From contig NZ_AP019697.1 in assembly GCF_007164725.1 (NCBI RefSeq), positions 1,337,501 to 1,401,500 on the forward strand: DNA of 64,000 bases, read 5' to 3'. Positions within the stretch are counted from its first letter, which is position 1, and every line of letters starts with the position of its first letter. Below, piece after piece: positions 1 to 64,000 of this stretch. The notes under the pieces are model-generated. The model saw nothing but the letters and a program-made list of their open reading frames with translations, had not been told where the DNA came from and made no database searches. Position numbers and translations under genes: made by a program. The DNA is from Dialister hominis (GTDB lineage Bacteria > Bacillota > Negativicutes > Veillonellales > Dialisteraceae).

Positions 1-1430
1 ATCGGATAAAAGCTTCCGTGCCGCTTGGATGCAAGCTCCTTGGCACAGCGGAATGCTTCTTTGGGATTTTCCTCATGCAAAAGTTCCCCGTCGGTAGGTT
101 TCTCTCCTGCATAAAAACGCCAGCGGAGTTTTCTGGTATCAATTCTCTTGGAATTTTCCCCTTTTTCAGCAGCTTCCAGGAATTCCTGCTTCCCCGCGCC
201 TACTTCCGGCCCTTTATAAAGATACATTCTGGCAAGGACCGCCCAGGAATCGGCATCTCCTGCTTCAGCAGCTTTCTTGTATAATTCTTCTGCCTTTTTA
301 AGCTGCGCAATGTAAATATTCCAAAGTTCCTTATCTTCTTTATTTCTATGTGCCTGTCCGGAAAGACGGGAAACAGAACGCATGACAGGCATCGCCTGCA
401 TGGTATAGTAGGAAATCAGGTCCTTCCTGCACTCTTCGCTCCCGGCTTCAGCGCCTTTTCTTAAATAATACAGACGCTTTTCCTGATCCCCGTCTACATA
501 GGATGTCTCCGCCAGAACACGGTATGCTTCGAGGCATCCAAGCGATCCGGCTTCTTCCAGATACTCCACGGCGCGCTCTTTCCCTTTTTTGCTTCTTGCA
601 GAGCGGAGTGATGATACTCCCGCATGGAGATAGACCTGTGCGGCCTCTGCTTTTCCTCTTTCAATGCCTCTCCGATATGCTTCCATGTACCAGTATACAG
701 ACTGCTTCATATCCCTGTAAACACCCATGCCTAAATCATACAGGTGCCCCAGGCGCATGCACGCCGTCGCTCTTCCATGATCAGCCGCCTGCCGGAAGAG
801 GATAGCTGCCCTCTTTACATTAATTTCCGTACCAAATCCATGAAGGAAAGCAAGACCCGCTCTTTCCATGCATTCCCCGTCGCCACGCATGGCCCCCTGC
901 AGATAATATGACAGTGCCTTCTTGTCATCACGAAGGCTCGTAACAGCAAATCTGTCATAGGCCCCTACACTGTAAAGCTGTCCTAATTTGGCGTAGGACT
1001 GGTACAGATTTCCCTCTGCAGCCGCCATGAACCAGTTGACAGCTATATCCCTGACCTCTTCGGAGCGCAGTGCATCCGGCATCATCAATTTGCCTGCCTT
1101 GTAAGCACCGCGCGGAAGCCCCAGCCGGTAAGCTTCTGCATAATAGCCAAAAGCCGCCTGGATATCCTTCCGTCCCGTATCCCCGTATTCACTGATCTTT
1201 CCCAGATAAATACAGCTTTCTGCATGGCCGCGGCCGGCCAGCAGTTGGAAAGCCTGCTCCGCCTTCCTATACTCTTTTTCATCAAAAAAGTGGACGCCCA
1301 GTTTGTAGAGAAGGCTCACTGCAGCGCGGTCTCCCTGAATGACTGCCTTTGTCAGATGCTCCAAAGCCTTGTCATATGATCGTATCTTAAGATACTGTTT
1401 TCCCAGTCGTAAATCTTCGGTGCTCTTCAT
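1..1430 (-). CDS. Sel1/TPR-repeat protein, 3' end outside window
   Basis: An open minus-strand frame starts at ATG 1430 and runs without a stop to base 1, about 476 codons. The translation begins MKSTEDLRLGKQYLK and consists of repeated helical pairs of Sel1 type, for example a stretch reading AVNWFMAAAEGNLYQSYAKL and another reading QSVYWYMEAYRRGIERG. Sel1-like repeats are TPR-related protein-protein interaction scaffolds. No signal peptide or membrane segment is visible at the start, so a cytoplasmic location is likely. The C-terminus and full repeat number lie beyond the left edge. Its specific partner or function is unknown. Confidence 0.8.
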   Translation of the reverse strand, partial: MKSTEDLRLGKQYLKIRSYDKALEHLTKAVIQGDRAAVSLLYKLGVHFFDEKEYRKAEQAFQLLAGRGHAESCIYLGKISEYGDTGRKDIQAAFGYYAEAYRLGLPRGAYKAGKLMMPDALRSEEVRDIAVNWFMAAAEGNLYQSYAKLGQLYSVGAYDRFAVTSLRDDKKALSYYLQGAMRGDGECMERAGLAFLHGFGTEINVKRAAILFRQAADHGRATACMRLGHLYDLGMGVYRDMKQSVYWYMEAYRRGIERGKAEAAQVYLHAGVSSLRSARSKKGKERAVEYLEEAGSLGCLEAYRVLAETSYVDGDQEKRLYYLRKGAEAGSEECRKDLISYYTMQAMPVMRSVSRLSGQAHRNKEDKELWNIYIAQLKKAEELYKKAAEAGDADSWAVLARMYLYKGPEVGAGKQEFLEAAEKGENSKRIDTRKLRWRFYAGEKPTDGELLHEENPKEAFRCAKELASKRHGSFYP

Positions 1431-1587
1431 TGCTTTCGCTCTCCTTGTGTTGGTTTACTTGCAAGCCAATACCTTGAAACGGCACCACTTTGCAGAATTC
1501 TGCTCTTTTTATTTATTGTACCACGGAAAAATTGCAATTAAACGAAGGTTAGTATTGCAGTCTTTTTCCAAAATGGCCTCAGGCAAT

Positions 1588-1626
1588 AAAAAAAGCTATG
1601 ATCGGATAATTCCAATCACAGCTTTT
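1588..1626 (-). terminator. Intrinsic terminator after thioredoxin gene
   Basis: On the minus strand a long stem (AAAAGCTGTGATTGGA paired with TCCGATCATAGCTTTT) is followed by a T-run, ten bases past the thioredoxin stop. Confidence 0.85.
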
Positions 1627-1636
1627 TGGTTTTCTA

Positions 1637-1954
1637 TTACTTGGAGTTCTTTTCGATGAACTCTTTGAGCTGCGGATAACCTACCGTGCCGTATCCAATA
1701 ATGCGGTCCTTCGGCTGTCCGTCATGGAAGTAAATCAGGGTCGGGATGGTTTCCACTTCATAACGTTTTGTGATTTCTTCATCGACATCGCAGTTGAGGC
1801 CGTAAATCGGCTGGCTGATTTCTTCAGAAAGCTTTTCAACCATCGGGCGCAGGCGGCGGCAGTATCCGCACCACGGTGCGCTGAAACCGAGAATGACATC
1901 GCCCTTTGCGATAACCTGATCAATGTTTTCTGTTCCTGTAATTGGCTGTATCAT
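1637..1954 (-). CDS. Thioredoxin family protein
   Basis: A protein of 105 aa with a thioredoxin fold. The redox motif is WCGYC near residues 27-31, preceded by FSAP, and the cis-proline segment is ETIPTLIYF. CGYC replaces the classical CGPC, which is seen in divergent thioredoxins and may shift the redox potential. The start at 1954 (MIQPITG) is chosen because AAGAAGGAGA lies just upstream; an upstream in-frame start would extend through the SD. It is monocistronic with its own promoter (2004-2032) and terminator. It probably acts as a cytoplasmic disulfide reductase; the electron donor cannot be told from here. Confidence 0.9.
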   Translation of the reverse strand: MIQPITGTENIDQVIAKGDVILGFSAPWCGYCRRLRPMVEKLSEEISQPIYGLNCDVDEEITKRYEVETIPTLIYFHDGQPKDRIIGYGTVGYPQLKEFIEKNSK

Positions 1955-2003
1955 AATTTTCTCCTTCTTCCCGAAAGGGAACTTGCATTTGTATTGTGAG
2001 TTC

Positions 2004-2032
2004 ATTATATCTTACATATTGATTTTTGTCAA
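2004..2032 (-). promoter_or_regulatory. Promoter of thioredoxin gene
   Basis: Minus-strand TTGACA (2027-2032), 17-bp spacer and TATAAT (2004-2009), a consensus sigma-A promoter about 50 bp upstream of the start codon. Confidence 0.85.
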
Positions 2033-2061
2033 TGTTCAGATGTAATAATCTTCTTTGCAAC

Positions 2062-2088
2062 AAAAAAGCGGATCATCACGATCCGCTA
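2062..2088 (-). terminator. tmRNA terminator
   Basis: Perfect stem AGCGGATC/GATCCGCT with a five-base loop and a T6 run, just after the tmRNA 3' end. Confidence 0.9.
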
Positions 2089-2095
2089 TGGCTTT

Positions 2096-2440
2096 TGGTG
2101 GAGATGAGGGGAGTCGAACCCCTGTCCAAAAAGCCTGTCCCATAAATTTCTCCGAGTGCAGTTACTGTTTTAGAGTTTAAGCAAAGTATCGTACAGGAAC
2201 AAACTACCTTTGCCGATTCCAGAATTAGTTTTCCGCAGAAGTCCCGGACTTCCTTCATTGGTATCCTATTGGTTGATGTCAGCCTGAGGTCATAGGAAAA
2301 CGCCAGGGGACATTAGCAGATTAAGCTGCTAAAGCAAAATCACGTTTTGCGTTTAAGTTTTTTCACCGTTTAACGGGGTAGATGAAATCCCGACTCGCTG
2401 TTTATGAACCAGAATCTCCTGTCGAAACCGGTACATCCCC
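2096..2440 (-). ncRNA. ssrA: Transfer-messenger RNA (tmRNA)
   Basis: One-piece tmRNA of about 345 nt that rescues stalled ribosomes. The 5' end (GGGGATG then CGGTTTCGACAGG, 2440 downward) and the 3' end (GGTTCGACTCCCCTC then CTCCACCA, ending at 2096) form the tRNA-like domain. The encoded tag ends FALAA and is followed by TAA. Read from a GCA resume codon it is AKRDFALAA (2321-2350). The resume codon is inferred from the E. coli arrangement. CCA is encoded. Promoter and terminator flank it. Confidence 0.95.
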
Positions 2441-2459
2441 AAAAGTTAGGTACTTAGCT

Positions 2460-2488
2460 ATTGTACGAGATAATTCTTCAATTGTCAA
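2460..2488 (-). promoter_or_regulatory. Promoter of ssrA
   Basis: Minus-strand TTGACA (2483-2488), 17-bp spacer and TACAAT (2460-2465), about 20 bp upstream of the mature tmRNA 5' end. Confidence 0.8.
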
Positions 2489-2510
2489 AGATTATATTTA
2501 ATTTCTTCTA

Positions 2511-3461
2511 TTATTTGATGATATCACGGTAAGCAGGTCTTCCGCCCATGCCTTCTGCGGATGCGGCCGCATCAAGCACTGCCAGGCGTACAGCTTCCTC
2601 CGCCAGATACCCTACTGTATCGATGGTTGTCTTTACTTCTCCGGACGCCATGGTAAAGAGTGTATCTCCGTCCATGGATGTATGGACAGGACGGATCGAG
2701 CGGGCCAGCCCGTCGTGAGCCATGGTAGAAACCATCCGGCATTCCGTCTTTGTCAGATCTGCATTCGTGATGATGCATCCAATGGAAGTATTTCCACCCA
2801 TATTTCTTTCATATCCTTCAAGCATCAGCCTGTGCGAGGAAATAATGGTACGATCATCATCTGCCAGAGCTCCTGCCAGGATCTTATCCTGATCATAGAT
2901 TTCTCCGCATGCATTGACTGCCATATAGGCGCCTACCGCGAGTCCGTCCGCAAGGATAATTTCAGCATATCCTGCTCCGCTTTTCATGGCATGTTCAAAT
3001 CCGGTAAGTTTTCCGACAGATGCCCCCGTTCCTGCGCCATAGCAGCCGACGGGGAAATCCGTCCCGGCTGCGGATGCCGCCTTGATTCCCATTTCAAGAT
3101 CCGGGAATGCATGCGGATCACCTATGGAAAGATCAAAAAGAACCGCTCCGCAGACAATCGGGACAGCCGAATCACCGACTGGAAATCCGATTCCCTGTTC
3201 TGCCAGGTATCTCATGACGCCTGAATCGGCTTCAAGGCCGAAGGCTGATCCGCCGGATAATACGACAGCATGAATTTTCTGCACGGTTTTTTCCGGACTC
3301 AAAAGATCTGTTTCCCTCGTTCCCGGAGCGCATCCCCTTACGTCAAGGCCGGCAGCGGCACCATCTTCAGGTGCCAGAAAAACGGTCACGCCTGTAAGGC
3401 CTTCCCTGTCTTCTGCTGTGCCGATTTTAAACCCCGGCACATGTGTTGTTCTGATATCCAT
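2511..3461 (-). CDS. P1 family peptidase (DmpA/L-aminopeptidase type)
   Basis: Protein of 316 aa resembling the P1 (DmpA, ornithine acetyltransferase-fold) N-terminal nucleophile hydrolases. Visible family segments are the Gly-rich VVLSGGSAFGLEADSGVMRY near residues 67-86 and GGNTSIGCIITNADL near 218-232; in this family the nucleophile follows autocleavage near the latter Thr/Ser. The ATG at 3461 overlaps the TGA of the upstream pseudouridine synthase gene, so the two are translationally coupled; AAAGGATGAG is the SD. No signal peptide is seen, so it is probably cytoplasmic. The substrate is likely a small peptide or amide and cannot be specified. Confidence 0.85.
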   Translation of the reverse strand: MDIRTTHVPGFKIGTAEDREGLTGVTVFLAPEDGAAAGLDVRGCAPGTRETDLLSPEKTVQKIHAVVLSGGSAFGLEADSGVMRYLAEQGIGFPVGDSAVPIVCGAVLFDLSIGDPHAFPDLEMGIKAASAAGTDFPVGCYGAGTGASVGKLTGFEHAMKSGAGYAEIILADGLAVGAYMAVNACGEIYDQDKILAGALADDDRTIISSHRLMLEGYERNMGGNTSIGCIITNADLTKTECRMVSTMAHDGLARSIRPVHTSMDGDTLFTMASGEVKTTIDTVGYLAEEAVRLAVLDAAASAEGMGGRPAYRDIIK

Positions 3462-4387
3462 CAAAGCTCATCCTTTCCAGCAATCTCAAGACAGCGCAGC
3501 ATATCTTCAGGCACCGGTGCTTCAAAATGCATGGCTTCTCCCGTTACCGGATGATGAAGATCAAGGAAACGGGAATGGAGCGCCTGTCCCTCAATCGGGA
3601 ACGCATCCTTCTTCCATCCATATAAGGGGTCATTCACAACCGGGTGTCCTATGTGCGCCATATGAACACGAATCTGATGCGTCCTGCCTGTCTCAAGGCG
3701 GCATTCAATCCAGGAATAATGAGGCATGAATTCAAGGACGCGGAAATGCGTCACTGCAGGTTTCCCGGTCTTTGGCCGCACGTCCCACTTCATGCGGTCC
3801 TTTGTGCTTCTTCCAAGAGGGAAACGGATGACGCCTGCATTTCCTTCCATTTGTCCATGGACGAGCGCCACGTAGATTCTCTGCGCTTCATGCGTAGCAA
3901 TTTCCTCCTTGAGGACAGGAAATGCCCTGGCAGACTTGGCCACGACCATGACACCGGACGTATCCTTGTCCAGACGGTGAACGATGCCCGGACGAAGCGG
4001 ATCCTCGCATGCTTCAAAAAGTTTCGGCCCGCAGTGGTACAAAAGTGCATTGACAAGCGTATGATCCGGATTGCCTGAACCGGGATGGATGACCATGCCG
4101 CGAGCCTTGTTGATGACCATCATGTCATCATCCTCATATAAAATGTCGATCGGAATATCCTGAGGGATGATTTCCAGTTCTTTCTTCTCTTCCCAGGTAA
4201 AGAAAATCTCATCTCCTGTACGGACATGGTAGTTCGGCCGGATCATCTTATCCGGAGAGAGAATGGCACCGCCTTCTTTGATCCATTTCTGCACTTCTGC
4301 GCGGGACAGGCCGGATCTGTCCTTCAAAAAGTTATCAAGCCTCAGTCCATTTTCACTTTCACTTACTGTATATACGTTTTTACCCAT
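3461..4387 (-). CDS. RluA/RluD family rRNA pseudouridine synthase
   Basis: Protein of 308 aa converting uridine to pseudouridine in RNA. An N-terminal S4 RNA-binding domain (about residues 10-75, LRLDNFLKDRSGLSRAEVQK) is followed by the catalytic domain. The signature HRLDKDTSGVMVVAK carries the catalytic Asp, and the later ETGRTHQIRVHMAHIGHPV is typical of RluD-type enzymes. The start at 4387 overlaps the TAA of lspA as TAATG. A longer reading frame runs to 4435 but lies inside lspA. The pair lspA-rluD is a common firmicute arrangement. Exact target position (for example 23S 1911/1915/1917) is not established here. Confidence 0.92.
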   Translation of the reverse strand: MGKNVYTVSESENGLRLDNFLKDRSGLSRAEVQKWIKEGGAILSPDKMIRPNYHVRTGDEIFFTWEEKKELEIIPQDIPIDILYEDDDMMVINKARGMVIHPGSGNPDHTLVNALLYHCGPKLFEACEDPLRPGIVHRLDKDTSGVMVVAKSARAFPVLKEEIATHEAQRIYVALVHGQMEGNAGVIRFPLGRSTKDRMKWDVRPKTGKPAVTHFRVLEFMPHYSWIECRLETGRTHQIRVHMAHIGHPVVNDPLYGWKKDAFPIEGQALHSRFLDLHHPVTGEAMHFEAPVPEDMLRCLEIAGKDEL

Positions 4388-4818
4388 TAGTCTTTTCTCC
4401 AAAAATATAAAACGATCAAAGCCACGCCTACGCAAATGGCAATATCAGCCACATTGAATATCGGCCATATCCTGAAATCAAAAAAGTCAACGACTCCGCC
4501 AATCCTGACACGATCGATGGCATTCCCCAGGGCACCGCCTAAAAGGAGACCAACCCCTGCCGGAAAATAAACCGGTTTGGCAGGTATCCGGCTTCTAAAT
4601 ATGAAGAATGCCGCATAGAGTACAACAACAATGCCAAGGAAGAACCATTCCTGATGCGGAAATATGCCAAAGGCGGCTCCCGGATTGATGATGTATGTCA
4701 AATGGAAGACATTCCTGATGAGAGGAATGGTCTCTCCCAGTTCCATATTTCCTTGAACGATCAGTTTCACAATCTGATCCAAGACGGCCGTCAGGCCTGC
4801 AATAACCAATGTCAGCAT
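4387..4818 (-). CDS. lspA: Lipoprotein signal peptidase (signal peptidase II)
   Basis: Protein of 143 aa with four predicted membrane segments. It cleaves signal peptides of diacylglyceryl-modified prolipoproteins at the cytoplasmic membrane. The two catalytic aspartates sit in the conserved blocks GNAIDRV (about residue 99) and FNVADIAI (about residue 124). Length matches the family. An SD (AGGAGGG) lies just upstream. First gene of an overlapping three-gene operon with the pseudouridine synthase and the P1 peptidase. Confidence 0.95.
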   Translation of the reverse strand: MLTLVIAGLTAVLDQIVKLIVQGNMELGETIPLIRNVFHLTYIINPGAAFGIFPHQEWFFLGIVVVLYAAFFIFRSRIPAKPVYFPAGVGLLLGGALGNAIDRVRIGGVVDFFDFRIWPIFNVADIAICVGVALIVLYFWRKD

Positions 4819-4879
4819 AAAACCCTCCTGTTTTGTTTCATTATATCATATGCGGCCCTTCCATATTTTCACAGGCATA

Positions 4880-4911
4880 ATAAAACAGCACCGGATATTT
4901 CCGATGCTGTC
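4880..4911 (-). terminator. Terminator after 3D-domain gene
   Basis: Minus-strand stem ACAGCATCGG/CCGGTGCTGT followed by TTTTATT, 25 bp beyond the stop codon. Confidence 0.85.
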
Positions 4912-4935
4912 CCATTTTAAAATGAATCAATAGAA

Positions 4936-5913
4936 TCAATAGTTGACGAATACTTCCACGTCTCTTCTGCCAAAGCTGTAGCATTCCTGGAATGTGTCCA
5001 TGCAGAGGTCGATGCGGTTTCCTACGATGGCTCCGCCTGTATCAGCAGCGACTGCTTCCCCGTAATTAGGAATAAATACCTTGGAACCAAGAGGAATGAC
5101 GCTTGGATCAACGGCAACGGTGCCATGTCCGGCTTTCGTTCCGGTTGCTGTTATGCCATAGCCGTCTCCGTCACTTGGATGATAAGCGCTGGCATGCATG
5201 GTTGTCACCCAGCCCACAGCACCTTCAGGATTTCCCGTTTTAGCCATGCCGGGTGTTCCCCTGCTGATGACATTTGAACGGATGATGTTCGTTTTGATTA
5301 CTTTGCCGCCAGAAAGAATTTCTTCTACTTCGACTTCTCTCTTTCCCGGTGTTCCTTCCTGAACAACGACTGTTGCATCAGAAGAAAGGCCGCCGTCGTA
5401 CCATTTTCTATATGTGACGGGCATCGTTTCCGTACGCTTTAACCTTTTCACTGTATATGGCACAACATGGATCTGCATGCCGCTCTTAACCTTCGTCATG
5501 CCGTCTTCCATCGGCATCATCTTCTTCCAGTTATAGCCTGCATCGTCCACTACGCCCTGGACCGTCTGCTGCGTCGTATAAACGACTTTGGATTTACCAT
5601 CTTCGATGATGGTTACAGGAACCGCTCTTTCAACAACAACCATAGAACCGTTGCTGACTTCATCTGTACTGGTCCAGTACTTGTCATAAGAATTGAGAGA
5701 AACATCAAGATCGCTGAGCACTCTCTTGAAACTGGTAGCATTCGTCGTAATGACTTGTTTTCCTTTTTCATCGTAAACGGTAACGACCTTCGCTTCGTCA
5801 GTGTTTCCGAATCCGAAAGCTGCCAGAGCCATATCTGTCTGACTGAAAGCAGCAATCAAAAGGAGAGAACCTGCTATTGTTCTTTTTGCCTTAATGAGTG
5901 TTGAAGTTTTCAT
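4936..5913 (-). CDS. Exported DUF348/G5/3D-domain protein (YabE/Rpf-like)
   Basis: Protein of 325 aa with an N-terminal signal peptide (about residues 1-32, ending MALA-AFG). In order it has a ubiquitin-like DUF348 segment (VTVYDEKGKQVITTNATSFK), a second such repeat, a G5 domain (EGTPGKREVEVEEI, about 180-215) and a C-terminal 3D domain (about 240-325). The 3D domain shows the expected acidic residues in ASAYHPSDGDGYG, VAVDPSVIPLGSKVFI, AADTGGAI and NRIDLCMD. By analogy with MltA and YabE/Sps proteins it probably acts on peptidoglycan as a lytic transglycosylase. Located in the periplasm or envelope. Single gene with its own promoter and terminator. Confidence 0.9.
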   Translation of the reverse strand: MKTSTLIKAKRTIAGSLLLIAAFSQTDMALAAFGFGNTDEAKVVTVYDEKGKQVITTNATSFKRVLSDLDVSLNSYDKYWTSTDEVSNGSMVVVERAVPVTIIEDGKSKVVYTTQQTVQGVVDDAGYNWKKMMPMEDGMTKVKSGMQIHVVPYTVKRLKRTETMPVTYRKWYDGGLSSDATVVVQEGTPGKREVEVEEILSGGKVIKTNIIRSNVISRGTPGMAKTGNPEGAVGWVTTMHASAYHPSDGDGYGITATGTKAGHGTVAVDPSVIPLGSKVFIPNYGEAVAADTGGAIVGNRIDLCMDTFQECYSFGRRDVEVFVNY

Positions 5914-5935
5914 AAATCTATCTCCTATGGCGTTA

Positions 5936-5963
5936 ATTCTATCATAGGTAGACTTTTTGTCAA
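5936..5963 (-). promoter_or_regulatory. Promoter of 3D-domain gene
   Basis: Minus-strand TTGACA (5958-5963), 16-bp spacer and TAGAAT (5936-5941), followed by AGGAGA and the ATG at 5913. Confidence 0.75.
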
Positions 5964-6482
5964 ATTACAGACAGTTGACAATATTATAAGTTGCGTTTTA
6001 TATAGATTTTATCTAATTTTATTATGAAATTATCACCAGATAAAAATGTATCTATTTTCGCTAGTATTCTATATAAAATTTTATGTTTTATCAGTATTTA
6101 CCGAGTATTTTAGCATCATTTAATTGTCAATTATGTCTATTGTAAAAAGACATTTGAGAAATATTAGAAAAACCCTTACTTAAAATCAGTAGATTTTATC
6201 GTATTTTCTTCCCTGTCAGCTGCAATTAGCACCACTAATTGTTAACCACTTCCTTCCGCCTCCTGATTTTCGAGATAGCCCTTTTTTGTCCCATTTTTTA
6301 ACAAATCGCGATTTTTCTATGTCTATTTTTGGTGCCCAAGTGGGAAATTTTATCAAAAAATTCGATTTTGATATAGTCTCATTCCCAAAATGGAATGTTT
6401 TTAAAAATAAAAGTGGAAAATTTAAACTTTTCCACTCAGAAAGGACATGTCCACATCCCGTGGAAAACCCATAATTTCACAT

Positions 6483-6514
6483 AAAAATGACCCTGACGAT
6501 ATCTATCAGGGTCA
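6483..6514 (-). terminator. Terminator after ppk1
   Basis: Minus-strand stem TGACCCTGATAGA/TATCGTCAGGGTCA followed by TTTTTAT, about 30 bp past the ppk1 stop. Confidence 0.85.
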
Positions 6515-6542
6515 CATTTATGAACTTATCTTAAATTCTGCA

Positions 6543-8717
6543 TCAATCCTTGGAAGATCCGAAAACAGGAACGTAAGGTTCCATTTTCTGAGCCAGTGTC
6601 ATTTCTGCTTCCTGGTCTCTCTCTTCTGCTATTTTCTGGAATTCAGCCTGTGCACCCACTTTGTTTTCCGGTGCCACTTCCTTGATCCACATACCATCAG
6701 ACTGCATGATATGTGCCTTCTGGTTATCATTGAGTTCAAGCGTTACCATCTTCTTGAGTCTTTCGCAAAGTTCAGCATCCTTGACCGGAATCATAAGTTC
6801 TACGCGGTCATTCAGGTTTCTTGGCATCCAGTCGGCGCTGCCGATATAGAATTCTTCGCGGCCACCGTTTTCAAACCAGAATACACGGCTGTGCTCGAGG
6901 AATCTTCCGACAAGGCTCCTGACCGTAATGTTATCGCTGATGCCGGGGATGCCTGGTATCAGGACGCAGATGCCGCGGACAATGAGTTCGATCTTGACAC
7001 CTGCTCTGGAAGCTTCATAAAGCTTGGCGATGATTTCCTTATCAAGAAGAGAATTCATCTTTGCAACGATTCGTGCATTTTCCCCCTGCAGGGCAAAGGA
7101 TATTTCACGATCGATGAGTTCCACGCAGCGTTCCCTAAGATTAATCGGCGCTACGATAAAGGAATCCCAGATCGGCGGATCCGAGTAACCGGACAGCAGG
7201 TTGAAGAATGCGGATGCATCACTTCCGAAGTGATCATTGCAGGTGAAGATGCCAAGGTCCGTATACAGCTTGGCTGTCGATGCATTGTAGTTGCCCGTCG
7301 CTACATGGACATAGCGGCGGATGCCGTCTTTTTCGCGGCGGATGACAAGTGTACACTTGGAATGTGTCTTGAGGCCGACAAGGCCGTAAATAACGTGAGC
7401 CCCGGCTTTTTCAAGACGTCTCGCCATAAGGATGTTGTTGGCTTCATCAAAGCGGGCCTTGACTTCCATAAGAACTGTGACCTGCTTGCCATTCTGTGCT
7501 GCTTTTTCAAGCGCCTGAATAATTGGGCTTGATGAGCTGACGCGGTACAGTGTCTGCTTGATAGCCAGCACGTCCTTATCTGCGGCAGCTTCTGCTACGA
7601 AATTGACGACAGAATCATCAAAGGATTCATACGGCAGATGGACCATGAGGTCTTTCTGGCGGATCATGTCGAATATATTGGTCTTTCCTTCTTTTTCAAG
7701 CTGGATCATCGACCATGGATGATGCGGATGAGCTTCCGGATAACGGAGATGATCATACCCCTTGATACCGCAGAAGGAGAAGAATACTGTCATGTCCAGA
7801 GGACCGTCAATCTCATACATGTCTTCCTTCTCAAGATTCATTTCAGAAGTCATGAAGCGGCGCATAAAGCGGCTCGTCCCTTTTTCGAACTCGATTCTGA
7901 CAGCTTCGCCCCTCTGTCTTTTCTTCAGCTGGCGTTCTACTTCGACAACGAGATCCTGTGCATCTTCTTCGTCTATATAAAGATCGGCATCTCGGGTAAG
8001 TCTGAAGGGTCTTGCTTCCAGAAGGTCATAGCCGATGAAGAATCGTGTCGCATAATAACGGATGACCTGTTCCAGGAAAATGAAATCATGTCTTCCCGGG
8101 ATGTCCTTGTTATCCGGAAGGCGGATAATGCGCGGCAGCACGGAAGGAACAGGAACGATGGCAGTCTTGATATCAATATCATTCTCTTCATCCTGCGTCA
8201 TGTCCCTTTCATTTCTTTCCAGCAGCAAGGCAAGGTTCAGACTCTTGGAGGCGAGGAACGGGAATGGATGGGAAGAGTCGACAGCCATAGGTGTCACTAC
8301 CGGGAATATCTCGCGTTCGAAATATTCTTCCAGCCATCTTTTCTGTTCAGGAGAAGCTTCATCTGGATGAATGAAGTACAGCCCTTCACTTTCAAGTTCC
8401 TGCAGAAGGACTTTCAAATATCTGTACTGGCGGGCAACGAGCTTCTGGCATACGTCAGAAATTCCTTCCAGCTGTTCTTCCGGCGTCATGTTGGCAATAT
8501 CTCTTTTTTTGACGCCATTTTCCTTCTGGTGCCTCAATCCGGCTACACGGATCATGAAAAATTCATCCAGGTTCGAACTGGTAATCGCAAGAAATTTTAA
8601 TTTTTCTAGAAGAGGGTTATTCGCATCGACTGCTTCCTGCAGCACTCTTCTGTTGAATTGCAGCCACGACAGCTCCCGGTTCAGATAATACCGGTGGTCT
8701 CTAACATCTACGTCCAT
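6543..8717 (-). CDS. ppk1: Polyphosphate kinase 1
   Basis: Protein of 724 aa that reversibly polymerises the gamma-phosphate of ATP into polyphosphate. The N-terminal domain begins YYLNRELSWLQFNRRVLQEA with the conserved SSNLDEFFMIRVAGL. The two PLD-like catalytic halves carry the autophosphorylated histidines: the first in GLKTHSKCTLVIRRE (about residue 458), the second near the VFWFENGGREEFYIGSADWM block. Length is normal. SD GGAGGT precedes ATG 8717. It begins two bases after the stop of the degenerate Ppx-like gene, so the pair is translationally coupled and suggests joint control of polyphosphate level. Confidence 0.95.
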   Translation of the reverse strand: MDVDVRDHRYYLNRELSWLQFNRRVLQEAVDANNPLLEKLKFLAITSSNLDEFFMIRVAGLRHQKENGVKKRDIANMTPEEQLEGISDVCQKLVARQYRYLKVLLQELESEGLYFIHPDEASPEQKRWLEEYFEREIFPVVTPMAVDSSHPFPFLASKSLNLALLLERNERDMTQDEENDIDIKTAIVPVPSVLPRIIRLPDNKDIPGRHDFIFLEQVIRYYATRFFIGYDLLEARPFRLTRDADLYIDEEDAQDLVVEVERQLKKRQRGEAVRIEFEKGTSRFMRRFMTSEMNLEKEDMYEIDGPLDMTVFFSFCGIKGYDHLRYPEAHPHHPWSMIQLEKEGKTNIFDMIRQKDLMVHLPYESFDDSVVNFVAEAAADKDVLAIKQTLYRVSSSSPIIQALEKAAQNGKQVTVLMEVKARFDEANNILMARRLEKAGAHVIYGLVGLKTHSKCTLVIRREKDGIRRYVHVATGNYNASTAKLYTDLGIFTCNDHFGSDASAFFNLLSGYSDPPIWDSFIVAPINLRERCVELIDREISFALQGENARIVAKMNSLLDKEIIAKLYEASRAGVKIELIVRGICVLIPGIPGISDNITVRSLVGRFLEHSRVFWFENGGREEFYIGSADWMPRNLNDRVELMIPVKDAELCERLKKMVTLELNDNQKAHIMQSDGMWIKEVAPENKVGAQAEFQKIAEERDQEAEMTLAQKMEPYVPVFGSSKD

Positions 8718-8719
8718 AG

Positions 8720-10276
8720 CTACCTCCGTTCAAATTTGGCTTCCATGCCAAACACGTTTTCGAAAAGTTCTTTTTCTTTATCAAATATCCATGTTTCCAG
8801 AGCTGTGTCCTCATCGCTCTCATATTCAATAAGAAGCGAATCACCTGTAATCCTTGCCGTGACATCCCTGAGCTTCTGCTTTCTGGACATGTCCATGGCA
8901 CGGACCAGACGGAAAATGGAAATAAGCTTCATGGCTGTCATCTTGGAATCATCCGGAAGCACGCGGAAGGGTTCATCCTCATCCGTCGGCTCGCCTTTAT
9001 GGTCGTAATAGACAATGCATGCCACAATATCCTTTTCCTTGTCGGAGATGCCGAATATATCTGTTCCGCGGATAATATTCCATGCCGAGGAAGAGGATCC
9101 GAGCAGATTGACATACTTGCCGATCTGGTAAAGGATGATGGCCATCCTCAGCAGAAATTCATCTCTTTCATTGAGGCCGTTGTACCTGTCAAAGGCTCTG
9201 ATGATTACATAGCTGTAAAGTTCCATCGCCTTGGCATGAGCCGGTTCATAGTAATACGATTCTGCAATCGATCTGGTGAGTTCAAGATTCTGCGCTCTCA
9301 TATATAGAAGCGCCGGATCCTTCACCTTCTGCGCGCCGTAGAACATGCAGCAGGCCTGAAGGAATGTCATGCCCATCATGACCGCATTTGTAGCGGGAAT
9401 ATTATCTAATATTTCCTTATATATATGGACTGTCGGACTGATGACAGCCGCGGTGGATTCACTGATGTGGTTCTTCTGCATCAGCATGGAAGTGGAGAGC
9501 CTTCCCGACTCTTCATAATATTTGTAGAAGGTTTCCGGTTTCACTTCCGCAATGCTCTGGCTGTCCAGCTCAAGATTCAGCTGCTTCCCTACGATCCTTG
9601 CTTCACGGCCTGAGAAAATAACTGTATCAATCTGATGATTTCTGACAAACATCCAGAGCGGTTCCATGATTGCATGGATGTATTCCCCGAGTGCTTCAGG
9701 GAAATACCTGGAATCCCTCTGATTCGTCTTGAATGTTTCCAGAAGGCGGAGAGTACCGATATGGACATTGTGCTGGAAGCAAAGCGCTCCATGTTCCCAT
9801 ACAGTAAGGCCTACGCAGCCCGAAGTAATATCCACGAACAGGAAATTCCTTCCCAGGCGCCCCTCCTGTTCCTTGTTGAATCTTCTCAATAAGTACTGCA
9901 GTGCGAAATGCTTGAAATATATTTCCTGCGGCATGTCGACAACCTGCACATTAAAACCCGTATTGACCCGGATCAGGTCAAGAATGGATCTTGCATTATC
10001 CGCCTCGCGGATGACTGCAGTCGCATAAACTGCATACACCTTCACCTGGTAATCCGATAAAAGCTGTTTCAAACCATTCAGCATACGGCATAATTTGCGT
10101 ATTGAATCAAAAGAAAGTTTCTTATGATTGAAAACTTCCTCACCGAAACTGGTGTCCTTGCGGACTGATTCAATGATGCGCATTTCATCCATGCTGGCAT
10201 ATTCCACAATTTTCATCGATACATTTGATGATCCAATGTGGATGATCCCGTAAACCAGCGTCTTTCGATCTGCCAT
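8720..10276 (-). CDS. Degenerate Ppx/GppA-HD family protein (likely pseudoenzyme)
   Basis: Protein of 518 aa with the overall layout of exopolyphosphatase/pppGpp phosphatase (ASKHA fold, about 1-310) plus an HD-like C-terminal domain (about 325-515). Key motifs are altered. The phosphate-1 loop DLGSNS is here IHIGSSNVS, losing the Asp. The phosphate-2 loop with GGGS is here VDITSGCVGL. The HD motif of the C-terminal domain is replaced by YQIGKY. Nearby family residues such as ATAVIREADN and GTLRLLETF remain. A catalytic role is therefore doubtful; a regulatory or binding role is inferred. Start at 10276 (MADRKT) has GGGGGATC upstream. It overlaps nothing and is followed two bases later by ppk1. 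Confidence 0.8.
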   Translation of the reverse strand: MADRKTLVYGIIHIGSSNVSMKIVEYASMDEMRIIESVRKDTSFGEEVFNHKKLSFDSIRKLCRMLNGLKQLLSDYQVKVYAVYATAVIREADNARSILDLIRVNTGFNVQVVDMPQEIYFKHFALQYLLRRFNKEQEGRLGRNFLFVDITSGCVGLTVWEHGALCFQHNVHIGTLRLLETFKTNQRDSRYFPEALGEYIHAIMEPLWMFVRNHQIDTVIFSGREARIVGKQLNLELDSQSIAEVKPETFYKYYEESGRLSTSMLMQKNHISESTAAVISPTVHIYKEILDNIPATNAVMMGMTFLQACCMFYGAQKVKDPALLYMRAQNLELTRSIAESYYYEPAHAKAMELYSYVIIRAFDRYNGLNERDEFLLRMAIILYQIGKYVNLLGSSSSAWNIIRGTDIFGISDKEKDIVACIVYYDHKGEPTDEDEPFRVLPDDSKMTAMKLISIFRLVRAMDMSRKQKLRDVTARITGDSLLIEYESDEDTALETWIFDKEKELFENVFGMEAKFERR

Positions 10277-10844
10277 AGAGATCCCCCGTTCCTTCAAATT
10301 AACTGACGTCAGCAGTACACATACAGCCTACACCATGCATGTAAAACATACGTAAAAATATACATATTTTCCAGGATATAAAGCATTCTTATCCTCTTCT
10401 GCCCTCCAGCAGATTCTTCATGATAAAATGCTTTTTCTGCTTCTTATACTATAAACAAATAGCCCGGATGCTTTTTAAGAAGGCAGGCGCAAAACATTTT
10501 GTTCATCTGCTCCTCCGCATCGGTTTATACTGCATTAAATCATTTATAATATATTATTTATTATTATATCCATTCTATAGTCAACTGTCGATGAGTGCAC
10601 TGCCTTATTTTTCTACGATTTTGCGTCTTATCAGTAGCGGGCCTATTGTATTTATCAAGAAAGTATAAAATCCCCCTCCCCCTTCATGATAAATGGTCTT
10701 ACCATGCCTCTCGTGATCCTTTTGTAAAAATCTTGTATATGGCAAGGCACATTCTTTGATTCAAGGCATATCTGTTGTAAAATAAATAAGAATGCAAGAA
10801 GTACGCGGCATGTATTCAGCCGCTTCGCTATAAAAGGAGATTTT
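10277..10844. other. Divergent promoter region between the two Ppx/GppA-like genes
   Basis: About 570 bp, AT-rich, between divergently read genes. A perfect palindrome TGACGTCA lies at about 10302-10309 close to the pseudo-Ppx start. A likely plus-strand promoter sits at 10756-10783. No additional ORF with a supported start was found, and no known riboswitch was recognised. Confidence 0.5.
10756..10783 (+). promoter_or_regulatory. Probable promoter of the intact Ppx/GppA gene
   Basis: TTGATT (10756-10761), 16-bp spacer and TAAAAT (10778-10783), about 60 bp upstream of the ATG. Confidence 0.55.
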
Positions 10845-12422
10845 ATGGACCGTATAGCTATTATTGATCTGGGTTCCAACTCTATCCGCTTCATCGTCAT
10901 GCAGATTGGAGAGCAGGGATCCTATAAACTCATTTATCAGGAAAAGAAATCCATCCGCCTTGCGGAAGGCATGACACAGGAGACGCGTCTCCTGACGGAA
11001 GAAGCACAGGAGCGTGCGCTGAAATGCCTGACTGTATATGCGCATATTATTGAAGTCCAGAAGGTAAAGAAGGTTCTGGCTGTCGCCACTGCTGCAGTAA
11101 GGAATGCTGTAAACGGTGCTTCCTTCCTGAAGCGTGTCCACATGACTACAGGCATTTCCATGACGATCATCAGCGGGCGCGCAGAAGCCGCCCTCGGTTT
11201 TTCCGGTGTCATCCACACGATCGACCGCAAGGATTTCCTCCTCTTCGATCTGGGCGGAGCCAGCGTGGAAATTTCTCTTGTCAAAAATAAAAAGCGCCTT
11301 CACTCCGTCAGCATTCCCTACGGTGCTGTTACATTAACGGAAATGTTCCAGTCCTCCGGGACGGTCTCCCAGTCAAAGCTTACTGAAATGAAAAAATTCA
11401 TTCAGGCCAAGCTCGATAAAATCACCTGGTTCCCTGACACGCCGCTTCCAGTCATAGGAGTCGGAGGAACTGTCAGAAACCTTGCGAAAGTCCACCAGAG
11501 AAGCACAGGGTATCCGCTTCCAAAACTGCATAATTACAACCTGCCTTCCGAAGATCTTTTTGAAATGGTAAAGGATATTACCTCCAAGACCTTCGAAGAG
11601 CGCCAGCGCATCAGCGGTCTTTCTTCCGAGCGCGCTGATATCATCATTGCAGGCGCCCTGACTGTTCAGGAAATCATCAGGAAAGCCAAGTCGTCTTATC
11701 TTACGATCTCCGGCTGCGGCCTTCGTGAAGGGCTCTTCTTCCATTACTATGATCCGATTTATGACAAGGACGGGGATAAGCGCCAGCATATGCTGATCAA
11801 TTCTGTCAAGAATTATCTCCATACGGTTACCGGGGAGTACGCATTCCATTCCCGTTATGTCACTGCCCTTGCCCTTTCCATGTTCGATCAGTGGAAGCAT
11901 GTCCACGGACTCAGCTCCCGTATGCGTACACTCCTGATGGCTGCAGGCTTCCTTCATGATGCGGGTTCCATGATCAACTATTACAACCATGCACGCCACA
12001 GCGCATACATTGCGGCCAATGCACACATTTTCGGCTGGTCCCAGAAGGAACAGGTCATGTGCTCTCTCCTCTGTGCTTTCCACCATGGATTCTCAGGGAA
12101 ATACACAAAAAATAATGAGGCTTCGAAGATCCTTTCTGAAGAGGAAATGCTCGACGTCAGAAAGGCAGCCCTCTTCCTGGCACTTGCCGAGGGACTCGAT
12201 GAAAGTCAGGAACAGTGCATTACCCAGGTCATCTGCACATCTGCTAAGGATGCCATGGATCTCCGTATTTACACAAGCAGGAATAACTTCGACGTACCGG
12301 CCCATGCAACAGGCCATCTTCTCCGCGAATTTGAAAAGGTCTTCCGCGTGCCCCTCCGTGTCCAGTGGTTCCCTGGAAGCAGGAATGCCAATAAGCTTGT
12401 CCAGACTGCGAGAAAACTGTAA
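10845..12422 (+). CDS. Exopolyphosphatase / pppGpp phosphatase (Ppx/GppA) with HD domain
   Basis: Protein of 525 aa. The phosphate-1 loop AIIDLGSNSIRFIV (residues 4-17) and phosphate-2 loop FDLGGASVEISLV (about 132-144) are intact, and AVATAAVRNAVNG plus IISGRAEAALGF match the catalytic groove. The C-terminal HD domain keeps GFLHDAGSMINYYNHARHSAYI. It should hydrolyse terminal phosphates of polyphosphate and/or convert pppGpp to ppGpp. Motifs cannot decide between Ppx and GppA. SD AAAAGGAG precedes the ATG. It is transcribed away from the pseudo-Ppx/ppk1 pair, giving synthesis and degradation genes at one locus. Confidence 0.9.
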   Translation: MDRIAIIDLGSNSIRFIVMQIGEQGSYKLIYQEKKSIRLAEGMTQETRLLTEEAQERALKCLTVYAHIIEVQKVKKVLAVATAAVRNAVNGASFLKRVHMTTGISMTIISGRAEAALGFSGVIHTIDRKDFLLFDLGGASVEISLVKNKKRLHSVSIPYGAVTLTEMFQSSGTVSQSKLTEMKKFIQAKLDKITWFPDTPLPVIGVGGTVRNLAKVHQRSTGYPLPKLHNYNLPSEDLFEMVKDITSKTFEERQRISGLSSERADIIIAGALTVQEIIRKAKSSYLTISGCGLREGLFFHYYDPIYDKDGDKRQHMLINSVKNYLHTVTGEYAFHSRYVTALALSMFDQWKHVHGLSSRMRTLLMAAGFLHDAGSMINYYNHARHSAYIAANAHIFGWSQKEQVMCSLLCAFHHGFSGKYTKNNEASKILSEEEMLDVRKAALFLALAEGLDESQEQCITQVICTSAKDAMDLRIYTSRNNFDVPAHATGHLLREFEKVFRVPLRVQWFPGSRNANKLVQTARKL

Positions 12423-12424
12423 TT

Positions 12425-12453
12425 TTTACATTCCGGATGAATTATGGTATACT
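12425..12453 (+). promoter_or_regulatory. Promoter of queF
   Basis: TTTACA (12425-12430), 17-bp spacer and TATACT (12448-12453), starting just after the ppx-like stop and 37 bp before the queF ATG. Confidence 0.7.
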
Positions 12454-12489
12454 TAGCAAATATAGAAATTTATTTATTTGAGGTGAACA

Positions 12490-12981
12490 ATGAGCCAGAG
12501 AGATGATTTAGACAAGCTCAACCAGCTTGGAAATAAAAACACGAAGTATTCCTATGACTATGACCCGAGCCTTCTCGAGAAGATAGAGAACAAGCATCAG
12601 GACAACGATTATTTCATCAAATTCAACTGTCCTGAATTTACGAGCCTCTGCCCGAAGACAGGCCAGCCGGATTTCGCTACGATTTACATTTCCTATATTC
12701 CTGATAAATACATGGTGGAAAGCAAATCACTGAAGCTCTATCTTTTCAGCTACAGAAACCATGGCGACTTCCATGAAGACTGTGTCAATCAGATCATGAT
12801 CGACCTGATCCGCCTGCTTCGCCCGCGTTATATCGAGGTATGGGGCAAGTTCCTGCCAAGAGGCGGCCTCTCCATCGATCCATTCTGCAACTATGGCATT
12901 CTCGGAACGGAATGGAAGGACTTCGCACGTTACCGCCTGCTGCACCATGATCTGAATCCGGAACGCATCGACAACCGTTAA
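12490..12981 (+). CDS. queF: NADPH-dependent 7-cyano-7-deazaguanine reductase
   Basis: Protein of 163 aa reducing preQ0 to preQ1 in queuosine biosynthesis (tunnel fold, short YkvM type). The catalytic Cys lies in [13 protein letters not shown] (about residue 54), the substrate-binding Glu in [20 protein letters not shown] (about 77-96), which also holds the conserved Asp-Phe-His. The C-terminal [10 protein letters not shown] is typical. Start has GAGGTG upstream. No other queuosine genes are in the window, and the leader is too short for a preQ1 riboswitch to be claimed. Confidence 0.95.
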
Positions 12982-12987
12982 AAAGGC

Positions 12988-13018
12988 AAAAAAGGGCATC
13001 CCGATGGGATGCCTTTTT
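12988..13018. terminator. Bidirectional terminator between queF and ecfT
   Basis: Stem GGGCATCCC/GGGATGCC with A-run on one side and T-run on the other, serving the convergent genes. Confidence 0.85.
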
Positions 13019-13035
13019 AGTGTTTATAACCTTTT

Positions 13036-13719
13036 TTATGCGCCGAGTTTCAGCCTTGCATATATCACGCCGGCAGTAATGAGGACGATGAGGATCATCA
13101 TAAGATAGTCTGTTCCTTTGGGCGCCACACTTTCCATGAAGGTTCTGTTCGATCCGCCGAATCCGCGAAGTTCCAGCGAAAGCGCCATGGTCTCGCTTCT
13201 TCCGAGGGAGCGGAGCATCAAAGGACGGATAATGGACATGTATCTTTTAATCTGCTTGAAGAAATTTCCTTTGACAGAAATCCCGCGGCATGCCTGCGCT
13301 TCTGCAACGGCCCTGTTTTCATCCACAAAGTCAGGAATGAAACGAAGTCCGGCCGTAAACATGAACGCATATTCATAAGGCACCTTCATCTGCTGCACCA
13401 TGGCCGCCGTCAGATCCTGCAGGCGGACAGTGCCAAGAAGGTAAATGAAGATAATCGTCATGCCCAGCATCCGCAAGGCAGCTACGACAGATTCCACATT
13501 GGAACCGCCCCCGATTTTCTCGATGAGTCCAAGAAATGCGGCAAATACCGTAAGCATAACGAGAGCTTTGATGCTTCTGAAGAGTTCTCCTGAGACAAGA
13601 AGAATCAGGATTTCAAAAAGGCAGAGAAGAAGAAGGCTTTCAGGCTTCTGGAGAACGATCGCCCAGACGGCTGTTCCCAGTGTCAGTATTATTTTCGTCA
13701 GCGGAACAAGATTTCTCAT
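13036..13719 (-). CDS. ecfT: ECF transporter transmembrane coupling protein EcfT
   Basis: Protein of 227 aa with about five hydrophobic segments. EcfT links the S-component to the two ATPases. Its two coupling-helix signatures with the family A-R-G pattern are visible as EAQACRGISVKG (about residues 140-151) and ALSLELRGFGG (about 178-188). The ATG overlaps the TGA of the upstream ATPase gene by four bases. It is the last gene of the Trp T-box operon, implying a module dedicated to tryptophan uptake rather than a shared group II module. Confidence 0.88.
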   Translation of the reverse strand: MRNLVPLTKIILTLGTAVWAIVLQKPESLLLLCLFEILILLVSGELFRSIKALVMLTVFAAFLGLIEKIGGGSNVESVVAALRMLGMTIIFIYLLGTVRLQDLTAAMVQQMKVPYEYAFMFTAGLRFIPDFVDENRAVAEAQACRGISVKGNFFKQIKRYMSIIRPLMLRSLGRSETMALSLELRGFGGSNRTFMESVAPKGTDYLMMILIVLITAGVIYARLKLGA

Positions 13720-14534
13720 AAAGCTCCCTCTCCTTTCAAAGCGATAAATGTCCTGCAGAAGCTGTCCATATCACGGCAGTAAGGTGCACCTGGCAGTTTC
13801 CTTCCCAAAAGGACGGATGCCGGGTAAAGAAGCCCCCAGTCTTCCGGACGGTTCTTTGCGGAGAATAGTTCTTCCGGCCTGCCGTCAAAGGCAACTTTAT
13901 GGGATGCGATAACGATGACTCTCGTGCAGTCGCGGGCTACGATATCCATATCATGCGTGACAAGGATGATTGTAATTCCCCTCTGCTGCAGGCTCTCCAT
14001 TAGACGCATCAGCATTTTCTTTTCATGCCCGTCCTGCCCGCTTGTCGGTTCATCGAGGATCAGATACTCAGTATCCATGGCCAGGGCAGATGCGATGGCG
14101 ACACGCTGCTGATCGCCGCGGGAAAGGGTCCTCGGATATGCTTCCGCAAGAGCTGTCGTGTCCGTTTCCATCATGGCTTTTTCAACCATGCGGTTGAGCT
14201 CCTCGCCCCGTTTCCCCTGATGATACGGTCCCAATGCAATTTCCTCGCGGACAGTCGGCATGAACATCTGCCTGTCCGGCTGCTGGAATACATAACCGAT
14301 GAATCGGCTTCTTTCTGATGCCTCTTCCTTTGTTATATCTTTTCCTTCGTAAAGCACTCGTCCTTCCGTCGGTTTTTCAAGCCCGGTCAGAAGGCGGGTG
14401 ATTGTCGTCTTGCCGCTTCCGTTCCTGCCCGTGATGGCAATGAATTCGCCTTTCCCGAATTTCAGGGATGTGTCTGAAAGAACGACCGGCATATTCTTCG
14501 CATATCTGAATGTTACATGATCAAATTCAAGCAT
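13716..14534 (-). CDS. ecfA: ECF transporter ATP-binding protein (EcfA)
   Basis: Protein of 272 aa. Walker A is GRNGSGKTT (about residues 33-41), the Q-loop region is FQQPDRQMFMP, the ABC signature variant is LSRGDQQRVAIA, and Walker B is YLILDEPTSGQD. The signature LSRGDQ differs by one residue from LSGGQ. The start at 14534 (MLEFDHV) is chosen over upstream codons because GAAGGAGG lies eight bases before it. It overlaps the end of the fused S-component/ATPase gene by eight bases. Together with that protein's ATPase half it should form the ATPase pair. Confidence 0.9.
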   Translation of the reverse strand: MLEFDHVTFRYAKNMPVVLSDTSLKFGKGEFIAITGRNGSGKTTITRLLTGLEKPTEGRVLYEGKDITKEEASERSRFIGYVFQQPDRQMFMPTVREEIALGPYHQGKRGEELNRMVEKAMMETDTTALAEAYPRTLSRGDQQRVAIASALAMDTEYLILDEPTSGQDGHEKKMLMRLMESLQQRGITIILVTHDMDIVARDCTRVIVIASHKVAFDGRPEELFSAKNRPEDWGLLYPASVLLGRKLPGAPYCRDMDSFCRTFIALKGEGAL

Positions 14535-16011
14535 TGTCCCGGCCTCCTTCAAACGAATGGATGATAGATTCCTTGGCTGCCTCTACATTCAGAAAAGGAT
14601 TCTTGAATGTGAAGCCATGTTCTTCAAGTTCGAGCTGCGCTCTGTACATATCCGGAATCGCCTCTTCATAGACATGGCTCTTTCTCATGAAGCGCATGAC
14701 TTTTTCCGGATCCCCGGAGCTGATGATTTCGCCCTGATCCATCAGAACGAACTCTGTTGCGTAAGGAAGAGCCGCTTCGAGATGATGCTCAGCGACAATA
14801 ACGGTCAAGCCTTCTTTCTGGTTCAGTTCTCCGACCATTTCATAGAACTCGCGGATTCCTTCCGGATCCAAGGCCGATGTCGGTTCGTCGAATACAAGAA
14901 CCTGCGGTTCTTCTGCAAGGACAGCTGCTGCCACGAGTCTCTGGCACTGTCCGCCAGAAAGTGTGGCTACCTTTCTGTCTTCAAGTCCTGTCAGATGGAC
15001 TTTTGCCAGGGCCTCTTCTGAACGGCGGCGGATTTCCTCAGGCGGGAAGCCATGGTTTTCCAGCGTAAATGCCATTTCCTCCCCGACAGTCAAAGTAACG
15101 ATCTGCGCTTTGTAATCGGCAAGAATGACGCCGATGGAAGAAGCAAGGTCGGCAATCGTGTGCTGTGTGACGGCCTTGCCGTCTGTATAAACCATTCCCT
15201 GCATCGTTCCGCCGTAGTAATGAGGAATGGCGCCTGCCATGGACATGAGAAGTGTCGTCTTCCCTGCTCCGTTAGGTCCTGTAACTACAATGAAATCTCC
15301 CTTCTGTACTGTCATGGATACATCCTTCAGTGCCGGCTCTTTTGAGAAAGGATATGTGTAAGTCAGATGCTCTACACTGATGACGCCTTCATTTTCCTGC
15401 TTCAGGATTATTTTGCTGTGATCGCTGTCTTCTACATCCGATTCCGCCATATAGTGCATCGTCTTGAAAAGGCGGAGCGCCGGGAAGTAAAGGAATGGTG
15501 TAATGATTCCGTTGCCTACGCCGACCAGAAGCACCATCGGAAGCATACCGTATACATATACGCTCATAGGAAGCCCCATGACAAGTGTCAGAATCGATAC
15601 GAAGACGAAGCCCGAAACCAGTGTCGTCACAAAGCCTGCAAGTGCCGGGCGGAGTGAAAACTTTCCAATGCGGATCGGAGGCACGGAGTGGGCAAAGAAT
15701 CCTGCCACATAAGCGCCAAAGAATTCAGAAGCAAAATCTCCGTACGGAAAAGCGGATTTACTGGTAAATACCTCCATCAGAGCTGCCACCATACAAATCC
15801 CCAGACATTTTTTGTAATCCGGTTTCGTCAGAAGAATCGCAACGACATAGGTCGCAATCATCCAGTTTGGCGTAAAGCCGGCTACAGATGGGGAAACCAA
15901 GTGCAGCAGCATACCGATTGCCAGCATCAGCGTAGAGATCGTCAGCCAGCGGAAACGTCCCCCTCTCGCCTTGGTAAAGACAAGCTTGGATACATCCTTC
16001 ATCGCTTCCAT
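14527..16011 (-). CDS. Fused ECF S-component (TrpP-like) and ATPase
   Basis: Protein of 494 aa. Residues about 1-195 are a multi-pass membrane domain resembling the TrpP tryptophan S-component family (WLTISTLMLAIGMLLHLVSP near the start, LTKPDYKKCLGICMVAALME later). Residues about 210-455 are an ABC ATPase with Walker A GPNGAGKTT, signature LSGGQCQRL and Walker B VLVFDEPTSALDPEG. S-components and ATPases are normally separate polypeptides, so this is a fusion. The start at 16011 follows GGAGGGAG. Expression is governed by an upstream T-box with a UGG specifier, which independently points to tryptophan as substrate. First gene of the operon. Confidence 0.88.
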   Translation of the reverse strand: MEAMKDVSKLVFTKARGGRFRWLTISTLMLAIGMLLHLVSPSVAGFTPNWMIATYVVAILLTKPDYKKCLGICMVAALMEVFTSKSAFPYGDFASEFFGAYVAGFFAHSVPPIRIGKFSLRPALAGFVTTLVSGFVFVSILTLVMGLPMSVYVYGMLPMVLLVGVGNGIITPFLYFPALRLFKTMHYMAESDVEDSDHSKIILKQENEGVISVEHLTYTYPFSKEPALKDVSMTVQKGDFIVVTGPNGAGKTTLLMSMAGAIPHYYGGTMQGMVYTDGKAVTQHTIADLASSIGVILADYKAQIVTLTVGEEMAFTLENHGFPPEEIRRRSEEALAKVHLTGLEDRKVATLSGGQCQRLVAAAVLAEEPQVLVFDEPTSALDPEGIREFYEMVGELNQKEGLTVIVAEHHLEAALPYATEFVLMDQGEIISSGDPEKVMRFMRKSHVYEEAIPDMYRAQLELEEHGFTFKNPFLNVEAAKESIIHSFEGGRDNA

Positions 16012-16038
16012 AATATTTTCTCCCTCCGCTGTAATCAA

Positions 16039-16304
16039 TAAAAAAACCTTTCTTCCAATTGCCGAAACGGCAAAGGGACGAAAGGAAATAATTCCGCGGT
16101 ACCACCCTTGTTGGCCAAAAGGCCCAACTCAGTGCATATGCATCTTCTGTAACGGAGAAATCCGGCGGCGCCTACCCCAATCATGGCTCAGACCGCACCT
16201 CACAGGCCCATTCGTATGACTTCGCGTACCGGACTTGCACTCGACGCCGGCTCCCTGAAACGATTCCATCATAGTACTCTTCCTGATCACAGGTTCTTTC
16301 TATT
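16039..16304 (-). promoter_or_regulatory. T-box riboswitch, tryptophan (UGG) specifier
   Basis: Minus-strand leader of about 265 nt. Stem I is seen with the AGTA loop-E motif (after AGGAAG), the distal AGGGAGCCGG/GTCCGG region and the specifier loop CGAATGGG. The specifier TGG is at 16208-16210 and is followed by a purine. The T-box sequence GGGTGGTACCGCGG and its partner form the antiterminator (16075-16107). A competing terminator with a T7 run ends at 16039. K-turn bases TGA flank the lower helix on both sides. Uncharged tRNA-Trp should permit read-through into the ECF operon. Confidence 0.93.
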
Positions 16305-16310
16305 AAACGA

Positions 16311-16339
16311 ATTATAGCATTCACAATTCGCACTGTCAA
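16311..16339 (-). promoter_or_regulatory. Promoter of the Trp T-box ECF operon
   Basis: Minus-strand TTGACA (16334-16339), 17-bp spacer and TATAAT (16311-16316). Confidence 0.85.
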
Positions 16340-16392
16340 AGAAATTTTCCAAACACTTTGGGACAGAAATCAGCAATTCGACTCTTTCCATT

Positions 16393-16423
16393 AAAAGGAG
16401 CCCTGCTGCCGCAGGACTCCTTT
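16393..16423 (-). terminator. Terminator after nitroreductase gene
   Basis: Minus-strand stem AAAGGAGTCCTGC/GCAGGGCTCCTTTT, immediately after the stop codon region. Confidence 0.85.
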
Positions 16424-16427
16424 CCCA

Positions 16428-16922
16428 TTATTTGATTTCGTGAATTTTTGACGGATCGAATCTGTCGTGCGCTTTAGGCTCTCTTGCAGGGTACCCATAG
16501 GCAAAAATAGCAAACGGCCGGACTGAATCGGGAAGATTCAGGATTTCACTCACTGCATCCATCCTGTCTTTGAACGGAGAGACGCCAAGCCATACGCCGC
16601 CCAAGCCAACATCTCCCGCTGCCAGCCACATATTCCCCATAGCAAGGCTCACATCGTAATCGGAAACCTGCGGCCATTCGCACTCATTCCGGACAGCAGC
16701 TGCAATCGCTATAGGTGCCCTTGCGGCAGGCCCTGCATAAGGGCTGATCTTGGAGAGTTTTTCCAGGATATCCCGGTTCGTGATGACGTAGAATTCCCAT
16801 GGCTGCTGATTGCCTGCCGACGGCGCCTGCATGGCAGCTTTCAGGAGATACTCTGTTTTCTCTGCCTCAACCGGCTGATCCAGATAACGCCTGATACTGG
16901 TCCTTTTAAAAATCTGATCCAT
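16428..16922 (-). CDS. Nitroreductase family FMN-dependent oxidoreductase
   Basis: Protein of 164 aa of the short nitroreductase family. The N-terminal FMN-phosphate motif is KRTSIRRYLDQPV, followed by APSAGNQQPWEFYVI (about residues 34-48), which contacts flavin, and the later AAGDVGLGGVWLGVSP. These enzymes use NAD(P)H to reduce nitro compounds, quinones or flavins, usually as homodimers. Substrate cannot be predicted. SD AAGGGGT precedes ATG 16922. Monocistronic. Confidence 0.9.
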   Translation of the reverse strand: MDQIFKRTSIRRYLDQPVEAEKTEYLLKAAMQAPSAGNQQPWEFYVITNRDILEKLSKISPYAGPAARAPIAIAAAVRNECEWPQVSDYDVSLAMGNMWLAAGDVGLGGVWLGVSPFKDRMDAVSEILNLPDSVRPFAIFAYGYPAREPKAHDRFDPSKIHEIK

Positions 16923-17237
16923 TTTTTACCCCTTCCATAAAAATTTATTCAAAACACAGATTTTGTAATTTCTAATCTTATATAAGTATAGCAAACTATG
17001 ATTTTTACGACAAATACTTCGTTTTATTCATTATGTCTTGCGCTTTCCTCAACTTCTAAACCAATGATTAATTGGAGCAAAAATTTCAATAAAAATAATA
17101 TCATGCAGTATAAAAATTACCAATTTTACTTTTATATTTTCTTGTGTTCTAATTAAGTTAGAAGAGGGGAAATACGGCATAGTCCGCAGTGTGAGTCAAA
17201 TCATTTTCATTATATTTTGTAAGAGTAGGTGATTGAT
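16923..17237. other. Intergenic region with first usp promoter
   Basis: About 315 bp, strongly AT-rich, between the divergent nitroreductase and usp genes. It contains the shared-type usp promoter at 17125-17153 and an 85-base leader. No other gene was seen. Confidence 0.6.
17125..17153 (+). promoter_or_regulatory. Shared-type usp promoter, copy 1
   Basis: TTTACT (17125-17130) inside TTTTACTTTT, exactly 17 bp, then TCTAAT (17148-17153). Upstream is an A-rich TATAAAAATTA block. The same arrangement recurs at 18265 and 18890. Confidence 0.75.
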
Positions 17238-17666
17238 ATGGAATTCAAAAAAATCCTTATTCCGGTTGATGGTTCCGATCCATCCATGAACGCATTCCAT
17301 TGTGCACTGGATCTGGCAAAAGCACACAAGACAGAAATGATTCTGCTCTATGTCATCGATGCCAATGAAATGTTCTATGCAACCAATCAGGTCATGCTGT
17401 CTGGCGAATTCTTCGAAACCATGAAGGGTGTAGGCACCAAACTGATTGAAAAACTGGTGAGCGAGATTCCTGAAGATGTTCCCCACAAATCCATCTGTGT
17501 CGTAGGCATTCCTGGTGAAACAGCATCGGATATTGCCAAGTCAGAAGAAGTGGACCTCATCGTCATGGGCAACAGCGGCAAGGGCGCATTCAATGCTTTC
17601 GTCACAGGCAGTGTCAGCCAGTACGTCATCCACCACGTAGAATGCCCGGTTCTGATTGTCAAGTAA
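17238..17666 (+). CDS. Universal stress protein A family, copy 1
   Basis: Protein of 142 aa, a single Usp domain. It begins MEFKKILIPVDGSDPSMNAF; the ATP-binding signature G-x2-G-x9-G-S is present as MGNSGKGAF...TGSVS near residues 110-127, placing it in the nucleotide-binding class. The hydrophobic C-terminus CPVLIVK is standard. ATG 17238 is chosen because the other copies align there; a GTG at 17229 is in frame. First of five tandem paralogues. Usp proteins support survival under starvation or stress; the exact role is unknown. Confidence 0.92.
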   Translation: MEFKKILIPVDGSDPSMNAFHCALDLAKAHKTEMILLYVIDANEMFYATNQVMLSGEFFETMKGVGTKLIEKLVSEIPEDVPHKSICVVGIPGETASDIAKSEEVDLIVMGNSGKGAFNAFVTGSVSQYVIHHVECPVLIVK

Positions 17667-17686
17667 TCAGAGTTTACAAAAGAATC

Positions 17687-17729
17687 CGCATGTTTCTTCC
17701 TGAGAAGTGAATTATCGTGCATGCGGTCT
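17687..17729 (+). repeat. Inverted repeat between usp copies 1 and 2
   Basis: CCGCATG (17687-17693) and CATGCGG (about 17719-17725) flank a spacer that itself contains CTTCCTGAGAAG. It could form a hairpin in a read-through transcript from copy 1 to copy 2. No T-run follows, so it is not a clear terminator. Confidence 0.4.
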
Positions 17730-17769
17730 GTCTTTTCCCTGATTTGAATTCATAAGGAGAATGATCAAA

Positions 17770-18198
17770 ATGGAATTCAAAAAAATTCTCGTTCCGGTCG
17801 ATGGCTCGGAAGCCGCCGGAAACGCTCTGCACTATGCTGTAAACATGGCAAGAAATCATGGTTCTTCCATTACCCTGATCAGCGTTGTTGATGCCAATGA
17901 TCTTCTGAGAGAAACCAATGACGTCATGCTGACCGATGAATTCATGGAAACCCTCAAAGTCGAAGGCAAGGAAATCGTTGCCCAGGCTGCCAAGGACATT
18001 CCGGAAGAGATTCCCCATGATGAAGTCACTGTCCTGGGCACACCAGGCTATCTCATTGCCAAACACGCTGAAGAAGAAGGCGTAGACCTCATTGTTATGG
18101 GCAACAGCGGCAAAGGTGCATTTTCTTCCTTTGTTACCGGCAGTGTCAGCCAGTATGTCATTCACCACGTAAAATGCCCTGTACTGATTGTTAAATAA
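17770..18198 (+). CDS. Universal stress protein A family, copy 2
   Basis: Protein of 142 aa beginning MEFKKILVPVDGSEAAGNAL, with the same G-x2-G-x9-G-S signature (MGNSGKGAFSSFVTGSVS) and the end CPVLIVK. Start 17770 has AAGGAG ten bases upstream and matches the paralogues; ATG 17761 would be too close to the SD. The shared usp promoter is absent upstream, so it is probably cotranscribed with copy 1. A strong terminator follows. Confidence 0.92.
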   Translation: MEFKKILVPVDGSEAAGNALHYAVNMARNHGSSITLISVVDANDLLRETNDVMLTDEFMETLKVEGKEIVAQAAKDIPEEIPHDEVTVLGTPGYLIAKHAEEEGVDLIVMGNSGKGAFSSFVTGSVSQYVIHHVKCPVLIVK

Positions 18199-18201
18199 AT
18201 A

Positions 18202-18236
18202 ATGAGCCCGGATATCCATCTTCCGGGCTCATTTTG
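18202..18236 (+). terminator. Terminator after usp copy 2
   Basis: Stem ATGAGCCCGGA/TTCCGGGCTCAT followed by TTTTGC. Confidence 0.85.
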
Positions 18237-18264
18237 CATTTCGAAGGATATAAAATTAATTCAT

Positions 18265-18293
18265 TTTACTTTTCCAGCCGATTGTGCTGTAAT
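18265..18293 (+). promoter_or_regulatory. Shared-type usp promoter, copy 2
   Basis: TTTACT (18265-18270) inside TTTTACTTTT, 17-bp spacer, TGTAAT (18288-18293), 60 bp before the third usp gene. Confidence 0.75.
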
Positions 18294-18352
18294 AAAGACA
18301 GGAAAGCTGGTATTTCTATTCATTTTCATTATCCGGAGGGTGTGTGATCATT

Positions 18353-18781
18353 ATGGAAATCAAGACAATTCTAATCCCGGTCGATGGCTCTGAACCTGCC
18401 GAGAATGCATTCCGTTACGGCGTAGGGCTGGCAGAAGAGAATGGAGCCACTATCGTTCTTCTCCACGTTCTGGATGCCAATGAAACATACTATGCAACAA
18501 ACCGTGTGATGCTGGCTGGCGGTATGCTCGACGAAAGAAAGGAAACAGCACAGAGAGTCATGGATCAGATGAAATCTCAGGTTCCGGAAGGAATCACCTG
18601 CAAAACAGTCATTGCAGCCGGCGTCCCAGGTGAAACAGCGTGCCGCACTGCAAAAGAAGAAAATGCTGATTTGATTGTAGTAGGCAACAGCGGCAAGGGC
18701 GCCATTTCCTCCTTCGTTATGGGAAGCGTCAGCCGTTACATCATTCATCATGTACACTGCCCTGTCCTTGTCGTCAAATAA
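18353..18781 (+). CDS. Universal stress protein A family, copy 3
   Basis: Protein of 142 aa beginning MEIKTILIPVDGSEPAENAF, with VGNSGKGAISSFVMGSVS as nucleotide-binding signature and CPVLVVK at the end. Start 18353 is chosen by alignment; GGAGGG lies 12 bases upstream, slightly far, and a GTG at 18344 is an alternative. It is a single transcription unit with its own shared-type promoter and terminator. Confidence 0.9.
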   Translation: MEIKTILIPVDGSEPAENAFRYGVGLAEENGATIVLLHVLDANETYYATNRVMLAGGMLDERKETAQRVMDQMKSQVPEGITCKTVIAAGVPGETACRTAKEENADLIVVGNSGKGAISSFVMGSVSRYIIHHVHCPVLVVK

Positions 18782-18792
18782 ACAGAATTTCC

Positions 18793-18823
18793 AAAGACCG
18801 CTTTTGCGGTCTTTTTTTTTATT
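18793..18823 (+). terminator. Terminator after usp copy 3
   Basis: Stem AAAGACCGC/GCGGTCTTT with TTTT loop and a long T-run. Confidence 0.9.
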
Positions 18824-18889
18824 CCTCTCCCCCCTATTTTCTTCTGTACTTCATTGAAATACCTATGCACCACTATAAAAATAAACAAT

Positions 18890-18918
18890 TTTACTTTTTG
18901 ATATCTATATGTTGTAAT
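18890..18918 (+). promoter_or_regulatory. Shared-type usp promoter, copy 3
   Basis: TTTACT (18890-18895) inside TTTTACTTTT, 17-bp spacer, TGTAAT (18913-18918), 71 bp before the fourth usp gene. Confidence 0.75.
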
Positions 18919-18988
18919 TAAGATAAGAGCGGTGTTTCCAAAATCCTTTTGGATTTATTAATTTAATCAAGACAAGAAGGTGTCCCCC

Positions 18989-19417
18989 ATGGAAACAAAA
19001 AAAATTCTAGTTCCAGTCGACGGATCAGAACCTGCAAACCGTGCTTTCCACATTGCACTCGATCTGGCTGCCAAAGACAAAGCAGAAGTCACGCTTATTG
19101 ATGTCGTCGATGCCAATGACATGCTCTATGCAACAAGCAAGGTCATGATCTCCCCTGAGTTCTATACGACCATCAAGAGAAAAGGGAAAGAACTCATTAC
19201 AAAACTGGAAAAGGAAATTCCTGAATCCATCCCCCACTCCACTGAAATTCATGTCGGCCTTCCGGGCCAGATGATTGCCAGTGTCGCAAAAGAAGGGCAT
19301 TTTGATCTGATCATCATGGGCAACAGCGGCAAGGGAGCTCTTGATGCTTTCGTCACAGGAAGCGTCAGCCAGTATGTCATTCATCATGCCAACTGCCCGG
19401 TCATGATTGTTAAATAA
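18989..19417 (+). CDS. Universal stress protein A family, copy 4
   Basis: Protein of 142 aa beginning METKKILVPVDGSEPANRAF, with MGNSGKGALDAFVTGSVS and CPVMIVK. SD AAGAAGG precedes ATG 18989. Followed after 18 bases by copy 5 without a terminator, so the two form an operon driven by the third shared-type promoter. Confidence 0.92.
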   Translation: METKKILVPVDGSEPANRAFHIALDLAAKDKAEVTLIDVVDANDMLYATSKVMISPEFYTTIKRKGKELITKLEKEIPESIPHSTEIHVGLPGQMIASVAKEGHFDLIIMGNSGKGALDAFVTGSVSQYVIHHANCPVMIVK

Positions 19418-19435
19418 GGAAGCGAGATAGAATCC

Positions 19436-19921
19436 ATGGAAATGAAGAAAATCCTTGTCCCGATCGACGGGTCCGAACCATCCAAAAATGCATTCAAGCT
19501 GGCTCTTGCGCTGGCTTCAAAAATGGACAGCGAAGTCATCCTTCTCAATGTTGCTGATGTCAATGAAATGACATATCCGGTCGAACAATTTGATATCCTG
19601 ACCGATTCTTATTTCGGCAAGAAGGATATGCCTGCCGGCGAGTACAAAGATTACCGTGCAGACGTATTCAAGGCAGCCAACGAAAAAGGCAATGAATTGA
19701 CAAGGGAACTCGTTGAACAGATCCCGGAGGGCATTACCTATACCGTTACAACGAAGATCGGCACCCCGGGCCCAACCATTGTCAGAGCTGTCAAGGAACT
19801 GGAAGCAGACATAGTCGTCATGGGAAACAGCGGCAAAGGCGCCCTTTCCTCCTTCGTCACCGGCAGCGTCAGCCAGTACGTCATGCATCATGTAGAATGC
19901 CCGGTAACAATTGTTAAATAA
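19436..19921 (+). CDS. Universal stress protein A family, copy 5 (longer)
   Basis: Protein of 161 aa beginning MEMKKILVPIDGSEPSKNAF. It keeps MGNSGKGALSSFVTGSVS and CPVTIVK but has an extra stretch of about 19 residues (around residues 50-70, LTDSYFGKKDMPAGEYKDYR) in the variable region between strand 2 and helix 2. This makes it the most divergent of the five. SD AAGGAAG. Second gene of the copy 4-5 operon. Confidence 0.92.
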   Translation: MEMKKILVPIDGSEPSKNAFKLALALASKMDSEVILLNVADVNEMTYPVEQFDILTDSYFGKKDMPAGEYKDYRADVFKAANEKGNELTRELVEQIPEGITYTVTTKIGTPGPTIVRAVKELEADIVVMGNSGKGALSSFVTGSVSQYVMHHVECPVTIVK

Positions 19922-19930
19922 TCACCCAGT

Positions 19931-19971
19931 AAAAAAGACTGCGAACACGAATGTATTCACAGTCTTTTTAT
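19931..19971. terminator. Bidirectional terminator between usp copy 5 and mscS
   Basis: Stem AAAAAGACTG(CGAA)/TTCACAGTCTTTTT with A-run and T-run, between convergent genes. Confidence 0.85.
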
Positions 19972-19977
19972 TGCATA

Positions 19978-20832
19978 TCAGTCTTTTGCCTGATGGACGA
20001 CGACCTGCGGGAACGGGATATCGATTCCTGCATCATCAAGTTTCTTCTTGATGGCTATATACAGTTCATTCTGCGCCGTGAAGTAATCTTCACTCAGAAC
20101 CGTTGCACGGATGTAGATATTAATGGAAGAATCCCCGAGTCCATTGACATAAATGGCGATATCATCCTTGTTCATGACATACTTATTCTCATGGAACACT
20201 TCTTTCAGAAGCTCAATACAGTGAGCAAGGTCCGTACCATAGCCTACACCGATATTGAACTGCAGGTTTCTCGTATTGAACGAAGAATAGTTCATGATGA
20301 CACTATTTGTGAGTGAGGAATTCGGTATGACGATCATCTGATTTCCCATTGTGGAAATCTCCGTGTACATAATCCGGATATCAACAACCGTTCCCTGATT
20401 CGTTCCTACTGCAATATAATCTCCCACGCTGAACGGGCGGAAAATCAAAATGAAAATGCCCGAAGCAACGTTTCCGATGTTGTCTTTAAGACCGAGGCCG
20501 ATAGCAAGTCCGATACCGCCAAATGCAGCTGCGAGCGTTCCTGCTGCCACGCCGGCTGTGCTCAGTGCGATAATGGTAACGATGGCCAGGCAGAAGAAAA
20601 ATGCAATCTCACTGACGAAAGTTCTGGCCGATGGATCTACCTTCCCTTTTTCAAGAATCTTGATGATTCCCTGACGGATATACCGGCAGATCACATACCC
20701 GACAATAAATATGATAATTGCTTCAAGAAGATCGATTCCCCTGTTGAAAGCAAAATTTTCTAATCCGTTTATTACTTTGGCCGTGATTCCGACTTCGTCA
20801 GTAACCACTTTTGTAACTACGTTTGGTTCCAC
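19978..20832 (-). CDS. Small-conductance mechanosensitive channel (MscS family)
   Basis: Protein of 284 aa. Three N-terminal membrane segments are visible; the pore-lining TM3 carries the Gly/Ala-rich stretch AAAFGGIGLAIGLGLKDNIG (about residues 104-123), followed by the beta domain signature RPFSVGDYI. The C-terminal cytoplasmic alpha/beta domain ends near residue 280. It releases solutes under hypo-osmotic shock. It lies next to the usp array, convergent, so co-regulation is not implied. Start ATG 20832 has GGAAGAGA upstream. Confidence 0.93.
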   Translation of the reverse strand: MEPNVVTKVVTDEVGITAKVINGLENFAFNRGIDLLEAIIIFIVGYVICRYIRQGIIKILEKGKVDPSARTFVSEIAFFFCLAIVTIIALSTAGVAAGTLAAAFGGIGLAIGLGLKDNIGNVASGIFILIFRPFSVGDYIAVGTNQGTVVDIRIMYTEISTMGNQMIVIPNSSLTNSVIMNYSSFNTRNLQFNIGVGYGTDLAHCIELLKEVFHENKYVMNKDDIAIYVNGLGDSSINIYIRATVLSEDYFTAQNELYIAIKKKLDDAGIDIPFPQVVVHQAKD

Positions 20833-20881
20833 AGTCTCTTCCTTTCTTAATACTTATATCAAATCATTCCCGAATTGCAAT

Positions 20882-22045
20882 AATAAGTTGAACACCCGGC
20901 GAACCTTTATGCAGTAAGTGCTGCAAGCATTTCTTCCCTAAAGCACTCCTCGGGTGTCTTATAGCCGAGTATTTTTCTTGGCAGGGTGTTGGCCCAGCAC
21001 TCTACTCTGGAAATGTGTTCCACTGGGTAATCCTGGATTTTCTTCCCTTTGGGAAGAAATCGACGGAATAAGCCGTTGTGATTCTCATTCGTACCTTTGT
21101 CGCTGGAGCAGTACGGATGCGCATAATAGATCCGTGTGTGACTTAGTTTCTCTAGCTCCGACAGGCTAGAAAACTCACTGCCATTGTCTGTCGTAATGCT
21201 GAGGAACACTCGGCTGAAACAGCCGCGGAACATTCCATCCTTCAATTTTCTGAAGGCTGCTATTACAGAGGCACTTTCCTTGTTGGGCAGTTTTCTGATG
21301 AGGGAACAGCGTGTCTTGCGCTCAACCAGAGTCAGCAGTACTTCGTCCTTTGAGCGAGATCCCAGTACAAGGTCACACTCCCAATGCCCGAAATCCTGAC
21401 GCTCATCCACAGAAGGATCGCGCTCATCTATACTGCGGCCGAACTTCTTCTTACGCTCACGAACCCGCTTCCTGGCGTTTTTTCGCTTGACGCGCAAGGG
21501 CAGGTCAATACTCTTGATTTTTCCTAGGAGCCCCAGCGTGACATAGTTGTACAGGGTTTTCGTACAGACCATCTCGCCACGTTGAAATTCTCCCGTAACC
21601 AGTGCCCTGCCAAAGCAGGCATCGAGCGACCAGTGATGTTCCTGAAGTCTCTTCTGCACATAGTCGAGGAATGCTCCCTTTGCTATGGCGTCGCATTTGC
21701 GACCACAGTTTTCGCGATGCGCCTCATAGGTGCTTTGCCCGTCTGCTGCGCGATAGCGTTCCACCTTGCCGTTATAGCAAAGAACCTTGCCACGCTTCAC
21801 CTCGTTGCGTACCGTATTGACACAGCACCCAATCTCACGGGCTATGCTCCGATACGATTGCTTGTCGCGGAGACGCGTTTGGATAATGACTCGTTCCTCA
21901 AAAGTTAAATGAGCCCCTTTTTTGCGTAACGTATCCGTGGTAAAATGATTTTGATCCATAGCGATTCTCCTTTGTGGTTGTGTTTTTTGTGCAACTACAT
22001 TTTACCACAAGGGTTCGCTATGGATTTTTAAGTGTTCAACTTAAT
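20882..22045. mobile_element. IS30 family insertion sequence, complete
   Basis: Element 20885-22042 (1158 bp). Terminal inverted repeats begin AAGTTGAACAC on both ends, and a 3-bp target duplication AAT is present at 20882-20884 and 22043-22045. It contains one intact transposase gene filling the element. The 3-bp duplication fits IS30 family behaviour. It lies between mscS and folD and interrupts no recognisable gene. Confidence 0.9.
20907..21959 (-). CDS. IS30 family transposase
   Basis: Protein of 350 aa. The N-terminal helix-turn-helix (LTFEERVIIQTRLRDKQSYR, then IAREIGCCVNTVRNEV) binds the ends. The DDE integrase core shows HWECDLVLGS (first Asp), TTDNGSEF (second Asp) and DKGTNENHNGLFRRF (Glu). 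The frame is intact and all catalytic residues are present, so the element may be active. SD AAGGAGAAT precedes ATG 21959. Confidence 0.95.
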   Translation of the reverse strand: MDQNHFTTDTLRKKGAHLTFEERVIIQTRLRDKQSYRSIAREIGCCVNTVRNEVKRGKVLCYNGKVERYRAADGQSTYEAHRENCGRKCDAIAKGAFLDYVQKRLQEHHWSLDACFGRALVTGEFQRGEMVCTKTLYNYVTLGLLGKIKSIDLPLRVKRKNARKRVRERKKKFGRSIDERDPSVDERQDFGHWECDLVLGSRSKDEVLLTLVERKTRCSLIRKLPNKESASVIAAFRKLKDGMFRGCFSRVFLSITTDNGSEFSSLSELEKLSHTRIYYAHPYCSSDKGTNENHNGLFRRFLPKGKKIQDYPVEHISRVECWANTLPRKILGYKTPEECFREEMLAALTA

Positions 22046-22125
22046 TATACAATCCGCCTTCCTCTTTATTCTAACATATGAGAAAGGAGCAGGCAGGGAA
22101 TTCATGAAATTTTATAAATCCATAG

Positions 22126-22154
22126 AAAAAGAGCCGCAGATTTTGCGGCTCTTT
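22126..22154 (-). terminator. Terminator after folD
   Basis: Minus-strand stem AAAGAGCCGC/GCGGCTCTTTTT. Confidence 0.88.
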
Positions 22155-22162
22155 CGTGTCCT

Positions 22163-23014
22163 TTAATCGCGGATGAATTTCTCTCCGGCTTTGATAATAT
22201 TCTCGATGACCATGGCTGTCGTTACGCTTCCTACGCCTCCTGGAACCGGAGTGATGCATCCGGCTTTCTCAGAGACATTGTCGTAATCGACATCGCCAAC
22301 GGTCTTTCCGTTTACACGGTTGATGCCCACATCAATGACGACGGCGCCTTCTTTGACCATATCTGCTGTCACGTATCCAGGTCTTCCAACAGCAGCGACA
22401 AGAACATCAGCCTCGCGTGTCAAACTTGTCAGATCCTTTGTATGAGAGTGGCAGATCGTTACTGTTGCATTCTCCTTCAGGAGCATAATGGAAACCGGTT
22501 TCCCGATGACATTGCTGCGCCCTATGACGACGACGCGCTTTCCATTCATTTCAATCTTATAATGCTTCAGGATTGCCATGACGGCGCGCGGTGTATTTCC
22601 GAAGAGTCCGTCTTTCCCGGCAAAAAGTCTTCCTGCATTCATGTCCGTCAGCCCGTCTACATCCTTATCCGGATCAATGAGTGCAATCATCTTTTCAGGA
22701 TCGATCTGCTCCGGAAGCGGCATCATCATAAGAATGCCTGTTATTTCATCATCATTGCTGAGATCGGTGATTAATTTCCCAAGCTCATCTTCGCTGACAT
22801 CTTCTGCTTCCTTGAATATGCCTGAATTGATGCCATAACTTTTAGCAGCTTTCTGCATGAAGGATGCATACATGGCAGAGGGCTTGCTGTCTCCCGCCAG
22901 AATGATGGCAAGCTTTGGTTCATACCTCTTCGCCTTCAGTTTTGCCAGGCGTTCTGCCAGTTCCTTTTCAAGAGCTGCTGCTACTTCTTTTCCATCTAAA
23001 ATCATTGCTGCCAT
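22163..23014 (-). CDS. folD: Bifunctional methylene-THF dehydrogenase/methenyl-THF cyclohydrolase
   Basis: Protein of 283 aa (or 280 from the second Met). It interconverts methylene-, methenyl- and formyl-tetrahydrofolate. Active-site features are the YxxxK motif in ASFMQKAAKSYG (about residue 52), the conserved IDPDKDVDGL and the Rossmann block VVIGRSNVIGKPVSIMLL; the end has CITPVPGGVGSVTTAM. It starts one base after the fhs stop (TGATATG), so translation is coupled. With fhs it completes formate entry into the C1-folate pool. Confidence 0.95.
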   Translation of the reverse strand: MAAMILDGKEVAAALEKELAERLAKLKAKRYEPKLAIILAGDSKPSAMYASFMQKAAKSYGINSGIFKEAEDVSEDELGKLITDLSNDDEITGILMMMPLPEQIDPEKMIALIDPDKDVDGLTDMNAGRLFAGKDGLFGNTPRAVMAILKHYKIEMNGKRVVVIGRSNVIGKPVSIMLLKENATVTICHSHTKDLTSLTREADVLVAAVGRPGYVTADMVKEGAVVIDVGINRVNGKTVGDVDYDNVSEKAGCITPVPGGVGSVTTAMVIENIIKAGEKFIRD

Positions 23015-23015
23015 A

Positions 23016-24683
23016 TCAGAAGAGCCCCGTAATATTTCCTTCGTCATCCACATCGATACGTTCAGCAGCCGGACGGCGCGGAAGTCCCGGCATCGTCATG
23101 ATCTTGCCAGTCAGAGCGACGACAAAGCCTGCGCCGGCAGATACTTTGACTTCTCTGACATGGAGTGTAAATCCTGAAGGTGCTCCCAGCTTGGACGGAT
23201 CATCACTGAAGGATACCGGTGTCTTTGCAATGCAGACAGGCATCTTTCCGTATCCCATTTCTTCAATGTGCGCCAGTTCTTTTGCAGCGGCACCGTCAAA
23301 TGCCACGCCGTCAGCGCCATAAATTTCTTTTGCAATGGTTTCAATCTTTTCCTTAAGGGAAAGGTCCAGATCATAAAGCGGCTTGTAATTGGATCCCTGA
23401 TCAATGGCTGCCAGTACTTTTTCACCCAGATCAAGTCCGCCTTCACCGCCGTCAGCAAAGACAGTGGATTCAGCAACAGGTACGCCGGCTTCCTTGCATG
23501 CTTCGAAAGCGACTTTCTTTTCTTCTTCTGTATCGGATGGGAACATGTTCAAAGCAACTACGATCGGCAGGCCATACTTCTTCAGGTTGTGCATATGGCG
23601 AAGCAGATTCGGAAGGCCTCTCTTTACAGCTTCCGGATCGGATTCTGTCAGTTCGTTCTTTGCCTTTCCGCCGTTCATCTTTAGTGCGCGGATGGTAGCG
23701 ACGAGGACTGCAGCATCTGGTTTGAGACCTGCGAAACGGCACTTGATGTCCAGGAATTTTTCTGCGCCAAGGTCAGCACCGAATCCTGCTTCCGTAACGA
23801 CGTAATCAGCAAGATGCAGAGCTGTTCTTGTTGCCAGGACAGAGTTGCATCCGTGAGCGATATTGGCAAACGGGCCGCCGTGAATGAAGGCCGGGACATG
23901 TTCGAGTGTCTGTACCAGGTTTGGCTTCAGTGCATCCTTCATCAGTGCGGTCATAGCGCCCTGTGCATGAATGTCGCCTGCAGTAACCGGTTTATTGTCA
24001 TAGGTATAGCCGACAATGATTCTTGCAAATCTTTCTTTCATGTCATGGATCGAATCTGCCAGGCAGAGGATAGCCATAACTTCGGAAGCGACGGTAATAT
24101 CGAAGCCGCCTTCTCTTGGCACTCCGTTTGCATGGCCGCCGAGACCTACAACGATATGACGGAGAACACGGTCATTCATATCCATGACGCGATTCCATAC
24201 AACGCGTCTGGGATCAATGTTGAGTTCATTTCCCTGCTGGATGTGATTGTCGACCATAGCTGCCAGAAGGTTATGCGCAGCTGTGATTGCATGGAGGTCT
24301 CCGGTGAAATGAAGGTTGATGTCTTCCATCGGTACGACCTGGGAATAGCCGCCGCCGGCAGCACCGCCTTTTATGCCCATGCATGGTCCAAGGGATGGTT
24401 CACGCAGGCAGATCATCGTCTTTTTGCCCAGTTTGGACAGAGCCTGTCCGAGGCCGACGGTCGTCGTTGTCTTGCCTTCTCCGGCAGGTGTTGGTGAAAT
24501 AGCTGTCACAAGAATCAGCTTTCCCTGTGGTTTTGACAGCACCTCATTCGTGAATTTCAAGGATACTTTGGCTTTGTACGGTCCGTAATTTTCCAGATTT
24601 TCAGGAGCAATACCGACTTTCTCACCAATTTCAACAATCGGTTTCATCTCCGCTTTCTGTGCGATTTCAATGTCACTCAGCAT
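23016..24683 (-). CDS. fhs: Formate-tetrahydrofolate ligase
   Basis: Protein of 555 aa making 10-formyl-THF from formate, ATP and THF. The P-loop-like motif is [20 protein letters not shown] (about residues 60-79). Also visible are [35 protein letters not shown] and [13 protein letters not shown], all family hallmarks. The start at 24683 (MLSDIEIAQ) is preceded by AAAGGGG. First gene of the fhs-folD operon. Confidence 0.96.
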
Positions 24684-24812
24684 CTCTTTTTTCCCCTTTC
24701 CTGGCAACGGTGAAATAAAGGTAAATCTTTATTTATTATAGCATGCAAGACACTATGCCGCATAAAAACGTACAGGAAATATGGTCATTTTATGTTTTGG
24801 AAAACCGCCAGC

Positions 24813-24843
24813 AAAAAACTCTCCCCGAAGGAAGAGTCTTTTA
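24813..24843 (-). terminator. Terminator after PBP gene
   Basis: Minus-strand stem AGACTCTTCC/GGGGAGAGTTTTTT, directly abutting the stop codon. Confidence 0.85.
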
Positions 24844-26808
24844 TTACTGCCGGAAATATACGTGGACGCTTGAGCCTCTCTTTACAGTTGCCCCTATTCC
24901 GGGATCCTGCTTGTAGGCATAGCCGCTTCCTTCAGGCTGGAAACCGAGTCCTGCGCGGGTCAGCCATTCTCCCGTGTCGCGGATCGTCCATCCTGTAAAG
25001 CTTGGAAGCCTGAATTCTTTCACATCCTCTGATGGAATTGCCGGCTTGTACGTTTCAATATCCTTTGCTTTCGGCTTTGCATGCGTTGCTTCATCTTCCA
25101 GTGTCGGTACTGAAAGGTAATGCATGATATGCGTCATGGCTTCCTTGAAAACAGGAGCTGCTACCTGGCCGCCATAGTATACGCCTTTTGGTGTATCCAG
25201 TACGACAAGGCATATAGCCCTTGGATCTTCCGTAGGGCCGAAGCCGCAGAAGGATGCGATGTACTGGTTTTTAAGATACCCGCCGTTGACTGCATCGATT
25301 TTCTGTGCCGTACCGGTTTTCCCTGCCATATGGTAGCCATCAACCTGCGCATTTGTGCCGCCGCCGGATGCGACTTCCTTTTCCATCATGTCCTTGACTT
25401 CATCAGCCACTTCCTTGGATACAGGATTTCCGCTGATTTCCGTCTGATTGACCTTGTAATCGCTTCCATCCGGATTCTTGATTTCCTTGATGATATGCGG
25501 CTTGACCATTTGTCCGCCGTTTGCCAGGGCGCTGTATGCCTGCACCATCTGGAGCGGTGTTACCGCAATGCCCTGCCCGATGGACATGGTCGCCACATCG
25601 ATAGCACGCATTTCCTTCGGATTGAAGAGAACGCCCGATCCCTCGCCAGGAAGATCGATTCCGGTCGGTTTCCCAAAGCCGAATTTCTTTGCATATTCCG
25701 TCAGTATATCTCCGCCGGTCAGAAGCCCTATATGGGCAAAGCCGGTATTGATGGAGAATTTCAGGATATCAACGAGACGGACATCGCCATAGGATTCATC
25801 ATCCCAGTTCCTGATGGCATGGCCGGATGCCCAGACTGCCCCGGGATCGTGCCAGACACGCTGCGTGTCATATGTTTTGGCTGCCAGAGCAGCCGCTGCA
25901 ACGACAGGCTTGAATGTCGATCCTGGTTCGTAAATATCGACAACGGCACGGTTCTTGAATTCTGCTTCTGTCGCCTTGTCAAAGTGGTTCGGGTCATAGG
26001 AAGGCCTGTTTCCAAGCGCAAGGATAGCCCCTGTCTTAGGATCCATGACGATAATGATGCCGCCGGATGCTTTGGTGCTTGTCATAGCGCGGTCGAGCGC
26101 TCTTTCTGCATAGAACTGGATATTCTGATCGATTGTCAGATACACGGATCGTTCATTTTCAGCCTTGTACGGAGCAAGAGCCGACTCCAGAATCGGATTT
26201 CCCCGGGCATCGGTCAGAAGCATCTGCTTGCTCTTGCCTCCGCGGATCAGGTCATCCAGCGACATTTCAAGCCCGTCGAGCCCCTTGTCATCGAGACCTA
26301 CAAAGCCCAGCACATTCGCTGCCATAGGGCCATTGGGATAGAATCTGCGGCTTTCATCGAAGAAGCCGAAGCCTTTCCACCCTTTTTCCTTGATCAGAGC
26401 CTGCACTTTATCGGAATCTTCCGGATCCATCAAACGCTCCAGCCATACGAAGCGTGTTTTCCTCGACATGGCCTTCGCCAGGTCTGATTCATTTTTCTTC
26501 AGAATCGGAGCGAGGTCTTTCGCTGCTTCTGCTGCGCTGACGTTCATTGTCCCGGGGTCTGCATACAAGGATTTGACCATGATGGAAAAAGCAAGTTCCT
26601 TGCCGTTCGTATCGTAGATCGTTCCTCTTGGTGAATAGAGTGTCTGCACGCCTTCGGTCTGGTTCATCGCCATTTCCTCATACTGGCTTCCGCGGGCAAT
26701 CTGGATCCAACCAAGTCTTCCGGCAAGCAAAAATCCGACGATGCATAGGATGCCCGCCATCTTCCTGCTTCTGGATTTCATGATTTTTTCAGGACCTGAT
26801 TTACTCAT
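24844..26808 (-). CDS. Class B penicillin-binding protein with PASTA domain
   Basis: Protein of 654 aa. Order: short cytoplasmic tail, one membrane anchor (about 18-36, AGILCIVGFLLAGRLGW), PBP dimerisation domain (YSPRGTIYDTNGKELA), transpeptidase domain and a C-terminal PASTA domain (about 595-654). Catalytic motifs are STFK in EPGSTFKPV, SIN in KFSINTGF and KTGT in MAGKTGTAQK. It cross-links peptidoglycan at the outer face of the membrane, of FtsI/SpoVD type. Unusually it is not beside mur genes here but overlaps the end of the cca gene by eight bases. SD GAGGAG. Confidence 0.93.
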   Translation of the reverse strand: MSKSGPEKIMKSRSRKMAGILCIVGFLLAGRLGWIQIARGSQYEEMAMNQTEGVQTLYSPRGTIYDTNGKELAFSIMVKSLYADPGTMNVSAAEAAKDLAPILKKNESDLAKAMSRKTRFVWLERLMDPEDSDKVQALIKEKGWKGFGFFDESRRFYPNGPMAANVLGFVGLDDKGLDGLEMSLDDLIRGGKSKQMLLTDARGNPILESALAPYKAENERSVYLTIDQNIQFYAERALDRAMTSTKASGGIIIVMDPKTGAILALGNRPSYDPNHFDKATEAEFKNRAVVDIYEPGSTFKPVVAAAALAAKTYDTQRVWHDPGAVWASGHAIRNWDDESYGDVRLVDILKFSINTGFAHIGLLTGGDILTEYAKKFGFGKPTGIDLPGEGSGVLFNPKEMRAIDVATMSIGQGIAVTPLQMVQAYSALANGGQMVKPHIIKEIKNPDGSDYKVNQTEISGNPVSKEVADEVKDMMEKEVASGGGTNAQVDGYHMAGKTGTAQKIDAVNGGYLKNQYIASFCGFGPTEDPRAICLVVLDTPKGVYYGGQVAAPVFKEAMTHIMHYLSVPTLEDEATHAKPKAKDIETYKPAIPSEDVKEFRLPSFTGWTIRDTGEWLTRAGLGFQPEGSGYAYKQDPGIGATVKRGSSVHVYFRQ

Positions 26809-28300
26809 GCGATCTTCTCCTCATATAACGGACTGCTGCATCGTAGATGGCCGCAGGTTCATTTTCAAGGCTTCCGCTCTGCACGCGGATAAGAAGGTTC
26901 TTCATTCCTTCAGGCGTCTTCTCTCCTAAAAGGAGGGGAACACGCTTGTCATAATGAAGTTCCTTTGTTGAAACAGGGATTTCCAGCGCAAGCCGGGACA
27001 TGTATTCTCCGATTTCCTGATGTCCCCTTGTATCGGCGTCCGGATTTCCGCATCCTATAATGTCTGCGATGGAAAGATCTGTCATCTGCAGCATGGCTTC
27101 CGATACATCGGCCGACGTCGGGAATGCTTTTTCTCTGGCAATCTGCCTTATCCACTTGTCGGGATGTGATTTCGGATCGTTGGCAATGGTATGGAATCTC
27201 ATATGATTTTCTACCAGCCAGGTTACACGGTTGACAAAGGCTTTCGGACGTTTCCAGTGCTTCAGGAGCGCTCTGGTCATTTCAGCCCCTTTCTTATCAT
27301 GGCCGTAATCAGTAAGCCGTCCCTTGTGAATGCCCCTGACACCAGGCATTCCTTTGCCTACGTCATGAAGAAGAGCCGCCCAGCGGTTGATGAGTAATGG
27401 TTTTGATGCATCAAGAACGGCCAGTGTGTGATACCAGCCGTCGAACTTATGAAATTCTTTCTGCTGCGGAAGTCCCACCAGGTGAGAGAGTTCCGGAAGA
27501 ATGGCAATTTCCGTTTCTTTGCCGTATTCCGTTGCATGGCAGAAACATTCATTAAGCCCTGTACGCACAAGAAGGTCAAAGCCGCGCGCTGCATGCGGCG
27601 TCACAATCAGCCGGTCTATTTCACTTTCCACTCTCTCAAGCGAAAGTCCCTTCACCCGTTCAAAGGCGGAAGGCATGCCGTCAATCAGTGAACGATCCGC
27701 CATGAAATCCAGCTGTCCCAGAAAACGGCAGGCACGGAAAAGGCGGAGCGCATCCTCTGAAAAGCGCTTGGATGACTCACCGACCGTACGGAGCCTTTTC
27801 CGGTCCAGATCAGAAACGCCATCAAAGTAATCATAAATCACGCCGTCTGCATCGACAGCCATGGCATTGACAGTGAAGTCGCGGCGCATCAGGTCTTCCT
27901 TCAGATCGGATGCAAAATGCACTTCACTTGGACGATGTGCATCCTGCCCGTACGTTTCGCTCCGGAAAGTCGTCACTTCATAGCTCATGCCATCAATGAC
28001 GATGATAACTGTTCCAAAGCGGCGTCCCTCTCCTCCAATGGCTTTCCATCCGCGGCTTTCTGCCACGCGGATCGTTTCATCCGGAAGAGCAGACGTTGTA
28101 ATATCCCAGTCATGAGGCTCAAGCTTCATCATCAGATCCCTGACGCAGCCGCCCACGATAAATGCTTCAAATCCATCTTCATGAAATGCACGCAAAATAC
28201 GCATTGCACCCTTGTCTATGAGTCCGATCCTTTCGTCAGAAGACAGATTTTCAAATCCTTTTTTATGAAAGTAAGAAGAAACCGCCCCCAAGAATCCCAT
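26801..28300 (-). CDS. cca: CCA tRNA nucleotidyltransferase with HD domain
   Basis: Protein of 499 aa that adds or repairs the 3' CCA of tRNAs. The class II nucleotidyltransferase core shows FIVGGCVRDLMM (about 46-57) and the metal-binding HDWDITTSA. RRDFTVNAMA and RACRFLGQLDF follow. A C-terminal HD region has ALLHDVGKGMPGVRG (about 312-326), so it may also have phosphohydrolase activity. All tRNA genes in this window already encode CCA, so a repair role is likely. SD GGAGGGAG. Operon with the PBP gene. Confidence 0.92.
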   Translation of the reverse strand: MGFLGAVSSYFHKKGFENLSSDERIGLIDKGAMRILRAFHEDGFEAFIVGGCVRDLMMKLEPHDWDITTSALPDETIRVAESRGWKAIGGEGRRFGTVIIVIDGMSYEVTTFRSETYGQDAHRPSEVHFASDLKEDLMRRDFTVNAMAVDADGVIYDYFDGVSDLDRKRLRTVGESSKRFSEDALRLFRACRFLGQLDFMADRSLIDGMPSAFERVKGLSLERVESEIDRLIVTPHAARGFDLLVRTGLNECFCHATEYGKETEIAILPELSHLVGLPQQKEFHKFDGWYHTLAVLDASKPLLINRWAALLHDVGKGMPGVRGIHKGRLTDYGHDKKGAEMTRALLKHWKRPKAFVNRVTWLVENHMRFHTIANDPKSHPDKWIRQIAREKAFPTSADVSEAMLQMTDLSIADIIGCGNPDADTRGHQEIGEYMSRLALEIPVSTKELHYDKRVPLLLGEKTPEGMKNLLIRVQSGSLENEPAAIYDAAVRYMRRRSHE

Positions 28301-28424
28301 GGTTCTCCCTCCTGTATGAATGTATATCTATTATTATATACTGAATTGGAATGGCGGGCAAAAACAGTTATGCGAAATATTTCGATTTTATAATTCAAAT
28401 ATTTGATAAAAATCCCGTTTGAGC

Positions 28425-28465
28425 AAAAAAAGACCCATATCCTGAAATGGACATGAGTCTTTTTA
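28425..28465 (-). terminator. Terminator after malic enzyme gene
   Basis: Minus-strand stem AAAAAGACTCATGTCC/GGATATGGGTCTTTTTTT. Confidence 0.85.
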
Positions 28466-28479
28466 TTATCGTATAAAAT

Positions 28480-28513
28480 TACATTCAACGATTAGTTACA
28501 TTCAACGATTAGT
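28480..28513. repeat. 17-bp tandem duplication at malic enzyme stop
   Basis: TTACATTCAACGATTAG occurs twice back to back. The copy nearer the gene includes the stop codon; the second lies between stop and terminator. Confidence 0.8.
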
Positions 28514-29720
28514 CTTTGTACTGAGCTGGAAGTTCAGTTGCTCTTGCTACGCCTGTCTTGATAGCAGCTTCTGCTACAGCCTTTGCGACGACATGAGGAA
28601 CTCTCTTGTCGAATACGTCAACGACAACATGCTTCGGATCCAGTGTGCACTGTGTAGCCAGATCAGCCAGAGCATGAGCAGCAGCCAGTTTCATTTCTTC
28701 ATTGATCTGGCGTGCGCGTACGTCGAGAGCGCCGCGGAACAGGCCCGGGAATACGGAAGAGTTGTTTACCTGGTTCGGCATATCGCTTCTGCCGGAGCCA
28801 TAGATGTAAACGCCTTTTTCTTCAGCTTCTTCATACATGATTTCCGGAACCGGGTTTGCCATAGCGAAGACAATGCTCTTGTCTGCCATGGTCTTCAGAG
28901 CGTCATTGTTGAATACGCCAGGAGCGGAGCAGCCGATGAGTACGTCTGCGCCTTTGACAGCATCAGCAAATGTTCCCTGCTTGTTTTCCGGGTTTGTTTT
29001 CTTGATCAGTTCCATCTGGACTCTGTCGCGTTTTCCATTGTCAAAGAGAATGCCTTTGGAATTCAGGATGGTCATGTTTTCAGCCTTTACGCCGTCTTCC
29101 AGAAGCAGTTTTGCAATAGCTGTGCCTGCAGCGCCTGCGCCGTTGATAACGACTTTGATGTCTTCGATCTTCTTGTTAACGACTTTCAGAGCACCGAGCA
29201 GTGCTGCGAGAGCTGCAATAGCTGTGCCGTGCTGGTCATCATGGAATACCGGAATATTCATGATTTTCTTCAGTTCGTCTTCAATGTCATAGCATTTCGG
29301 GGAAGAGATATCTTCGAGGTTGATGCCTGCGAAGTTCTTTTCCAGAAGCTTTACTGTATGAATGAATTCATCTTTGTCTTTGGTGTCAAGAACGATCGGA
29401 ATCGCATCAATGTTGCCAAATTTCTTGTACAGAGCAGATTTGCCTTCCATAACCGGCATGGAAGCAGCAGCTCCGATATCGCCAAGGCCCAGTACGCGGG
29501 TGCCGTCGGAAATAACTGCTACGACATTGCCTCTCCAGGTCATGGTCAGGGACAGATCTTCGTCGTCCTTAATAGCAAGGCACGGAGCGGAAACGCCCGG
29601 TGTATATACGATAGCCAGATCGTGGCCGTCGTTCAGTTCAGCATTCAGTTCAGTCTTGATCATCTGATGCTTTTCTTTTCTAAGCTCAATGGCTTCCTGT
29701 CTAAGTTTCTCGGTATCCAT
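28509..29720 (-). CDS. NAD(P)-dependent malic enzyme (oxaloacetate-decarboxylating)
   Basis: Protein of 403 aa converting malate to pyruvate and CO2. It has the malic enzyme N-terminal block YTPGVSAPCLAI (about 39-50), VISDGTRVLGLGDIGAAASM, the metal-binding HDDQHGTAIA, and the Rossmann dinucleotide motif INGAGAAGTAIAKLLL (about 192-207). The short bacterial type lacks a phosphotransacetylase extension. The cofactor preference cannot be assigned by eye. SD AGGAGG. It follows speD by 23 bases with no terminator between, so cotranscription is possible. Confidence 0.92.
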   Translation of the reverse strand: MDTEKLRQEAIELRKEKHQMIKTELNAELNDGHDLAIVYTPGVSAPCLAIKDDEDLSLTMTWRGNVVAVISDGTRVLGLGDIGAAASMPVMEGKSALYKKFGNIDAIPIVLDTKDKDEFIHTVKLLEKNFAGINLEDISSPKCYDIEDELKKIMNIPVFHDDQHGTAIAALAALLGALKVVNKKIEDIKVVINGAGAAGTAIAKLLLEDGVKAENMTILNSKGILFDNGKRDRVQMELIKKTNPENKQGTFADAVKGADVLIGCSAPGVFNNDALKTMADKSIVFAMANPVPEIMYEEAEEKGVYIYGSGRSDMPNQVNNSSVFPGLFRGALDVRARQINEEMKLAAAHALADLATQCTLDPKHVVVDVFDKRVPHVVAKAVAEAAIKTGVARATELPAQYKD

Positions 29721-29743
29721 AAAAAACCTCCTGAATAATAAAA

Positions 29744-30511
29744 TTAATCTTTTATAGCCGGCATATTCCTGCCGTTAAAGATTTCATACATTTCCTGCTT
29801 GAGCAGGCGGCGGATTCTCTTTACTTCCTTCTTGTCGAGTTCCTTTTCCGTCGTGTCAAACAAATAGTTGTCCAGCTTGAAATCATGAATCAGCATCTTT
29901 GTGTGGAAAATATTTTCCTGATAGACGTTGACGTCAATCATATCATAGCGGTGGCGGAGATCCGGCGACATATAATTCTGGATGGAATTAATTCTGTGGT
30001 CGATATAGATCTTCTTGCCATTGACATCCCTGGTGAATCCCCTGACACGATAGTCAGTGATTACGATGTCTGCATCAAATGACTTCAGCAAATAGTTGAG
30101 CGCCTTCAAAGGAGAGATTTTCCCGCAGGTCGATACATCGATGTCTGCGCGGAATGTGCAGATCCCATCCTGAGGATGCATTTCGGGATATGTGTGAACA
30201 GTGATATGGCTCTTGTCCAGATGCATGACCACATCCTGCTTTTCCACTTCTTCCTCTGCAATCAGCATCGTCACGCTGGCGCCCTGCGGATCATAATCCT
30301 GCTGGGCCGTATTCAGCACGATGGCACCGATCGTATCAGCAACCTTATTCAAAATCTGGGTCAGTCTTTCTGCACTGTACTGCTCATCAATATAAGCAAT
30401 GTACTTTTTTCTTTCCTGTTCTGTACTGGCATAACAAATGTCGTACATATTGAAGCTGAGCGTCTTCGTCAAATTGTTGAAGCCGAACAGTTTAAGCTTA
30501 CCTCTTTTCAT
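29744..30511 (-). CDS. speD: S-adenosylmethionine decarboxylase proenzyme
   Basis: Protein of 255 aa of the long SpeD class. It supplies decarboxylated SAM for spermidine synthesis. The self-cleavage and pyruvoyl-forming site is the Ser in [13 protein letters not shown] (about residue 118), and the Cys-containing [13 protein letters not shown] fits the proton-donor segment. The start at 30511 ([12 protein letters not shown]) is favoured by resemblance to the family's N-terminus; upstream in-frame Met at 30532 is an alternative. No spermidine synthase gene is in the window. Confidence 0.9.
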
Positions 30512-30637
30512 GAAGTAAACTGACACCCCCATCCTTATTCTTACCCGGAATGGAACATTCCAATTATAACATAGAGTCAAATAGATTGAAAACGATTTAT
30601 ATCTTGTATACTTATTCTGTATAGATATCGATTAAGA

Positions 30638-31225
30638 CTATAATTTTTTTAGCTCATTGAGCAGCGCCTGGATGGCTTTTCCGCGATGGCTGATCTTGTT
30701 TTTCTCCTCCATGGAGATTTCTGCCATCGTCTTGCCATACTGCGGCAGGTAGAACAGCGGATCATATCCAAAGCCGCCGTTTCCTTTGTAGAAATCACGG
30801 ATGATGCCCTCGCAGGTACCTTCTGCTGTGATTTCCTTTCCATCCGGCCATACAAGTGCAATGACGCATACATAATGGCCCTTGCGGTCATCTCCGGTAT
30901 ACGGTTTCAGGTCTTCCACAAGTTTTCTGTTGTTGGCCTCATCATCGCCATGCTTTCCTGCATAACGGGCGGAATAAACACCCGGGCGGTCGCCTAAAAC
31001 ATCTGCAATGATGCCGGAGTCATCTGACAGCACGGGAAGATTTGTGACTTTGGCGTAATAATGCGCTTTCTGCAGTGCATTTTCTTTGAAAGTTTTTCCA
31101 GTCTCCTCCGGATCTGGTGCATCAGAGACATCAGCAACAGGAACAGCTTCCCAGCCTATTTCAGAGAATACTTTCTGAAATTCCCTGATTTTTCCTTTAT
31201 TATGAGTTGCAAGAACCAGCTTCAT
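30638..31225 (-). CDS. rdgB: XTP/dITP diphosphatase (Ham1 family)
   Basis: Protein of 195 aa that hydrolyses non-canonical purine nucleotides such as dITP and XTP to protect DNA and RNA. Motifs: LATHNKGKIREFQKVF at the start (nucleotide binding), VLSDDSGIIADVLGDRPGVY (metal and catalytic Asp) and GGFGYDPLFYLP near residue 150, then SHRGKA. Start 31225 has AAAGGCAGGG upstream. It follows the HsdM/HsdS-like gene by 36 bases on the same strand. Confidence 0.95.
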   Translation of the reverse strand: MKLVLATHNKGKIREFQKVFSEIGWEAVPVADVSDAPDPEETGKTFKENALQKAHYYAKVTNLPVLSDDSGIIADVLGDRPGVYSARYAGKHGDDEANNRKLVEDLKPYTGDDRKGHYVCVIALVWPDGKEITAEGTCEGIIRDFYKGNGGFGYDPLFYLPQYGKTMAEISMEEKNKISHRGKAIQALLNELKKL

Positions 31226-31260
31226 TAATTTACCCTGCCTTTCATTTATGACCACTCGAT

Positions 31261-32739
31261 TTATGCCTGACCATGTCCCATCATCAGGGCGACGGAATCT
31301 CTCTTAGCATTTCTCCAGGCTTCTTCTGCCTTTGCCAGCGATTCAGCTGTCTTGCAGCAGAGCGCATCTGCTTCGCGGATAACCATATCATCCGCCTTGG
31401 GAAGCGGCAGCCTGAGAATCCGTTCCGTTATTAAATGGTATGAATACCCTGCTTTCATCGTATTAAGGAAAAGCTGGCCGACCGGGCCGTCCAAGTACAG
31501 TTTCAAGTACCAGGAAGTGTACCTGCCTGAAGGGCGGAATGCCAAGATGCCAGGTGCAAGAACGCAGGATGTCCCTTCCGGAATGACGGCGGTCTTCACA
31601 CTTCCATCCCTGACTGTAATGACAAGATCGCCGCTTCTGACAGCAATCCCTTCATCGCCTTCTTCTGCCGGCGCTGAGGAAATAAGGTCTTTCCTGATTC
31701 CTGAATCAGAAATGCCTTCTGCAGAAAGGCCGTCATAATATCCGGCGGAAAGTCTTCCAGGCATGAGACCTTCGAACACTTTTCCGATGGAATGATCGAG
31801 ATCCAGAATATTTCCTGCAAGGATCGACTGAAGCGCAGGAGATCCATTGTATGCGTAGATATCGATATTCCAGTCGTCAGCTGCTGCAAAATCTTCAGAA
31901 GAAAGCTTAAGCGTATCATACCCATGGAAAGCGCCGGCTTCAAATCCGGATTCGCCAAATGATACGGCAGGCGACTTTTCTCCTGCAAACCGGAGGAATG
32001 CGTACTCCTTGCCGCCTAAATCTGTATCATAATAAGAAACGAGTTTTCCTTCAGCGGCCAGAGCCTTTCGTGCGTCTTCTGCTTCCTCACTGTTTTCAAG
32101 AAGAAGCGCATATGGAATCAAAACATCCATCGTGCCCTTCTCTGAAAGTCTTCTGGTGATCGAGGCAGCATGCGCAATGCTGCTTGTTTCCCAGTTGAAT
32201 ATGTAATTATATGCTTCCGTGTCAGCATCAAGTTCTTCCTCCATCATCATCCGCCCTCGAGGGAAGACCATATGGAGCTTTTCTTTCCATTCCGGCGAAT
32301 TCATGGCAAGAGCTATTCTCTTCGTCGTCAGATCCTTGAAAAGATCATCCAAAACAGGAAGGTAGTTTTCTGCGCCGGAGAAAAGGATTGTCTGTCCTGC
32401 TTCTTCTGCCTTCTTTCCTGCTTCCTTGAGAAGAGCTCTGACTTCCTGACGCGCTGTGCCTGCTCCCGGTGCAAAGGCCATCGGATCCACGCGTAGCGCG
32501 AGTGTATACACTCTGGCATACGTATCGGCATCCCCTTCATAAAGGCCCAGGCGGTCAGCCGTCTTCTTCATATTTTCATACAGATCTTCAATGGAAATGC
32601 CATACTGGGCATTCGACGGATTGCTGAAAAGGAAATAGTCCAGATACCTTGCACGCATGACTTCCTGGAAGATATTTTCTTCCGGTACGCCATAGCGTCC
32701 AAATGTATTCGTTGCATCAATAATATCCTGTGGAGTCAT
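31261..32739 (-). CDS. Orphan protein resembling an HsdM-like Rossmann domain fused to an HsdS-like target recognition domain
   Basis: Protein of 492 aa of unassigned function. Residues about 120-290 resemble the N6-adenine methylase core of HsdM in pattern (TILFSGAENYLPVLDDLF; DVLIPYALLLENSEEAEDAR) but the catalytic NPPF/Y is absent; the corresponding place reads YNYIFNWE. Residues about 360-480 resemble an HsdS recognition half-domain (SGDLVITVRDGSVKTAVIPE, then LYLDGPVGQLFLNTMKAGYS and RILRLPLPKAD) with a following helix. No hsdR or second hsd gene is near. It may be a domesticated or inactive DNA-binding relative. Start 32739 has GAAAGGAAG upstream. It sits upstream of rdgB. Confidence 0.6.
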   Translation of the reverse strand: MTPQDIIDATNTFGRYGVPEENIFQEVMRARYLDYFLFSNPSNAQYGISIEDLYENMKKTADRLGLYEGDADTYARVYTLALRVDPMAFAPGAGTARQEVRALLKEAGKKAEEAGQTILFSGAENYLPVLDDLFKDLTTKRIALAMNSPEWKEKLHMVFPRGRMMMEEELDADTEAYNYIFNWETSSIAHAASITRRLSEKGTMDVLIPYALLLENSEEAEDARKALAAEGKLVSYYDTDLGGKEYAFLRFAGEKSPAVSFGESGFEAGAFHGYDTLKLSSEDFAAADDWNIDIYAYNGSPALQSILAGNILDLDHSIGKVFEGLMPGRLSAGYYDGLSAEGISDSGIRKDLISSAPAEEGDEGIAVRSGDLVITVRDGSVKTAVIPEGTSCVLAPGILAFRPSGRYTSWYLKLYLDGPVGQLFLNTMKAGYSYHLITERILRLPLPKADDMVIREADALCCKTAESLAKAEEAWRNAKRDSVALMMGHGQA

Positions 32740-32835
32740 ATCCAATCTTCCTTTCGTTTTTGACTTCAATTGTTATCATTATACTTCACAGAGCCATTGA
32801 TGCGCTACCTTGCGCAAATACGGCTGTCTTAACCG

Positions 32836-32869
32836 AAAAAAACGCACATGGAATTCCATGTGCGTTTTT
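32836..32869 (-). terminator. Terminator after rpsI
   Basis: Perfect stem AACGCACATGGAA/TTCCATGTGCGTT with T-run. Confidence 0.9.
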
Positions 32870-32884
32870 GCCGTAATCCAACGA

Positions 32885-33277
32885 TTAACGCTTGGAGAAC
32901 TGGCTTGCTTTTCTTGCTTTCTTGAGACCGTATTTCTTACGTTCTTTCATTCTCGGGTCACGGGTCAGAAGACCTGCGCTCTTCAGCAGTTTTCTGTAGT
33001 CAGCGTCTACGTCGAGCAGTGCGCGGCTGATGCCATGACGGATAGCACCTGCCTGGCCTGTACGTCCGCCGCCTTTAACGTTAGCAATAACGTCATATGC
33101 GGAGGTTGTGCCTGTCAGTTCAAGTGGCTGTTTAATGATCAGTTCGAGAGTTGCAAGATCGAAATAATCTTTCAGTTCACGACCGTTGATTGTAATGTTT
33201 CCCTGTCCCGGTACCAGACGGACTCTGGCAACGGATGTTTTTCTGCGGCCAGTGCCGTAGTATGTAGCTTCTGCCAT
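32885..33277 (-). CDS. rpsI: 30S ribosomal protein S9
   Basis: Protein of 130 aa. It begins [20 protein letters not shown] and ends with the family's basic tail [18 protein letters not shown], which reaches into the ribosomal P site. Length is standard. It follows rplM by 24 bases, the usual bacterial order. Confidence 0.97.
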
Positions 33278-33301
33278 TTCTTATATTTCCTTCCCTTCTG
33301 G

Positions 33302-33742
33302 TTAACGGATATTGAGCTTCAGTTCTTCAGGTTTCTGAGCTGCGTGCGGATGTTCTGCACCAGCATAAACATGAAGCTTACGATACATCTGAGCGCCAAG
33401 TTTGTTCTTCGGAAGCATGCCGCGAATAGCATGTTCAACAACCCAAGCTGGTTTTTCACGAAGAGCGTCCCCGGCTTTCTGGTATCTATCTCCGCCGATG
33501 TAACCGGTGTAGTGGAAGTATACCTTCTTCAGTTCTTTCTTGCCTGTCAGAACGACTTTATCTGCGTTGATGACGATAACGTTGTCGCCTGTATCAACAT
33601 GCGGTGTGTAAGTAGGTTTATTTTTGCCTGTGAGGACTTTAGCTACACTAGCTGCCAGACGGCCAAGTGTCAGTCCTTCTGCATCAACAATATACCATTT
33701 ACGGGTGATGTTTCCCGCATTGGCCATAAATGTGCTTTTCAT
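33302..33742 (-). CDS. rplM: 50S ribosomal protein L13
   Basis: Protein of 146 aa with WYIVDAEGLTLGRLAASVAK, GDNVIVINADKVVLTGKK and MLPKNKLGAQMYRKLHVYAG, all L13 hallmarks. The start at 33742 (MKSTFMANAG) is preceded by AGGAGGAATC; the frame extends further upstream into the leader but without support. Driven by a consensus promoter with an 85-base structured leader. Confidence 0.97.
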   Translation of the reverse strand: MKSTFMANAGNITRKWYIVDAEGLTLGRLAASVAKVLTGKNKPTYTPHVDTGDNVIVINADKVVLTGKKELKKVYFHYTGYIGGDRYQKAGDALREKPAWVVEHAIRGMLPKNKLGAQMYRKLHVYAGAEHPHAAQKPEELKLNIR

Positions 33743-33784
33743 TATAAATGATTCCTCCTGAATACTAAACAGAACCGCAAGATA

Positions 33785-33819
33785 TTGTCTTTCCTCCGGG
33801 GCTAGTGGTTTCCGGACAA
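33785..33819 (-). promoter_or_regulatory. Structured leader hairpin of rplM-rpsI
   Basis: Minus-strand TTGTC plus CCGG pair with CCGG and GACAA around the loop, between promoter and SD. This is a candidate autoregulatory L13 leader; assignment to the described L13 leader family is not certain. Confidence 0.45.
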
Positions 33820-33833
33820 ATCTCACAAGAGGT

Positions 33834-33863
33834 ATTATACCTTTTACGGAGAGTTCATGTCAA
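33834..33863 (-). promoter_or_regulatory. Promoter of rplM-rpsI
   Basis: Minus-strand TTGACA (33858-33863), 18-bp spacer and TATAAT (33834-33839). Confidence 0.85.
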
Positions 33864-34079
33864 GTAAAAATAAAGACTTTTTTCTTCATTTCCTTTAGAT
33901 TTCATAGGAAATTCTTTTTATATTTTACTATACATTATATATCAAGGAAATGAACAAATCTTGGATGATAGATATGTGCTGTTCCTCAAATGATTTCAAT
34001 CCGCCAATTAAGGCTACATCTTAAGATAGACTCATCCTCAACGTGTATATTTATTACTAAATGGCATATGTTTTTGCTA

Positions 34080-34108
34080 TTGACGTATAGGTTGGTGTGT
34101 TGTATTCT
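34080..34108 (+). promoter_or_regulatory. Promoter of cstA
   Basis: TTGACG (34080-34085), 17-bp spacer and TATTCT (34103-34108). It predicts a leader of about 245 nt. Confidence 0.65.
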
Positions 34109-34358
34109 AATATTCGTAAAGTGCAACGGATGAGAACATTAAATCATGTTTCCGATAAAGGCTCATCCAACATTTAATTACGAAACACAGGAAAGAAGGT
34201 GTCACGCTGCCGGATGCGGATCGAAACTCCGTTTCCATGATTTGAGATGAAGTATGCCGCTTGTGCCGATAGCCGCAAGGCTTTCTGCGGTTCTGGGCAG
34301 AAGCGCCGGATTCATCAGGAGTGTATTCATTATTTTTTTATTTGGGGAGGTATTTCCT

Positions 34359-35819
34359 TTGATAACCTTTTTACTTGCGCTGGCCGCTTTAATCACAGGC
34401 TACTTTATCTACGGCCGCATCGTTGATCACTTCTTTGGTCCTGACGACCGTCAGACGCCTGCCACGATCCACAACGACGGCGTTGACTACATTCCGCTTC
34501 CTACATGGAAAGTTTTCCTGATCCAGCTGCTCAACATCGCTGGTCTGGGACCGATCTTCGGCGCTCTTGGCGGCGCTCTCTGGGGTCCATCCGTTTACTT
34601 ATGGATTGTCCTCGGTACCATTTTCGCCGGCGGCGTACATGACTACCTCTCCGGCATGATGTCCATCCGTGAAGACGGACACAGTATTTCTGAAATCGTT
34701 GGCCACCAGATGGGCAGCACCATGCTGAACATCATGCGTGTCTTCTCTGTCATTCTTCTTATCCTCGTCGGCACCGTATTCATGACAGGCCCGGCAATGC
34801 TCCTAGCAAAACTGACCAGCTGGGAAGTTCTCCCATGGCTCATCGTCGTTCTTGCCTACTACTTCCTGGCTACCATGCTCCCGATCGATAAGATCATTGC
34901 ACGTTTCTATCCGATTTTCGGTATCTGCCTCATCATCATGGCTGTCGGCATCGCAGGCGGCATGCTCTTCGGCGTAGGCGGACACACAATGCCTGAAATG
35001 GTTTTCGCTAACCTGTATCCGGGAGAAAACCAGCTCCCAATCTGGCCGTTAATGTTCATCACCGTTGCTTGCGGCGCTATTTCCGGCTTCCATTCCACCC
35101 AGTCCCCTCTCATGGCCCGCTGCCTGAAAGATGAACGTCTCGGACGTCCAGTATTCTACGGCGCCATGGTTGCAGAAGGTGTCATTTGCCTGATCTGGGC
35201 AGCTGCAGGCGTTACATTCTTCGACGGCACAAGCGGCCTTCAGGCAGCTCTGAAAGCCGGCGGCCCTGGCGGTGCAGTTTATGATATCTGCGTCGGCTAC
35301 ATGGGTACCGGCATCGGCGCAATCCTCGCTATGCTCGGCGTCGTTGCATGCCCGATCACCTCTGGTGATACTGCATTCCGCGCAGCTCGTCTGACCCTTG
35401 CTGACTGGTTCAAGATCGATCAGGTCGGCCTTGTAAAACGTCTTGCATTCGCAGTTCCGCTTCTCGGCATCGGTGCCGTTCTTTCTCAGATGAACTTCAA
35501 CATTATCTGGCGTTACTTCTCCTGGACAAACCAGACACTCGCTATGATCGTTCTCTGGACCGGCGCAGTTTACCTCTATCGTCACTGTGAAGGCAAAGCA
35601 TGGCTCATGGCATGCATTCCGGCAACATTCATGTCCGTTGTCACCTCCACTTACATCCTTCAGGCTAAGGAAGGCCTCGAACTGGCTACTTCCATCACTT
35701 ACCCGGCAGGCATCGTATTCGGTGCAGTCTGCCTGGCACTCTACCTGAAAGCGACTGTTTTCAAGAAGAACTCTTCTTCCAATGAAGAGCTGGAAGCAGC
35801 TCCTGTTGAAAACAACTGA
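34359..35819 (+). CDS. cstA: Carbon starvation protein CstA (peptide/pyruvate transporter family)
   Basis: Protein of 486 aa with numerous membrane segments. Family blocks include IYGRIVDHFFGPDDRQTPA near the N-terminus, GPIFGALGGALWGPSVYLW, AGGVHDYLSGMMSIREDGHS and GDTAFRAARLTLADW. CstA-type proteins import peptides or pyruvate. The start is assigned to TTG at 34359 (ITFLLALAALITGYF) because GGGGAGGT lies eight bases upstream and the family begins with this sequence; an upstream ATG at 34254 would precede the SD. It is monocistronic. In this window it lies near a peptidase/transporter cluster. Confidence 0.9.
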   Translation: MITFLLALAALITGYFIYGRIVDHFFGPDDRQTPATIHNDGVDYIPLPTWKVFLIQLLNIAGLGPIFGALGGALWGPSVYLWIVLGTIFAGGVHDYLSGMMSIREDGHSISEIVGHQMGSTMLNIMRVFSVILLILVGTVFMTGPAMLLAKLTSWEVLPWLIVVLAYYFLATMLPIDKIIARFYPIFGICLIIMAVGIAGGMLFGVGGHTMPEMVFANLYPGENQLPIWPLMFITVACGAISGFHSTQSPLMARCLKDERLGRPVFYGAMVAEGVICLIWAAAGVTFFDGTSGLQAALKAGGPGGAVYDICVGYMGTGIGAILAMLGVVACPITSGDTAFRAARLTLADWFKIDQVGLVKRLAFAVPLLGIGAVLSQMNFNIIWRYFSWTNQTLAMIVLWTGAVYLYRHCEGKAWLMACIPATFMSVVTSTYILQAKEGLELATSITYPAGIVFGAVCLALYLKATVFKKNSSSNEELEAAPVENN

Positions 35820-35827
35820 TCCATAAT

Positions 35828-35865
35828 AAAAACACTCCGCGAGGGAAGGCGCGGGGTGCTTTTTT
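35828..35865 (+). terminator. Terminator after cstA
   Basis: Stem CACTCCGCG/CGCGGGGTG followed by CTTTTTT. Confidence 0.88.
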
Positions 35866-35892
35866 ATTGCTCTTTTATCTATTGCAAATTCA

Positions 35893-36524
35893 TTAGTATC
35901 CCAAATCCTCATTGATCAGGATGACTTCCATTTCAATATTCCTCATCTTCTTATAGTAAATGGCAAGGACATTGCAGATTCTGTCAGGCGCACCGCAGTC
36001 ATAGCAGCGGTCTCCTCCCTGAAGCGAGCATCCGCACTTGTATCCGTGGCGGAGAACATTTTTCGGCGCGGCCACGTTCCTTGCACGGTAAATGGCCTCT
36101 TCCAGAGTCGGCATGATTTTATTGACCCCCAGGACAAAGTACACTTTTTTATGCCCGAAGAGCGAGCCTGCCACTCTGTTTCCTGTGCCGTCCACGTTGA
36201 CCATGACGCCAGTTTCCGATACACCGTTCACCGATGTCAGGAAAACGTCAGTCACCATGGCCTTTCTCGCCAAATCAAGAAAGGCTTCGTTGCTCTTTTC
36301 AAACCCGTCTCTTTCCCTGTTGATCTGGTGCACATCAAATACGGTGTTATGGCGGCTCAGTTTCTCATACATGCCATTGCCTGAAGTGTCAATGAATCCC
36401 CGAACCCCACCGTCTCTCCGTCAATCTTCCCGTCAAGATACTCTGCCGCTTCTCCTGCCGTTTCAAAGACGCTGCACTCGAAGCGGTTGCGCTTGAACGC
36501 TCTTCTCACTTTTTCAAGGTCCAT
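35893..36524 (-). pseudogene. LUD-domain (lactate utilisation-like) protein, frameshifted
   Basis: Two consecutive frames together give a normal LUD/DUF1121 protein of about 210 aa. The first part starts at ATG 36524 (MDLEKVRRAFKRNRFE) and reaches TVGFGDSLTLQAM, then shifts to a stop at about 36357. The second part, read from about 36372, continues MYEKLSRHNTVFDVH and ends in a Cys-rich tail (YKCGCSLQGGDRCYDCG). The switch is at GCAATGGCATG near 36374, where one additional G would restore LQAMGMYEKL. It could be a real one-base deletion or a sequencing error. A terminator lies directly upstream, so expression needs read-through or a separate promoter. Confidence 0.8.
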
Positions 36525-36545
36525 AATGATTTCCCTTTTTACAAT

Positions 36546-36575
36546 AAAAAAGGGAAGCCTGAACAAGGCTCCCCT
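36546..36575 (-). terminator. Terminator after yjiG-like gene
   Basis: Minus-strand stem AGGGGAGCC/GGCTTCCCT with TTTTTT, between the membrane protein gene and the LUD gene. Confidence 0.85.
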
Positions 36576-36580
36576 GCAAT

Positions 36581-37273
36581 TTATACTTCTTCAGAAGGCA
36601 GTACTGATTCAGGATGTCTTCTGTGATAATACTTCAGATAAAAGCGGACGAAATTCGCACCGATAAATTTAACAATGATAATGAGCACGATAACCACGCC
36701 CACGGGCAGTATAGAGATAGGAAGAAGTGCCGCCCCGGAAGCGATGGTGTTATTGATGACGGCGGAGCCTGCATACTGATACGCAGCAAAAATCGTTCTT
36801 TCGTCATCATTCATCATGCCTTCTTCAAAAAGGTTCTTTGTCATGAAAGCGCCGATATCGGAGCTGGTAAAACTGGATATGAAGGCAAGTCCGGCTACGC
36901 CAGGAATTCCCAAGAGGAAACGGAGGAATGGCTGGAAAAGCTTGCCGGCAGCCTTCAAGGCTCCTAAATGCTCGCATGTTTCAATCAATCCCTGCGCGAG
37001 CATGGTAACCGGCACCATTGTCAATGCAAAGGCAAAACCTTCCCTTGCACCAAATCCGCCTGTTCCCTGCATTGCAATCTTCGCACCATCGGCATGGCCA
37101 AACTGCCCCATCAGGTTCATCAGGTCGAATGCTTTCAGGAAATTATCCTGATGCGCTACAAGCCCTGAAAAGGAGATGGTCAGGAAAGCGAGGGACACCC
37201 ATCCTTTCCATGTCACCTTGTATTCATTTTCCTTCTGCAGCGCTTCCTGTTTATTTTCTTTTGATTCACTCAT
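36581..37273 (-). CDS. yjiG: YjiG/SpmB-type nucleoside-recognition (Gate) membrane protein
   Basis: Protein of 230 aa with about five membrane segments and a charged cytoplasmic N-terminus. The middle shows the Gate-domain pattern GIPGVAGLAFISSFTSSDIG (about 122-141) and AAYQYAGSAVINNTIASGAA. It pairs with the next gene upstream (YjiH type), as in E. coli, where yjiHG neighbours the isoaspartyl dipeptidase gene iadA. Here the neighbours are two M20 peptidases, suggesting transport of a peptide or its product. Substrate unproven. Confidence 0.8.
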   Translation of the reverse strand: MSESKENKQEALQKENEYKVTWKGWVSLAFLTISFSGLVAHQDNFLKAFDLMNLMGQFGHADGAKIAMQGTGGFGAREGFAFALTMVPVTMLAQGLIETCEHLGALKAAGKLFQPFLRFLLGIPGVAGLAFISSFTSSDIGAFMTKNLFEEGMMNDDERTIFAAYQYAGSAVINNTIASGAALLPISILPVGVVIVLIIIVKFIGANFVRFYLKYYHRRHPESVLPSEEV

Positions 37274-37286
37274 TGGCTGTTCCTCC

Positions 37287-37784
37287 TCAGTATCCCATTA
37301 AAACAAGCACGAGACGCGTCAGGAACATGACAATAACAGCGTCAATGATCGGCGTTGCAAACATGACCGGATAATAAAGAGCGCGCACTTTGCATACTAA
37401 AACGATTCTGGCAAAATGCCCGATCAGCGTTCCCATCGTAATGCATGCCGGAAACAGGATTGTTGCTTCTACCGCGGTCAGATTTCCGCTCATATACATG
37501 CCGGCAGCCGTAGCACAGCCTGCAGCTTTTGCGAAGAACGCCGCCAGAAGGACGACGGAAGCTTCACCCGGAAGTCCAAAAATTCCCATGACCGGGGCCA
37601 GCAATTTTCCAATCAGCGGCATAATCCCTGACAGGTTCAAGAAGGTAATCAGCGTATACGCCATGACCATTGCCGGAGCAATCAGTTCAACGGTAATGTA
37701 AAACCCTTTCTTGGCTCCCCTCATAAAATATTCCGGAAGTGACAAATCCTCTTCTTTTTTTACTTCTGCTTTTGCTGCTGCCAT
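37287..37784 (-). CDS. yjiH: YjiH/SpmA-type nucleoside-recognition (Gate) membrane protein
   Basis: Protein of 165 aa with about four membrane segments. It has the paired Gate-like blocks GFYITVELIAPAMVMAYTLI and GIFGLPGEASVVLLAAFFAK, then AGCATAAGMY. Family members act with a YjiG partner; the stop lies 13 bases before the yjiG-like start, and both are in one operon with the two M20 peptidase genes upstream. Function in transport is inferred. Confidence 0.8.
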   Translation of the reverse strand: MAAAKAEVKKEEDLSLPEYFMRGAKKGFYITVELIAPAMVMAYTLITFLNLSGIMPLIGKLLAPVMGIFGLPGEASVVLLAAFFAKAAGCATAAGMYMSGNLTAVEATILFPACITMGTLIGHFARIVLVCKVRALYYPVMFATPIIDAVIVMFLTRLVLVLMGY

Positions 37785-37798
37785 ACTGCTATTCTCCT

Positions 37799-38947
37799 TT
37801 AAACTTCATTCATTTTTAAAATAACGGCGCCAAGAAGCTTTGCTCTTTCAAACAGGCTGTCCTTAAGCGCATATTCATCTCTTGTATGATTGAACCGGCC
37901 CTTGACACCCATGGCGCAGACGGTCGGAACGCCGGCATACACAACGTAGCCCGAATCACTGCCGCCGCCTACAAGCTTTCCTTCTGATACCGGGATTCCA
38001 TTTTCTTCTCCGGTCTTCTTTACAAATTCGAACAGCTTCCTGTTTTCTTCTGTCATTTTCATGGGAAGCATGCCCTCATGGTATAAAAGGAGTTCTGTCT
38101 TCATTCCTTCCATATAGGTATGATTCAAGACCTTGAAAAGTTCTTCCTTGACGAATGGTGAAATATCCGGATCCTGGAAACGGATATCTCCTTCTACTTC
38201 ACAGTAGTCCGGAATCGCGTTTGATACGGTGCCGCCTTTAATGGTACCGACATTGAACGTAATTCCCTTATCCCAGTCCGTCATATTCTGGATATCATCA
38301 ATCTTCTTTGCCATTTCCCAAATGGCACTTCTGCCCTGGCGCGGATTATTTCCTGCGTGAGCCGCAATGCCATGCACAGCGGCCTTGAATACGACGCCGC
38401 CTTTTCTGCCAATGACAAGTGAATTATCTTCGTACCCTGTCTCGCAATTAAAGCAGGCTGCGCATCCCCTGGCTTCACGCTGCAGCATAACAGTCGCTTT
38501 CGATCCGTTATGGGCGATTTCTTCATCAGAAACAAGAATCACCTTTAATGGACGTCCGGAAAATCCAGCACTGTGAAGAGCCTTCAATGCAGAAAGCATA
38601 ACAGCAACGCCGCCTTTCATATCCAGTGCGCCGGGTCCGGTAACACGACTGCCTTCTACGGTAAACGGCCTTCTGGCTGCCTCGCCGACAGGAAATACGG
38701 TATCCATATGCCCCAAAAGGAGGACGGGCGCACGGGAATCTCCAGGAATTTCAGCAATCAGTGCTTTTCCTTCCTCATCCCATCTGGTACTTGCGCCTGC
38801 TTCTTCCAGTTCTTTGAATACCCTTTTGGCGACAAGGTCTACGCCTTCCCGATAAGAGGCAGGACTGTCCTGATTGACGAGATCCTGCCAGAGATCCATC
38901 ATCTGGGCTTTATGGTCATCTATATAAGCAAAAACATCCTCTTTCAT
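37799..38947 (-). CDS. M20 family metallopeptidase (carboxypeptidase G2-like), copy 1
   Basis: Protein of 382 aa, zinc-dependent amidohydrolase/peptidase of the M20 family. Metal and catalytic residues are visible: His-Asp in LLGHMDTVFP (about 77-86), bridging Asp in GALDMKGGVAV, catalytic and metal Glu in SDEEIAHNGS, and a C-terminal His in GRFNHTRDEYA. The lid domain with HGIAAHAGNNPRQGRSA supports dimerisation. No signal peptide, so cytoplasmic. Homologous to the adjacent upstream gene. SD GGGGGAAT. Substrate is probably an N-acyl or gamma-linked amino acid or dipeptide. Confidence 0.9.
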   Translation of the reverse strand: MKEDVFAYIDDHKAQMMDLWQDLVNQDSPASYREGVDLVAKRVFKELEEAGASTRWDEEGKALIAEIPGDSRAPVLLLGHMDTVFPVGEAARRPFTVEGSRVTGPGALDMKGGVAVMLSALKALHSAGFSGRPLKVILVSDEEIAHNGSKATVMLQREARGCAACFNCETGYEDNSLVIGRKGGVVFKAAVHGIAAHAGNNPRQGRSAIWEMAKKIDDIQNMTDWDKGITFNVGTIKGGTVSNAIPDYCEVEGDIRFQDPDISPFVKEELFKVLNHTYMEGMKTELLLYHEGMLPMKMTEENRKLFEFVKKTGEENGIPVSEGKLVGGGSDSGYVVYAGVPTVCAMGVKGRFNHTRDEYALKDSLFERAKLLGAVILKMNEV

Positions 38948-38971
38948 ATGATTCCCCCGATTCTTTTCGGA

Positions 38972-40123
38972 TTAGAGCTCAGACAAAAGAGCCATCAGCA
39001 GTTTTGTTCTTTCAAAGAGAGATTCTTCCTCTGCCCATTCTCTTTCGGTATGGTTGAACTGTCCTCTGACGCCCAGTGCGCAAAGAGTCGGGATGCCGCA
39101 GGCAGTCAGGTGAGCGGAATCGCTGCCGCCGCCGACAGCAATTGCCTTTGCTTTCGGGAATCCATATTTTTCCGCAATGGCTTCCGCTCTTTCAAACAGT
39201 TTCTCAGAACTCTCCAGTCTTTCCATCGGCGGGAATACGACGAGCTTCTTGCAGCAGGTCGTTGTCGATTCGACGTACTGCTTCTTGGCAATCTTCTGGA
39301 AAGCTTTCTCAATGCGTTCCATTCCGGCTGTTGTCTTGAAGCGGACGTCAACCTTTACCCAGGCATGTTCCGGTACAGCATTGGCTACGGTGCCTCCGGC
39401 AATAACGCCGCAGTTGACCGTCGTGCCTTCCTGCCAGTCTGTTTCAGCCTGGATATCAAGGATCTTATGAGCCAGTTCTTCTACAGCACTTCTTCCGTCT
39501 TCCGGATTATTGCCTGCATGGGCGCCTACGCCGTCCACTTCGAAGAGGTACTGGGCAACGCCCTTTCTCTCGATAACAACGCTGTTGTCCACACAACCTG
39601 TTTCCAGATTGAATCCCATGACAGCGCCCTTTGCTTCTTTTTCATAATCAGCAGATGCTGTGGAATTTCCATGAGCGACTTCTTCATCGCCTGCCAGGAT
39701 AATCTTGATGCGGTAGCGGTTATAACCGGCTTCCAGAAGGAAACGTACTGCATAAAGAAGGATCGTTACGCCGCCCTTCATATCAAGAACGCCCGGGCCT
39801 GTTACCTTTCCGTCTTTAATGGTAAACGGTCTTGCTGCCGCTGTCCCATCACCGAATACCGTGTCCATATGACCTGTCAGGACAATGAACGGCTTACTTG
39901 CATCACCGTATTCAGCAACAAGCATATTGCCTGCCTTTTCGTATTCATGGAACCAGACTTTGAATCCGCATTTTTCCAGGAAATCTTTTACATCGCGGCC
40001 TACACCGTCGACGCCTGCCTTGTTTCCTGATCCGCAGTCTCTGTCTACCAGAAGCTTCCAGGTATCCACCATAGCTTCACGATTCTGATCTACCTTATCA
40101 AATAACTGAACAACATCTTCCAT
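38972..40123 (-). CDS. M20 family metallopeptidase (carboxypeptidase G2-like), copy 2
   Basis: Protein of 383 aa, paralogue of the next gene. Key residues are retained: TGHMDTVFGD, GVLDMKGGVTI, GDEEVAHGNS, GVGAHAGNNPEDGRSA and RGQFNHTEREWA. It is the first gene of the inferred four-gene operon M20-M20-yjiH-yjiG. Divergence in the lid domain suggests the two copies differ in specificity. A LuxR-type regulator gene lies immediately upstream on the same strand. Confidence 0.9.
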   Translation of the reverse strand: MEDVVQLFDKVDQNREAMVDTWKLLVDRDCGSGNKAGVDGVGRDVKDFLEKCGFKVWFHEYEKAGNMLVAEYGDASKPFIVLTGHMDTVFGDGTAAARPFTIKDGKVTGPGVLDMKGGVTILLYAVRFLLEAGYNRYRIKIILAGDEEVAHGNSTASADYEKEAKGAVMGFNLETGCVDNSVVIERKGVAQYLFEVDGVGAHAGNNPEDGRSAVEELAHKILDIQAETDWQEGTTVNCGVIAGGTVANAVPEHAWVKVDVRFKTTAGMERIEKAFQKIAKKQYVESTTTCCKKLVVFPPMERLESSEKLFERAEAIAEKYGFPKAKAIAVGGGSDSAHLTACGIPTLCALGVRGQFNHTEREWAEEESLFERTKLLMALLSEL

Positions 40124-40322
40124 ACTTCCCAGCCTCCTTGTGCTTATCCGCTTAGCGGCCTAAACTTTTATTCAAATTGATATGGCAGTTGCCTGGGTAT
40201 GTAACCCGCAGCCACTATATCTATGATTATATGTCATCCTACTCTTTTTAAAAAGTGAAAATTGTAATAAGAGCCGACATTGTAAATAAATTTCATTTTA
40301 TGATTTTTTCACATTCGCCCAT

Positions 40323-40348
40323 GAAAAAAGCAGCCATAACGGCTGCGC
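40323..40348 (-). terminator. Terminator after LuxR-type regulator
   Basis: Minus-strand stem GCAGCC/GGCTGC with GTTAT loop and TTTTTTC. Confidence 0.85.
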
Positions 40349-40355
40349 TGATGTA

Positions 40356-41060
40356 TTATTTCTTTGATCTTGGCTGACTCCGGGCTCTTGCAAGAAGCTG
40401 AGACCTGTTTTCCACATGAAAATGATGCATCAATTCCTCGACATGGTAGCGGACCGTGCGCGGACTGATGTCGAGCGTTTCTCCGATTTCCTTATACGTT
40501 TTCCCATCGCAAAGTTCGGAAAGAATCTGCTTCTGGCGGCGCGTCAGATCGACATCTGTCTTGAATCTTTCCATCGCAAGAAGCGTCCTGGCATATTCGT
40601 AATTGGCCCGGCCGGCAGTAATGGCAAATTTTTCATCTTTGCCGACAGCAAACCAGGGATTGGACGCATGAATATGCGTGATGAAAATATGCTCCCCGTC
40701 TCTTCTCATCAGCATGGTCACTCTCTGCACTTCACTGATGACCAGTTTGTACTCCTGAGGCACATAGACATGGCATTCGCAAAGAACAAGGCACGCGTTT
40801 TCCCCAATCATCTGCGTGTCATAACGGTCGCCGTCCGCCTTCATCATCGGAATTTCCTTACGAGCCTGCTTCCTGATGTAGTAATCCCGTGCTTCTGCCT
40901 CTGTGCGGTTGAATCCGGGCGCCATATATCCGATCCAGCTGAATCCCTGCGGATCTGCCAGATCAAGCAGCTCTTTTATGGTGGCTGACTTGTCATACCA
41001 TTTATGAATAAAGTTTTTTGCAACGTCCGCGGACTTCTCCCGAAAGTCTTTATTATCCAT
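40356..41060 (-). CDS. LuxR-family transcriptional regulator with SnoaL-like N-terminal domain
   Basis: Protein of 234 aa. Residues about 1-150 resemble a SnoaL/NTF2-like sensor fold (FIHKWYDKSATIKELLDL, later HIFITHIHASNPWFAV). Residues about 165-225 are a LuxR helix-turn-helix (LTRRQKQILSELCDGKTYKE, then IGETLDISPRTVRYHVEELM). No receiver domain is present, so control is probably by a ligand. It has its own terminator and lies just upstream of the M20/yjiHG operon, a plausible target. ATG 41060 is preceded by GGGGAGTAACC. Confidence 0.82.
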   Translation of the reverse strand: MDNKDFREKSADVAKNFIHKWYDKSATIKELLDLADPQGFSWIGYMAPGFNRTEAEARDYYIRKQARKEIPMMKADGDRYDTQMIGENACLVLCECHVYVPQEYKLVISEVQRVTMLMRRDGEHIFITHIHASNPWFAVGKDEKFAITAGRANYEYARTLLAMERFKTDVDLTRRQKQILSELCDGKTYKEIGETLDISPRTVRYHVEELMHHFHVENRSQLLARARSQPRSKK

Positions 41061-41221
41061 TGGTTACTCCCCACAATCCAATATGTAACATAACGTACAT
41101 TTTGCATTAATTTGCTTTATTTCTCTCTATTGTATCGAATTTGCACCAATAAGAACACTGTCATTTATGACAGTGAGGATAATTTTGACCCTTAATCTTT
41201 TTTATAAGCCATTATGCATTA

Positions 41222-41263
41222 TAAAAAGCTCTGACCAGGATTTGACCGAATCAGAGCTTTTAT
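41222..41263 (-). terminator. Terminator after aminotransferase gene
   Basis: Stem AAAAGCTCTGA/TCAGAGCTTTT, followed by T-rich sequence on the minus strand. Confidence 0.85.
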
Positions 41264-41289
41264 ACTTATTTCAGGCAAATGAGCCCTTT

Positions 41290-42420
41290 TTAATCTTTCG
41301 CGATTCTTTTTATGAATTCACTGACAGCCGCAAGCCCGTTTTTCAGGGTTTCCCTGTCTGCAGCGTAGCCGATTCTCATGGAATGCGGTTCTTCGAAGCA
41401 GTCGCCTGGTGTAACGAATGCGCCTGTTTCATGATACATATCACGGCAGAAGTCATAGGAGTCCATAGGAAGATCGTAGTAGACAAGAGAAGTCGTACCT
41501 GCCTTCGGACGTACGTAGGAAACATGCGGTTCACTCTTGACCCACGCATCAAGGACGGAAAGGTTTTCACGGATCAGAGTCCTGTTGCGTGAAAGGATCT
41601 CATCTTTGTGGCTGAGAGCCAGAGCGGCAATCGTTTCATCAATCATGCCGCAGCTGATCAGATCATAGTCCCTGTGGCTCCTGCATGCAGCAAGAACAGA
41701 TGGATCCTTTGTAGCAATCCAGCCAAGGCGTACACCGGCAAGGGAGAATACTTTGGACATGGAGCTGACGGAAATGCCTTTTTCATAAAGATCCGCAGCA
41801 GAAGGAGACCAAACATCTTCCTGTGTGAGGTGGCGGTAAACTTCATCGACCATCAGGTGAGCGCCGCATTCCCTGGCGATTTCCACGATTTCCTTAAGAA
41901 GGGCTTCATCCATCAATGCACCGGTCGGGTTGTTAGGGTTATTGAGACAGATCATCTTGGTTCCCTTGACGGCAAGACGTCTGAGTTCATCAAGGTCAGG
42001 CAGGTAGTTCTTATCTTTTTCCAGATGCATGACTTTGACATCTGCGCCAAGCGATACAGGAATGGAATACAGCTGCTGGTAGGTCGGCATGACGGAAATG
42101 ACGCGGTCGCCCGGTTCCACGATTGAATAGAACAGATGGTGGTTTGCCCCGGCTGCGCCATGGCAGGTCACGATTTCATCTGTATTCACGGTCTTGTAAA
42201 GAGAAGCGATTCCTTTCAAAAGTTCCGGCTTGCTGTAGATATCCCCGTATGTCAGTCTTCTGGCACAGATATCATCCAGGAATTCCCTCTTGTCTGTATG
42301 AGTCAGTTCAAAAAGTTCATCCAGTGAAATGGAATCCACGCAGGTTTCCGCTATATTATATTTCGCACCGACTTCATACTCATTCATCCATTCTTCCACG
42401 GCAAATGGAGCAATTTTCAT
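41290..42420 (-). CDS. PLP-dependent aminotransferase class I/II
   Basis: Protein of 376 aa, fold type I. Visible motifs: CHGAAGANHHLFYSIVEPGD (phosphate-binding region), CLNNPNNPTGALMDEALL (about 163-180), LMVDEVYRHL (Asp that contacts PLP nitrogen), the Schiff-base lysine in SSMSKVFSLAGVRLGW (about 230) and the C-terminal Arg in HSMRIGYAADRETL. The substrate cannot be assigned; it could be an aromatic or acidic amino acid. Start 42420 (MKIAPFAVEEW) has GAAAGGATGG upstream. A large hairpin with T-run precedes it. Confidence 0.88.
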   Translation of the reverse strand: MKIAPFAVEEWMNEYEVGAKYNIAETCVDSISLDELFELTHTDKREFLDDICARRLTYGDIYSKPELLKGIASLYKTVNTDEIVTCHGAAGANHHLFYSIVEPGDRVISVMPTYQQLYSIPVSLGADVKVMHLEKDKNYLPDLDELRRLAVKGTKMICLNNPNNPTGALMDEALLKEIVEIARECGAHLMVDEVYRHLTQEDVWSPSAADLYEKGISVSSMSKVFSLAGVRLGWIATKDPSVLAACRSHRDYDLISCGMIDETIAALALSHKDEILSRNRTLIRENLSVLDAWVKSEPHVSYVRPKAGTTSLVYYDLPMDSYDFCRDMYHETGAFVTPGDCFEEPHSMRIGYAADRETLKNGLAAVSEFIKRIAKD

Positions 42421-42455
42421 AACAATCCATCCTTTCATCAATGACCATCACTCAG

Positions 42456-42530
42456 AAAAAAAGGTGCTCCAAAATCTTCCTTGTAACGCCGAAGCGCCGT
42501 ACCTACGGAAAATCTCGAAACACCTTTTTA
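42456..42530 (-). terminator. Long hairpin with T7 run upstream of aminotransferase gene
   Basis: Minus-strand AGGTG at one end pairs with CACCT at the other; ATTTTCC pairs with GGAAGAT, and GCGC-TTCG-GCGT caps it, followed by TTTTTTT. It may be the terminator of the phytase gene (about 95 bp past its stop) or an attenuator in the aminotransferase leader (T-run about 35 bp before the ATG). Confidence 0.7.
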
Positions 42531-42625
42531 CGCCCCCATCCGGTGACAGGGACAGTGTGGATATACATTTATGGAATTAAGTTACCATATCCTGCATTTC
42601 TTTGCAAGTTCTTACATCATAAATC

Positions 42626-43705
42626 CTATTTCAGACGCTGCGGACCGGTTTTTGCTTCTCTTTTTGAAAGCCATTCGCTCCACTTCATACGGTATCCCGT
42701 CTTGTGGTTCTGCTGTACATACTCATAGAAAGCTTTGATCATTCTGGCTTTCTCTTTGTAGTATGGATTCTTCCACTGGTTTGTGCCGTTGCCTTCGTAA
42801 TTGACGATATTTCCGCCAATGGCATGCTGTCGTTCAAGAATTGTTTCCATCGGAAGCTGCGGGTTCCGCATCATGTCATACATGGCCATGAAGGCAGTCG
42901 TCCTTCCCTTTCCTGCTTCGCAGTGGAAATGAAGCCAGCTGTCTTTGGGCAGGCGTCTGTAGAGCGCAATCATCTGATCAATCGTATCCGGATCGGGCCA
43001 GATATGATCCGTGGCTGGAATGCGGACATAGCGGATGCCTAATTCGCGCGTCAGTTCTTTTTCCGTCGAAGCCTCAGAAACGGTCAGCGGCTGAAGGCGG
43101 TCTTCGCGCACTCTTGCCCCTGGCGGGCTGATCAGGATTGTCTTCCCCGGAAGGAAAGCAAATGTCCGGTTTTCTTCTGCCAGAATCTGATCGAGGCTCT
43201 TCCCGACATTACCCCAGTTCCTCTTGCCATACCGGCTCACAGCCTCGCCATTGGCAAAGCCATGCGTTTCCTGCTTGAGATCTATATCATAGATCGGACC
43301 GTTCGTATGCTTCCTGATTTCCTTGATCAATCCGCGGAATCCATCGGCGGAAGGCTGAGCGCTTCCTGAAATATGAAGAGCTTCAAGTCCCTGATACATC
43401 TTTTCCCCGGCATGTTTCTTGACAAAAGGATCAGAAGTGCTGCGGAAATTCACTGGAAATTTCTCTCCTACCGGCGCATCGAGCCTCCAGACTTTTGCTT
43501 CATAGGGAGTTCTAGCTGCATTGGCGTAACGGATATTGGGATTCAGAATGACCTGTGGTGCTGCCAGAACCATTTCCTGCTCAGCCGTCACGACTTCATG
43601 CGGTGCTCCTGCCAGATCAGCGGCATCTGCTGCGCCCCATCCCATAGAAAGGCAAAGGGAAACTGCGGCTCCCAAGTAAAGTAAACGTTTTGCTGCCCGG
43701 TTCAT
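42626..43705 (-). CDS. Secreted cysteine phytase (PTP-like inositol polyphosphate phosphatase)
   Basis: Protein of 359 aa with a signal peptide (about 1-30, RLLYLGAAVSLCLSMGWGAA). The P-loop CX5R is in HFHCEAGKGRTTAFMAMYDM (about 265-284), whose HCEAGxGRTTA form is that of the Selenomonas-type myo-inositol hexakisphosphate phosphatases rather than of ordinary protein tyrosine phosphatases. A WPD-like general acid region occurs as TDHIWPDPDTID. It should remove phosphate from phytate or related inositol phosphates in the envelope or outside the cell. Start 43705 has GGGGG six bases upstream. Monocistronic. Confidence 0.85.
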   Translation of the reverse strand: MNRAAKRLLYLGAAVSLCLSMGWGAADAADLAGAPHEVVTAEQEMVLAAPQVILNPNIRYANAARTPYEAKVWRLDAPVGEKFPVNFRSTSDPFVKKHAGEKMYQGLEALHISGSAQPSADGFRGLIKEIRKHTNGPIYDIDLKQETHGFANGEAVSRYGKRNWGNVGKSLDQILAEENRTFAFLPGKTILISPPGARVREDRLQPLTVSEASTEKELTRELGIRYVRIPATDHIWPDPDTIDQMIALYRRLPKDSWLHFHCEAGKGRTTAFMAMYDMMRNPQLPMETILERQHAIGGNIVNYEGNGTNQWKNPYYKEKARMIKAFYEYVQQNHKTGYRMKWSEWLSKREAKTGPQRLK

Positions 43706-43861
43706 ATACATCCCCCATTCCAAATTCCTGACTCTTACCAATCAATGCGATATTCTTACTACCAGTATACACTTTCGCCGCGAGGAAATCAGCAGGATTC
43801 ATTGATGAAGGCCACAGCAGATTCCCGTATTAAACGCTTCAGCCTGAAGTGTTACAATAAA

Positions 43862-43922
43862 GACAGCCCGACGGAGCCTTTATTCTTATGGCTCCCATGA
43901 AAGTTATTTCTGTCATTTTTTG
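43862..43922 (+). promoter_or_regulatory. Leader hairpins with T-run before hydrolase gene
   Basis: Stem GGAGCC/GGCTCC (about 43874-43897) is nested in a wider GACAG/CTGTC pair that ends in ATTTTTTG, then the SD AGGAGGG. A TACAAT box precedes it at about 43853. It could be a transcription attenuator. Confidence 0.45.
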
Positions 43923-43939
43923 TTCAGGAGGGATGCATC

Positions 43940-44767
43940 ATGAAAAGCGGTATTTACACAGTCAGCCACGGCGCTCACATTTATTATGAAAGAGAAGGAA
44001 AAGGCCGCCCCATTGTTCTGATTCACGGCTGGGGATGCTCAGGCCGTTTCTACAAGAAAAATGTAGAAGGATTAAAAGACAGGTATGAAGTCATTACCAT
44101 GGATATGAGGGGACATGGCCGGTCTTCCAAGATGCTTGACGGATACTCCATCGACCGCATGGCAAAGGACATCCATGAAGTCATTGAATACCTGGGACTG
44201 AAGGATGTCCTGCTCATGGGCTGGTCCATGGGCGGCCCGACCATGCTCTCCTACTGGAAGCAGTTCGGAAAAGACCGCGGCCATCTGGCTGGTCTTGGAC
44301 TTATTGATATGACGCCATTCCCGTTCAGCCCGGGTGAATGGAATTCACACAGCCTCAGAAATTACAATACGGAAGGTTTCAACCAGTTTGCAAAATCTAT
44401 CCAGACCGACCATGCTGCTTTTATCAAAGCATTCTCTCAGAATATTTTCCAGGGAGGAAAAATTCCGGAAGGATTTGACTGGATGAAGGATGAAATGATG
44501 AAACTTCCGGTTCCGATAGGAATTGCACTCTACTGTGATTACTGCTACAGCGATTACACTGACGTCCTTGGTACGATCACCGTTCCAACCATCGTTCTTT
44601 CCTCTAACAGCGGTATTTTCCCGCGGAGCATAGAACAGGGGACCTGGATTGCTTCCCAGGTTCCGCATGGGGAATTCGTTCCTTTCGAAAAAGGCGGACA
44701 CCTCCTCTTCTGGATTGAATCCGAAAAATTCAACAAGGCAGTTTCCTCCTTCTTTGATAAAATCTAA
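43940..44767 (+). CDS. Alpha/beta hydrolase
   Basis: Protein of 275 aa with the alpha/beta hydrolase fold. The oxyanion segment is VLIHGWGCSGRFY (about 26-38), the nucleophile elbow is GWSMGGPTML (Ser about residue 94), and the catalytic His is in FEKGGHLLFW (about 255). An Asp after strand 6 or 7 completes the triad. No signal peptide, so cytoplasmic. The substrate, ester or related, is unknown. SD CAGGAGGG precedes ATG 43940. Confidence 0.88.
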   Translation: MKSGIYTVSHGAHIYYEREGKGRPIVLIHGWGCSGRFYKKNVEGLKDRYEVITMDMRGHGRSSKMLDGYSIDRMAKDIHEVIEYLGLKDVLLMGWSMGGPTMLSYWKQFGKDRGHLAGLGLIDMTPFPFSPGEWNSHSLRNYNTEGFNQFAKSIQTDHAAFIKAFSQNIFQGGKIPEGFDWMKDEMMKLPVPIGIALYCDYCYSDYTDVLGTITVPTIVLSSNSGIFPRSIEQGTWIASQVPHGEFVPFEKGGHLLFWIESEKFNKAVSSFFDKI

Positions 44768-44776
44768 ACTTTCATA

Positions 44777-44820
44777 AGAAAAAGGATGCGAGATAATCAT
44801 TCGTCTCACATCCTTTTTTG
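44777..44820. terminator. Bidirectional terminator after hydrolase gene
   Basis: Stem AAAAAGGATGCGAGA/TCTCACATCCTTTTTT between convergent genes. Confidence 0.88.
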
Positions 44821-44837
44821 AATGCTTAAATGGCTGT

Positions 44838-46436
44838 TTACAACTCTTCCTTTTCCGGCCTTAAGAACAAAAGGATCAAAAGAACCGGCAGCCCCCATAC
44901 GTAAGCAAAGGAATAACGGAAGGCATATCCCGCAGGCGTTGCGGCAAGAAGCGTCGCGGTATTCAGTAAAAGCGGAAGTGCTGCAAGGATGCACCAGCTC
45001 CTGCGATCCGCATAGAATGCAGCCGACAGAAGAATCGTCAGCCAGAAGGCAAAGCCGGCTCCCAGAAACTGGCTTCCTGCATACTGGAAATTGGCAAGGA
45101 ATGATTTTAATCGGGAAGGCATGGGAAAATTTCCTACGGCCATCCTGTCATTGTCCGCCGGAAGCATATGTTTCGTATTCTCATCGGTCAGAGCCCAGCC
45201 AAATCTGGACTGCACATCATAAGCGCCTGGAATCAAGGACCAAAGGCCATAGGTCTGTGTCATCCAGCCCTCCAAATATAAGCGCGGATTTTTCAATCCC
45301 GTATCTGCCCATGCAAGGAGGAATTCTTTCTTATGGTCATTCAGCCAGCCGCGTCTGAAATCATCATTCCACTTGACGTAATCAACCGTATATGGCTGGT
45401 AATCATTTTTCCAGTTTTCTTCAGGAAGGAGATGGTCCATCAGAAGAACCGTGCTCTCACTCCGGCTGCCGTCAAGCGCAAGCACTCTTCCCATCTGCTG
45501 CAGAGGGATTCCCATGCTTTCCTGAAAAAGAGGCTCCTCATTCATTTCATGAAGAATCATGCGGCCGGGGACAATTGAAATGACCAGGCAGCAAAGAATG
45601 ACGGCCAGAATCTTTTTCCATGACGGGTTATGGTACATGAGAAAGGCCGCCATAAGAACAGCGGCAGCGGCGCCATTGCTTCGAAGAAGCATCAGACCAA
45701 GCGCGGCGGCTGTCAGAAGAATATACCTGCCTCTCTCCCATTTCTCTTTTCTTTTCGTGATAAAAAGCCACATCCATACTAAAAGGGCGGCAGAAAAAAG
45801 CCCGTCCCTGACAGCTGCGATAGCATAATTTCCAGACATCGGAAAGAGAAGAAAGTATAGGTAAAGAATGTACCCTGCATTTTCATCCACGTGCTCCTTC
45901 ACCCAGAAGGAAAATCTTGTAAGCACGGCTGAGATGACAGCAAGCTGCAGACAGGAAAGGATAAAGATGGATACTTCCCGCGTGCCGAATAGCTTCCTTG
46001 CTGCTTCCGCTCCATACCCGTAAATGAGGGAATAGAGCCACGGAAACTGGACGCCCGCATATTTCGGATTATCCATCATGAATACCGTATCATTCATCCC
46101 GGGTGCCGGGTAGAATGCGAGAAGGAAAATCAAATCATAAAGAAACATGGTGCCAGCAAGAACAGGGAACCATTTCCGCCCCAGGCTTTTATGCGGCAGT
46201 ATCCTTACGCAAAGGAGAAGCTGCACGAGACTCTGCATCAATGCAAAGCCAATGAAAGCAAAGAGAACGAGGAACGGGATATCTGACAGCGCCAGCACCG
46301 GATCAAGAGCAGAGCGCAGCAGTTCCTGATCATCCATCCGGAAAATCTTAATCGTATACCAGATGGCAATCCCTAGCGGAATCCCGCCAAAGAGGCTGGC
46401 CCTTCCCAGTCTTCCATGAATTGTCAGATAAGGCAT
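44838..46436 (-). CDS. Multi-pass membrane protein, DUF6020-like, copy 1
   Basis: Protein of 532 aa with about ten or more membrane segments. It resembles large polytopic proteins annotated as DUF6020, related in layout to GT-C glycosyltransferases. Conserved with its neighbour: FYPAPGMNDTVFMMDNPKYA (about 108-127), MLLRSNGAAAAVLMAAFL and ESMGIPLQQMGRVLAL. The acidic residue after the first loop in PGMND is a possible catalytic site of GT-C type. Function unproven; transfer of a sugar or lipid-linked group to the envelope is plausible. SD AAAGGAGG. Downstream of its paralogue on the same strand, 72 bases apart. Confidence 0.75.
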   Translation of the reverse strand: MPYLTIHGRLGRASLFGGIPLGIAIWYTIKIFRMDDQELLRSALDPVLALSDIPFLVLFAFIGFALMQSLVQLLLCVRILPHKSLGRKWFPVLAGTMFLYDLIFLLAFYPAPGMNDTVFMMDNPKYAGVQFPWLYSLIYGYGAEAARKLFGTREVSIFILSCLQLAVISAVLTRFSFWVKEHVDENAGYILYLYFLLFPMSGNYAIAAVRDGLFSAALLVWMWLFITKRKEKWERGRYILLTAAALGLMLLRSNGAAAAVLMAAFLMYHNPSWKKILAVILCCLVISIVPGRMILHEMNEEPLFQESMGIPLQQMGRVLALDGSRSESTVLLMDHLLPEENWKNDYQPYTVDYVKWNDDFRRGWLNDHKKEFLLAWADTGLKNPRLYLEGWMTQTYGLWSLIPGAYDVQSRFGWALTDENTKHMLPADNDRMAVGNFPMPSRLKSFLANFQYAGSQFLGAGFAFWLTILLSAAFYADRRSWCILAALPLLLNTATLLAATPAGYAFRYSFAYVWGLPVLLILLFLRPEKEEL

Positions 46437-46508
46437 GGCCGCCTCCTTTCAAATAATCTGTTATACCTTCAGGTTAAAATGTAATCCGCCGTTTCTCTGA
46501 TACAGGTC

Positions 46509-48263
46509 TTAATCTTTCCAGTGCGTATACCCATCACCGCTTCTGTCCCTCGGCTCGGGAAATACTGCTTTCTCATCATGAATGGTATTTCGCATTGGTT
46601 CCATCGGAATGGTTTCCGTGTCTGCCCTCCAGTGCATCCTGCTGTAGCGGCCTTCAGGAAGGAACGGCAGCAAGAGGAAAAGCGGCATGCAAAGCGGGAA
46701 GAAATATACATAACGGAAAACAAAGGCGGCCGGCGCAGCAATCATCAGCGTCCCCCAGAGAAGACAGGACGGAAGAAGCACAAGGAATCTCGTGTACTGT
46801 CGTCTTCTGAAAAGAAGAAGTCCTATGCAAAGAGTAATCCACAGGCAGGTGCCCGCTCCAAGATAGCGGCTGTGATCCCACAAGTACGTGCCCAGGTTTT
46901 CCTGCGTCTTCGGATCAAAGAATTTCAGGATGGTTGCTGTATGATAGGCATTATTATGCTGCGGCGCAAGGCCGTTCTTCAGATCATTTTCCGAAAAGGC
47001 CCATCCGAATCTCGACTGCGTCATTTCGTCAGGTGCGGGGAATGCCCAGTATCCGTATGTGGCAAAAAGCCATGCTTCTACATATGTTTCTTTATTTCTC
47101 TCTCCTAATGATTTCCAAGCTTTCCAGAATTCATCCGGGTGGTTATTGAAGTAATAAAAATCGAAATTACTGTTCCATTTGATCAGATCTGCCGTAAACG
47201 GATCGTACCAGGTCTTGATCTGTTCAGGCATCATCATACGGATCGTGTAGTTTTCCTCCGCTTTTGTCAAAGGCGCCCCCACTGCCACGGTCCTTGAATA
47301 CTGCTGAAGCGGAATCCCCACTCTTTCCTGAAAGAGCTGCGGAAGATCCAGCGTCTCTTTAATGACTATATCCGGCGTAATGGAAATAACAATCATGACA
47401 AGAGATGTAAGAAGGACTTTCATTCGGACATGCTTGATCAGGATGATAATACTCAGCATCATGGGAATAAAGACGAAAATGCCATTATTCCGGAGCATCA
47501 TCATCCCAATGCCGGCAAGCGCATAAAGATATTTGTTCGATTCCCACGCATTTTCCTTGTATCCGGATACAAAAGATGTCATAAGCGGAACCCAGAGGAG
47601 AATCACTGCGGAAAAAGGGACATCCTTCACGTTGGAAAACGACATATTGACAATCATAGGAAGGAATCCGTAATAAAGTGCCAGTCCCCAGGAAAGCCAC
47701 ATGCGGCCGGTCTTTCTGTATACCCAGGAAAGGGTATAAGAAATAGCGCAGGCAAAAAGGAACATCTGCACAACGGATATGAACGCAAGTCCGTAAGACG
47801 CACTTCCCGTCAGTTCTTTGGAAAGCTCCGTCGGCCCGTAAACGGCCATGCAGTAAATAAATGTATGCTGCCCGGCCGCCCAAATGCCTGCTCTCATGAT
47901 ATCCGTCGTATCATTCATTCCTGTTCCCGGATAAAACACGAGAAAGAAGGGCATCCATGCCAGAAAAAGAAATGCTGCAATCAGCGCAAAAGGCGCATCG
48001 AGAGGACTGCCTCCAGGTCCTTCCTTTTCCGGAATCGGAGGAATTTTCTCAAGCAGCCAGAGAAGCAGCGTAAGTACGATGAAAGTGGCAGCGCCTGCCG
48101 CCAAAACCATAGGTATATCTTCAACATGAAGCAGCCTTGCCCTGTTCCACGGATTGGAAAAAGGGTGCCAGCCGATTCTGTATGTGTAAAACTCACAAAA
48201 GCCCATGAGCAGCGCAATAAATCCAGTCAGTGCCGTCAGCCATGGTCTTCCCTGATGAGTCAT
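46509..48263 (-). CDS. Multi-pass membrane protein, DUF6020-like, copy 2
   Basis: Protein of 584 aa, paralogue of the following gene. Shared blocks are FYPGTGMNDTTDIMRAGIWA (about 109-128), MMLRNNGIFVFIPMMLSII and ERVGIPLQQYSRTVAV. About twelve hydrophobic segments and a hydrophilic C-terminal tail of about 35 residues. As for copy 1, a GT-C-like envelope glycosyltransferase is a hypothesis. SD AAGAGGTGA upstream of ATG 48263. First gene of the pair. Confidence 0.75.
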   Translation of the reverse strand: MTHQGRPWLTALTGFIALLMGFCEFYTYRIGWHPFSNPWNRARLLHVEDIPMVLAAGAATFIVLTLLLWLLEKIPPIPEKEGPGGSPLDAPFALIAAFLFLAWMPFFLVFYPGTGMNDTTDIMRAGIWAAGQHTFIYCMAVYGPTELSKELTGSASYGLAFISVVQMFLFACAISYTLSWVYRKTGRMWLSWGLALYYGFLPMIVNMSFSNVKDVPFSAVILLWVPLMTSFVSGYKENAWESNKYLYALAGIGMMMLRNNGIFVFIPMMLSIIILIKHVRMKVLLTSLVMIVISITPDIVIKETLDLPQLFQERVGIPLQQYSRTVAVGAPLTKAEENYTIRMMMPEQIKTWYDPFTADLIKWNSNFDFYYFNNHPDEFWKAWKSLGERNKETYVEAWLFATYGYWAFPAPDEMTQSRFGWAFSENDLKNGLAPQHNNAYHTATILKFFDPKTQENLGTYLWDHSRYLGAGTCLWITLCIGLLLFRRRQYTRFLVLLPSCLLWGTLMIAAPAAFVFRYVYFFPLCMPLFLLLPFLPEGRYSRMHWRADTETIPMEPMRNTIHDEKAVFPEPRDRSGDGYTHWKD

Positions 48264-48434
48264 GTCATCACCTCTTGCCTTTAAATGTAACCTATATTAT
48301 ACAAAATTTTATAAGGAGTGTCGAAAACAAAGGCGATCATCCATAAACGCTTTATGAAATCAGTCCATTCCTATGGTATAATAAATAAATAGAGAAATTT
48401 CGGTATTTGGAAATCGGATTTCTGAAAGGAGTAT

Positions 48435-49448
48435 ATGATGAATAGAGAAGAAAGAGTAAGAGCCGCTCTGGCTTCCAAAGATGTAGACCGTGTTCCGGTC
48501 GCTACCTGGATGCATCTTTCCCAGTTTGATCAGGACCCGATCTCTCTGGCAGAAGCAGAAGTTGAGCTGACAGAAAAATATGATTTCGATTACATCAAAA
48601 TGATGCCTTTTGGATTGTACAGCACACAGGACTTTGGCAATCAGCTGACGATCTACTGTGATCCTTATGAAGAACCAATCGTTAAAAGATTCGCCATCCA
48701 GAGCCCTGCTGACTATGATGCATTAAGAGCGATTCCTGCCATTCAGGGTACATATGGCAAGCAGATTGAATTTGCAAGGGAACTGATCCGCCGCCGTACA
48801 CCGGGCACCCCCTGCATCCAGACAATCTTCAGCCCATTCTCTACCTTGAAGAAAATGGCGGGCGACCGTCTGCTGAAAGATATGATTTCCTATCCTGAAG
48901 CCGTTCATCATGCACTGGCTGCCATCACTGCAACCACACTGGATTTTGTCAGCTACAATATCGATGCCGGTGTCGATGGCTTCTTCTTTGCCACACAGAA
49001 TGCCGTCCGCACGATGATGTCACCTGACCAGTTCCAGGAATTCGGCGCATTCTATGACCTGCAGGTCATCAAATCCTATGCGAAGAAAACCTGGTTCAAT
49101 GCTGTTCATATCCATGGCGAAGACATTTACTTCAATGAAGTCGCCTCATATCCGGTCAATGCCATCAACTGGCATGACCGCCACACCTGGCCGACACTGA
49201 AAGAAGCCAGAAATCTGACTGACAAATGCCTCATGGCAGGCATTAAATCTGCTCCTTACTTCGTAGACGGAGTTCTCCAGTATGACGATATCGTCCTCGA
49301 TGGAACCCCGGAAGAAATCACTGCGCATGTCAAGGATGCCATCGAACAGGTGGATGGCAAAGGCCTGATCTTAGGGCCAGGCTGCGTCGTCAATCCGAAA
49401 GCTTCCGAAGAAAACCTCCGCGCTCTCCGCAAAGCAACTGAACTTTAA
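48435..49448 (+). CDS. Uroporphyrinogen decarboxylase (URO-D) family protein
   Basis: Protein of 337 aa with a TIM-barrel URO-D fold: N-terminal NREERVRAALASKDVDRVPV and C-terminal GLILGPGCVVNPKASEENLR are family-typical. The Arg/Asp pair of true HemE (PVWxMRQAGRY) is not present; the equivalent reads PVATWMHLSQFD. It is thus more likely a URO-D-like methyltransferase or related enzyme than HemE. Such proteins often work with corrinoid proteins, none of which is adjacent. SD AAAGGAG; the second Met at 48438 may be the start. Confidence 0.8.
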   Translation: MMNREERVRAALASKDVDRVPVATWMHLSQFDQDPISLAEAEVELTEKYDFDYIKMMPFGLYSTQDFGNQLTIYCDPYEEPIVKRFAIQSPADYDALRAIPAIQGTYGKQIEFARELIRRRTPGTPCIQTIFSPFSTLKKMAGDRLLKDMISYPEAVHHALAAITATTLDFVSYNIDAGVDGFFFATQNAVRTMMSPDQFQEFGAFYDLQVIKSYAKKTWFNAVHIHGEDIYFNEVASYPVNAINWHDRHTWPTLKEARNLTDKCLMAGIKSAPYFVDGVLQYDDIVLDGTPEEITAHVKDAIEQVDGKGLILGPGCVVNPKASEENLRALRKATEL

Positions 49449-49468
49449 TAAAAAAATAAATGAAGGGG

Positions 49469-49512
49469 CTGTGACAAAATGTGTAACCATTTCGCCACAG
49501 CCCCTTTTTCTA
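49469..49512 (+). terminator. Hairpin terminator and IS1182-like left inverted repeat
   Basis: Stem GGGGCTGTG(AC)AAATG/CATTTCGCCACAGCCCC followed by TTTTTC. It terminates the URO-D gene and closely matches the right end hairpin of the IS1182 element at 57767-57810. Confidence 0.75.
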
Positions 49513-49516
49513 TTAG

Positions 49517-50884
49517 AAAATTTCGGCTTATAGGACATTTCGTGTTGGTTTTAATGCCGATGAAACCCGTATTTATCGGGCTCCATCGGCATTTTAAGAT
49601 TTTCAGTGATTCTTAAAGGGTGGACAAAACGTGTTGGTAAAAAGTCTCAGACACCTTGTAAATACGGGCTAAAATGGTATTTTATCTTTCCCAGGAAATG
49701 AATTATTTTCTAGGAGGTTATTTTATGAAAGAAGTTAGATGTCGTTATTGTGGTTTTACCTGCTACAAATATGGAAAAACACGGGCAGGAACACAACGCT
49801 GGAAGTGCCGAGAATGTGGGAATGTATTTACTCTTCCTATTAATCGTGATGCGAAGGATTTCAGTATGTTTCTTGATTGGTTATTCAGCAAGGATACACA
49901 GAAGGATATGACAGGTGAAGGGCGTAATTTCCGAAGAAAAACAGCAAAATTTTGGGATATCTGGGCCATGCCGCCGAAGATTGAAGAGCCGAGGGAAACT
50001 GTATATGTTGATGGCATTTATCTTGCCAGAAAAGCCTGCATTCTGATCTGTTGTGATGAGCATCATGTATTAGGATGGTATTTATGTAGATATGAACGTG
50101 CTTTTGCCTGGGAAGCCCTAATGAGTCGTATTGCTGAACCACGTATAGTCGTTTCTGACGGTGGTCCGGGTTTCCAAAAGGCATTAAAAAAAGTCTGGCC
50201 AAATGCCAGACTGCAGCGCTGCATATTTCATGTATTTTGCCAGATACGACGTTACACAACGACTCGTCCAAGAACCCTTGCCGGTGCCCAGCTGTATATG
50301 CTTGCCAGGGATTTGTTGGAGATAAAAACTCTTAAAAAAGCAGAAAAATGGGTAAGCCGATTTGAATCTTGGACAATGAAGCATAAGGAATTTCTAAAAG
50401 AAATGACAATGGACGATAGAGGCGTAATGCGACACACCCACGAACGCCTTATAAAGGCAAAAACATCGCTCATTAGTCTGATAAAATCCGGGAATCTTTT
50501 CACCTATCTGAAAGAGGCTGATGAATTCCCAAGTCCTTATCCGGCGACAAATAATCTCATAGAGGGCGGTGTAAATGCACAGCTTCGAGCGATGCTCAGA
50601 AACCATCGTGGATTATCCGTTGAAAGACGAATAAAAGCGGTTTTCTGGTGGTGTTACATGCACTCACCGAAACCGCTTTCACTCTCAGAAATACTCAAGG
50701 TTATGCCGACCGATAAAAGCATTTCTACTATCTATAATAGCATAAGCTCACAACAAAGACTGGCAGATTCAATCCCAGCTTGGGGTGATGCCATAATGTG
50801 GGACGAATTACATAATTCTGGATTTAATCCCAGCCATGGCTGGGATTAATTACCAACACGTTTTGTCCTATAACCCAAAATTTC
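49517..50884. mobile_element. IS256 family (IS1249-type) insertion sequence, complete
   Basis: Element 49525-50876, 1352 bp, with imperfect terminal repeats of about 25 bp (GGCTTATAGGACATTTCG and GGGTTATAGGACAAAACG, both then TGTTGGT). An 8-bp target duplication AAAATTTC lies at 49517-49524 and 50877-50884, as expected for IS256 relatives. A hairpin (GCCGATG/CATCGGC, about 49557-49590) and an internal copy of the end motif (GGACAAAACGTGTTGGT, about 49623-49639) lie before the transposase gene. Confidence 0.88.
49725..50849 (+). CDS. IS1249-type (IS256 family) transposase
   Basis: Protein of 374 aa. An N-terminal zinc ribbon (CRYCGFTCYKYGKTRAG then WKCRECGN) is followed by a DDE core of Mutator/IS256 type: VYVDGIYLARK (first Asp), IVVSDGGPGFQ (second Asp) and the Glu in NNLIEGGVNAQLRAML; the C/H residues in LQRCIFHVFCQIR are typical. 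The start at 49725 is set by TAGGAGG. The frame is intact and ends 27 bases before the element's right end. Confidence 0.92.
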   Translation: MKEVRCRYCGFTCYKYGKTRAGTQRWKCRECGNVFTLPINRDAKDFSMFLDWLFSKDTQKDMTGEGRNFRRKTAKFWDIWAMPPKIEEPRETVYVDGIYLARKACILICCDEHHVLGWYLCRYERAFAWEALMSRIAEPRIVVSDGGPGFQKALKKVWPNARLQRCIFHVFCQIRRYTTTRPRTLAGAQLYMLARDLLEIKTLKKAEKWVSRFESWTMKHKEFLKEMTMDDRGVMRHTHERLIKAKTSLISLIKSGNLFTYLKEADEFPSPYPATNNLIEGGVNAQLRAMLRNHRGLSVERRIKAVFWWCYMHSPKPLSLSEILKVMPTDKSISTIYNSISSQQRLADSIPAWGDAIMWDELHNSGFNPSHGWD

Positions 50885-51101
50885 ATTATAGGATTATCCA
50901 GCATCGATGTGTATTGATTTTATATGAACACCTAAAAACCTCGCTTCGCTCGAAGAGATGAACCTCCTCAGGCGACTCCGTCGCCAGCTCCCCCTACGGG
51001 GCGAGCTCAAACACCCTTAAACCGAACTTCGTTCGAGAAAAGGGAAAATAGCGTTTTATCGGATTTTGTCACATCCCCTTTTTCCATGGTCAAATTGCAC
51101 A

Positions 51102-51133
51102 GAAAAAAGAGGAGATTTCTCCCCTCTCTTTTT
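51102..51133 (-). terminator. Terminator after symporter gene
   Basis: Minus-strand stem AGAGAGGGGAGA/TCTCCTCTTTTTTC. Confidence 0.85.
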
Positions 51134-51142
51134 ATTTTTCTA

Positions 51143-52438
51143 TTATGCTTCTACAGCAGCGGCCGGTTCGAGTTTCCCTTCCAGATCATGGTCGGTCATA
51201 GCGCATACGCAGGAATCAGACCATACGTTTTCTGCGGTTTCAATCATGTCAATGATTGTATAGATTGGAAGAATGATACCCATGAGTCCTATTGGTGCAC
51301 CGATACCGCTCATAAGAGACAGTGTCAGGAAATAGCATCCCATCGGAACGCCCGCATTGCCGATGGCTGCAATGACAGCAACGACGAGCCATGTCAGCAT
51401 AGTCGGCATATCCAGCGAATATCCTGCATTCTGCATAACGAACAGGGAAGTAACGAGAATGAAAGCTGCACAGCCGTTCATGTTGATAGTCGTGCAGATT
51501 GGAAGGACAAAGCGGGAAACAGCCGGATCTGCTTTCAGATTCGTTTCAGCAGAAGCCAGTGTGACAGGCAGTGTGCCGGCCGAACTCTTTGTGAAAAGAG
51601 CAACAGCTATCGCCGGTGACATTTTACGGAATACAGAAATTGGATTCAGTCCGCGAAGCAGAAGGAATACCGGCAGTACAAGGAAGAACTGGATGCAGTT
51701 GCTTCCAATAATAACCAACGTGTATTTTCCAAGAGCTCCGACAATGACGCCTGCTTCAATCTGTGCAGAAAGCTGAGCGGCAAATGCCAGAATGCCGACC
51801 GGAAGAATATACAGCAGTGCTTTGATCAGTGTGAAGAGCAGTTCCTGGAAACCGAGGATTCCCTTCAGCAGCGTTTCCCTGTTTTCTGTCTTTGGCATGA
51901 AAGCAAGTCCAAGACCAAAGGAAGCGGCAATCAGCATAACAGCAAGGACATTCCCGGAAAGGAACGGCTGAATCATATTATTCGGAATAACTCCCAGAAT
52001 ATGATCATAGTAGGAAAGCTGTTCCAGATTCTGCGGGACACTGGCTGCACCTGCACCAACTACATCAGCAGGAAGATTTCCCGGTGCAATCCAGAGGAAC
52101 ATGGCAAGTCCGATGCCGGCTGCACAGAATGTAGTGAGGAGCGTATAAGTAACAGCATGAGCAAAAATACGTCCCGTATTCTTATTGCCGCCCAATGCAG
52201 CAAGTGTAGTAATCACTGCCAGTGCAATCGTCGGTACGGCGATAAACTGGAACAGTCTGGTAAATACTGTTGCAATAAATGTGAAAAGTTCATTCAGCGG
52301 TTTGATGCCAAGCCATCCAAGTGCGGCACCAACGACAAGCGCCAAGATCCATAACATAAACTGCCGTCCCTGACGTTGCGTCTTGTTGGCTTTCAAGACC
52401 TTATCCGCTATGTCCTGAACTCCTTCTTTCTTCTCCAT
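51143..52438 (-). CDS. Dicarboxylate/amino acid:cation symporter family protein, T-box controlled
   Basis: Protein of 431 aa of the DAACS (GltP/DctA/TcyP) family with eight membrane segments and two hairpins. The first re-entrant hairpin shows ALFTKSSAGTLPVTL (about 276-290) in place of the usual serine-rich motif; the Na+/substrate region is TINMNGCAAFILVT (about 318-331), with Asn and Cys where glutamate transporters have NMDGT. The last helices read NAGVPMGCYFLTLSLMSGIG. A T-box with a probable Cys specifier precedes it, suggesting cystine or cysteine uptake as with TcyP. SD AGGAGGTC. Confidence 0.85.
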   Translation of the reverse strand: MEKKEGVQDIADKVLKANKTQRQGRQFMLWILALVVGAALGWLGIKPLNELFTFIATVFTRLFQFIAVPTIALAVITTLAALGGNKNTGRIFAHAVTYTLLTTFCAAGIGLAMFLWIAPGNLPADVVGAGAASVPQNLEQLSYYDHILGVIPNNMIQPFLSGNVLAVMLIAASFGLGLAFMPKTENRETLLKGILGFQELLFTLIKALLYILPVGILAFAAQLSAQIEAGVIVGALGKYTLVIIGSNCIQFFLVLPVFLLLRGLNPISVFRKMSPAIAVALFTKSSAGTLPVTLASAETNLKADPAVSRFVLPICTTINMNGCAAFILVTSLFVMQNAGYSLDMPTMLTWLVVAVIAAIGNAGVPMGCYFLTLSLMSGIGAPIGLMGIILPIYTIIDMIETAENVWSDSCVCAMTDHDLEGKLEPAAAVEA

Positions 52439-52744
52439 AGTAAGACCTCCTGAAAAAATTTCTCGGGCAGGGCTTTTTGCAATAAAAAAGCCCTCACCCC
52501 AACCATGGGACGAGAGACTCGTGATTCACACCCAATTTCGCATATGTGTCACCACACATGCCTCGATAAGTCCTTTTTCCTAAGGACTCAAGCCCTGTAT
52601 CGGGAGCTCCCGGAAAAGCTTACTCTGTTTCGGCTCTTCACGCTCAAAAATGCACTTCCGTATTCCTTCCATATCCGCTTTCACCGTCCGGACTCTCTAT
52701 GATGGATTCAGAAAACGTACTCTCTTTCTTCCCTGCGTTTGATT
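52439..52744 (-). promoter_or_regulatory. T-box riboswitch, probable cysteine (UGC) specifier
   Basis: Minus-strand leader of about 300 nt. Stem I has AGAGAGTA (loop E), the distal AGAGAGTCCGG and GGTGAAAGCGGA, and a specifier loop GAAGTGCA whose positions 5-7 give TGC (52652-52654), followed by A. UAC in the adjacent GAATAC is a less favoured reading, since those bases pair with CGTTTTC. The antiterminator/terminator switch is clear (CTCTCGTCCC pairs with GGGGTGAGGG, then CTTTTTT; 52484-52516). The T-box sequence is divergent: GGGTGTGAATCACGAG in place of GGGTGGNACCGCG. Confidence 0.85.
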
Positions 52745-52750
52745 GCATCT

Positions 52751-52779
52751 ACTATAGCATTCCATCTATGACCTGTCAA
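52751..52779 (-). promoter_or_regulatory. Promoter of T-box symporter gene
   Basis: Minus-strand TTGACA (52774-52779), 17-bp spacer and TATAGT (52751-52756). Confidence 0.85.
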
Positions 52780-52841
52780 CACAGGCCGTATTTTTTACCT
52801 GTGCTGACAATTTAAAATACAAATCTGAAGATTTAAAAGGC

Positions 52842-54185
52842 TCAGGCAAAGCGCTTCCTCCACACACCCTGATGCCAGCGCCAGAAGAAGACAAGTCCTC
52901 TCGTGCATTCATCCGCTGCCATAGCAATCCAGATTCCTGCCAGGCCCCATCCCCAATGGACGCCCAGGAGCCAGGATCCGAATGTAGCTACAGACCACAT
53001 GAAAATAATACCTATGGTTACAGGCGCCCTGACATCACCAGCCGCATTAAGTGCCATAACCATGCTCATATTGACTGCACGGCCGATTTCCAGGAATATT
53101 TCAATGAAAAGAATTGTTTTCCCCAGAGCATGGACTGCCGGATCGTCCGTGAAAATAGAAAGAACCGCATCCGCATTGAGGTATAGCAGCGTCGATATTG
53201 TCCCGGAGAGAAGCATGGCTACTGAAATTGTAAATTTGACACGTTTATCAACTTCATCATTATCCCCTGCCCCTTTGAAATAGCCGACCAGAATCTGCGT
53301 CGCCATCGCAAGCGACTGGGAATACACATAACTGACCATCGCTATGATATAGCAGTAAACTTTTGTCGTAATAACAACGACGCCAAAAAGATTGACAAAC
53401 TTCATAATCATAGCCTGAGAAAACTGATAAGAAAACGTTTCTCCAGCTGACGGTACGCCCAGATAAAGAATCTTGTGGAATGTTTTCCATGGGAACGGTC
53501 TTAAATAAGACATCGAAAATCTGGCAGGCGTGTACTTGTGGAATAAGTAAAGGATCAAAAAGAAACCGATAAATTTAGAAATATTTGTCGATATGCAGAC
53601 ACCGGCCACGCCCAGGGACGGAATCGGTCCCCAGCCATGGATCAGAAGCATATTGCCGCCGATATTGAATACATTCATGACCAGGGAGCAGAGCATCGTC
53701 AGTTTAAGCTGGGAAAATCCCCTGAGAAAGGAAATAAAAGCCATGTACATGCTCTGGATGAAAATAAATATGCCAATCCATCGTAAATAAAGAGAAGCAT
53801 CCGCACGTATTTCATCCGGCATTCCTAAAACATTCAAAAAGAAATCATCAAAGATGAAAAGCGCGGCACTGATCACAAGCCCCAGTACCAGATTGACAGT
53901 CAATGAAACCGTACATACTTCACTGACCTTGGAAAGATTCCCGGCGCCCCTGTAATGTGCAATTAAAATCGTCGCAGCCTGCGAAAGGACTGCGAGTGTC
54001 AGTATAACTAAATTAAATATGACATTATCATTGCCTACGGCTGCCACGGAATCCTGAGAATAATGACTCAGCATGAACTGATCCACGTTGGGCACCATCA
54101 TTTGAAGCGTTGTTTCTACAAAAATAGGAACCGACATGGAAAATACCGTCCAGCGGCTCTTATACATTTCACTACCTGGCATCAT
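52842..54185 (-). CDS. MATE family efflux transporter
   Basis: Protein of 447 aa with twelve predicted membrane segments in two halves. MATE features include MSVPIFVETTLQMMVPNVDQ near the start, AATILIAHYRGAGNLSKVSE at the end of TM2, and the second-half equivalent MATQILVGYFKGAGDNDEVD. It likely exports cationic compounds or toxic metabolites using Na+ or H+. A second possible start (54167, MYKSRWTV) exists; GGGGCAGT precedes ATG 54185. Monocistronic; no regulator is adjacent. Confidence 0.9.
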   Translation of the reverse strand: MMPGSEMYKSRWTVFSMSVPIFVETTLQMMVPNVDQFMLSHYSQDSVAAVGNDNVIFNLVILTLAVLSQAATILIAHYRGAGNLSKVSEVCTVSLTVNLVLGLVISAALFIFDDFFLNVLGMPDEIRADASLYLRWIGIFIFIQSMYMAFISFLRGFSQLKLTMLCSLVMNVFNIGGNMLLIHGWGPIPSLGVAGVCISTNISKFIGFFLILYLFHKYTPARFSMSYLRPFPWKTFHKILYLGVPSAGETFSYQFSQAMIMKFVNLFGVVVITTKVYCYIIAMVSYVYSQSLAMATQILVGYFKGAGDNDEVDKRVKFTISVAMLLSGTISTLLYLNADAVLSIFTDDPAVHALGKTILFIEIFLEIGRAVNMSMVMALNAAGDVRAPVTIGIIFMWSVATFGSWLLGVHWGWGLAGIWIAMAADECTRGLVFFWRWHQGVWRKRFA

Positions 54186-54357
54186 ACTGCCCCTTTCTTT
54201 AGTGTTCAGATGCTAATCTTAGCACGATGTCACAAAGGGCGCAAGAAAATGCATTGTCTTCTTATGTATTTGAAATAAAAAGTATATACACAAGCATTCT
54301 TATGCTCACCTGAAATAGCTGTATATACTGAATTTTATGAGAATTCCTGATTAGGGC

Positions 54358-54386
54358 TTGCATTTTTCTCATAAATGAGGCATAAT
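54358..54386 (+). promoter_or_regulatory. Promoter of first tRNA-Val
   Basis: TTGCAT (54358-54363), 17-bp spacer, CATAAT (54381-54386), 16 bp upstream of the tRNA. Confidence 0.7.
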
Positions 54387-54401
54387 AAACATCAGATACA
54401 C

Positions 54402-54477
54402 GGGCGATTAGCTCAGCTGGGAGAGCGTCTGCCTTACAAGCAGAATGTCGGCAGTTCGATCCTGTCATCGCCCACCA
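54402..54477 (+). tRNA. tRNA-Val (UAC), copy 1
   Basis: 76 nt cloverleaf with encoded CCA. Acceptor GGGCGAT pairs with ATCGCCC; anticodon loop CTTACAA gives anticodon TAC (54435-54437). Identical to the copy at 55098. Followed by a terminator. Confidence 0.97.
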
Positions 54478-54486
54478 AGATAAGAA

Positions 54487-54525
54487 GACATCACGTGATT
54501 GATCTCCGTGATGCCTTTTTCTTTT
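54487..54525 (+). terminator. Terminator after tRNA-Val copy 1
   Basis: Stem GACATCACG/CGTGATGCC with T5 run. Confidence 0.8.
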
Positions 54526-54559
54526 GCTTTTTTGTGGGCGGACGCAGGCTTACCAGCTA

Positions 54560-54717
54560 TCCCACTTGTCATTTAACCTCACTGCATCGAGGTTCACTCC
54601 TTTTTGCGCGTCGCTTTGCTCCTTCAAAAAGGGTTCACTTTCGAACCGTTTCGATCCTGTTATCGCCCACCAAATCGAAAGACACCATGTGACGGAAACT
54701 CCATGGTGCCTTTTTCT
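54560..54717. repeat. Degenerate tRNA-Val-associated repeat, unit 1
   Basis: The sequence TTTAACCTCACTGCATCGAGG followed by GCGTCGCTTTGCTCCTTC and TTCGAACC ends in TTCGATCCTGTTATCGCCCA plus CCA (about 54650-54672), which copies the T-arm, acceptor and CCA of tRNA-Val with one mismatch, then a terminator-like hairpin ACACCATG/CATGGTG. The unit recurs at about 55690-55840 and, more decayed, at 55870-55990. Confidence 0.75.
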
Positions 54718-54891
54718 TGCTCTAATTGGTGGGTGAAATGCATACTGACTGATTGCTTTTCCTAGGTATTAAACTTCTGCAGCGAATCTTGTTTCAATGC
54801 ATCAATATTATATTCCGGTTATCTCATACAATGAGATTTCTGCTAATGTAAATTTTTCATTATCTTTTAATCATAAGATTGAAAAAAGGTG

Positions 54892-54920
54892 TTGCAAAAT
54901 TTAAGTCCGTTTGTTATTAT
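54892..54920 (+). promoter_or_regulatory. Promoter of tRNA Asn-Glu-Val operon
   Basis: TTGCAA (54892-54897), 17-bp spacer, TATTAT (54915-54920), 23 bp before tRNA-Asn. Confidence 0.75.
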
Positions 54921-54943
54921 ATTGAAGTACCTTTCGTACGGAT

Positions 54944-55019
54944 TCCTGAATAGCTCAGCCGGTAGAGCGCGTGACTGTTAATCACGATGTCGCAGGTTCG
55001 AACCCTGCTTCAGGAGCCA
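54944..55019 (+). tRNA. tRNA-Asn (GUU)
   Basis: 76 nt with encoded CCA. Acceptor TCCTGAA/TTCAGGA; anticodon loop CTGTTAA gives GTT. Confidence 0.96.
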
Positions 55020-55021
55020 AT

Positions 55022-55096
55022 GGCCTGTTCGTCAAGTGGTTAAGACACCGCCCTTTCACGGCGGGTTCGCGAGTTCGAATCTCGCACAGGTCACCA
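55022..55096 (+). tRNA. tRNA-Glu (UUC)
   Basis: 75 nt with encoded CCA. Acceptor GGCCTGT/ACAGGTC; anticodon loop CTTTCAC gives TTC. Confidence 0.96.
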
Positions 55097-55097
55097 T

Positions 55098-55173
55098 GGG
55101 CGATTAGCTCAGCTGGGAGAGCGTCTGCCTTACAAGCAGAATGTCGGCAGTTCGATCCTGTCATCGCCCACCA
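55098..55173 (+). tRNA. tRNA-Val (UAC), copy 2
   Basis: Identical in all 76 positions to the copy at 54402. Last gene of the tRNA operon, one base after tRNA-Glu. Confidence 0.97.
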
Positions 55174-55215
55174 GAAGAAGATATCACGTGATTTATCTCC
55201 GTGGTATCTTTTTTA
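55174..55215 (+). terminator. Terminator after tRNA-Val copy 2
   Basis: Stem GATATCACG/CGTGGTATC with TTTTTT, a relative of the terminator after copy 1. Confidence 0.8.
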
Positions 55216-55238
55216 TTGCCTTTTTACAGGGCGCCAGG

Positions 55239-55679
55239 CATTCTTAGGCTTATAGGACATTTCGTGTTGTTTTTATAGTCGATGAGCCCCGCGTTTATCG
55301 GGCTCCATCGGCATTTTAAGATTTTCAGTAATTCTTAAAGGGTGGACAAAACGTGTTGGTAAAAAGCCTCAAACCCCTGATAAATACAGGCTAAAATGGG
55401 ATTTTATCTTTTCAGTGTGACTAATCTTCTGGAAAGATTATCGTTATGAAAAATAGATGCCCTTATTGTGTCTTTATCTGCTGCTGATGCGGAAAAGTGC
55501 GCATTTGAACACAAACCTGGAAGTGCTGAGAATATGGGCGCTTTTACGCTTCCAGCTAATTGTGATGAGATGGATTACAGTGCAGCTCGGGCGTATTTCA
55601 GTATGCACCGTATTCTGCCCTTAATACAAGCATAATATAAATTTTTACCAACACGTTTTGTCCTATAACCCCATTCTTA
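55239..55679. mobile_element. Non-autonomous 425-bp derivative of the IS1249-type element
   Basis: Element 55247-55671 has the same ends as the IS at 49525-50876 (GGCTTATAGGACATTTCGTG and GTTTTGTCCTATAACCC). It is flanked by an 8-bp target duplication CATTCTTA (55239-55246 and 55672-55679). The interior keeps the subterminal hairpin and a decayed 5' part of the transposase gene; the central and 3' parts are deleted. Confidence 0.85.
55446..55638 (+). pseudogene. Remnant of IS1249-type transposase gene
   Basis: From ATG 55446 the translation resembles the zinc-ribbon start of the full transposase (KNRCPYCVFIC against EVRCRYCGFTC) but meets stops early. About 60 codons of similarity remain, then the right end follows directly. 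Confidence 0.7.
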
Positions 55680-55990
55680 CCGATTGCTTCACTTAATATT
55701 TAACCTCACTGCATCGAAGCTCACACGTTTTTGCGTGTCGCTTTGCTCCTTCAAAACCGGTTCGTTTTCGAACCATTTCGATCCTGTTATCGCCCACCGG
55801 AAGAAGACATCACGAGACTTAGACTCCGTGGTGTCTTTTTTGTTGCCTTGTCGGGCTCTAAGCATTCTTACCTACTATCTCACTTTGTATTTAACCCCCT
55901 GCATCGAGGTTCACACGTTTTTGTGCGTCGCTTTACTCTTCCCAAATAAGTTTATTCCTTAAGCAGTTTGATTCTATAATTATCAAGTAA
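55680..55990. repeat. Degenerate tRNA-Val-associated repeat, units 2 and 3
   Basis: Unit 2 (about 55690-55840) repeats TTTAACCTCACTGCATCGAAG, GCGTGTCGCTTTGCTCCTTC and TTCGAACC, then TTCGATCCTGTTATCGCCCA plus CC (about 55776-55798) and a hairpin GACATCACG/CGTGGTGTC with T-run. Unit 3 (55870-55990) repeats CATTCTTACC, TTTAACCCCCTGCATCGAGG and TCGCTTTACTC but its tRNA-like end is unrecognisable. The IS derivative at 55247 is inserted in the CATTCTTACC part of unit 2. Confidence 0.7.
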
Positions 55991-56021
55991 CGAAAATAGG
56001 GGATGTGACAAAATTCATCCC

Positions 56022-56072
56022 AACAAAAAGGGCTCTGCCCCGGATCATTTGGTCCGGGGCAGAGCCTTTCGT
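56022..56072 (+). terminator. Strong hairpin upstream of IS1182 transposase
   Basis: Stem GGCTCTGCCCCGGA/TCCGGGGCAGAGCC with eight-base loop. A TATAAT box follows at about 56075-56080, so the hairpin lies upstream of the likely promoter element. Confidence 0.65.
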
Positions 56073-56088
56073 GTTATAATTTTTTACA

Positions 56089-57666
56089 ATGAAAAATAAC
56101 AACACTAGCAATCATTTTACCGCAGAACAAGGCATTTTGCCAATGTTTCCCTCTGAGATTCTCAATGTCGATGATCCTGTTTTAATGTATGACAGATTTA
56201 TGGAGGAAATCGATCTTAAAAAGTACCTTCGTTACATACCGACGCGTGGCGCTGGCAGACCCAGGTATAATCCCGTCAACATGCTGAAAACGATCATCTA
56301 TGGTTTCGCAGAAGAAGGATATTGCTCTTTTAGAAAACTTGAAGATAATTGCAGGGTTAATATCAGATATATGTACCTGATGAATTATGAAGCCCCATCC
56401 TATCGGACATTCTGTCATTTCGTGAAGGGCTTTCTTAAGTATTCTCTCAAGGATATCTTTTATTCAATTACGAAAGAACTCTGCGGCAAACTCAACGTGG
56501 ATTTGCAGCATATATATATTGACGGTTCCAAGTTTGAAGCGAACGCAAATAAATACAGCTGGGTATGGAAGAAATCCGCTGAAAAATCCCGCTACAAGCT
56601 TTTTGCCAAGATTACCAGCCTTTTTGAGTTACTCAATGATGATCTTAAGTATGACCATATGAGTGTAAACATCAATACAGAATACGCTCCGGACTATCTG
56701 CGTCTGGTATTGGATAAATTAAAAGAAATCTGGCAGATTGATGAGACGGCCTTTGTTCATGGAAGCGGGCATCGCAAGTCCGATCATCAACGCAAGTATG
56801 AGCAGCTTAAGGCATATACATCAAAACTTGAAGAATATGTTGAGAAGATACAGATATGCGGTACTTCCAGAAACAGTTATTCGAAGACCGATACGGATGC
56901 AACATTCATGCGAATCAAGTCGGACTACATGGGAAATGATCAGCTTCTGCCTGCATACAATGTCCAAATAGGTGTTGCCGATGAATTTATTGCCGTAATT
57001 GATGTTAACCAGTATCGTTCAGATATGGATTGCTTCGTACCGCTGATGGAGGAATTCCACGAAGTCTATGGGGCTTATCCTAAGTATCCTGTGGCAGATG
57101 CAGGATATGGATCTTTCAACAATTACATCTATTGCGAGCAGCACGGTATGGAAAAGTATATGAAATTCCCCATGTACAAGAAAGAAACGAAAGACAAGAA
57201 ATACCATACCAATCCGTTTCGGCCAATAAACTTTAGAGTTGATGAGAATGGAACCATCCGTTGTCCAAATGACAGGGCTTTCAAATTTATCTATAGACAT
57301 CTGGTCAGAGGGAACTTATACGGCAGGCAGGAGGAAGTATTTGAATGCGAAGACTGCCAAGGATGCCCGCTGGCAGAGCAATGTAAAAAGACCCCGAAGA
57401 ACAAAAGAATCTCATTGAGCAGAGAACGGAATAACATGTACCAGGAGGTTCAGGATAATCTGGAAAGCATCCATGGAGCCCTGCTAAGAATGAACCGGTC
57501 AATCCAGGCTGAAGGAACTTTTGGAATCATGAAACATGACAGATGGTACAAAAGAATCGTCAGAAAAGGGATAGATTCTGTAAAAGCCGAGTTATACCTG
57601 GTAGCACTTGGCTATAATTTAAGGAAATACATCACAAAAATAATGCGTATAAGGATTGCCGCCTAA
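56089..57666 (+). CDS. IS1182 family transposase
   Basis: Protein of 525 aa. N-terminal DUF772-type domain (RGAGRPRYNPVNMLKTIIYG, about 52-71), followed by a DDE core: YIDGSKFEANANKYSW (first Asp about 147), PVADAGYGSFNNY (second Asp about 339) and the C-terminal EGTFGIMKHDRWYKRI (Glu about 486). A Cys cluster CEDCQGCPLAEQCKK lies between. The frame is intact. No clear SD precedes ATG 56089, and TATAATTTTTT is close by, so the mRNA may have a very short leader. Confidence 0.93.
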   Translation: MKNNNTSNHFTAEQGILPMFPSEILNVDDPVLMYDRFMEEIDLKKYLRYIPTRGAGRPRYNPVNMLKTIIYGFAEEGYCSFRKLEDNCRVNIRYMYLMNYEAPSYRTFCHFVKGFLKYSLKDIFYSITKELCGKLNVDLQHIYIDGSKFEANANKYSWVWKKSAEKSRYKLFAKITSLFELLNDDLKYDHMSVNINTEYAPDYLRLVLDKLKEIWQIDETAFVHGSGHRKSDHQRKYEQLKAYTSKLEEYVEKIQICGTSRNSYSKTDTDATFMRIKSDYMGNDQLLPAYNVQIGVADEFIAVIDVNQYRSDMDCFVPLMEEFHEVYGAYPKYPVADAGYGSFNNYIYCEQHGMEKYMKFPMYKKETKDKKYHTNPFRPINFRVDENGTIRCPNDRAFKFIYRHLVRGNLYGRQEEVFECEDCQGCPLAEQCKKTPKNKRISLSRERNNMYQEVQDNLESIHGALLRMNRSIQAEGTFGIMKHDRWYKRIVRKGIDSVKAELYLVALGYNLRKYITKIMRIRIAA

Positions 57667-57766
57667 GACAATATAATTAAAAGTCTTATGGGGGTAAGGG
57701 GGCTTACGCGCATTTTTACGTAAAAGGCTTACAGCAGAGCTAAAAATGATGAAATAAAGACGCAAA

Positions 57767-57810
57767 AAAGAGGCTGCAACAAAATGATTAACCATTTTGT
57801 CACAGCCCCT
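57767..57810 (-). terminator. Hairpin terminator shared by IS1182 right end and yfhO-like gene
   Basis: Minus-strand GGGGCTGTGACAAAATG/CATTTTGTTGCAGCCTC followed by TTTTTTG, directly after the yfhO-like stop. Same family as the hairpin at 49469-49512. Confidence 0.75.
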
Positions 57811-57817
57811 ATTTTCG

Positions 57818-60394
57818 TTATTGTTTTCTTCTTTTATATTGATTACCAGCTAAAAGCAGAATACCTATCAATGTCAGAGCCGCCCCTGCTGTCAGCCCTG
57901 GAATATGGTATGTCATTTGAATGTGATTTTCTCCTTCCTCAAGAGGAATGTTCATCAAACATCCTGCAAAGATATCAGGAGTAATCTCTTTGCCATTTCT
58001 CATGACTGTCCATCCATTTTCATAAGGAACCGATAAGAAAAGTATATCTCCTTCTCTTCCTTCTACCGTACCACTGATTTCTCCATCTCGAATCATAAGA
58101 TTTTTAGCAGCTCTTTGATTGATTTCGCGAGAGATTTCTTTCAATGCTGAAAGATCCGTTTCATAGAAAAGTGCTTGTTTCATCCGGATATCATCCGAAA
58201 GGTCTACATCAATCGCACGAGTCTGACTGCCCGTCGCAGGAATATAGAACATCCCTGAATCATATAAAATTTGACTGCTTTCTCCATTTATCGACACCTG
58301 TCTGTAAGGTCCATCCCATATAAGAAATGCATAAATAGGGTCCACCCCATTATTGATTTCATAGATCTCATGTCTATTTTCACATATTTCTGTAAATGAT
58401 ACGGGATGATAAATTGTTACAGCATGTCCAATTAGTTTGCTGTATAGTGCATTTGTATAAGTAAACGGATTATCAGATTCTCCGGGGATTATCTGATCAT
58501 TCTCTCGATATATGAACGCCATAGGCAGAGCATATGGATTTTTGTATACTTTTTTCCCATTACTTATTCCAAATGGCAAATCTGACTCAAGTCCTTTTAT
58601 TGGCTCTGTCAACAACAAATATTTTACTCCCAAGAGAGAATCTGCAGGAAGAATAGAAGTATAAAATCTGTTAGCCCTTTCAGTAAAATCATAATATCCT
58701 ATATTAGACGATAATCTGAACTGAGATTTTTTTAACAATGAAGTATATTCTTGTATTCCCCAATAATTAAAATTCATACTTTCATTAAGATTAAATCCCT
58801 TATTTTTTTCTTGTTCATCTTTCGCGCGAATATCTCCCCTATTCATTACCTGATTGATACGGTAGATTCCTCCATCATATGCTTTGATTTCCTGAATCTG
58901 TGTTCTTTGCTGATCATCATAAGATTGATAAGTATAAAGACTCCCCGCTCCTCGCATAGATAAAAATATACATGCAGACATGCTCATTTCCCAAATGAGC
59001 ATGCATGCTAATAACCCCATCATAAAATTTTTCTTTACATTTATCCTGTATGACCTGTCAATTTCATAGAGAATACAGGGGACGATCACTAGAAATGCAA
59101 TATTGAACAAAAAGAAATTCTGGTATAATGCCGGCCGCAAACGTTCAATCAGTATCTGGGATACAGGGAACAGCAAACAAATAATAAGCTGCCGAATACC
59201 AAACCCCCATTTTTTCCAGTCGGAGAAATAACAGCCTGAAAGAAAAATGAGAATAAAAGATCCCAGATAGGAGTACCTTGGCATGAATCCCATCGGCTTT
59301 TTCATAAGTGAAAACATAAAAAATAATATTTTCCAATGAAACATCAGAAAAGAAAAAACAATCAGCAAAAAAGCAAATGCTTTATATTTCCATTTGATAT
59401 CTTTTACGGCAAATAGTGCCAAAGCCCCGGAAACTGCCAAGCTCCCGCAGAAAAGAGACATATAATCTAAACTGGGTATTTCCTTAGGATGAATTCCCAT
59501 GTAATAAGCGCCTAGAGATGCCAGTATATCTCCCTGAAAGCCCAGAGAAATTTGATTCCAGTCAAAAGAACCTCCAATCCCTTCGCGAAGCTGTAATATT
59601 GTAGGGAGGAAAAGAATAGAGCTGATCAAAATCCCCGTTACCATACCAAAGACATATCTTACTGTATCACTAAAAAATTCTTTCTTTGCTCCGCCCCTCT
59701 GGAAATGCAGCAACGTCTCTTCTGCCAGAAACCAGAAACCACTGAAGAGACAATTGATACCGCCAGTATACCAATTAAGCAGAATTGAAAGTGCAGTACT
59801 GACGGAAAGCATGCCAATAGACCCAAAATGCACAGCTCTATATACGCCGAGCATCATGAGCGGCAGCATGTATACGCCATCCAGCCACATAGCACTCCAG
59901 ATTTGGTATAAATTGTAGTGCATCAGGCCATAGCCGATGGAAAGTCCCATAAGAGGGAGCATGGAGATCTTGTTATTGAATCGGTCCTGCAAGAACCATG
60001 TCATCGTCAATGATGCCATTCCCATTTTAAGGACAGCTGCCAAATTATATGAAACAGGCACTTGGTCTTTTGAAAAGAATAACTGCAGCAATTCTGTGGG
60101 CGATGCTAAATAATAAGAAAATATGCCAATGGCTGACCCACCGAGGCCTTTTGTCATGGTATAAGTTAAAGACTGATTCCCGGATAATACATCCTTAAAA
60201 AATGCCATGAGATCCATGTATTGAATAAACGCATCACTGGCTGCGAGCGTTTTATCTCCAAATGGTGCTTCTCTGAAAAAGGCAAAAACTCCCAAGCATA
60301 TAAGAGTGGTTAGAGCAAAAGAAATCATACGAAATATCCATAAGGAATTTCTCTTTTCTCTCTTTATTACTTTCATCGTATTCTGATTTATCAT
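57818..60394 (-). CDS. YfhO family multi-pass membrane protein
   Basis: Protein of 858 aa. Typical YfhO layout: an N-terminal segment, then REAPFGDKTLAASDAFIQYM (acidic loop after the first TM, GT-C-like), at least twelve membrane segments to about residue 500, a large extracytoplasmic domain (about 500-825) and a final membrane anchor. B. subtilis YfhO adds GlcNAc groups to lipoteichoic acid; by analogy this may glycosylate an envelope polymer, but Negativicutes lack classical LTA, so the acceptor is open. The gene is more AT-rich than its neighbours and its stop codon coincides with the outer edge of the IS1182 end. No operon partner. Confidence 0.85.
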   Translation of the reverse strand: MINQNTMKVIKREKRNSLWIFRMISFALTTLICLGVFAFFREAPFGDKTLAASDAFIQYMDLMAFFKDVLSGNQSLTYTMTKGLGGSAIGIFSYYLASPTELLQLFFSKDQVPVSYNLAAVLKMGMASLTMTWFLQDRFNNKISMLPLMGLSIGYGLMHYNLYQIWSAMWLDGVYMLPLMMLGVYRAVHFGSIGMLSVSTALSILLNWYTGGINCLFSGFWFLAEETLLHFQRGGAKKEFFSDTVRYVFGMVTGILISSILFLPTILQLREGIGGSFDWNQISLGFQGDILASLGAYYMGIHPKEIPSLDYMSLFCGSLAVSGALALFAVKDIKWKYKAFAFLLIVFSFLMFHWKILFFMFSLMKKPMGFMPRYSYLGSFILIFLSGCYFSDWKKWGFGIRQLIICLLFPVSQILIERLRPALYQNFFLFNIAFLVIVPCILYEIDRSYRINVKKNFMMGLLACMLIWEMSMSACIFLSMRGAGSLYTYQSYDDQQRTQIQEIKAYDGGIYRINQVMNRGDIRAKDEQEKNKGFNLNESMNFNYWGIQEYTSLLKKSQFRLSSNIGYYDFTERANRFYTSILPADSLLGVKYLLLTEPIKGLESDLPFGISNGKKVYKNPYALPMAFIYRENDQIIPGESDNPFTYTNALYSKLIGHAVTIYHPVSFTEICENRHEIYEINNGVDPIYAFLIWDGPYRQVSINGESSQILYDSGMFYIPATGSQTRAIDVDLSDDIRMKQALFYETDLSALKEISREINQRAAKNLMIRDGEISGTVEGREGDILFLSVPYENGWTVMRNGKEITPDIFAGCLMNIPLEEGENHIQMTYHIPGLTAGAALTLIGILLLAGNQYKRRKQ

Positions 60395-60514
60395 GGTTAA
60401 TCCTATTCCCCAACAGTTTCCTATAGAAATTGAGTATATGTTTATTATAATCTAAAATTCTTCTTACGTACTATTTTTTAGCTTTATTATTACTCATATT
60501 CCTACTTTGCTCAC

Positions 60515-60549
60515 AAAAAAGAGGCAGGCTCGGCGCCTGCCTCTTTTTA
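60515..60549 (-). terminator. Terminator after larA
   Basis: Minus-strand stem AAAGAGGCAGGC/GCCTGCCTCTTTTTTG. Confidence 0.9.
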
Positions 60550-60563
60550 TTCACTATCAGTTT

Positions 60564-61811
60564 TTAGTCTTCCATAGGAAGTGTGGATCCGCCAATCGGT
60601 ACGACGTAGACGCTGCAGTCTTTGCCCATGCGGTTCAGTGCTGCATCGACAGCTTCCTGCAGATCGTGGAATGGTGTCATATTGGCTTTTGTTACCATAG
60701 CATCATCCATGTCAGTCACCATGTAAATATCGCATTTCTTCTGTACCAGGGCAAGAGCCGCGGATTTGTGGCCGCCGAGTTCGAAGTGTTCGTGAATGGC
60801 TGCGATTCTTTCGTCCGGTGTATCATACTGCTGGATCCAGCGTCCGAATACGTCGCTGCCGTATCCTTCTTTGCAGGAAGCGGCGAGAACCATGATGCCG
60901 CCTTCGCGGACTGCGTGCTTGACGTTGTCGATGGATTTCTGGGCCTGATACAGGTTGATATCCTTCGGGTAGCCGCCGGTGGAAACGATGACGACATCAG
61001 CCGGCTTATCGATTTTGATCTTGTAGATGCTGTCGAGGAATTTGCATGCTTCGCGGTGTGCTGTAACATGATGGCCTGCAGCTGCAAAGGCGATTTTCTT
61101 ATGATCATCAAGGGCTACGTTTACGATGAAATCAACTGGGCAGAAGTCATAGACTTCTTCGATATCATCACGGACCGGATTTCCCTCGAGATGCCCTGCA
61201 TAGGAATCCGGGCTGATCATGTTCTTGTGGTTTGCCTGAATGGCAGCTCTGGAGGATACGCCTGGCATGATAGCTTTCATGCCACCGCTGTAGCCCGCAA
61301 AGTAATGGTATTCGACATTGCCAAGAAGGATGCGGCGGTCTGCATCAGCGACTGTCCTGAAGATATCGACCGGAGTTCCGTTCTTGCAGTATCCCATGTG
61401 TTCCACATCATCGGGATCACTGTCAATGCATTTGACGCGGTTGTACACATCTTCGCCAACAAGGCGTTTCATTTCTTCCTCGGTCTGCTTTCTGTGAGAG
61501 CCAAGTCCGAAAACAACAGTGACATCCTTGTCTTCGACGCCTGCTTTTTCCAGTTCGTCCAGGACGCATGGCACGACGACCCAGGACGGCATCGGGCGTG
61601 TTACGTCGCTTGTCACGATGACAATCTTTTCACCCGGATGAACAATTTCACGAAGCTTCGGAGAGTCAATCGGATTTTCCAATGCTCTTCTGACTTCAGC
61701 TTCCTCGGACTCTACACCCGGACATTCTCTTGGATTCAATTCGATGGGATGATGTTCATCACCCACATGAAATGGTACGTAATCCTTGAAGTATTTAATT
61801 TTAAATTCCAT
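60564..61811 (-). CDS. larA: LarA family nickel-pincer-nucleotide racemase/epimerase
   Basis: Protein of 415 aa. LarA interconverts D- and L-lactate using a nickel-pincer cofactor. Visible motifs: VTSDVTRPMPSWVV (about 68-81), GLGSHRKQTEEE (catalytic His region, about 103), and EYHYFAGYSGGMKAIMPGVS (about 170-189) with the His that binds Ni and the Lys that carries the cofactor. Relatives act on other alpha-hydroxy acids, so lactate is only the likeliest substrate. larB, larC and larE are not in this window. Start 61811 (MEFKIKYFKDY) has AAGGGAG upstream. Monocistronic. Confidence 0.9.
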   Translation of the reverse strand: MEFKIKYFKDYVPFHVGDEHHPIELNPRECPGVESEEAEVRRALENPIDSPKLREIVHPGEKIVIVTSDVTRPMPSWVVVPCVLDELEKAGVEDKDVTVVFGLGSHRKQTEEEMKRLVGEDVYNRVKCIDSDPDDVEHMGYCKNGTPVDIFRTVADADRRILLGNVEYHYFAGYSGGMKAIMPGVSSRAAIQANHKNMISPDSYAGHLEGNPVRDDIEEVYDFCPVDFIVNVALDDHKKIAFAAAGHHVTAHREACKFLDSIYKIKIDKPADVVIVSTGGYPKDINLYQAQKSIDNVKHAVREGGIMVLAASCKEGYGSDVFGRWIQQYDTPDERIAAIHEHFELGGHKSAALALVQKKCDIYMVTDMDDAMVTKANMTPFHDLQEAVDAALNRMGKDCSVYVVPIGGSTLPMED

Positions 61812-61993
61812 TTTTCGATCTCCCTTCGAGAGACTCATACACAAAAGCTTCTATATTTACATTATACTATATTTCGGCGAAAATTCCCTGGAAAAGGATT
61901 CCGTAAAATATAATAATTCCATTGTTTCATGATATAATGATGAAAATGTAGTTTATTTGCGAGAGCGGCCCAATTCAATCATTTCTTTTTTAG

Positions 61994-62045
61994 AGAAAGG
62001 AGGCTGCAGACCGATTTCCCATCTGCAATCCGGTCTGCCCCACTT
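61994..62045 (+). promoter_or_regulatory. SD separated from AUG by a hairpin
   Basis: AAAGGAGG at 61996-62003 is 42 bases before ATG 62046. Between them GCAGACCG (62006-62013) pairs perfectly with CGGTCTGC (62031-62038). With the hairpin formed, two plus seven unpaired bases remain between SD and AUG, a normal spacing. An alternative pairing TGCAGA/TCTGCA (62005-62010 with 62022-62027) is possible. Confidence 0.6.
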
Positions 62046-62753
62046 ATGAAGAAAAAACTTTGGATTCCCCTGCTGGTATCCGCTTTGACACTCATGTCTC
62101 TCACGGCCAATGCGGATTATGCAAAATGGACTGACCCCACACATTCCTTCAAAGCTGATCATACGATATACACCTCTGTCGTCAATACCGATGTTCTGTC
62201 CAAAAAGATGGCACTGGAAGGCCGTTCCTTCCAGGTCATTTTCAACCAGAAAGCTGCAGAAGTCAAAGGGCTGAAAATCATTACAGCGCCTCTTCAGGGA
62301 GCCATAGCGGTTCTCCCGGGAAACAGCACGGATGATGCATCTGCTGCAGCGCCTTCTGATGAAGTTTCCACTTCAGCTGTCCGCATCCCTCAGGCAGCCG
62401 TTGACGCCAAAGCGGCTCTCTATGCCGTTCCGACGGTCACCCGCTGTGAGAAGCTCGTCAGCGTGGTTCCTGCCCATACGGAATGGACGACCAAGGAAAT
62501 CCACGAAACAGTCTGTGACAAGAATGGTTACAAGGATGTCGTTCATAAGATTCCTTTCCCGGAACAGATTCCGGAGAAACAATACGTGACGATGTACCTG
62601 ACCGTCCGCTTCGATGTTTACAGCATGAAGACCGGCGCTCTTGTTTTCACCAGCGAAGATGCCCGTGACAGATTAGACGACAGCAATTTCAACGGACTTT
62701 TCACCCGGATCGTTGAACGTTTCTTCAAGAACCTGAAGAGCGAAATCAATTGA
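62046..62753 (+). CDS. Exported protein of unknown function
   Basis: Protein of 235 aa not assigned to a family. Signal peptide of about 23 residues (KKKLWIPLLVSALTLMSLTA then NADYA) predicts export to the periplasm; no lipobox Cys follows. A low-complexity Ala/Ser linker (about 96-112) separates an N-terminal part from a C-terminal part with VTRCEKLVSVVPAHTEW and ETVCDKN, whose two cysteines may form a disulfide. The end KQYVTMYLTVRFDVYSMKTG suggests beta structure. Start is ATG 62046 as the only in-frame candidate compatible with the signal peptide. A terminator follows. Confidence 0.75.
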   Translation: MKKKLWIPLLVSALTLMSLTANADYAKWTDPTHSFKADHTIYTSVVNTDVLSKKMALEGRSFQVIFNQKAAEVKGLKIITAPLQGAIAVLPGNSTDDASAAAPSDEVSTSAVRIPQAAVDAKAALYAVPTVTRCEKLVSVVPAHTEWTTKEIHETVCDKNGYKDVVHKIPFPEQIPEKQYVTMYLTVRFDVYSMKTGALVFTSEDARDRLDDSNFNGLFTRIVERFFKNLKSEIN

Positions 62754-62767
62754 CAGGAGTATATTTT

Positions 62768-62794
62768 AAAGACGGCACCGGCCGTCTTTTTTTT
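62768..62794 (+). terminator. Terminator after exported-protein gene
   Basis: Stem AAAGACGGC/GCCGTCTTT with T-run. Confidence 0.88.
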
Positions 62795-62871
62795 GTAAGC
62801 TTATCCGTATTTTCTCCTGAATCAGCATATATCTCTTAAAGCAGATGTATCATTTTTTCTTATTTGATGGC

Positions 62872-62901
62872 TTGACAAACGATCAAATGACGGTCTATAA
62901 T
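62872..62901 (+). promoter_or_regulatory. Promoter of serC T-box leader
   Basis: TTGACA (62872-62877), 18-bp spacer, TATAAT (62896-62901). Confidence 0.85.
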
Positions 62902-62909
62902 CCAGTCAT

Positions 62910-63217
62910 AAGAAACAAGCGATGATGAAGAAGGGATAATAAAACCTTTTCAGAGAGACGGTGGCTGGTGTGAACCGTTAAAGCATTATTATCTTTCCGC
63001 TTCGGAGGTGAAGACGATGAGTCTTCCGGGACATGCCCGTTACAGCTGACTAAAGATGGCCGTAAGGCAATTTGGGTGGTATCGCGGGTGCTCTCGTCCC
63101 TTAAGTGGATGAAGAGCGTTTTTTTATGGATACAACAGATTGGCAGCGGCTAAATTGGGTGGCACCGCGAGAAAAAGAGAAGCTCGTCCCATGGGACGTC
63201 TTCTCTTTTTGTGTTTT
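62910..63217 (+). promoter_or_regulatory. T-box riboswitch with two antiterminator/terminator modules, probable serine specifier
   Basis: Stem I has GATAATA/TATTATC, AGAGAGACGGT and GGTGTGAACCGTT. After TATTATC comes TTTCCG, so the specifier is probably TCC (62996-62998, Ser), in line with serC. Module 1: GGGTGGTATCGCGG (63074-63087) and terminator GCTCTCGTCC/GGATGAAGAGC plus T7 (63090-63128). Module 2: GGGTGGCACCGCGAG (63157-63171) and terminator AGAGAAG.../...TCTTCTCT plus T5 (63173-63217). No second Stem I lies between them (about 30 bp only). Confidence 0.9.
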
Positions 63218-63230
63218 CAGGAGGATACAA

Positions 63231-64000
63231 ATGAAACGTGTATTTAACTTTAACGCAGGCCCTTCCCCCATGCCGATCGAAGTGCTCGAAGAAATGAAAA
63301 ATGATCTGACCGATTTCCGCGGAACCGGAATGGGCATCACGGAAATCAGCCACCGCTCCCCCGTTTTCCAGGATATGCTCGATGAAACGAAAGCATACCT
63401 TCGCCAGATGATGAAACTGGATGATGATTATGAAATCGTCTTCATGCAGGGCGGCGGCACGATGCAGTTCCTGATGACAGGCTGCAATTTCCTTCACACA
63501 AGAGGCGCCTATGCCGATACCGGCGTCTGGGCGCACAAGGCAAGAAACACGGCCGCTTTCTTCGGTGAAACGTACGATGCCAATACAGCCAAGGACAGAA
63601 ATTACGCCTATATCCCGGACACCTACGATATCCGTCCCGATACGAATTACCTTTACATCTGCGCCAACAATACGATTTACGGCACGGAATACAAGGACTT
63701 CCCAAAGGTCGATGTTCCCCTCATCTGCGATATGTCCTCTGACATTCTTTCCAGAGAAATCGATTTCAACCAGTTCGACATGATTTGGGCCGGGATCCAG
63801 AAGAATTTGGGCGCAGCCGGAGCCGCATTTGCAGTAATCAGAAAAGGCCTTCTTGAAAAAGCAAGGACGGATATTCCTGAATACCTCCAGTACCAGACTT
63901 TCGTCAAGAATGATTCCACATACAACACGCCGCCTGTCTTCTGCATTTACACGCTGAACCGGATGCTTCACTGGATCTGGAATATGGGCGGGCTCAAAGC
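63231..64000 (+). CDS. serC: Phosphoserine aminotransferase, 3' end outside window
   Basis: The first 256 codons are present and open to the right edge. It begins KRVFNFNAGPSPMPIEVLEE; GTGMGITEISHRSPVF and FMQGGGTMQFLMTGCNFL follow, and the Schiff-base lysine lies in FDMIWAGIQKNLGAAG (about residue 193). SerC makes phosphoserine from 3-phosphohydroxypyruvate and glutamate, a PLP fold type I enzyme. SD AGGAGG precedes ATG 63231. It is placed under the T-box described above, consistent with control by serine supply. Confidence 0.95.
   Translation, partial: MKRVFNFNAGPSPMPIEVLEEMKNDLTDFRGTGMGITEISHRSPVFQDMLDETKAYLRQMMKLDDDYEIVFMQGGGTMQFLMTGCNFLHTRGAYADTGVWAHKARNTAAFFGETYDANTAKDRNYAYIPDTYDIRPDTNYLYICANNTIYGTEYKDFPKVDVPLICDMSSDILSREIDFNQFDMIWAGIQKNLGAAGAAFAVIRKGLLEKARTDIPEYLQYQTFVKNDSTYNTPPVFCIYTLNRMLHWIWNMGGLK

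Follow-up and report, generated by a model that had tools for sequence, protein, structure and literature searches.

TrpP of Bacillus subtilis (YhaG; family PF17099) is a free-standing protein controlled by TRAP. In the group I ECF systems, such as BioMNY and CbiMNQO, one S-component and a dedicated A/T module are encoded in a single operon. ECF modules with fused ATPases (A1-A2) have already been described (PMC6828968), as have ABC importers in which the substrate-binding domain is fused to the permease and the binding unit is consequently tethered to the translocator (PMC7755397). Tryptophan uptake systems driven by a Trp T-box (the TrpX system, the NSS family) are on record (PMC9382623, PMC2494555), and no ECF or TrpP example is named in the passages searched in PMC2494555. 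Known already, then, are Trp T-boxes that control transporters, ECF systems of group I and fusions of A1 with A2.

The locus described here shares with B. subtilis TrpP a homologous S domain and a regulation linked to tryptophan, but its TrpP is fused to an ATPase, comes with an A2 and an EcfT of its own and is controlled by a T-box. Like BioMNY and CbiMNQO, it has one S-component encoded with its module in one operon, the arrangement of group I; unlike them, it has S and A1 in one polypeptide and its cargo is probably an amino acid. An A1-A2 fusion joins two motors, whereas here a binding subunit and a motor are joined; permease-fused binding domains are soluble, whereas the unit tethered here is an integral membrane S-component that topples. 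Finally, the TrpX and NSS family systems are ordinary ABC transporters or symporters and not, as here, an ECF transporter with TrpP. Our literature search found no description of an S-A fusion, and one may have been mentioned earlier in Rodionov 2009 or Vitreschak 2008.

In the window (the whole stretch of 64,000 nucleotides that was analysed), a promoter, a T-box leader, a terminator hairpin and three genes in overlapping frames all lie on the minus strand (Table 1). We consider it likely that together they specify a dedicated (group I) ECF importer for L-tryptophan, controlled by the T-box and with S leashed to A1. Sequence or structure prediction directly supports the RNA and its codon, the assignment of the domains, the fold of the S-component and the conservation across the order. 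The promoter is a perfect match just 5' of the T-box; for the region as a whole, the count of promoter-like sites is not above that in shuffles. Folding of 16035-16112 gives -22.3 kcal/mol, with a z of only -1.57, and the leaders of relatives have hairpins like the terminator of the window. The fused frame is listed as an ORF at 14527-16038(-), but the ATG at 16011 is its likely start, giving 494 aa, because a Shine-Dalgarno sequence is present and the alignment with relatives agrees. The remaining ATPase and EcfT had been placed in overlapping frames by the initial annotation, and the overlaps measure 8 nt (fused gene/A2) and 4 nt (A2/EcfT).

Table 1. Features of the TrpP-ATPase locus (window coordinates)
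Feature	Position	Strand	Basis or remark
Promoter, TTGACA-N17-TATAAT	16311..16339	-	12/12 consensus match, TG before -10
T-box leader, RF00230	16071..16299	-	covariance model, 110 bits
Specifier loop, 3' side, CGAAUGGG	16207..16214	-	covariance-model alignment and register control
T-box sequence UGGUACCGCG (N = U; most relatives UGGC)	16095..16104	-	
Competing intrinsic terminator, hairpin and U7	16040..16085	-	folding
Fused gene, TrpP S-component and ECF ATPase A1, 494 aa (likely start)	14527..16011	-	
TrpP S-component domain, 6 helices	15442..15969	-	PF17099 and model
Linker	15388..15462	-	conserved SDH at 15418-15426
ATPase A1 domain	14530..15387	-	Walker A, LSGGQ and Walker B intact
Second ECF ATPase (A2), 272 aa, ATG at 14534	13716..14534	-	TIGR04521
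EcfT	13036..13719	-	PF02361
Terminator-like site 3' of EcfT, bidirectional	12995..13013	-	regional count of such sites not above chance

The general remark that S-components are normally separate from ATPases is true for TrpP in our phylum sample. Outside the class, the TrpP matches lie in short frames, that is, they are free-standing. Elsewhere in the class TrpP is also mostly free-standing, and several genomes outside the order have separate S-A-A-T operons with the same Trp T-box; the unfused relatives L148, L149 and L150 have the same gene order and a Trp T-box. In the order itself the fusion is the norm and no local oddity. It is present in every order genome with a TrpP match, 60 of the 61, in each case without an internal stop; the last genome lacks such a match. 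In the tree, the order forms one clade (support 99/95), the shorter fusions of families f5, f7 and f14 form another (100/100), and there is one lone fusion from f11, where a second copy runs off its contig. The best tree requires more than one change, while a single origin of all fusions is not rejected (p-AU 0.18-0.19).

Two sequence details of the fusions look new: a linker motif, and a Thr where AxxxA has its first Ala. The motif, (S/T)(D/N)H, occurs in 35 of 38 order fusions and in 0 of 21 unfused systems. As for helix 1, its AXXXA is described as only "relatively conserved" in S-components, so that we treat it as an associated and not a defining feature, and docking of ThiT requires either Ala of the motif (PMC11109136). 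AxxxA is found in 22 of the 27 readable free-standing TrpPs of the class. The window lacks the strict motif and has TLMLA (TxxxA), and the first docking position of 44 fusions is T in 42, V in one and S in one. TxxxA also occurs in three free-standing class TrpPs, and fusion can be compared with loss of the first Ala in only two independent pairs, too few to reach significance; the loss is therefore a lead and not a test.

The linker motif and the lost Ala could be adaptations to a leash, with the tether replacing docking affinity and transport proceeding without free release of S, a proposal that we put forward tentatively and that may well be wrong. That the protein is a tryptophan importer in which the fusion is a linkage accident, equivalent to separate subunits (or to subunits cut apart after synthesis) and without effect on mechanism, is a serious possibility, if somewhat short of an even one. 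Sister orders manage with unfused S-A-A-T operons under the same T-box, and fusion might merely keep the stoichiometry. An accident would, however, have to have been kept in 60 of 60 order genomes with TrpP, together with a linker motif specific to the fusions and an altered docking motif, and the best tree calls for several changes (more than one), even if a single origin is not rejected.

The domain identities bear on what is carried. A TrpP-like domain joined to an ABC ATPase had been proposed, with a search against PF17099 as the check. To residue ~183 the fused protein matches PF17099 at 39.7 bits (cutoff 27.2), TrpP being the sole Pfam family found in the N-terminal domain, and an ECF-type ATPase follows. 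The best NCBIfam match of the A1 half is TIGR04520 (207.5 bits, below the equivalog cutoff of 315), and its closest solved chains are EcfA1. A2 matches TIGR04521 (214 bits, below the equivalog cutoff of 330) and has the motifs GRNGSGKT, LSRGD, LILDEP and THD. The third gene matches PF02361 (71.7 bits, cutoff 25) and has sequence matches to solved EcfT. Both ECF-type ATPases and the EcfT of an ECF transporter are present.

A sequence search of the TrpP domain against solved structures gave no match even at E 10. Modelled alone, the domain has six helices (pLDDT 83.8, pTM 0.81), and 22 of its 23 best VIA rows are S-components (Z 9.3-15.0). These matches include the S-components PanT, RibU, FolT, ThiT and BioY and M subunits of the Cbi/Nik type; the remaining row is MreD, whose fold is known to be related to that of S-components (PMC11109136), and unrelated rows begin at 8.4. 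Foldseek taken alone is weaker by E-value (best 0.13, RibU, probability 1.00), but its top four matches are S-components (probability 0.98-1.00). The model of the full-length fusion has a mean pLDDT of 59 and an unusable ATPase half, and ATPase matches take up its Foldseek list. As modelled, the TrpP domain has the ECF S-component fold.

The TrpP score is modest compared with the 90-212 bits seen in many other Firmicutes, so that the substrate could have drifted even though the score is above the cutoff. The substrate of the family is, moreover, based on work in other bacteria, and this genome can make tryptophan too. It is nonetheless unlikely that the S-component serves not tryptophan but a compound resembling it (an indole or some other aromatic derivative, for instance): control by the charging of tRNA-Trp makes tryptophan the sensible cargo, and the link between Trp T-box and TrpP is seen in many genera throughout the class. 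The initial annotation had taken codon and fold as two signals agreeing on tryptophan, and the UGG specifier and the TrpP match do both point there.

The leader matches RF00230 at 110 bits against a gathering threshold of 93 (E 2e-23), which agrees with the T-box called earlier. Its loop sequence is CGAATGGG (16214-16207(-)), and the covariance-model alignment holds UGG (16210-16208), and no other codon, in the codon columns. The register was tested because GAAUGGG contains AUG as well. The rule applied is that the codon consists of the three bases preceding one purine and the lower stem. In the same genome it yields the expected amino acid at leuC (Leu), pheS (Phe), serS (Ser), ileS (Ile), thrS (Thr), glyQ (Gly) and cysS (Cys), and Met at methionine-type genes (the gene names are readings of translated starts). 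The T-box of trpE, in the trp operon, has a UGG codon and UGGU, as does the window leader. In the window UGG is followed by one G and the lower helix CAGG/CCUG. The pairs of this helix covary in the family leaders (CAGG/CCUG, CGGG/CCCG, CAAG/CUUG and UGAG/CUCA), with a perfect partner of the lower 3' strand found by script in 11 of 12. The strict search missed L065, whose leader shows CGGG/CCCG; for the window and L067 the script returned another, closer occurrence of the four letters, and the right one is evident from the covariance-model alignment and from the leaders of the relatives.

The base facing the discriminator agrees with this register. In this genome tRNA-Trp (taken from the tRNA family loci, since the DNA pattern for tRNA-Trp gave no match) has G73 and tRNA-Met has A73. 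The UGGN/NCCA pairing is available: UGGU pairs with G73 by a U-G wobble that is common to the window leader and the trpE leader of its genome. At TrpP loci elsewhere in the class (outside the first 12) there are 34 UGGC and 7 UGGU, and the UGGC of most relatives pairs with G73 and not with A73, which favours Trp over Met. By alignment and register the specifier codon is UGG.

A methionine importer whose T-box reads the AUG one base upstream is very improbable. It could draw on the AUG within the loop, on the Watson-Crick match between the UGGU of the window and A73 of tRNA-Met, and on the Met T-boxes of the same genome. In those T-boxes, however, AUG lies one base lower, where the window has UGG (AUG GCC UCU GAG versus UGG GCC UGU GAG), and the paired changes below the loop always leave UGG and, between it and the helix, one purine. 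The trpE leader has the same signature as the window, the UGGC of most relatives cannot pair with A73, and the S domain is TrpP. The methionine reading was rejected on the register, the trpE control and the UGGC of relatives. An assembly error, or a stop codon lost in one genome, is excluded for all practical purposes, as is chance, by the same architecture without internal stops in 12/12 family genomes and in 60 genomes of the order.

From the preferred reading, a T-box-controlled tryptophan importer with a leashed S-component, we infer the substrate, the direction of transport (import), the response to tRNA and the behaviour of the leash. In the established T-box mechanism, uncharged tRNA allows read-through (PMC7583486). 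When tryptophan is short, uncharged tRNA-Trp would pair with the leader twice: through its anticodon at UGG in stem I, and through its GCCA end at the UGGU of the antiterminator. With the tRNA bound at both sites the terminator would not form, and translation, probably coupled, would yield S-A1, A2 and EcfT. Tryptophan would be captured outside by the S domain, and the A1/A2 pair and EcfT would use ATP hydrolysis to move it across the membrane. An S-A fusion is topologically allowed, since an S-component has its two termini in the cytosol (PMC12075633). Held to A1 by ~25 residues of linker, S would tilt or topple, and perhaps undock, but could not leave the motor or be exchanged, and the S-components of the second ECF module in the cell would thus face no competition from it. 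Searches of the 2.4-Mb genome by family and stretch by stretch gave only two EcfT matches, of which the second is near a separate ECF ATPase (1.56 Mb); given this one other EcfT, the fusion probably shields the module from competing S-components. One ATPase would in this way be fixed to one substrate, as had been suggested initially. The genome keeps trp biosynthesis genes, with UGG and UGGU also before trpE, so that tryptophan uptake and synthesis are likely to be under the same signal. We count against this explanation the wobble of UGGU with G73, the absence of a strict AxxxA, the modest TrpP score and, as regards the linker geometry, the poor ATPase half of the full-length model.

The fusion bears directly on the question whether expulsion of the S-component in every cycle is obligatory for ECF importers. 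The data of a single-molecule study do not formally prove expulsion essential, and comparison with group I was suggested (PMC12075633); ECF mechanisms may differ between groups (PMC10368641). A natural S-ATPase fusion, found order-wide and open to comparison with unfused relatives, makes the question testable with native proteins. If S does work on a leash, the full dissociation proposed for the group II cycle would not be needed. The source is a gut-type bacterium, and its whole order makes the likely tryptophan importer with S and ATPase joined; the tryptophan assignment appears well supported for a protein easily mistaken for a plain ECF ATPase.

Some variants were seen among relatives. The shorter S-A fusions (L136-L140; f5, f7 and f14) are ~425 aa long; missing from their ATPase are the first strand and the A-loop region, and ATP binding at their A1 site may differ as a result. 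A scan of genome contigs with the fused alignment, which used ATPase patterns, mostly returned unrelated ABC ATPases; it also gave Megasphaera paucivorans, a Veillonellaceae MAG and an unfused Pelosinus MAG. M. paucivorans (L151, L161) has two fused TrpP-ATPase copies close together, the second 3' of EcfT, and no T-box was found directly upstream of this second copy. In L145 (family f26) the gene after the Trp T-box and the free-standing TrpP is an unrelated one, and no ECF genes follow; this TrpP may therefore share a module.

The genome has 33 T-box matches, a rich set for its size, some of them in tandem (for example, 27780-28287). A second T-box of the window (52503-52742 (-), 96.8 bits) has the specifier UGC (Cys) and a T-box sequence with an extra U (UGUGAAUC). 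It precedes a dicarboxylate/amino acid:cation symporter-like gene (51143-52438 (-)), which suggests that the product is a cystine/cysteine carrier. A third (62913-63104 (+), 89.5 bits, just below gathering), with UCC (Ser) and UGGU, precedes a serC-like gene. The window also contains five consecutive genes for small, clearly mutually related proteins of the universal-stress type (17229-19921 (+), 145-161 aa) and an ORF of 350 aa for an IS30-like transposase (20907-21959 (-)).
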